This document shows, piece after piece, positions 1 to 21,886 of a DNA stretch of 21,886 bases. The translations under genes and the position numbers were made by a program. The notes beneath the pieces were generated by a model. The model did not search any database. It had not been told where the DNA came from and saw only the letters and a list, made by a program, of their open reading frames with translations. This stretch comes from a virus, in the IMG/VR virus record IMGVR_UViG_3300036398_001269, positions 1 to 21,886 of that record. One strand, 5' to 3'. The first letter of the stretch is position 1, and the number at the start of each line of letters is the position of its first letter.

Positions 1-67
1 AATAGGACGTGTATTTTTCGACCTCTTTGTAATTACATTCAAGGTATTTATCGAGCAACGTCTTCAT
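1..67 (-). CDS. 5' end of an unidentified phage gene, cut by the window edge
   Basis: An ATG at 67 opens a frame that stays open to base 1 and encodes 22 residues beginning MKTLLDKYLE. It overlaps the last 20 bases of the gene ending at 48, which fits the tight packing of this cluster. Too little is visible to assign a function. The start is inferred from the overlap pattern alone. Confidence 0.5.
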   Translation of the reverse strand, partial: MKTLLDKYLECNYKEVEKYTSY

Positions 68-254
68 ACCACGTTAAAAAGTCCTTAATGTAAATCTTTC
101 GGTAAACCATACCACACATACAGTTGTCCTCAGACCCGTTTAAAACACGATTTCTAATCTTTTGAAACTGTTTCGCAACCGACTTTGAATAACGTGTTGT
201 TTCAGGAAGTGAACGAACCATTTCTATAAACTTAATTTCAGCCTCTGTAAACAT
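48..254 (-). CDS. Small hypothetical phage protein (68 aa)
   Basis: The start MFTEAEIKFIEMVRSL at 254 is chosen. The open frame reaches further up to 341, but those extra residues read the upstream membrane-protein gene out of frame. An ATG at 221 would remove the 31-base overlap with that gene and is possible. The protein is basic in its middle (RYSKSVAKQFQKIRNRV), has two cysteines in a CMCG motif near residue 46, and ends in an aromatic-rich stretch. There is no signal peptide or membrane segment. It is the penultimate gene of a four-gene run that starts at 594. I do not recognise the family. Confidence 0.55.
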   Translation of the reverse strand: MFTEAEIKFIEMVRSLPETTRYSKSVAKQFQKIRNRVLNGSEDNCMCGMVYRKIYIKDFLTWYEDVAR

Positions 255-481
255 AGATTTAAAATAAAGGTAAGTAAAGATACCAAACAAGCGGTGAAAA
301 CGTCTCCAGTGTACGCAAAAGCACTCCAAAACGCAACGCATTTAATACAAGACAAACCGCCGTGAATCCAATTTAGATAAAAAGACGGTTTAAACTGTCC
401 GAAAAGGTAATCAATAAAATAGTGGATTGGTTCAAATTCGCACCACCACCACGCAAAGGATATTAAATAAACTATTGTCAT
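224..481 (-). CDS. Small integral membrane protein, possibly DUF1360-like (85 aa)
   Basis: The protein has hydrophobic aromatic stretches at about residues 2-14 and 58-80. A central CIKCVAFW motif resembles the CxxC-x2-FW signature I associate with DUF1360-type membrane proteins. That family link is a weak inference. The start overlaps the stop of the upstream 38-aa gene as ATGA, suggesting coupled translation. It is probably an accessory early protein in the host inner membrane, and its role is unknown. Confidence 0.6.
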   Translation of the reverse strand: MTIVYLISFAWWWCEFEPIHYFIDYLFGQFKPSFYLNWIHGGLSCIKCVAFWSAFAYTGDVFTACLVSLLTFILNLCLQRLKLSL

Positions 482-594
482 TCGTCAGGGTTTAGTTCAC
501 GTTCAATTTTCTTCGTTTTTTGAACACGTCGTCTTTTTCGTGCATCATTTTGACGAAAATTTAAACATAAAAGTTTTTTAAGTAATCGGTTCAT
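478..594 (-). CDS. Tiny highly basic protein (38 aa)
   Basis: The frame runs from an ATG at 594 to TGA at 478-480, and its stop overlaps the next start (ATGA). The product begins MNRLLKKLLCLNF and has a very basic middle (ARKRRRVQKTKKIERE), so nucleic-acid binding is plausible. It lies just downstream of the terminator at 609-640. A TATATTTG sequence sits 6 bases before the ATG but has no matching upstream element. Support is the overlap with a likely real gene and the biased composition. No family is recognised. Confidence 0.45.
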   Translation of the reverse strand: MNRLLKKLLCLNFRQNDARKRRRVQKTKKIERELNPDE

Positions 595-608
595 TGGTTC
601 AAATATAT

Positions 609-640
609 AAAAAAAATAAACCCCTCCGTTAAGAAGGGGC
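609..640 (-). terminator. Intrinsic terminator
   Basis: Read on the minus strand, a GCCCCT/AGGGG-type stem (plus-strand arms 621-625 and 635-639) with a 9-base loop is followed by TTTATTTTTTTT. It lies after the 46-aa gene ending at 676 and before the basic 38-aa gene. The stem is short (5 bp), so strength is uncertain. Confidence 0.65.
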
Positions 641-675
641 AAATTTAGAATCTTACGACTCTTTGTTAGTGGATT

Positions 676-816
676 TCAAGTGTAAATATACAACTTTTTT
701 AATTCTTTTAACTTTTTTTTAAAATCTTCAGCGTCTTTAAGTTGAATTCTTACTGCTATTGTCGTAGTTGGTTCGCCTTTTTTACGTCCCGAGTTTTCTC
801 TTTTACCGCCTCGCAT
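676..816 (-). CDS. Small GRKKGEPT-type putative DNA-binding protein (46 aa)
   Basis: The frame opens at 816, one base after the stop of the zinc-ribbon gene, and ends at TGA 676-678. The N-terminus MRGGKRENSGRKKGEPT matches a motif common at the start of small phage DNA-binding proteins and terminase small subunits. The following TTTIAVRIQLKDAEDFKKKL could form a ribbon-helix-helix strand and helix. At 46 aa it is too short to be a complete terminase small subunit. A small regulator is the better guess, but unproven. Confidence 0.6.
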   Translation of the reverse strand: MRGGKRENSGRKKGEPTTTIAVRIQLKDAEDFKKKLKELKKLYIYT

Positions 817-817
817 C

Positions 818-1174
818 TTAAAATTTATAAAATCTTTTTATTTCGTGTAATTGTAGCCACTCTTCGTGCAACTCTTTTGATAATGTAGATAAATCATAAC
901 CTTTCAAACTACATTCCTCAATTAAAGGAGTTAAATAATCAATTCTTAAATTAACTCTTTGTTGCCAATATTCGTATTGATGTCTTCTTATTTCATCCTC
1001 AATTTTTGTAGTTGGATTTAATATCATTTCTAAATGTTCAAAATCTTTTTTCTCCACTTGTTTTACTGGTTTTAATTTGCATTTATGCCATTGAGTAGGG
1101 TGCTTTTGTTTGCTTGTATACAAAATCTCCTTATTACACTTTTTGCACTTGTATATATGTGTAGTAAAACCCAT
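818..1174 (-). CDS. Zinc-ribbon protein of unknown role (118 aa)
   Basis: The N-terminus carries CKKC at residues 10-13 and HKC near residues 30-32, a candidate zinc-binding knuckle. A predominantly helical, charged remainder is rich in Glu, Lys, Leu and Trp. No catalytic motif is visible. It begins 24 bases after the 50-aa gene's stop, just beyond a terminator, so its transcription may depend on readthrough. I do not recognise the family. Confidence 0.6.
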   Translation of the reverse strand: MGFTTHIYKCKKCNKEILYTSKQKHPTQWHKCKLKPVKQVEKKDFEHLEMILNPTTKIEDEIRRHQYEYWQQRVNLRIDYLTPLIEECSLKGYDLSTLSKELHEEWLQLHEIKRFYKF

Positions 1175-1179
1175 ACCCT

Positions 1180-1207
1180 AAAAATTAAAAGGGCTAATTA
1201 AAGCCCT
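1180..1207 (-). terminator. Intrinsic terminator of the 50-aa gene
   Basis: On the minus strand AGGGCT (1202-1207) pairs with AGCCCT (1190-1195) around a TTAATT loop, and the U-rich run TTTTAATTTTT follows. The stop codon of the 50-aa gene (1198-1200) sits inside the loop. With the promoter at 1391-1421 it closes a monocistronic unit. Confidence 0.75.
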
Positions 1208-1350
1208 AGGTTTTTTCTAAATGTTTCTTGTACTATTTGCTTAGCTTGTTCTTCTGTGAATCCAAAGCTTCTAGCTTCGTTTACTTTTTGAATGTAGAAT
1301 GATTTAAGTTCTTCTGTTGTCATTCCAATTAATTTTGCTACTGTTTCCAT
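1198..1350 (-). CDS. Small acidic-helical protein with its own promoter and terminator (50 aa)
   Basis: The start is METVAKLIGM at 1350. The frame is open to 1500, but the extra codons would read through the promoter at 1391-1421 and into the NinG gene. The protein is short and probably all-helical (TTEELKSFYIQKVNEARS, then FTEEQAKQIVQETF), without a signal or membrane segment. It is the only gene between a consensus promoter and a hairpin terminator, so it is probably expressed independently of the replication operon and perhaps abundantly. Its promoter is nearly identical to that of the early operon. Function is unknown; a small regulator or host-takeover protein is speculative. Confidence 0.7.
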   Translation of the reverse strand: METVAKLIGMTTEELKSFYIQKVNEARSFGFTEEQAKQIVQETFRKNLGL

Positions 1351-1390
1351 TTCTCTCTTTTTTTTATAGTTCTGTGCCTTATTGACCTTA

Positions 1391-1421
1391 CAAAGGTACA
1401 CAAGTTTTTGATACTTGCAAA
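1391..1421 (-). promoter_or_regulatory. Bacteroidota-type promoter of the 50-aa gene
   Basis: On the minus strand TTTG (1421-1418), a 19-base spacer and TACCTTTG (1398-1391) match the Bacteroidota primary sigma consensus TTTG-N17-23-TAnnTTTG. An A/T-rich tract lies upstream. The spacer contains an inverted repeat, CAAGT-ATCAAAA-ACTTG, that could be an operator. It lies inside the end of the NinG gene. Confidence 0.85.
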
Positions 1422-1427
1422 CTTTTT

Positions 1428-1961
1428 TCAAATATTTTTTAATTTTTTTATTTTTTCCTTGTAAACCGTGTTTATTTCTTGGAGTTCTTCGATAGTCCAT
1501 TTCTTTGTTACGTGTGCGAGTTCGTGTAATTGTAGCAACCTTTCGCCTCCTATTCGTTTTTCGATACCGATTTGATAGTTTAGAAGGTTACCGCTTAAGA
1601 ACTGGTTGCATTTTTCGCATTGAAGATGAACGTTGTCTTCGTTGAATCTTAAATTAGAGTGTCCTCCAGCGCTAAAATAATGCCCTGCGTTTATTTTCTT
1701 CGGTTTCTGTTCGCACGAAATACACATTTTACCCTTATCTCTTTCCCTTATGAACTTGTTGAAAGTCTGTTGAGCTATCTTGAGCCAGTCTGAAGCAGTC
1801 ATCAATTCCTTTTTTAACTTCGTCTTTTTGGCTTTCCATTTCTTCAACTCTTTTTCTTTAATCATTTCTTTGACGCATAAGTCGTGAAAACAATTCTTTT
1901 GAAGTGAGTTGTAAGGAGTAAACTGATTACCGCAGTATTTGCATTTCTTTTGTTTAGTCAT
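1428..1961 (-). CDS. ninG: NinG-like (Rap) recombination nuclease
   Basis: The protein is 177 aa, near the size of lambda NinG. An N-terminal zinc-binding cluster (C7, C10, C24, C29) is followed by a lysine-rich helix. The core has CxxC at 80-83, the NinG signature GHYFSAGG (93-100), and NVHLQCEKCNQ with C115 and C118. NinG/Rap proteins are structure-specific endonucleases that act on branched recombination intermediates. It sits in the same operon as the ERF annealing protein and exonuclease. Its start overlaps the end of the upstream 85-aa gene by 8 bases, and its 3' end contains the next promoter. Confidence 0.88.
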   Translation of the reverse strand: MTKQKKCKYCGNQFTPYNSLQKNCFHDLCVKEMIKEKELKKWKAKKTKLKKELMTASDWLKIAQQTFNKFIRERDKGKMCISCEQKPKKINAGHYFSAGGHSNLRFNEDNVHLQCEKCNQFLSGNLLNYQIGIEKRIGGERLLQLHELAHVTKKWTIEELQEINTVYKEKIKKLKNI

Positions 1962-2211
1962 ATACCTCTTTATAATCGGTTAGTTTTTTTTGTGTTTCAA
2001 GTAGTTCTATTTGCATTGACATTAACTTATTGGACAACGCTCTGTTTTCTTTTACCAATGTGTTCAAAACGTCTTTAATCTGTTCGAGTTCGTCTTGTTG
2101 TTGTACGATACCTTCCGCCCGTTTTGGCTCTAAACGCTTTCTAAACTCGAATTTATTCCAAAGTGAGTTAAGGTTTATATAAGCGAGTTGTATTTTTATT
2201 TCTTTATCCAT
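1954..2211 (-). CDS. Small coiled-coil protein (85 aa)
   Basis: The N-terminal part is mixed. Residues about 35-80 are a continuous Glu/Gln/Lys/Leu-rich helix with heptad-like spacing (QQQDELEQIKDVLNTLVKEN), predicting a coiled-coil dimer. The start overlaps the stop of the unlisted 59-aa gene as ATGGATAA. Gene order between ATPase and NinG suggests a replication or recombination accessory. No family is recognised. Confidence 0.6.
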   Translation of the reverse strand: MDKEIKIQLAYINLNSLWNKFEFRKRLEPKRAEGIVQQQDELEQIKDVLNTLVKENRALSNKLMSMQIELLETQKKLTDYKEVYD

Positions 2212-2383
2212 AGTTATAGTTTAGGAATTCGTCTTTTGTAACTCGTTTAACGTCCATTACTTTTTTTTCAATGGTAAAGGATATTACAAACTTCGAGTTT
2301 TGTTCTTTCAATAGGTCGCACAAAAGCAAACCAGCATCGATGTCGTTAATAGACCAGTTTATTATAAAATATTTTTCTTCCAT
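2204..2383 (-). CDS. Small hypothetical protein between ATPase and coiled-coil genes (59 aa)
   Basis: The frame opens at ATG 2383, two bases after the ATPase gene's stop, and closes at TAA 2204-2206 inside the next gene's start. The product begins MEEKYFIINWSINDIDAGLL and shows alternating hydrophobic strands with charged turns, so a small alpha/beta protein is likely. Tight coupling on both sides is the main evidence. Its function is not recognised. Confidence 0.65.
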   Translation of the reverse strand: MEEKYFIINWSINDIDAGLLLCDLLKEQNSKFVISFTIEKKVMDVKRVTKDEFLNYNYG

Positions 2384-2385
2384 AG

Positions 2386-3279
2386 TTAAAAGGGTAAATC
2401 AAAATTAGTATTTCTTTTTATTTCGTGTTTTTGTTGCAACGGGTTAACGCCACCTATCGTAAAACCTTTACCGAAATTATAATCAAATAAAAGTGGTTGG
2501 TTTAACTCAGTTTGTTGTCCCCCAGTGTCACGGTCTTTAATTTTCTCAACATCTATCATTGTAAAATATTTCATTGATTCGTGTTTTACAAGTCTGTGGA
2601 TTACAAGCATATCGTCGCAACGATTTAAAAACGGTTTACCGCCTTCAATATGCGCTTTCAATGGTGGTTTAAGGTGTCCGTTCCAAACGTGGTCTTGAGG
2701 GTATAGCATCGAAGTTCGTCCACTTTCGCTTGTTGGGTGTGTTGAAATGTACAAAGTCTTATTTGTACGGTTGCAGAAATCTCTTGTCGTGTTTAAGAAC
2801 TCGTAATTGTCGCTGTGTTGCATACCTCGATTTAATCCAGTGAACGGGTCAATAAAAGCAACGTCGCATTCTTGAGTTTCAATAATCTTTAACATCTCTT
2901 GAGGTGTGTACATTTGTTCGTTGCTTACAAATTTAAACCATTGCTCAATAATCTTGTTATAAGTTAGTATTTCGTCTTTTGAAAGGTCGCTAAATTTATT
3001 ACCTGAATACATTTGAATTAAGTCCCTCATCACTTGACCGCTTGAGTTTTCACCCATCCACAAAACGAACTTCAAATTGTGTTTAACAGCCAAACAAAGA
3101 AAGTACCACAGCATAAAATAAGATTTACCGACGTTGTCGTGTCCAAGAACTATGTTTAGTTGCTTTCGCTTGAAACGAATATAATCGTCTAAAACGCACC
3201 CTATACCAAGACCCATCGAAATTTTACCGTCTTTGTAATCGAGTAGGTAGTTTGTGCTATGTCCGTCGTTTAAAATCAT
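2386..3279 (-). CDS. RecA/DnaB-fold replicative ATPase (helicase candidate)
   Basis: The protein is 297 aa, a single RecA-like domain. Walker A is GHDNVGKS at residues 46-53, a likely catalytic Glu lies in WMGENSS (74-80), and Walker B is CDVAFIDPF (138-146) with D144. A following strand ISTHPTSE (178-185) resembles the sensor region of DnaB/RepA-type hexameric helicases. It lacks the N-terminal primase-binding domain of full DnaB, so it is closer to RepA-like or phage DnaB-like C-terminal ATPases. It overlaps the initiator-like gene by 4 bases, the classic initiator/helicase pairing of phages. Helicase activity is inferred from fold and context. Confidence 0.82.
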   Translation of the reverse strand: MILNDGHSTNYLLDYKDGKISMGLGIGCVLDDYIRFKRKQLNIVLGHDNVGKSYFMLWYFLCLAVKHNLKFVLWMGENSSGQVMRDLIQMYSGNKFSDLSKDEILTYNKIIEQWFKFVSNEQMYTPQEMLKIIETQECDVAFIDPFTGLNRGMQHSDNYEFLNTTRDFCNRTNKTLYISTHPTSESGRTSMLYPQDHVWNGHLKPPLKAHIEGGKPFLNRCDDMLVIHRLVKHESMKYFTMIDVEKIKDRDTGGQQTELNQPLLFDYNFGKGFTIGGVNPLQQKHEIKRNTNFDLPF

Positions 3280-3851
3280 TTGTAAGCGTTTACTTGTTTC
3301 ATTACATTTTCGTAGAAAAGCTGGTCATTCGACTTTTGTTGTTTAGTAAGTTCTAAAGAACTTTTTTCCCACGTCCTTACACACGCTTTCCAATCCTTCA
3401 TTTTATTCTTACCAACTAACCAACCGTTGCTTGTATAGTAGTTAACAAACTTTTCAGCATCAACACCCTTCCCACGTTCTAAACAATAATTACTAACTTC
3501 TTGCAAAGAAGGTATTATAAACCTCTTATTTACATTAACATTATCATTTACATTTACATTAACATTTACATTGCCTTCTATTTTGCTTTCAACTTGCTTG
3601 TCTTTTGCTTCTGTTTTGCTTTCAACTTGCTTCAATTTAGGTTTTTTTCCGTTATGGTATTTCTTTACGTTTGCATCGATTTGAGGTTTAATCAAAGTGA
3701 ATAAAGATTTAGCCATTGCATCCGTAAAAGTAGGTTCTTTAAAATCCAAACCATAAATAAAAATAGCATCGTAAACCTGTGCTTTTGTTGTTTCTGTCAT
3801 TCCGTCTAAACTTTCGTAAAAGCTACGGTAAAAAATCATTGAATCTCGCAT
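3276..3851 (-). CDS. Replication initiator or helicase-loader candidate with DUF6291-like N-terminus
   Basis: The protein is 191 aa. Residues 1-65 (MIFYRSFYESLDGM, VYDAIFIYGLDF, LIKPQIDANVKKY) look like the DUF6291/DnaD-associated helical domain seen in phage replication proteins. A low-complexity linker (about 70-108) follows, with two KQVESK units and an Asn-Val repeat. The C-terminal 80 residues (PSLQEVSNYCLERG to WKACVRTWEKS) resemble the DnaD-like tail of replisome organisers. The gene is 4 bases from the ATPase gene, so the pair probably recruits the helicase to the origin. The linker DNA consists of hexanucleotide repeats and could be part of the origin. Confidence 0.7.
   Translation of the reverse strand: MRDSMIFYRSFYESLDGMTETTKAQVYDAIFIYGLDFKEPTFTDAMAKSLFTLIKPQIDANVKKYHNGKKPKLKQVESKTEAKDKQVESKIEGNVNVNVNVNDNVNVNKRFIIPSLQEVSNYCLERGKGVDAEKFVNYYTSNGWLVGKNKMKDWKACVRTWEKSSLELTKQQKSNDQLFYENVMKQVNAYK
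3529..3570. repeat. Hexanucleotide repeat array inside the initiator-like gene
   Basis: Seven consecutive 6-base units of the pattern TTTACA, TTAACA or TTATCA (plus strand) encode an Asn-Val repeat in the protein linker. The tract is very A/T-rich and flanked by a further AT-rich stretch. It may be simple slippage in a linker, or iteron-like sites of a replication origin placed in the initiator gene, as in lambda O. Confidence 0.85.
3581..3632. repeat. 19-bp direct repeat in the initiator linker
   Basis: The 19-base sequence ttttgctttcaacttgctt occurs at 3581-3599 and again at 3614-3632, a period of 33 bases (11 codons). It encodes the repeated KQVESK peptide of the linker. It lies next to the hexanucleotide array. 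Confidence 0.9.
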
Positions 3852-3985
3852 TTTTTTAATTTTAGTGCAACAAAAAACCCGACCATTTTACTCGCGGGTC
3901 TCACTTCGCTTTCAAATAATCGGGTAATAACTTCTTTTAAGTTCTATATTGTGAGACCGAACCTACTAAATAATAGTATAAAAAG
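3852..3985 (-). promoter_or_regulatory. Structured leader, attenuator-like, before the initiator/ATPase genes
   Basis: This 134-base gap carries competing pairings. GGTCTCAC/GTGAGACC is a perfect 8-bp stem (plus 3897-3904 with 3951-3958). AGACCCG/CGGGTTT is a terminator stem followed by T6 on the minus strand (plus 3895-3901 with 3875-3881). ACCCGA/TCGGGT is a 6-bp stem (plus 3920-3925 with 3877-3882). The first and second share bases 3897-3901, and the second and third share 3877-3881, so they exclude each other as in an antiterminator/terminator switch. A small inverted repeat, TACTA-TTATT-TAGTA, lies at 3964-3978. No coding frame is visible. Confidence 0.6.
3872..3901 (-). terminator. Terminator hairpin within the leader
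   Basis: On the minus strand the arm AGACCCG, a 13-base loop and CGGGTTT lead directly into a T6 run. The stem has one G-U pair. It lies 21 bases before the initiator-like start, where a constitutive terminator would shut off the replication pair. Conditional formation is therefore more likely. Confidence 0.6.
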
Positions 3986-4231
3986 TTAAAGTGTTTTTTT
4001 TCTATCGCAATATTTTTGCCATTCATCCATAGTCCACACTTCAAAGACTAATTTTGGATGAAGGTCTAACCGTTTAATAGCGTCTTCTTTAGAGTATGCT
4101 TGGACAATAAAGTAATCAACTTTGTTTTCAATCCAAGTGTAAACCCTAAACGGACGCTTAAAAGGGTACGTCAAACACGCTTTCTTCTTTCTTGAAAGGT
4201 TCGGATAGTTTAGCACTAAAGAATTTTCCAT
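3986..4231 (-). CDS. Small hypothetical phage protein, start uncertain (up to 81 aa)
   Basis: The recognisable part is RPFRVYTWIENKVDYFIVQAYSKEDAIKRL onward (from about residue 26), an alpha/beta pattern seen in small early phage proteins. The ATG at 4231 gives a 74-base overlap with the preceding gene in another frame, and its first 19 residues look like out-of-frame translation. A TTG start at 4174 would cut the overlap to 17 bases and is preferred by the protein pattern. The stop is followed by the structured leader. Function is unknown. Confidence 0.55.
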   Translation of the reverse strand: MENSLVLNYPNLSRKKKACLTYPFKRPFRVYTWIENKVDYFIVQAYSKEDAIKRLDLHPKLVFEVWTMDEWQKYCDRKKTL

Positions 4232-4367
4232 TTTCTGTTTCTTTTACCCATAAAGCAATTTCGATTTCTTCGCCTTTCCAGTTAAGCTTTCCCTTGTATC
4301 CTGGCTGCGCATCTGTCGTCTTTTTGTCGTTCTTGAATATTGCTCCCGTGTTTTCTCTTTGTTCCAT
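4158..4367 (-). CDS. DUF736-like small protein (69 aa)
   Basis: NTGAIFKNDKKTTDAQPGYKG (residues 6-26), GEEIEIALWVKET and GKFFSAKLSEPF follow the beta-rich pattern of small DUF736-like or OB-like phage proteins next to recombination genes. A role in binding single-stranded DNA or assisting recombination is an inference from the neighbourhood only. It starts 27 bases after the 70-aa gene with the A-rich leader AAAACAAAAAACG. Confidence 0.65.
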   Translation of the reverse strand: MEQRENTGAIFKNDKKTTDAQPGYKGKLNWKGEEIEIALWVKETENGKFFSAKLSEPFKKEESVFDVPF

Positions 4368-4393
4368 CGTTTTTTGTTTTAAATTTAAGTAAA

Positions 4394-4606
4394 TTATTTT
4401 AATTCTCGTTTAAGTTTTTCAATGTAAAGTGTCGCATCCATCAACTCCTCTTGCAAGTGGTTTAACCATCCTAACAAATCAACGTCGGTTCGGTCTAAAT
4501 TAGTTCCGTATTTCTGTTGCCCGAGTTTTGACCGTTCCCAATATTTGCCGAGTACCGCAATTAAAACGGTGTCTTCGTGTTGTATGCTTTCGTTTGTTAT
4601 GTTCAT
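4394..4606 (-). CDS. Small MazG-like helical protein (70 aa)
   Basis: The segment KYGTNLDRTDVDLLGWLNHL followed by QEELMDATLYIEKLKREL resembles the helical, acidic E-E-x-x-D/A core of small phage MazG-like or nucleotide-pyrophosphohydrolase-like proteins. The first EExxE helix of a complete MazG is missing, so enzymatic activity is doubtful. It overlaps the exonuclease gene by 4 bases. Assignment is a pattern match by eye. Confidence 0.6.
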   Translation of the reverse strand: MNITNESIQHEDTVLIAVLGKYWERSKLGQQKYGTNLDRTDVDLLGWLNHLQEELMDATLYIEKLKRELK

Positions 4607-5268
4607 TTTATCAATTCATTAAAATAGGTTCGACAATGTTCTATTCGTGTTTTCATCTCGTTAACTACGCCCTCATTGTATTCAACGTGAAAGGCTTTTA
4701 CTCTTCGGTCTTTCGATATATGGTCGAAATTATGAATAGACATAACATCTCGAATAGTTTCTTCAGAGGGTTCAATTTCGTATTTTCCCCACGCGGTTCT
4801 TCGTATTTCATCGTTGACAATTTCTTCTGGTGTGTTAATTAAACAATAACTAATTAAAGCGTTCTTCTTACCGGTGAGCCACATATAACCCATAACTTGG
4901 TAATAATAGTCTTTGTTGGGTAATTCACTTTCAAAGAACGGGAACGTGTCACCTGACCAACTACTTTTAACGTCAATTACTAAAGACGAGGTGATAATGT
5001 CGGGAGTTCCTTTAATGTAGTCGTTCTCGAAATACTCGTCGTTCTTGGTTAAAAACTCGAATCCTAAAACCTCCTCAGTGAGTTCGATTGCTTTCTCTTC
5101 GACTTCGTTTCCTTTGTCAGTGTAACGGCTTTTAAACACCTTTTTAATACCGAACAAATGTTCCTTCGCAAGTTCTTCGACGTATGTTTTCGCAGTTTGA
5201 CTTAACACCTCAGATTTACTCCGAGGTGCTGTCATTATTTTTCCTAATTGTGAGCAACGTATTTTCAT
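4603..5268 (-). CDS. YqaJ/lambda-type recombination exonuclease
   Basis: The protein is 221 aa. It shows GNEVEEKAIEL (53-63), KGTPDII with D90, VIDVKS with D99 and K101, and YYQVMGYMWLTG (122-133). Together these form the PD-(D/E)xK nuclease core of the YqaJ/lambda Exo superfamily. Such enzymes resect double-strand ends 5' to 3' to load an annealing protein. It overlaps the ERF gene by 4 bases, forming a two-component recombination cassette comparable to lambda exo/bet. All core acidic and Lys residues appear intact. Confidence 0.88.
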   Translation of the reverse strand: MKIRCSQLGKIMTAPRSKSEVLSQTAKTYVEELAKEHLFGIKKVFKSRYTDKGNEVEEKAIELTEEVLGFEFLTKNDEYFENDYIKGTPDIITSSLVIDVKSSWSGDTFPFFESELPNKDYYYQVMGYMWLTGKKNALISYCLINTPEEIVNDEIRRTAWGKYEIEPSEETIRDVMSIHNFDHISKDRRVKAFHVEYNEGVVNEMKTRIEHCRTYFNELIK

Positions 5269-5801
5269 AGTTCTAATAATTTTTTAACTTGCTCATTTGT
5301 TAAAGCAAAATCATTGATTAATTTATCCCTTCTTACTAATCCATTTTTAACAGCGTCAAGAGCCTTTGTAAACCTTTCATCATTTAATGGTTGTCTGTTT
5401 GGATTTATAGCTTGTGAAGCCGTGTTTGCATCGTCGTCTACAGCTTGTAAACTTAAAAGTGACTGCAAAGTGTATCGTCTGTAATAAGTAACTGCGCTAC
5501 CTATCTTTTGAGGGTCGGTAATTTCGGGTAACTTCATACAACTTTCGCATATTTCAGCGCTATCAATGTCAACTATTCGACTATAAACATAACCGTCCTC
5601 AATAGGTTGTAATAATAAAAGTCTGTTTTCTAATAAGATAGGCTCGACTTCCTCAATTAAAGCGTTAATGTCTGCGTAATTGTTTTTAAAGTGTGGATTT
5701 TTAGCGTTCTTCGCTACTTTCTTAATTGATTGCTTTGCGTTGTGCAACTTTTGAAGGAATGTTAAAGCCGCAGCTTCAACGGTTGTTTCTTGTTTTTTCA
5801 T
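5265..5801 (-). CDS. erf: ERF-family single-strand annealing protein
   Basis: The protein is 178 aa. The N-terminal half has the ERF hallmarks: KNPHFKNNYADINALIEEVE (34-53), the region IGSAVTYYRRYTLQSLLSL (100-118), and VDDDANTAS. ERF proteins promote annealing of complementary single strands during phage recombination and circularisation. The C-terminal tail (about 140-178) is short and helical. It precedes the exonuclease gene with a 4-base overlap. Its start is preceded by the A-rich leader TAAAAACAAAATAAA. Confidence 0.92.
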   Translation of the reverse strand: MKKQETTVEAAALTFLQKLHNAKQSIKKVAKNAKNPHFKNNYADINALIEEVEPILLENRLLLLQPIEDGYVYSRIVDIDSAEICESCMKLPEITDPQKIGSAVTYYRRYTLQSLLSLQAVDDDANTASQAINPNRQPLNDERFTKALDAVKNGLVRRDKLINDFALTNEQVKKLLEL

Positions 5802-5813
5802 TTTATTTTGTTT

Positions 5814-6230
5814 TTAGATTTGTGCTAATTTAAGTAATTTACTAATTCGATTTTCCAAAAGGACTAAATTTTTTAACTCGTTTACGTTAATATCGTCTAC
5901 TGGCTTAATGTGGCAACGTGATTTTTCTTTTATTAACTCAATGTTTTCTTTTATTTCTTGGTATCCGTAACCCTCGTAAGTTGTTAAGACTTGTTTTATA
6001 GCGTGGATTACCGTTGAGTGGTCTCTACCGAAGTCTTTACCAGCATCTTGTAAGCATTTTCCACTCATCCAGTTCCACACCATACCGATATTTCTCCAAA
6101 TTACTACTTCTTGTTTTCGTGTTTTTAATAGTTCACCTTCGAAAATGTAAGGACAAGCTTCGTAAAAGTCGACCATTTCAAAAGACGATACTTCAATAAT
6201 CTTTGCTATCTTACCTCGTTTGTATTTCAT
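5814..6230 (-). CDS. Stand-alone DnaA domain IV-like DNA-binding protein
   Basis: The protein is 138 aa. Residues about 37-82 match the helix-turn-helix of DnaA domain IV: TRKQEVVIWRNIGMVW, then AGKDFGRDHSTVIHAIKQ with the RDHSTV signature at 69-74. That signature reads DnaA boxes in DnaA itself. The AAA+ domain is absent, so it cannot work as an ATP-driven initiator alone. It opens the replication/recombination block and could bind the phage origin, compete with host DnaA or regulate transcription. The start at 6230 lies inside the 45-aa gene. Remaining residues are helical without known motifs. Confidence 0.8.
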   Translation of the reverse strand: MKYKRGKIAKIIEVSSFEMVDFYEACPYIFEGELLKTRKQEVVIWRNIGMVWNWMSGKCLQDAGKDFGRDHSTVIHAIKQVLTTYEGYGYQEIKENIELIKEKSRCHIKPVDDINVNELKNLVLLENRISKLLKLAQI

Positions 6231-6348
6231 TGCTTTTCGCTTTTAAGTATTGTAAGTAAAGTTGTAAATTGAAAGTTCCTCCTTTGTCTCCTTCGTGTTT
6301 CTTTTTAGTCCAGTATTCTATTATGCTGTTTAAGTCGATGTAATTCAT
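6211..6348 (-). CDS. Small hypothetical protein (45 aa)
   Basis: The frame runs from ATG 6348, overlapping the previous stop as ATGA, to TAA 6211-6213 inside the DnaA-like gene. The product begins MNYIDLNSIIEYWTKKKHEG and ends in a helical, basic segment. ATGA coupling on one side and overlap on the other support a translated gene. Function is unknown. Confidence 0.6.
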   Translation of the reverse strand: MNYIDLNSIIEYWTKKKHEGDKGGTFNLQLYLQYLKAKSNEIQTR

Positions 6349-6551
6349 ATTTCTATTTTATAATCGTTTAACGTTTCGTTGAATTTCTCGTAAATATTAT
6401 CAAGCATCTCAAATTGATATTGTTCATAGTCTCCGTGTTTCCATTCGTTGCGAAGCCATTGTTTAAAGTCGTGCAATGCGCTAAAATAATCTAAACCTCG
6501 TAGGTGAACTTCAGCGTCTTCGTAGTCTTCAAATTCAAGTGTAATTTTCAT
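6345..6551 (-). CDS. Small hypothetical phage protein (68 aa)
   Basis: The product begins MKITLEFEDYEDAEVHLRGL and contains SALHDFKQWLRNEWKHGDYE. That pattern recurs in small early proteins of many siphophages, where a hydrophobic DFxxWLR helix follows a beta strand. No catalytic site is known to me. It is acidic, with no membrane segment. It lies in the early operon 3 bases after the 115-aa gene. Confidence 0.65.
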   Translation of the reverse strand: MKITLEFEDYEDAEVHLRGLDYFSALHDFKQWLRNEWKHGDYEQYQFEMLDNIYEKFNETLNDYKIEI

Positions 6552-6554
6552 AGC

Positions 6555-6902
6555 TTAATAATTAAATGATTGTTGTTTTTGTTCTAAATAGTATTCAATA
6601 TCTTCGTCAGGGTCGTAAGTGTAGTTTTGCTCAAACCAAATTCGTATCTCGTCGTTGATTTCGTCGTGAATATATTCGATAAGGTCTAAAGTAATACCGT
6701 GTTTTTCTAATTCCTGACCCTCAAGAAGAACATCATCAAAGAACTCGTCCATAAAATAGAATTTCATACTGCTATAAATGCAAGTATAGTCTTTAATCTC
6801 GAAGTTAATACTGTAAATTTTACCGTTTAGTCCAAATTCGGCGTACTCGTCGTTTAAGTAAGTTTTAAAAAAATCAAATTTTTTGCTAAATAAATAATAC
6901 AT
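6555..6902 (-). CDS. Acidic hypothetical protein (115 aa)
   Basis: It is rich in Asp, Glu, Tyr and Phe, with an N-terminal aromatic segment (MYYLFSKKFDFFKTYL) and a strongly acidic C-terminus (DPDEDIEYYLEQ). No motif is recognised. The start is preceded by the repeated leader TTTAAAAACAAGAA. Acidic early phage proteins can be DNA mimics or inhibitors of host factors, but nothing here proves that. Confidence 0.6.
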   Translation of the reverse strand: MYYLFSKKFDFFKTYLNDEYAEFGLNGKIYSINFEIKDYTCIYSSMKFYFMDEFFDDVLLEGQELEKHGITLDLIEYIHDEINDEIRIWFEQNYTYDPDEDIEYYLEQKQQSFNY

Positions 6903-6913
6903 AATTCTTGTTT

Positions 6914-7072
6914 TTAAAGGTTGTTAATACAAAGGTTAATTAGTGTGTTGTATTGATTGAGTAATTCAGTGTAAGCGTCAACTAATATTTGTTTGTTTTC
7001 TCTTTGCGCTTGGTCAATTAATCGAGTGTACTCGTTTGCTTTTAATTGATAGTTGATTAGTTTTTCTGTCAT
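6914..7072 (-). CDS. Small helical protein (52 aa)
   Basis: The frame runs from ATG 7072 to TAA 6914-6916. The product begins MTEKLINYQLKANEYTRLID and is a nearly continuous amphipathic helix of polar and Leu/Ile residues, likely a short coiled coil. Both junctions consist of the repeated stop/A-rich leader/start cassette, which argues that it is translated. Confidence 0.6.
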   Translation of the reverse strand: MTEKLINYQLKANEYTRLIDQAQRENKQILVDAYTELLNQYNTLINLCINNL

Positions 7073-7084
7073 GATTTCTTGTTT

Positions 7085-7159
7085 TTAAATGCTTTCAATG
7101 ATTCCGATAATTAAACCGAGTAAATAAACTGCGAGTGCAAATTTTAAAAAGTTTTTCAT
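7085..7159 (-). CDS. 24-aa single-pass membrane peptide
   Basis: The frame runs from ATG 7159 to TAA 7085-7087. The product starts MKNFLKFALAVYLLGLIIGI: a short basic N-terminus followed by about 17 hydrophobic residues, then a short polar end. It could insert in the inner membrane. It sits between two genes that share the same leader cassette upstream of each start. Being so short, it could still be chance, but its position and composition favour a real micropeptide. Confidence 0.5.
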   Translation of the reverse strand: MKNFLKFALAVYLLGLIIGIIESI

Positions 7160-7173
7160 TGCTCTTGTTTTTA

Positions 7174-7410
7174 TTATTTAGAGAAATATTTAACTACGTC
7201 TTTAATGCTTCTTGTAACGTTAGACCAGTAAGTTAAACCTAAATCGTTTTTGTAGTTAGATACTTCAAATCTTACTCTTGAATCATAACCTTCTTTAACT
7301 GGATTTGATACGCTGTAAAGCTTACAAACTACAACCTCGTTTACTAAAACCAAAACTGTTGGGATTCCTAAGATTTGGCAAACTTCTTTTTTTGTTGTTA
7401 CTGTTTTCAT
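7174..7410 (-). CDS. First gene of the early operon, hypothetical (78 aa)
   Basis: The start MKTVTTKKEVCQIL at 7410 is chosen. The open frame continues to 7494, but those codons read through the promoter at 7442-7472. The N-terminus could form a short helix-turn-helix-like segment (KKEVCQILGIPTVLVLVNEV), and the rest is beta-rich (VRFEVSNYKNDLGLTYWSNV). No family is recognised. As the promoter-proximal gene it is probably the earliest and most strongly expressed protein of this side. Confidence 0.65.
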   Translation of the reverse strand: MKTVTTKKEVCQILGIPTVLVLVNEVVVCKLYSVSNPVKEGYDSRVRFEVSNYKNDLGLTYWSNVTRSIKDVVKYFSK

Positions 7411-7441
7411 AATTTCTGTTTTTTCGTTGTTGATTACCTTA

Positions 7442-7472
7442 CAAATGTACATAACTTTTTTAAACGTGCAAA
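7442..7472 (-). promoter_or_regulatory. Bacteroidota-type early-operon promoter
   Basis: On the minus strand TTTG (7472-7469), 19 bases and TACATTTG (7449-7442) fit the Bacteroidota consensus exactly, with an A/T-rich upstream tract. The -7 element and the start of the transcript share TTTGTAAGGT with the promoter at 1391-1421. It lies just beyond the late-region terminator and about 32 bases upstream of the start at 7410. Confidence 0.88.
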
Positions 7473-7535
7473 ACTTTTTTAATATTTTTTTCAATTATTT
7501 TTAGTTTGTCAATGTTTATGCGGGTTTCAGGGCAT

Positions 7536-7560
7536 AAAAAAAGCGGTGTTGCCACCGCCT
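7536..7560 (-). terminator. Strong terminator between late and early regions
   Basis: On the minus strand the perfect stem GCGGTG-GCAA-CACCGC (plus arms 7543-7548 and 7553-7558) is followed by T7. It ends transcription coming from the lysis and exonuclease genes before the early promoter. Confidence 0.9.
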
Positions 7561-7601
7561 CTTTGCATCAAACCTAACCGAAAAAACAAGATATTGCTAA
7601 T

Positions 7602-8378
7602 TTAACGAATATTTTTCTGTTTAATCTGAAATGTTAATAAGTCTGTGTAGGTCTTTTGATTGAAAATAAATGTTCCACCTCTGCAACTTTTACAACGCAT
7701 TTGATATTTAATAGTTCCCGCTGCTGTTGCATACATTGCGTGTCGTGCTATATTATAGCTTGAGCAGTGAGGACACGAAAACTTTTCTTCGCCAAACATA
7801 ACACCGTAGTGTTGAGTAGGTTTAATATAAGGCTCTAATTTGTGATAAACTTGTTCTAATATTTGGACGTCTTTCTTACAATAGTTAACCATCCGTTCTA
7901 AAGCTTCTTCATCTTTGTCTAAAACTATCTTTCGCCACGTATCGAACCCACCGTTTTCTAACTTACCTTGACCGAGTAAAACCTTACCCAAGTAATCGAG
8001 TTTATTTGAATTAAAATAAAAGCCGTTTTTAGCCTTTTTAAGCGTGTCAATTGATACATAGTGAGCTAACATATCAACGCCTTGCATAATAGCCCGTGTG
8101 CGTAGCCATTTAGTATCAAACCTATCTGAATTGTGACCGACAATTTCGTGCGCTGAATTGAGTACTTTAATAAAGTCCTTGAGTAGCTTCTTATCGTTTT
8201 GCTTTTTATCCCACGTTAAAGAGTGAACTTCGTCTTTCCCTTCCCATTTCCAACAAACACAAATGATTTTACGCTCTTCGATAATGTTGTCAGGGTCAAT
8301 GTTTAGATTATATCCACTACGCCACGAAAAGACAATATTCGGGCTTACTTCGATGTCAAAGAATAAGCGTCTACGCAT
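7602..8378 (-). CDS. DnaQ-fold 3'-5' exonuclease fused to a C-terminal zinc ribbon
   Basis: The protein is 258 aa. The RNase H-like exonuclease motifs are FDIEVSP with D8 and E10 (Exo I), GHNSDRFDTKWL with D88 (Exo II) and YCKKDVQIL with Y166 and D170 (Exo III, YxxxD). The layout resembles YprB-type predicted exonucleases and the exonuclease domain of family B polymerases, but no polymerase domain follows. Residues 202-232 contain two CxxC pairs (C202/C205, C229/C232), a zinc ribbon that may bind nucleic acid. It sits after the lysis genes and before a terminator, away from the replication block. Its start follows the same 19-bp leader as the 61-aa gene. Confidence 0.82.
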   Translation of the reverse strand: MRRRLFFDIEVSPNIVFSWRSGYNLNIDPDNIIEERKIICVCWKWEGKDEVHSLTWDKKQNDKKLLKDFIKVLNSAHEIVGHNSDRFDTKWLRTRAIMQGVDMLAHYVSIDTLKKAKNGFYFNSNKLDYLGKVLLGQGKLENGGFDTWRKIVLDKDEEALERMVNYCKKDVQILEQVYHKLEPYIKPTQHYGVMFGEEKFSCPHCSSYNIARHAMYATAAGTIKYQMRCKSCRGGTFIFNQKTYTDLLTFQIKQKNIR

Positions 8379-8394
8379 AAAAAAAGGTTAGGTA
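8376..8394. repeat. First copy of a 19-bp start-codon leader repeat
   Basis: The plus-strand sequence cataaaaaaaggttaggta is identical at 8376-8394 and 8585-8603. On the minus strand it reads TACCTAACC, seven T and the ATG start, so both genes share the same translation leader. Confidence 0.95.
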
Positions 8395-8401
8395 TATTTA
8401 A

Positions 8402-8587
8402 TTAAAAGAACCAAACTAAAATTATTCCAAGTAGAACAATCAAAGTAGAAAATATTACGAGATTAACTTTTGTAATTTTCCACCATAACTCAGAGTTTTT
8501 ATCGTTAGTATAGATAAGTGAACTGCTAATCATTGTAAACGACGCAACAAGAAAAATTATCGTGAAATATATTTTAATATAAATCAT
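8402..8587 (-). CDS. Small two-helix membrane protein (61 aa)
   Basis: Hydrophobic segments lie at about residues 2-25 and 41-61, with a short polar loop (TNDKNSELWWKITK) between them. That is a two-pass membrane topology. It follows the lysis enzyme gene and a terminator hairpin. A second holin, an antiholin or a superinfection protein are possible, but size and topology alone do not decide. The leader is the duplicated 19-bp element. Confidence 0.6.
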   Translation of the reverse strand: MIYIKIYFTIIFLVASFTMISSSLIYTNDKNSELWWKITKVNLVIFSTLIVLLGIILVWFF

Positions 8588-8603
8588 AAAAAAAGGTTAG
8601 GTA
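8585..8603. repeat. Second copy of the 19-bp start-codon leader repeat
   Basis: Identical to 8376-8394, covering the start codon and leader of the 61-aa membrane protein gene. The two copies are 209 bases apart. Confidence 0.95.
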
Positions 8604-8606
8604 AAT

Positions 8607-8631
8607 AAAAAAAGCGGTTGTTATTCCGCTT
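8607..8631 (-). terminator. Terminator after the lysis enzyme gene
   Basis: On the minus strand AGCGG, an 8-base loop and CCGCT run into seven T. The stop codon of the lysis gene lies in the loop (8621-8623). The stem is 5 bp, so partial readthrough into the membrane-protein and exonuclease genes is likely. Confidence 0.75.
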
Positions 8632-9178
8632 CAAATTCGTCTACAATTACGAAAGACCAAGTCCTTTGTGGTTTAAATAGGTTTAGAATCTTAACGTAGT
8701 CAGGTGTGTTATTGAACACAAGGCAACCTTCGGACCACGGACCAATCTCTTTAACTATAATTGTCGATTTCAAGTTGTGTGTTGCAGCGTGAAAATTAAA
8801 ACCTCGAATATCGTTCTTTATTTCGGTAGTTGGGTTCGTTTTTCCATCTGTTGTAAAGTCTCTACGATACGGGAAACCTTTTACTTGAATACCCGCTGGA
8901 GTTTTACCTCTATGTAATCCTAATTTATAGCCGTCGTAATTCCATACGTTCGCTTCAACTACTCCAGTGCCTTTGTGACCTTTGTTAGTTGTACAAGTTG
9001 TAACCGTCACGAATTTAGACCCGTTGAAAATATAACATTTGTCGTCGAATAGGTTCGCAGCATCTTCATTTGAGCGTACAAATAAAGCCCAATAATTAGA
9101 TGGAATACTTTCGAAGGTGTCTAAGGATTTAACCTTGTCAAGTAGTTGTTTGTCTGTGTATTTTCTCACATTGTTCAT
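8621..9178 (-). CDS. Probable lysis enzyme with L,D-transpeptidase-like catalytic motif
   Basis: The protein is 185 aa. FNFHAATH (128-134) and GPWSEGCLVF (146-155) are spaced like the His and the Ser-x-Gly-Cys motif of the YkuD (L,D-transpeptidase) fold, with C152 as candidate nucleophile. The usual SHGC has Glu in place of the second His. There is no signal peptide, so release across the membrane would need the holin. It is the fourth member of a holin, spanin-like and lysis gene run with 4-base overlaps, a lysis cassette position. A cleaving rather than cross-linking activity is inferred from that position. Confidence 0.7.
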   Translation of the reverse strand: MNNVRKYTDKQLLDKVKSLDTFESIPSNYWALFVRSNEDAANLFDDKCYIFNGSKFVTVTTCTTNKGHKGTGVVEANVWNYDGYKLGLHRGKTPAGIQVKGFPYRRDFTTDGKTNPTTEIKNDIRGFNFHAATHNLKSTIIVKEIGPWSEGCLVFNNTPDYVKILNLFKPQRTWSFVIVDEFEAE

Positions 9179-9645
9179 AGTCCGATTTTTTTATTTGCCC
9201 TTAAAAGTAAAACAATTAACAATACAAGTCCAAGAATAACAGCTAAAACTTTAAGTGTTGAGCTTAATGAAGTCTTTTTTTCCGCTTGTATTTCTTTGCG
9301 GTCGGTCTTTGCGTCTTGTTTTAATTGCAGTCTGTCCGTCTTTGCGTCTTGCTGAATTTGTTCTTTGATTATTTTGTACTCGGTTTTAGTTTGGTATCGT
9401 GTCTTTGGTACGTAAACGGTATTATTTTGAACGATAGTGTCACGGTAGTTGTAAAAGTATTCTTTGAATCCGTCTTTTATTACTGAATCACGGAAGTAAA
9501 CTCGAACCGTATCTATTCGAGAATCGATTTTAACGCCCTTTTTAACGGCTTTCTCTAAGTGATAGGTAGCTGAACACCTAAATAATAAAATGTACGCTAA
9601 AACAAGCATTAAAATAAACGTGAATTTATTTGTGTTTAGTGTCAT
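9175..9645 (-). CDS. Spanin-like protein with N- and C-terminal membrane anchors (156 aa)
   Basis: A hydrophobic N-terminal segment (residues 8-22) ends at Cys24, like a lipoprotein signal, although the -1 Arg is unusual for a lipobox. A long charged region (about 85-125) looks like a coiled coil and contains two QDAKTDR units (99-105 and 110-116). A C-terminal transmembrane helix (131-149) is followed by a short basic tail. This two-ended anchoring is the layout of unimolecular spanins such as T1 gp11, which fuse inner and outer membranes at lysis. It lies between holin and lysis enzyme genes, overlapping each by 4 bases. Confidence 0.6.
   Translation of the reverse strand: MTLNTNKFTFILMLVLAYILLFRCSATYHLEKAVKKGVKIDSRIDTVRVYFRDSVIKDGFKEYFYNYRDTIVQNNTVYVPKTRYQTKTEYKIIKEQIQQDAKTDRLQLKQDAKTDRKEIQAEKKTSLSSTLKVLAVILGLVLLIVLLLRANKKIGL
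9305..9351. repeat. 14-bp direct repeat within the spanin-like gene
   Basis: The sequence gtctttgcgtcttg occurs at 9305-9318 and 9338-9351, 33 bases apart, in frame. It encodes the two QDAKTDR units of the coiled coil and suggests recent expansion by 11 codons. Confidence 0.9.
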
Positions 9646-10067
9646 TCTTGGAGTTCTTTTTTAACATCTTTAACTTTTCGAACTAAGTTGGTTATTTTGG
9701 TAATAAACGAATAGCCTTTAACCTTTGTAAAACTTTCATCTATTGATTTTACTTCGATGCTTATAAGAACTAAAGCAAGTAGTTTTGTGCTTAAATGGTC
9801 AACTGCGACAACCGTTTGTGTTAAGTCGTTTAAAATATAGTAATCCGTGGCGTAAGTAATGATTACCGCAGCACAATAAGTTATTAGTTTAGGCACAAAT
9901 CCGTGTCTTAATTTTTTAGATTGAATGCTTTCGCCTACTCTATACGCTTTCCATAATCCGAAAAAGGTATCGATAACCGTAGACAAAGCAACGAGTAAAA
10001 CTATAAACTTAATCGGACTTAAAAAGACCAGCAACGAATTAAATAAAGTGATTATGTAAGTTTTCAA
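9642..10067 (-). CDS. Phage holin (holin-4/toxin-secretion family-like)
   Basis: The protein is 141 aa. It has hydrophobic helices at about 8-35, 60-80 and 93-105. The region VIDTFFGLWKAYRVGESIQSKKLRHGFVPKLITY follows the pattern D-x3-G-x-W/K-A-x6-S-x2-x-R-x-G-x3-K of the holin-4 family. Holins form pores in the inner membrane and set the time of lysis. The basic C-terminus (KVKDVKKELQE) is typical. It overlaps the spanin-like gene and the connector gene by 4 bases each. Confidence 0.85.
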   Translation of the reverse strand: MKTYIITLFNSLLVFLSPIKFIVLLVALSTVIDTFFGLWKAYRVGESIQSKKLRHGFVPKLITYCAAVIITYATDYYILNDLTQTVVAVDHLSTKLLALVLISIEVKSIDESFTKVKGYSFITKITNLVRKVKDVKKELQE

Positions 10068-10573
10068 AGTATTAAAATTTGCGTTGTATACCCTGTGTCC
10101 TCTTTTTTACTTGGTTTGATATCCGAGTCTTTATTTAGGTCTGAAATAAATTCAGGAAACAAGTCTTTGTTTTCCTTTAAGAATCTGAATAATCTCGCTT
10201 CGTAAAAACTTGCCTTTTGCCCGTAGTGTTCCATCGAAAAAGCTACTTCGTTTTGTGTAACCGCATTTGAGTAGTCTCCAAATTGTTGTTGAATACCTTT
10301 GTTTTTAAGTTGGTACGATAAGCCAAAAACAGCATCTTCAGCGGAACGCCAAGCTACTACTGGTTGAATATAAGTAACGAGTGTTTCTTCGTCGTTATTT
10401 AAAGTTTGCGCATTGTAGCCCGTCAACATATAGTTGTAAAAGTACGTTCCAAGAATTGGTTGTACTCGCATATCTGACTGAGTCTTGATGTACGGAGTAA
10501 CATCGGTTACGTCTACGTTTGCCGTTATCGGTGTTTGCGTCTTTAAGTAGTTTTCAGTTATAAAGTAAATCAT
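10064..10573 (-). CDS. Head-tail connector-like protein, DUF6712 type
   Basis: The protein is 169 aa and begins MIYFITENYLKTQTPITANVDVTDVTPYIKTQSDMR. Its helical core ILGTYFYNYML, with the WRSAEDAVFGLSYQLKNKG segment, resembles DUF6712 or gp6-like connector proteins that sit below the portal. It follows the portal gene with a 4-base overlap, the expected place for a connector. It has no signal or membrane segment. The family link is by eye. Confidence 0.65.
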   Translation of the reverse strand: MIYFITENYLKTQTPITANVDVTDVTPYIKTQSDMRVQPILGTYFYNYMLTGYNAQTLNNDEETLVTYIQPVVAWRSAEDAVFGLSYQLKNKGIQQQFGDYSNAVTQNEVAFSMEHYGQKASFYEARLFRFLKENKDLFPEFISDLNKDSDIKPSKKEDTGYTTQILIL

Positions 10574-11910
10574 AATGTCGGTGTTTGCGTTGCTTGTTGC
10601 GCTTGTTGGTCTCGAGTAACGTCACCACCTTGAACGGGTGGCAAAGAAGCCATTGCACGAATTTCGTTTATTGTCATCGACTCAAGTACTTTCGTAGCAA
10701 GTAAAGGCGACATCGTATTAAGAGCGTCGCTTACTGCGTTTGTATCCTCGTCAAGTTCTACAATAGTTTCGTTTACGATTTGGAAATTGTTTATAGTAAA
10801 GTCAGCTTTAACGTCTGCGATTTTCAACAAGTCGTTTACTATGTCTTCGATAATGTTTCTAAGTGGGATTATCGTGTTTTTCTCGAATATAATGTAAGCT
10901 TGTTTAATGTCACTTCCTGAACCAAGTTTTCCACTCACACGAATACCCATTAAGATAGGGTCTATAATATGCGCTTGACAAATCTTTGAATCTATACTTT
11001 CAGTCGTGTTTTGAAACAGATTGTCGTTTGAATTCGTTGGAATACTTTCGATTTTAGGTAAGCTTTCAGCGTTGTTTGCAAAGAATGCAATAGCTTTACC
11101 ACCGTTTTGTGCTCCTTTAGCCTTGTCGATAGTGTTTTTGATTGCGATTTTCTCCTCTTCTGACTGCGGTTTTTTAGGGAACATCATCGCAAATGATGGG
11201 AAAATAGAGTTTATTATATTCGACTTTTGCAAATACGACATTTCACCGTCCAAAAACGCCCAATTCATAGCCGAACTATACTGCGGTAAAGGGTAAACGT
11301 CTTGACCTACTGATTTATTTTCGTAAACATATAAGCATTCACGTTGCTTTAAGTTCCATCGGTAAGGCTTTATTTCTTTAATGTCAATTTGTGAACTCCA
11401 ATCTTCGCAAATAAAGTATGTTTCTCCGTACTTATCCTTACGAATTTTTTCCGCTCCGATATGTTTGATTTTAATTAGGTCGCCTGACTGGTTGAAACAA
11501 AGGTAAAAATACGCTCTATTGTGAATGATAACGTCTTTCGTTAGTACGGGAACAAGTTGTTTTAAGTTGGTTCGCTTGTCAAATGTATATGCGTCTACTT
11601 TTTCCGTCGCAGTTGCTTGAGAATCTACCGTTAATTCAAACCCACCACCAACCGCAGCGTTTGTTTTATAATCTACGATAGCACCGTGTAACGGACTCGT
11701 GTAATACATCTGATTGAGTAGCTGCGGGTAAAGGTCGTCGCTTCCAAATCTTATTCGCCCGTTAACAACTTGTCTCGAGTTTACGTAAGGTAGTGAAAGA
11801 TTACCTTCGCCTACTCTTAAAAAAGGTGTGCTGAATGCTTGGTAGTTATTACCTTGAACAACTTCAACGCTGTCTTTTTTACCGCCTATTTCTATTCCGA
11901 ATATCTTCAT
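10570..11910 (-). CDS. Portal protein
   Basis: At 446 aa it is in the usual size range. N-terminal FGSDDLYPQLLNQMYYTSPLHGAIVDYKTN (about 55-85), the central LKQLVPVLTKDVIIHNRAYFYLCF and KIKHIGAEKIRKDKYGETYF, and a long helical stem region with IDSKICQAHIIDPILMGIRVSGKLGSGSDIKQAYIIF are portal features. The dodecameric portal forms the vertex channel for DNA packaging. The C-terminus is Gln/Thr-rich and disordered. It starts 4 bases after the 116-aa gene's stop. Terminase genes are not in the window. Confidence 0.87.
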   Translation of the reverse strand: MKIFGIEIGGKKDSVEVVQGNNYQAFSTPFLRVGEGNLSLPYVNSRQVVNGRIRFGSDDLYPQLLNQMYYTSPLHGAIVDYKTNAAVGGGFELTVDSQATATEKVDAYTFDKRTNLKQLVPVLTKDVIIHNRAYFYLCFNQSGDLIKIKHIGAEKIRKDKYGETYFICEDWSSQIDIKEIKPYRWNLKQRECLYVYENKSVGQDVYPLPQYSSAMNWAFLDGEMSYLQKSNIINSIFPSFAMMFPKKPQSEEEKIAIKNTIDKAKGAQNGGKAIAFFANNAESLPKIESIPTNSNDNLFQNTTESIDSKICQAHIIDPILMGIRVSGKLGSGSDIKQAYIIFEKNTIIPLRNIIEDIVNDLLKIADVKADFTINNFQIVNETIVELDEDTNAVSDALNTMSPLLATKVLESMTINEIRAMASLPPVQGGDVTRDQQAQQATQTPTL

Positions 11911-11913
11911 AAA

Positions 11914-12264
11914 TTAATCATAAATTGAACTTGGTGCGTTACCATTAACCACCATTCGACCTTCTTCAACTAAATTCAAACCTATTTCGCTTGTGTTTTG
12001 GTCTACTATTATAGGGGTTGGGCTTTCGTAAACCTTGTAAGTGTATTGACCTATAATTAAAGTCAAGTCGACACCCTCTTCTAAAGTAAATAAATTGTAC
12101 CGATAAGTGTAAGGTGAAGTGTCAACACCTACCCAGTAAATCGGTTGCGATTCCGTGTTAAATTCGTTTTCAAAGACGAACAACCAAACGGGAGTAGTTA
12201 TGGTTGCGCTCTCACTTAAAGTTAACACAAACGTGTTTATTTCGCCTTTGTCTAAGTAAATCAT
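11914..12264 (-). CDS. Beta-rich structural-region protein of unknown function (116 aa)
   Basis: The composition is rich in Thr, Ile, Tyr and Val with few charged runs. IYWVGVDTSPYTYRYNLF and a C-terminal EEGRMVVNGNA suggest a beta-sandwich. Its place between the tail tube and portal genes suggests a virion component. It has its own CTATTATTAAATAAG leader and lies after a terminator, so it may start a lower-expression segment. I know similar sequences only as hypothetical phage proteins. Confidence 0.6.
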   Translation of the reverse strand: MIYLDKGEINTFVLTLSESATITTPVWLFVFENEFNTESQPIYWVGVDTSPYTYRYNLFTLEEGVDLTLIIGQYTYKVYESPTPIIVDQNTSEIGLNLVEEGRMVVNGNAPSSIYD

Positions 12265-12304
12265 CTTATTTAATAATAGGGTTAATTACGTGTTTGTTAT
12301 AAAA

Positions 12305-12335
12305 CAAAAAACCCCCGAATTTCTCCGAGGGCTTT
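12305..12335 (-). terminator. Terminator after the putative tail tube gene
   Basis: On the minus strand AAAGCCCTCG pairs with CGGGGGTTTTTT around an 8-base loop (two G-U pairs; plus arms 12326-12335 and 12308-12317). A U-run follows. It should reduce transcription into the portal segment. Confidence 0.8.
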
Positions 12336-12353
12336 CCGTGTTTAGGTAGTCTA

Positions 12354-12860
12354 TTAAATAATAGTAGGAATCACGTCTGCATCTACTTCGAATGCGAGAT
12401 TTTCCGCTTCAGATGTAAGCACCAAACTGTATTTAGAACCGTCAGCTTTCGCTGTTCCTGAGCCCTCACCGTAAGCAGTTACTTGAACTTTTTCAAAGTA
12501 CCAATACTTACCGTTACCGTCAAGAACGATAACCGCCAAATCTCTTTGACCTTCGCCAAGGATTTTAATTGCTCTTGACTTTGCTCCTTCACGTCTGTGG
12601 AACATTAAGTTAATAGTCTGAGTAACGAAAGACGAGCCGTTGATTAAATCAATTGCAGCCTCTTCAGTGTAGTTAGAAGTGTTTCTTCTGAACTCGAATT
12701 CTTCGAAGTCAGCAGTTACCGTTATTGCTGTTATAATCCAGTTTGGAACGTCCTCTGTAACCGCAGTTACATTCTCTTGGTCGTTAATATAAATTTTTGT
12801 GATGCTTCCTATATTGTTGTCGCATCCTTTGATTATTGCTTCTAATGTCGTGCACGCCAT
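12354..12860 (-). CDS. Putative major tail tube protein
   Basis: The protein is 168 aa and almost entirely beta-strand rich: IGSITKIYINDQENVTAV, ADFEEFEFRRNTSNYTEEA, TINLMFHRREGAKSRAIKIL, DLAVIVLDGNGKYWYFEKV and GSKYSLVLTSEAENLAFEV. Size, strand pattern and the GSKYxLxLxSEAE end resemble major tail proteins of Bacteroidota siphophages. Terminators on both sides suit a highly expressed building block. A decoration or head protein is an alternative, given its place next to the capsid gene. Confidence 0.6.
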   Translation of the reverse strand: MACTTLEAIIKGCDNNIGSITKIYINDQENVTAVTEDVPNWIITAITVTADFEEFEFRRNTSNYTEEAAIDLINGSSFVTQTINLMFHRREGAKSRAIKILGEGQRDLAVIVLDGNGKYWYFEKVQVTAYGEGSGTAKADGSKYSLVLTSEAENLAFEVDADVIPTII

Positions 12861-12874
12861 ATCTATAAAGTATT

Positions 12875-12907
12875 AAAAAAGGGGTAAGGGCGAACCCGAA
12901 CCCCCTT
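12875..12907 (-). terminator. Terminator after the major capsid gene
   Basis: On the minus strand AAGGGG (12907-12902) pairs with CCCCTT (12884-12879). The enclosed GGG-TTCG-CCC forms an inner UUCG tetraloop hairpin, and a run of T follows. It probably makes a stable 3' end for capsid mRNA with some readthrough. Confidence 0.85.
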
Positions 12908-12927
12908 CAAGTTATTAATTAAATTAA

Positions 12928-13857
12928 TTAGTCAAAACAAACTGAGTAAACTACTATTTCAGATGGGTTTGTATAGTGGAAACCAACCTTCATATTCGCA
13001 CGAGTTCTCAAGTAAGGCTCTGCAACTGTGTCAGTCAAATTGATTGCCTTCAACCCTTTACTATCTGATTCACCATCAAAGGCATAAATCAAATTAGACT
13101 TAAGCGTCAACACCATTGTTGAAGTAGGCATTCCCTCAGCAACAACAACTTTTATTCCTAAGAACGTCAACCCTAAAGGAAGTGTAACGTAAGTCTGAGT
13201 GTTACCTGAAGCAGCAGCAAGTTCGTAAGCAGCAGCAACGTCAGCAGAAACGTAGAATCTTAAGTCAGATTTTCTACGGATAACCGCAGCTGGAGCAGCA
13301 TTGTAAGTAGCAGCCATTTCGTCGATAACATTTGAAGAAGTTATTGCACCGTTATAACGTCCAACAACATCACCATCATTACAAAGTTTCTTCAAGTAGC
13401 CGTCACACAAACCAAGAACAGCGTCGTCGCTTCCTGTGTCACCTTGCCAACGGATAAACTCTAAATCTTCTTGGATTTTCAAAGACATTTCGTTCCAGTA
13501 GTAATTCATAAAAGAAGCAACAGTGAAATCTCCGTTAGAACCTTGAGCCATTTGTAAAGAAACAAAAGACTGCTCGAGCTCAAATTGACAGATTTGGCTG
13601 AGAGCTGAGAGGGCACACACCGTTATATCGATAGCGTCCAAAGAATCGTTGGGTGCTGAAAATGAGCAATTTGAAGGCGCAAGGATATTTCCAAAAGTTA
13701 CGTTTGCAAGTTTAGTCTCTGACTTAATGCCTGGCAAAGTTCGGTAGTTGTCTACAAGGTCTTCAGTTAAATAAGCACGAGAGTAAAACTCGTCAGGGTT
13801 AGCACATAAAAGTGCGTTAGTTTCGATATCCAAATCGAATTTTAATTTTCTGTTCAT
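12928..13857 (-). CDS. Major capsid protein (HK97-like fold)
   Basis: The protein is 309 aa, just after the protease/scaffold gene with one base between them. The C-terminal half has AAPAAVIRRKSDLRFYVSAD, LPLGLTFLGIKVVVAEGMP and a final MKVGFHYTNPSEIVVYS, a pattern typical of HK97-type capsid P-domain strands. The N-terminal 100 residues contain polar segments and several Cys. A terminator follows directly. Assembly would need the protease and scaffold encoded upstream. Confidence 0.82.
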   Translation of the reverse strand: MNRKLKFDLDIETNALLCANPDEFYSRAYLTEDLVDNYRTLPGIKSETKLANVTFGNILAPSNCSFSAPNDSLDAIDITVCALSALSQICQFELEQSFVSLQMAQGSNGDFTVASFMNYYWNEMSLKIQEDLEFIRWQGDTGSDDAVLGLCDGYLKKLCNDGDVVGRYNGAITSSNVIDEMAATYNAAPAAVIRRKSDLRFYVSADVAAAYELAAASGNTQTYVTLPLGLTFLGIKVVVAEGMPTSTMVLTLKSNLIYAFDGESDSKGLKAINLTDTVAEPYLRTRANMKVGFHYTNPSEIVVYSVCFD

Positions 13858-13858
13858 T

Positions 13859-14827
13859 TTAGTTTTCTTTAAATAATTGTCTGTATTTTTTTAGTCTGTC
13901 AATTGCGGAAAATTTTTGCTCCGACAATTCAACTTCTTCAACCTCGTCTTCTTCAACAACGGGTATTAATGCTTTTACTTCAGCAATAGCTTTCATTAAC
14001 TCAACTGCCATTGCGTCTAAAACAGGTTGAACGATAGCAAGAACCGCTTCAGAATCTGTTTGTGGGTCAACTGCCATTGCAATTTCTTCTTCAACTTTTT
14101 CTTCAACTTCCGCTGCCGCAACCTCTTCGGCTTCAACTTCAGCTTCAACAACTTCTTCAGCTGCCATTTCCGCTTCCATTTCCGCTGGAACTTCTTCTTT
14201 AATCTCGATAACTTCTCCGTCTTTTACAACGTAGATTTTGCCCTCGATTAAGTGTTCACCGTCAGGTAACTTCATACTTAATTTATTTAATTGATTACTT
14301 AATTTAAGACCTAAGAAACCCTCTATCGAGAAGCCTACTTGGTCTTTATTTACCAACTCTTGGTAATATTCTTTGTTTGTAATTTGTGCCGTTAACATCA
14401 AAGTACCTTTTGGAACTTCGATACCGTATGTTGAATAACTCTTATCTTCTTTTGGGTTGTCAACAATCCAAGCCTCTAAAATGTACGCTGGAACTTTCTT
14501 TTCTGTGTGTTCAAGGTTGAACAGATTTTGATTGTTCAAGTCTTGCATAAACTTAGAGTAAATGTTCTCTATTTCTTGTTCAGTAAATTGAACGAAATAC
14601 TCTTCACCTTCGTCGTTTCGATATATGTTCATCGGAATCATTGCGGGTGCAACAATCCTCATTTTTGGTTCGTCTTTAAAAAAGAAATTCTCGACAGCCT
14701 TAAACGCCATTCCTTTAACCATAACGGCGGGTTTTGACGTGAACGCTATCATATCAATACCGAGTTCTTCGCCTTCGCTGTATTCTTCGTCGATAGTTAT
14801 TTTATAAAGTGGTAACTCCTCTTTCAT
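13859..14827 (-). CDS. XkdF-like prohead protease fused to an acidic scaffold-like domain
   Basis: The protein is 322 aa. Residues 1-180 look like the XkdF/peptidase S78_2 serine protease: N-terminal MIAFTSKPAVMVKGMAF, NLEHTEKK with H107, and VGFSIEGFLG with S167 as candidate nucleophile. Residues 211-300 are almost entirely Glu, Ala and Val, predicting a long helical scaffold delta-domain, followed by a basic helix (IDRLKKYRQLFKEN). Such fusions guide capsid assembly and then cleave the scaffold. The gene is upstream of the capsid gene and divergent from the plus-strand pair. Confidence 0.82.
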   Translation of the reverse strand: MKEELPLYKITIDEEYSEGEELGIDMIAFTSKPAVMVKGMAFKAVENFFFKDEPKMRIVAPAMIPMNIYRNDEGEEYFVQFTEQEIENIYSKFMQDLNNQNLFNLEHTEKKVPAYILEAWIVDNPKEDKSYSTYGIEVPKGTLMLTAQITNKEYYQELVNKDQVGFSIEGFLGLKLSNQLNKLSMKLPDGEHLIEGKIYVVKDGEVIEIKEEVPAEMEAEMAAEEVVEAEVEAEEVAAAEVEEKVEEEIAMAVDPQTDSEAVLAIVQPVLDAMAVELMKAIAEVKALIPVVEEDEVEEVELSEQKFSAIDRLKKYRQLFKEN

Positions 14828-14888
14828 TACTAAATAATAGGTGTTATTTTATAAGTGTTATTTTTTTTATATTTGTTGAAAAAAAGCT
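14828..14888. promoter_or_regulatory. Divergent intergenic region with possible plus-strand -7 element
   Basis: This 61-base AT-rich gap separates divergent genes. TATATTTG at 14868-14875 (plus) matches the TAnnTTTG -7 element, 13 bases before the ATG, but no TTTG lies 17-23 bases upstream. A 10-bp direct repeat gtgttatttt occurs at 14841-14850 and 14855-14864, perhaps a protein-binding site. No matching minus-strand promoter is seen. Confidence 0.4.
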
Positions 14889-15455
14889 ATGTTAAAAATC
14901 GGAACGAAAGAAGTGCCAAACGTAATTAATGAACTGACAATTGAACAGTTCGAAAAGGTTTCAGAAATAACCAGTCAAGAATTAGATGCCTTTGAAAAGT
15001 GGGTAAATATATTCGTGTTTTTGGGTGCTGATGAAACGGAAGTTAACGAACTTGAATTCACTGAGTTTAAAGAAAAGGTCAAAGAGTTTAATGCTATTAC
15101 CTACAAAGCATCAAAGAAGTTTTTAAAGTCGTTTGAACTTGAGGGTTATACTTACAAAAGCCACGATAAGAAACTTACTATTTCAGTTCGTGATATGAAG
15201 CACATTGAAAAGATTATTAAGAACAACCCTAACAACTATATTTCTAAAGTTATTGCGGTGCTATTTAAACGAACGGATTTAAAAGAACAAGAACACTACG
15301 CAGACGCACACATTAAACACAAAGCAAACCTATTTAAAAAACTAAACGCCGAGTTCACACTTCCTTATATTGCTTTTATAGGTGAGAAAATGAAAGACAC
15401 CGCTAAACAAATCAATGATGAAGTTGCCAAAGAGTTGGAATCAAATAACGGTTAA
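14889..15455 (+). CDS. Tail assembly chaperone-like protein, first paralogue
   Basis: The protein is 188 aa on the opposite strand to almost all neighbours. INELTIEQFEKVSEI (13-27) matches WNQITVNQFTELASL of the next gene, and the pattern continues (ELEGYTYKS, NYISKVIAVLFKRTD, LFKKLNAEFTLPYIAFIG). The pair are therefore paralogues. This domain resembles proteins annotated as tail assembly chaperones in Bacteroidota phages, which hold the tape measure before tail tube assembly. The 3' end overlaps the next gene by 41 bases in the +1 frame. Confidence 0.65.
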   Translation: MLKIGTKEVPNVINELTIEQFEKVSEITSQELDAFEKWVNIFVFLGADETEVNELEFTEFKEKVKEFNAITYKASKKFLKSFELEGYTYKSHDKKLTISVRDMKHIEKIIKNNPNNYISKVIAVLFKRTDLKEQEHYADAHIKHKANLFKKLNAEFTLPYIAFIGEKMKDTAKQINDEVAKELESNNG

Positions 15456-16149
15456 TCAATTTACTGAGTTAGCAAGTTTAGAGGAAAAGGATTTTGATAG
15501 CGTTTTCGAAATGCAAGTAGAGACGCTTTCTATTCTACTCGATGAAGACCCTGAGGACCTTTATGACCTTGAAGTAGACGAACTAAACAACGTTTTAAAG
15601 GATTTAATTTGGCTAAGGTCAGAACCCCGTGTTAAAATCAATGAACAAATAGACAAATTTACGTTTAAACCCTTCGATAAAATAACGCTTGGTGAGTTTA
15701 TTGATGCTGACTATTTTACAGTTAAAGACAAAATCGGAAATATACCGATTATTACAGCTATATTTTACAGACAAACTAAACAAGACGAGTGGGGTAATCG
15801 TGTTTTTGAGCCTTATAATTACAATCTATTTGAGCGTTCTGAACTATTCAAAGAAATACCCGTGACTGCTGTGTTTGGTTTAGTGTCTGAGTACCTTAAA
15901 TTTCGAGACAGTTTTACTAAGCAATACGAAAATTTATTTGCACCTCAGTTTGAAGGCGAAGAGGATACCGAAGAATTAACACCTGAAGAAAAAAAGGAAG
16001 TTGAAAACGAAAAGAAACGAGGCAAGTACGCTTGGGAAAGTTTAGTTTATAACTTAGCTGGTGAAGACGTTACAAAGGTAGACCAAGTTACCGACCTACC
16101 CTTGACGTTTGTGTTCAATATGCTATCAATGAAGCACGTTTTAAGTTAG
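15415..16149 (+). CDS. Tail assembly chaperone-like protein, second paralogue
   Basis: The protein is 244 aa and begins MMKLPKSWNQITVNQF. Domain order follows the first paralogue, then adds an acidic stretch (about residues 178-205, EGEEDTEELTPEEKKEVENE) and a C-terminal module KYAWESLVYNLAGEDVTKVD to VFNMLSMKHVL. It is typical of the larger chaperone form. The start is the double ATG at 15415 within the end of the first gene. The stop overlaps the stop of the convergent gp10-like gene (16146-16149), leaving no room for a terminator. Confidence 0.65.
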   Translation: MMKLPKSWNQITVNQFTELASLEEKDFDSVFEMQVETLSILLDEDPEDLYDLEVDELNNVLKDLIWLRSEPRVKINEQIDKFTFKPFDKITLGEFIDADYFTVKDKIGNIPIITAIFYRQTKQDEWGNRVFEPYNYNLFERSELFKEIPVTAVFGLVSEYLKFRDSFTKQYENLFAPQFEGEEDTEELTPEEKKEVENEKKRGKYAWESLVYNLAGEDVTKVDQVTDLPLTFVFNMLSMKHVLS

Positions 16150-16574
16150 AATGGTGTCATTGGTTCTGTTGGTAAGTTTTTATAAGGTGAATCAATCCAA
16201 TTGAATTGTATTTTAACCTTTGGTGCATTTAAAATAGTTGCCATTTGTAGGAAAGGATAGTTTTCAAATTGCCAAGCAATATACTCGTTTACTATTTCAC
16301 CTATTATTGATTGTGTATCTGAGCGCTGAAGCCATTTATCCGTTATTGAATAAGGAGGTATTCCTCTTGACGTGCCTTCATCTAAAAACAAATAATAGTA
16401 CATTGCGTTAATTGTTAGGTTAATCTCGTTTAATTTACTTCCAGTCATTGCTGAAATTTTAATCGAATCGTAAAGCGTTCCTTCGTCAATCAAACCAAGC
16501 GCACGAATTTCTTTTTGCAAAGACTTTGCAAGTTTGTTTCGTGTTGCGTATTTTACTTTAAAAGTTTTAGCCAT
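16146..16574 (-). CDS. gp10-like tail completion protein
   Basis: The protein is 142 aa. GTLYDSIKISAM (32-43), NAMYYYLFLDEGTSRGIPPY and ITDKWLQRSDT follow the pattern of HK97 gp10-like or neck/tail-completion proteins, which start with a helix, then L-x-S-I strands and a Y-x3-x-E-x-G segment. The basic N-terminus (KVKYATRNKLAKSLQKEI) is also typical. It sits with other tail genes. The family call is by eye and moderate. Confidence 0.6.
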   Translation of the reverse strand: MAKTFKVKYATRNKLAKSLQKEIRALGLIDEGTLYDSIKISAMTGSKLNEINLTINAMYYYLFLDEGTSRGIPPYSITDKWLQRSDTQSIIGEIVNEYIAWQFENYPFLQMATILNAPKVKIQFNWIDSPYKNLPTEPMTPF

Positions 16575-16575
16575 C

Positions 16576-16791
16576 TTATTCTATTGGTGGGGTTGGTTTT
16601 GGTTCGTATGGTATCAAAGGTAAATCTTTAACCCATATAAATTCAGGGTTTACACACTGGTCTATTTCTTCTACTGAAATTATCCAGTTATCGTTTAAGT
16701 CTTGAATAGGATTGAAATATGAATCTTCATCATATAACTGTCCGATTAATTCGTCTTTTTGTATCTCTGTTAAAAGTCCTACGTTTATCAT
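16576..16791 (-). CDS. Small fibre-associated hypothetical protein (71 aa)
   Basis: The product begins MINVGLLTEIQKDELIGQLY and has YFNPIQDLNDNWIISVEEID and a Pro-rich end (PLIPYEPKPTPPIE). It overlaps the fibre gene by 4 bases. I recognise the pattern as a small protein often beside tail fibre genes in environmental Bacteroidota phages, without known function. A fibre chaperone is a guess. Confidence 0.6.
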   Translation of the reverse strand: MINVGLLTEIQKDELIGQLYDEDSYFNPIQDLNDNWIISVEEIDQCVNPEFIWVKDLPLIPYEPKPTPPIE

Positions 16792-18392
16792 ACTTGTCTA
16801 TTTAATGTTGTTTGAAAATTCTGTACTCTTGTGTATAGGTTAGTTACATCTGTATCTGTTAATCCGTCTCCTATTGAAGCGAAGGCTGTTTCTTTTAAAC
16901 TATAAGAAGGAAATGCATAATTAAAACCAGAAACCCAAATACTTTTATTTGGAAGCAAAGTGTTCATTAAAGATGTATTAGTTGTTCCTTTTTGAATGCC
17001 ATTTTTATAACCTTTAGCACTATTATTTGCAGTTCTACTCATTAAAAATAAACCCTTTGTTGTTTCTGTGGACATTGAAAATGATAACCTTCCACCAGAA
17101 CCATCGTTTTGGTCATAATATGCAGTGCCAGAATATTTTATGTGCATCACAATTCTATTTGAAGCAGCATTTTGTTCACATCCCATATCAATATAATTTC
17201 CATTTAAGTCTGTTCTTGAATAGTAACTCATATGCGATGAAAAACTTGAACTTAAAGTATTTAATGGATTTAAATATGTTTCAGCATAACCATTTATACT
17301 TGGTAAAGCACCATTTACTGAGTGAGTCCAACCACCCACAAAAGATAATCTAAACGCAGCATCCAAGTCCCTTGGGTCTTTTAAGTTAAATTTATGTGTA
17401 GAAGCAGTACCTCCTACAAAAGGATAGATAGCTTTCATCTTGCTCCATACTCCATCTGCCTTCATTCCTATTACTAAGTTATTCACAGCGTTAGCCTCTA
17501 CTTGGTCTTGAATGTTAGCTGCTGTTACGAACGCTTGTGCATCTGCATCACTTACGGTTTGTGTTCCTATTGAACGACCTAAAGTTGTTTGGAATGCTTG
17601 AACTGCTGTATAAAAATTAGTTGCTTCCGTATCTGTTAAGCCGTCACCTATTGAAGCAAATGCCAAATTTCTATTAGAATATTGCTGTAAACCACCGTTA
17701 TTATTGAACGCAGAAATATAAACAGGAGCATCTGAATTTGCACCGGAAGCTTTAGATTGTGTTATTTTTGAAACTCCATTTTTATATATTTCAATAGCAT
17801 TTGATGCTGTGCGAGATGAACTATAAAATCCTAATGAATCTAAATTAGAAAACTTCGTATAATCAGCTATTGATGAAATCGTACCGTAAAACTCATTTAA
17901 ATATCTTGTAAAGAATGTATCGTAATCATTTGAAGAAGAACCGTGTGTTCCAATATCGTGAAATAATCCGTTACTATCTGTTCTTGAATAAATACTATAA
18001 GATTTACTGTTTAAATTTAATAACAAAGATGGAATTAAAAAAGTATTTGCATAAGCATTAGTTCCGTTAGGTGTTAAACCTGTACTTGAATGCGTCCATC
18101 CACCGTTGAATACCAATCTAAATGCAGCGTTTGTATCTAAAGGATTTTTTAAATTGAACTTGTGAGTACTTGCAGTACCTCCTACAAATGGATAAACCGC
18201 TTTCATTTTAGTCCAAACACCGTAACCTTTTAAGTCAATAACAAGCTGATTAATAGCCTCTTGCTGTGTAAGGTCAGTTATTGCTGCAGCCGTTATAAAG
18301 GCTTGAGCGTCAGGGTCAACTCCGCCACCACTTGCTGAGTTAGCAAATATTGAACGTGTTGTTAAATATAAACTGTGTCCGTAGCCGTACAT
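16788..18392 (-). CDS. Two-domain lectin-like tail fibre or receptor-binding candidate
   Basis: The protein is 534 aa and consists of two tandem homologous units (about 25-273 and 281-532). Each opens with DADAQAF, carries YPFVGGTASTHKFNLK (67-82 and 323-338) and GGWTHS, and ends with FASIGDGLTDT. The middle of each unit (for example GFYSSSRTASNAIEIYKNGV) matches the strand and turn pattern of LamG/concanavalin A-like jelly rolls, which bind sugars. A glycine-rich segment (SGGGV, 21-25) links it to a short N-terminal anchor. Recognition of host surface glycans is an inference from fold and position. Confidence 0.65.
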   Translation of the reverse strand: MYGYGHSLYLTTRSIFANSASGGGVDPDAQAFITAAAITDLTQQEAINQLVIDLKGYGVWTKMKAVYPFVGGTASTHKFNLKNPLDTNAAFRLVFNGGWTHSSTGLTPNGTNAYANTFLIPSLLLNLNSKSYSIYSRTDSNGLFHDIGTHGSSSNDYDTFFTRYLNEFYGTISSIADYTKFSNLDSLGFYSSSRTASNAIEIYKNGVSKITQSKASGANSDAPVYISAFNNNGGLQQYSNRNLAFASIGDGLTDTEATNFYTAVQAFQTTLGRSIGTQTVSDADAQAFVTAANIQDQVEANAVNNLVIGMKADGVWSKMKAIYPFVGGTASTHKFNLKDPRDLDAAFRLSFVGGWTHSVNGALPSINGYAETYLNPLNTLSSSFSSHMSYYSRTDLNGNYIDMGCEQNAASNRIVMHIKYSGTAYYDQNDGSGGRLSFSMSTETTKGLFLMSRTANNSAKGYKNGIQKGTTNTSLMNTLLPNKSIWVSGFNYAFPSYSLKETAFASIGDGLTDTDVTNLYTRVQNFQTTLNRQV

Positions 18393-18394
18393 AA

Positions 18395-18667
18395 TTACCC
18401 TAATACAAGTGCAACACTTCCCGAAGTTAAATCAACACCGCTGAATTTCAAATCGCTTTTCGGTGTTAATATAGCTCCAGCTTTGACCGCTGTTGCTGGT
18501 GTTCCAATATAAGACGCTTTAACGTCTGTCCCAGCTATTTTAACAGCAGCAAAAACAGTGTCTTCTAAAACGACAATAGCGTCAATTGTTGCTGTATATT
18601 CTGTTGTGTTGTTAAGGATAAAAGTTCCTTTGTTTGCGACTAATTCGCCCATTAAATTTGTTGACAT
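18395..18667 (-). CDS. Small beta-rich structural protein (90 aa)
   Basis: The composition is rich in Ala, Val, Thr and Gly, with repeated strands (TATIDAIVVLEDTVFAAVKI, AVKAGAILTPKSDLKF, SGSVALVLG). Position between the tail terminator and fibre genes suggests a virion-associated or decoration protein. It starts 18 bases after the upstream stop. No family name is known to me. Confidence 0.55.
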   Translation of the reverse strand: MSTNLMGELVANKGTFILNNTTEYTATIDAIVVLEDTVFAAVKIAGTDVKASYIGTPATAVKAGAILTPKSDLKFSGVDLTSGSVALVLG

Positions 18668-18685
18668 TTTATTTTTATTTTAAAG

Positions 18686-19495
18686 TTAAACATTTATTTT
18701 TATTGTAACGTGGTTTGAATTACCGTTATATATAACACTTATTGGAGTTATAATATTATTATGTTGGTCTCTTAATCTAATATCAAGTGGGTCTGTTGCG
18801 TGAATTGAAAACGGGTTCGCTCCGTTAACTGTTAAATCATTGTCTAATACAAAATAAGTTTCAGTAACACCACTTGGAACAGCTTCAACATGAATCGTTC
18901 CGTCGTTCTCTTTTTTAATTTGAAGTGTTGCGTCAGGTGCAATTATTTGTTCAGTTGTTCCACAGTCAATAGACTCGGTTAATAAAACAGTTTCTAAAGT
19001 GTTTACAAGTTCAACTGTTGAAGGGTCGCATTGACATTCATTTGTTACGGGAGTAATCGGTTCAACTGGAATAGCGCACACACTGTATTGGTCAACCTCA
19101 AATGTAAACGTACCAACCCAACCCGCAACATAGTCTAAATCAAAGTTGTTTAACGGGGTCATTGTCGGGTCAGTTAATACTGTAACGCTTAAATCTGTCC
19201 CGTCTGTGTAATATAAATAAAGGTCATTTAATATAAGTTGTGTGTCGCTTAGAATCGTGTTTATATTGGCACGGTCTTTCTGAATAATATCCACACAATA
19301 AACGTCTAAAGTAAACACGTTCGTATTCATTCCGCTTATCTCAGACGTAGGAACAACATACACCAAAGGATAGCGCTCATCCATCGTGGAAAAGTTCGGC
19401 ATCTGTTCTCTAAATTCACCGCCAAATTTCTTTACTTGTAGGTGGTTATTAAAGAATGTTTCGAGTTTATTTAATAGTGCGTAATAGCTTGTCAT
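18686..19495 (-). CDS. Tail-terminator-like protein with a C-terminal structural extension
   Basis: The protein is 269 aa. The N-terminal ~150 residues (MTSYYALLNKLETFFNNHL, YPLVYVVPTSEISGMNTNVF, LDYVAGWVGTFTFEVDQYS) match the alpha/beta layout of tail terminators or minor tail proteins. After a CQC segment (154-156), residues about 185-269 form an extra beta-rich domain (ATLQIKKENDGTIHVEAVPSG onward) resembling C-terminal modules of phage fibres. Terminators are usually near 130-150 aa, so this is a fusion. It overlaps the tape measure gene by 4 bases. Confidence 0.6.
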   Translation of the reverse strand: MTSYYALLNKLETFFNNHLQVKKFGGEFREQMPNFSTMDERYPLVYVVPTSEISGMNTNVFTLDVYCVDIIQKDRANINTILSDTQLILNDLYLYYTDGTDLSVTVLTDPTMTPLNNFDLDYVAGWVGTFTFEVDQYSVCAIPVEPITPVTNECQCDPSTVELVNTLETVLLTESIDCGTTEQIIAPDATLQIKKENDGTIHVEAVPSGVTETYFVLDNDLTVNGANPFSIHATDPLDIRLRDQHNNIITPISVIYNGNSNHVTIKINV

Positions 19496-21768
19496 AGTGT
19501 TGCGTTTTCTTCCATTCGTTTTACTCTCGATTGACTGTTTGTAATATCGCTTTCAACAACAACCGCCTTAATTACTTGCTGACTTTCTACACTTTGAGCG
19601 CTTGTAACCGTGTTCATATTATTAGACTGTCCGAACAAGTTTGTTTGTGGGGTTGCTGGTTGAACACCTCCACCGCCACCACTTGCACCCGCACCGCCTG
19701 AAGCGTTCGAAGCTGTTGCTCCTTTGAACTGTGTTGCCGATATCTTTTTAATGTTTGCAATACCAGCAGCCGTAACCATTGCAGCAGCGATAGCACCACG
19801 AATAACGCTCGTAGGGTCACCCGCAACTATCTGACTTGTGTACGCTGAAACAGCACCTTTTAAAGTATCGATTACAGCCATTGCAATATTAGCCGCCTTA
19901 TTAACTTTAAACGCTTTCTCTTGTTGTTTTTCGCTTTCTCCAGCGAATGCGCTTACAATGTCGTTAACTGCGCTTAAACCGTCTTTTGTTAAGTCTGCAA
20001 TTACAGTTCCTTTATCTATAATCGCTTGAATCTCGTCGGCTTTCGCTTGGTCGTTTATTGCTTTTACTTGTTCCGTTAAAGATTTTTGTAGTTGAACTTG
20101 CAAAGCTGCATCGTCTTTCGCTAATAACATTTTCTCTTCGTACCACGCAGCAAGGTCGTCAAGTTCTTTTTGTCTTGCGGCATCCTCTTCATTGATTAAA
20201 GTATAAGCTACTTCGCTGCGTAAATCTGCAATGTCTTTTTCTTTCTCGTCTCTTAGTTCTTTATCCTCATCGAAAAACTTTTGTTCTAAAGCTAACTGGT
20301 CTGTAAGTTGTTGGTCTTGTAGTTTCTTAACTAATTCAGCGTTTGCTTCGTTTAGTAAAATCTTTTCGTCGTACCAATCGTTAAGAGCGTCTCTTTCCAT
20401 TTGTCGAGAAGCCTCAGTTTCAGAAAGTGTTTTATAATTTAACTCACGTAGAAGAGTGTCCATTTCTGCGGCTTTCTCTTCAGCCGTCTTTCTTTCTTCT
20501 TCGTCAAACTTATCATTAACCGCTTTACGTTCTGCGTTGTAATTGGCTAATAACGTGCTGGTATCTTGACCGTATTTTTTAGCAAGTGTGAAAGCCTCTT
20601 TATAATTCTTGTCAATGTCCTCGAGTTCTTGCTTTCGTTCGCTTAGTTGACTGTATCTGTATTTTTCTTCGACCTCCTGAATCTTTTCTAAAGCCTCAAG
20701 CCTTTCTTCTGCTGCCTTTGCCCTGTCTTCTGCGGTCTTTTTTATTTCTTCTTGCTGTGACTTTTCGTAATTAATTGTTAAAATCTTCATTTGATTAGCA
20801 GCATCAAGCCCTAAATTCAAAGAGTCATTTACTTGTTTTTTGAAATCATCTCGTCTTTTTGCAGCCTCTTTCCCTACTTCAGTATTGGCAAACCCTCTGA
20901 GTTCCATCTCAGCGGCTATCGCTTCGTAGATTTTATATTGAAGTTGTAATTGGTTAACTAATTGTTTTTGATATTGAACGGTAGCATTTAATTTCTGCAT
21001 CTCTAAAAGGTAAGTGTCTTTACCTTCAGCTTTCTTTAAATCAATAGTTCGTTGTAGTGCGCTTTGTTCGTTGTTGTATAGAAGTTCACGCTGTGCCTTG
21101 AGTTCTTCGTTACGCTTCATTTCTGCTGCGTGTCGTTCTTTAGCGTTTTCTTCGCCCTCTTCAGCAGCTCCCTCACTTAAACCGAACCACGATAAGAACT
21201 CTTTTATTGCATCAATTACAATTTGAATAAGGTCACCTATAAAACCGAACACCGCTCCGACAGCGTCCATAATTGGCTGTAATATTCCGAGTGCATTCAT
21301 TAAGGCAATGATACCAGCAACGATAGCGGTAATTGCAGCGACCAACAAAAAGATAGGGTTTGTTAATAACATAACCCCAAATTGAATAAACGTCTTGCCT
21401 AACGTGCTAACTGTACTTGTTAAGCCTTGAATACCTTTCGATATTGTTTCAGGATTTATTGAAGTTACAGTTGTTTGAAATATTTTCGCTTTATCAGCAG
21501 CCTCTTCAAAGTCAAGGTTCATAATCGAATCCTTAAGGCTACCGAAAGAGTTGTTTATTTGTTCGAATTTAGAGCCACTTGCGAAGACGTTTATTTGTTC
21601 GTTTGCGTCTCCTATTCTGTCCTTTAGTTCACCCGCTGCGGTTGCGAGTTCTTGCATTCTTTTCGGGTCGGTCGCATTTAGTAACTCATCACGAACCGCT
21701 TTAAGTTCCGCTTTGAGTTCTTTTAAACCGCCTACTTGAATTGTTCCAACGTTAATCGTTCCCGCCAT
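19492..21768 (-). CDS. Tail tape measure protein
   Basis: The protein is 758 aa, the longest in the window. The N-terminal helices are followed by a long hydrophobic stretch (about 126-196, including FIQFGVMLLTNPIFLLVAAI). Next comes a large coiled-coil region (about 205-580) and a Gly/Ser-rich linker (690-702). Three repeats of about 76 residues occur within the coiled coil, aligned at Y389, W465 and W542. Tape measure proteins set tail length: 758 residues at about 0.15 nm each give roughly 110 nm. The start follows a CTATTATAAAAT leader. Nearby chaperone-like genes are on the opposite strand. Confidence 0.85.
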   Translation of the reverse strand: MAGTINVGTIQVGGLKELKAELKAVRDELLNATDPKRMQELATAAGELKDRIGDANEQINVFASGSKFEQINNSFGSLKDSIMNLDFEEAADKAKIFQTTVTSINPETISKGIQGLTSTVSTLGKTFIQFGVMLLTNPIFLLVAAITAIVAGIIALMNALGILQPIMDAVGAVFGFIGDLIQIVIDAIKEFLSWFGLSEGAAEEGEENAKERHAAEMKRNEELKAQRELLYNNEQSALQRTIDLKKAEGKDTYLLEMQKLNATVQYQKQLVNQLQLQYKIYEAIAAEMELRGFANTEVGKEAAKRRDDFKKQVNDSLNLGLDAANQMKILTINYEKSQQEEIKKTAEDRAKAAEERLEALEKIQEVEEKYRYSQLSERKQELEDIDKNYKEAFTLAKKYGQDTSTLLANYNAERKAVNDKFDEEERKTAEEKAAEMDTLLRELNYKTLSETEASRQMERDALNDWYDEKILLNEANAELVKKLQDQQLTDQLALEQKFFDEDKELRDEKEKDIADLRSEVAYTLINEEDAARQKELDDLAAWYEEKMLLAKDDAALQVQLQKSLTEQVKAINDQAKADEIQAIIDKGTVIADLTKDGLSAVNDIVSAFAGESEKQQEKAFKVNKAANIAMAVIDTLKGAVSAYTSQIVAGDPTSVIRGAIAAAMVTAAGIANIKKISATQFKGATASNASGGAGASGGGGGVQPATPQTNLFGQSNNMNTVTSAQSVESQQVIKAVVVESDITNSQSRVKRMEENATL

Positions 21769-21798
21769 ATTTTATAATAGTAAAATTTTAATCGTGTT

Positions 21799-21886
21799 TT
21801 ATATGGTTAACCACTCAGTCCCCGAATCTAAAACAGTGACAGCGTCCCATTGGTTTAAAGTATAGGTTACAGCCCCATCAATTAAA
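21799..21886 (-). CDS. 3' end of an unidentified structural gene, cut by the window edge
   Basis: The last 28 codons are visible, ending ...DAVTVLDSGTEWLTI before TAA at 21799-21801. The pattern of alternating strands and an SGTEWL turn resembles the ends of phage fibre or appendage domains. A 30-base gap separates it from the tape measure gene. Its identity cannot be told from this fragment. Confidence 0.5.
   Translation of the reverse strand, partial: LIDGAVTYTLNQWDAVTVLDSGTEWLTI

Follow-up and report, generated by a model that had tools for sequence, protein, structure and literature searches.

A conserved leader RNA with a kissing-loop terminator ahead of replication-initiator operons in phages of Flavobacteria and their relatives

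The window, meaning the whole stretch of DNA that was analysed (21,886 bases), is a virus record, IMGVR_UViG_3300036398_001269, in which a gap of 134 bases on the minus strand separates a small ORF (3986-4231) from a putative replication initiator (3276-3851). The gene order on this strand is the small ORF, the gap with the RNA element described here, the initiator and then a helicase-type ATPase (Table 1), and relatives of the initiator in phage records are labelled as replication or replication initiation proteins. A stand-alone protein resembling DnaA domain IV (PF08299) is also encoded in the window (5814-6230), and in about half of the loci a related gene is the immediate upstream neighbour of the element. 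Short tandem repeats with periods of 6, 12, and 18 (ATTTACATTAAC on the plus strand) are present inside the initiator gene (3528-3572), where they encode NVNVNVN, and mid-gene low-complexity stretches recur in several relatives; these repeats and stretches could be iterons of an in-gene origin.

Table 1. Coordinates of the genes and RNA parts in the window, with copies of a variant element in other loci.
Feature	Position	Strand	Basis or remark
Helicase-type ATPase	2386-3279	minus	PHROG DNA primase/helicase and DnaB-like families
Putative replication initiator (DUF6291, PF19808)	3276-3851	minus	domain match and annotation of relatives
Whole RNA element, ~92-94 nt, P1 to end of U-run	3872-3965	minus	covariance model R1 and helices in 97 relatives
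U-run, first U closes P2	3872-3877	minus	sequence; U at 93-100% in these columns of relatives
P2 terminator stem, 3' arm	3877-3888	minus	MFE; covariation
P3, 3' arm CGC	3894-3896	minus	MFE; covariation
Kissing arm b GUGAGACC, P3 loop	3897-3904	minus	covariation; unpaired in MFE fold
P3, 5' arm GCG	3907-3909	minus	MFE; covariation
P2 terminator stem, 5' arm ACCCGAUUAUUU	3914-3925	minus	MFE; covariation
Single-stranded P1-P2 linker, A/U-rich	3926-3937	minus	letters partly kept in main sequence family, not in distant isolates
P1 hairpin, 3' arm GAACUUA	3938-3944	minus	MFE fold; covariation
Kissing arm a GGUCUCAC, P1 loop	3951-3958	minus	97.5% of cells paired with arm b
P1 hairpin, 5' arm UAGGUUC (consensus 5 bp = 3959-3963)	3959-3965	minus	MFE fold; covariation
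Promoter region, variant form TATACTATTATTTAGTA	3966-3990	minus	inferred; common to close relatives; window without TAnnTTTG
Upstream small ORF	3986-4231	minus	ORF list; not translated from the element's own transcript
Mini-kiss copies	L175:3959-4042, L213:4299-4382, L186:21-103 (minus), L099:1681-1761, L101:1979-2060

The minimum free energy (MFE) fold of the core (3965-3873) consists of P1 (3959-3965/3938-3944), P2 (3914-3925/3877-3888), and P3 (3907-3909/3894-3896) at -23.7 kcal/mol, with both arms of an 8-bp stem (3951-3958/3897-3904) unpaired in the loops of P1 and P3. A separate folding likewise contained this P2 and P3. An earlier note on this DNA had described three mutually exclusive hairpins in the gap. 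The first of them, the 8-bp stem, is present, perfect, and strongly covarying, but its arms are the loops of two hairpins and do not make a nested long-range hairpin (-17.8 kcal/mol when forced as one). The second (3895-3901/3875-3881) is possible on paper, but imposing it raises the energy by 6.6 kcal/mol (from -23.7 to -17.1), and no trace of it emerged when 97 relatives were scanned for covariation; the third (3920-3925/3877-3882) is present as the lower part of a terminator stem that is 12 bp long in all (3914-3925/3877-3888) and runs into U3877-3872. The claim of exclusivity fails, since the first and third stems share no bases and fit one fold and no competing helix covaries. Two of the checks that the note had proposed bear it out in part: minus-strand folding returns the terminator stem and U-run in the MFE structure but neither a nested 8-bp stem nor exclusivity, and the arms of the 8-bp stem and of the third stem covary in the 97 relatives, but those of the second do not. 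The terminator, which the note placed 21 bases before the initiator start, is indeed close to it, with 20 bases measured from the U-run to the start codon (3871-3852). The folding energy by itself is unremarkable (z -1.0, 34 of 200 shuffles being equally good), and it is the comparative evidence, not this energy, that marks the element as more than chance.

Relatives of the initiator and ATPase were taken from IMG/VR, and a covariance model (R1) was made from 36 aligned members with the structure supplied by the analyst. This model matches the window at 3873-3965 with 79.3 bits (E 4.8e-14), a score that is not independent because the window itself belongs to the 36-member seed, and the model finds one strong copy per locus. 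The element accompanies 44 of 52 ATPase loci at E values up to 0.5, and 43 at 0.002 or better; six of the eight loci without a model match have at most ~1 kb of upstream sequence, and two ATPase relatives with enough upstream sequence (L110 and L131) gave no match. In an alignment of 100 loci (97 distinct, Neff ~45), which was fitted to P1, P2, and P3 and favours those helices, the kissing helix not being in the model, 98.3% of cells are paired over 27 pairs and two-sided changes occur in 24 of the 27 among the 97 relatives. These changes are found in 5/5 consensus pairs of P1 (99.0% of cells paired), 9/10 of P2 (98.8%), 4/4 of P3 (97.7%), and 6/8 pairs of the kissing helix (97.5%). The covariation score is 0.812, against 0.208 +/- 0.008 when shuffled and 0.067-0.100 when slid. 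A structure-free mutual-information scan of the same relatives has its top 20 pairs all in the four helices, and the remaining pairs are weaker and mostly neighbours of these helices, with no other or competing helix. Pairs of G-U outnumber A-C by 174 to 7 overall and by 146 to 0 in P2, an excess which indicates that the functional molecule is the RNA of this strand and disfavours a DNA-level function such as an origin hairpin or cruciform. Judged by these comparisons, the site is a genuine structured RNA, in which P1 and the terminator hairpin (P2 with P3 on top) form together and their loops are joined by the kissing helix.

A sequence pattern that fixed only the unpaired and internal-loop letters, a few flanking bases, and the T-run, and contained neither the kissing helix nor P3 except for a fixed GT opening the P3-loop arm, was found in at least 120 viral stretches. 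In all 120 of the viral matches listed, P3 has 3-4 of its 4 pairs, and the P3 loop pairs with an upstream arm at 7-8 of 8 positions (8 in 115 of the 120), in a test that picks the best upstream match and has a background of 6-7 of 8 pairs, as seen in 18 bacterial and archaeal matches. Those 18 were all that the pattern retrieved from 84,980 bacterial and archaeal species genomes, and none of them combined the 8-bp kiss with P3, so that the search revealed no prophage copy of this subtype; an ATPase search of bacterial and archaeal genomes likewise gave no relative. A nucleotide search of annotated phages returned nothing because the sequence diverges too fast. Many of the IMG/VR relatives retain the leader, which is ~85% identical in L133 and L121-L123, though their ATPases share only 51-70%.

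Four initiators served as references for the genes that follow the element. Among 91 elements with at least 1.5 kb of downstream sequence, a homologue of one of the four lies downstream of 80; the distance is at most 350 nt in 78 cases, and 1.6 and 2.3 kb in the other two. The other 11, read by eye, comprise nine with other initiator-like genes followed by an ATPase, one with a ParB-like gene, and one with a likely primase gene, so that the element precedes a replication-initiator operon in about 89 of 91 loci, nine of these by the analyst's judgement. The downstream initiators are non-homologous, the next gene is always on the strand of the element in the loci examined, and the upstream genes are diverse, forming 27 clusters, the largest of which (57/112) is the DnaA domain IV-like protein. 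The association thus tracks the downstream gene, as is expected of a cis-acting leader, and the relatives uphold the earlier description of a conserved leader with a terminator just ahead of the initiator and ATPase. In locus L086 the initiator gene is 95% identical to that of the window and the element is different; in L133 the element is nearly identical to that of the window (3872-3965) and the initiator is different. Specific recognition of the element by the initiator protein is disfavoured by these mismatches. Sequence comparison indicates that the element and the downstream gene recombine independently.

The Bacteroidota promoter motif TAnnTTTG ends 1-5 nt before the model in 81 of 97 relatives, compared with 3.1% of random windows. 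The TAnnTTTG box of F. psychrophilum lies at -12 to -5 (PMC9723704), which would place the RNA start within 1-2 bases of P1 in most relatives, and the U-run is predicted from the sequence to end the RNA. The window and its near relatives carry in the promoter position a variant, non-consensus box, TATACTATTATTTAGTA, which another sigma factor or a phage factor may recognise. The same element occurs in L104/L106 and L107/L108, but TATATTTG of L107/L108 is replaced by CTTAATAGTATAC in L104/L106, possibly through a promoter swap. The stop codon of the small ORF precedes the inferred RNA start, so this ORF would lie outside the element transcript. Control through translation of the preceding small gene, which the earlier note had entertained, accordingly finds no support, since the promoter of the element would start the RNA past the stop of that gene and no leader peptide is conserved. 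Leader-peptide attenuation was likewise rejected, as the ATGAA of the main subtype has no consistent stop and is absent from the element of the window, and no ORF is conserved. An ATG lies ~20 bases past the U-run in most loci, and TAnnTTTG is found within 40 nt past the U-run in only 2 of 99 loci; with hardly any promoter between the terminator and the next gene, the operon must depend on read-through or on transcription that begins further upstream. An intrinsic terminator stands between the promoter box and the initiator, which is the general arrangement of an attenuator as far as sequence evidence goes.

The same layout can be traced in isolated phages. A scanner for architecture (P1, a 7-nt kiss, P3, P2, and the T-run), which uses no sequence letters, gave exactly one match in each of the Flavobacterium phages 11b, lillamy9-1, FCL-2, and elemoD, each with TAnnTTTG and located either at the initiator or a single small ORF upstream of it. 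No match was found in the Riemerella phages PT03 and PJA1, in phi40:1 (49 kb of 72.5 kb scanned), or in B124-14. The limits of the scanner were set with the isolate leaders already in view, so the independent part of this result is the single match per genome together with the shuffles, which gave 1.5 architecture matches per 430 kb of shuffled sequence and none with a promoter. In phages phi13:2 and phi19:3 this layout is also recognisable by eye, but their P1 is shorter and escaped the scanner. The purine-rich arm comes first instead of second in elemo, lillamy, and possibly 11b; across these comparisons topology is conserved and sequence is not, even as to which kissing arm is purine-rich. 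A mini-kiss variant has 6-nt loops that pair completely (Table 1); L175 carries it twice, at 1591-1681 ahead of a small ORF and again directly before the initiator.

None of the 4227 families of Rfam 15 matches the window or 11 relatives at gathering thresholds, the guanidine-II riboswitch model included, which agrees with the earlier remark that no named riboswitch class could be recognised; when the window, L148, and phage 11b were scanned permissively, all Rfam matches fell below gathering. No description of the element was found in the open-access literature. Several known systems share part of its design. In plasmid rep leaders of the IncI-alpha, IncB, and IncL type, a loop pseudoknot promotes translation and an antisense RNA blocks the pseudoknot; these too are replication-initiator leaders with pairing between a hairpin loop and a segment further downstream, but the partner loop of the element sits on the terminator and no antisense RNA is known for it. 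The rep attenuators of pT181 and pIP501 similarly place transcription attenuation ahead of a replication initiator, with an antisense RNA governing the choice between a pre-emptor and a terminator fold, whereas no alternative fold covaries in the element. The guanidine-II (mini-ykkC) riboswitch, with a fixed loop motif and a ligand, also has two leader hairpins with kissing loops, but its kissing partner is not a terminator hairpin, unlike that of the element. The put elements of HK022, structured RNAs at the start of early phage transcripts that govern termination, suppress downstream terminators, whereas the element ends in its own. In the HMP-PP (thiS) riboswitch the aptamer is embedded in the terminator (PMC6478431), and the likeness lies in a structured leader part, with a pseudoknot, inside an intrinsic terminator hairpin. 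The ON fold and the terminator of that riboswitch exclude each other, its loop is a conserved ligand pocket, and thiamin-pathway genes lie downstream, whereas all four helices of the element are compatible, its isolates share no conserved pocket, and it stands before replication initiators. The element thus resembles terminator-embedded riboswitches (PMC6478431) and plasmid rep leaders in logic and departs from each in the defining features that were compared.

We consider it moderately probable that the element is a promoter-linked, cis-acting transcription attenuator of the phage replication operon, with the kissing terminator as its OFF state. Host RNA polymerase would start at a promoter overlapping the end of the upstream gene, and P1 would be made first; as the terminator hairpin emerges, the loop on P3 would kiss the P1 loop and P2 would close, and the U-run would by default release a compact RNA of ~92 nt. 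Read-through would lead to the initiator and ATPase, for which no separate promoter is visible. This reading builds on what the comparison of relatives demonstrates: the functional molecule is RNA of this strand, it has four helices and the shape of a terminator, most relatives carry the promoter box, and the element is associated with initiator operons. From these features we infer that the element terminates efficiently and that regulated read-through, through a phage or host factor or through folding kinetics, times replication. No alternative ON structure is visible among the 97 relatives, and with no competing helix a switch would act on the folding kinetics, on the kiss, or via an antitermination factor. 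Against the attenuator reading, a plain leaky terminator would look alike and the promoter of the window lacks the consensus box; transcription from further upstream could also supply the read-through product.

A possible but rather unlikely alternative is that the element is a small RNA gene in its own right, located in the replication module, whose product acts in trans on some host or phage target, read-through into the initiator being incidental. The folded unit spans the inferred RNA from its 5' to its 3' end and has its own promoter and terminator, and the linker, partly conserved in the main family, is a possible binding site; however, the association is with a class of downstream genes and not with upstream neighbours, the unpaired letters are not kept in distant isolates, and the element always precedes a same-strand gene in the loci examined. 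It is improbable that the element is a constitutive leaky terminator, which would give constant low initiator transcription or insulate the operon with no switching: the lack of a competing helix and the strong terminator hairpins (mean -15.3 kcal/mol in 97 relatives) suit it well, but it needs neither P1 nor the 8-bp kiss, both of which are kept by compensatory change over large divergence. A small-molecule riboswitch with an aptamer embedded in the terminator is very improbable, for although the main sequence family has conserved unpaired letters and such aptamers exist (the HMP-PP riboswitch, PMC6478431), the isolates share the topology and not the unpaired bases, which weakens the ligand switch of the earlier note, the mini-kiss variant lacks the P1 loop bases, and no Rfam family matches at gathering thresholds.

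As an extension of the attenuator reading, one that we regard as decidedly doubtful, the terminated RNA may also be a trans-acting counter, whose loops at high genome copy would kiss nascent leaders, disturb the cis kiss, and change termination; if true, this would be a self-specific feedback of each phage on its own replication. In many phages of Flavobacteria and related bacteria, among them isolates that have long been in public databases, the replication-initiator operon begins with an RNA of conserved shape. In a phylum whose transcription and translation signals are unusual, this RNA offers a concrete, testable point of control over phage replication, and the element probably decides whether the replication genes are read.
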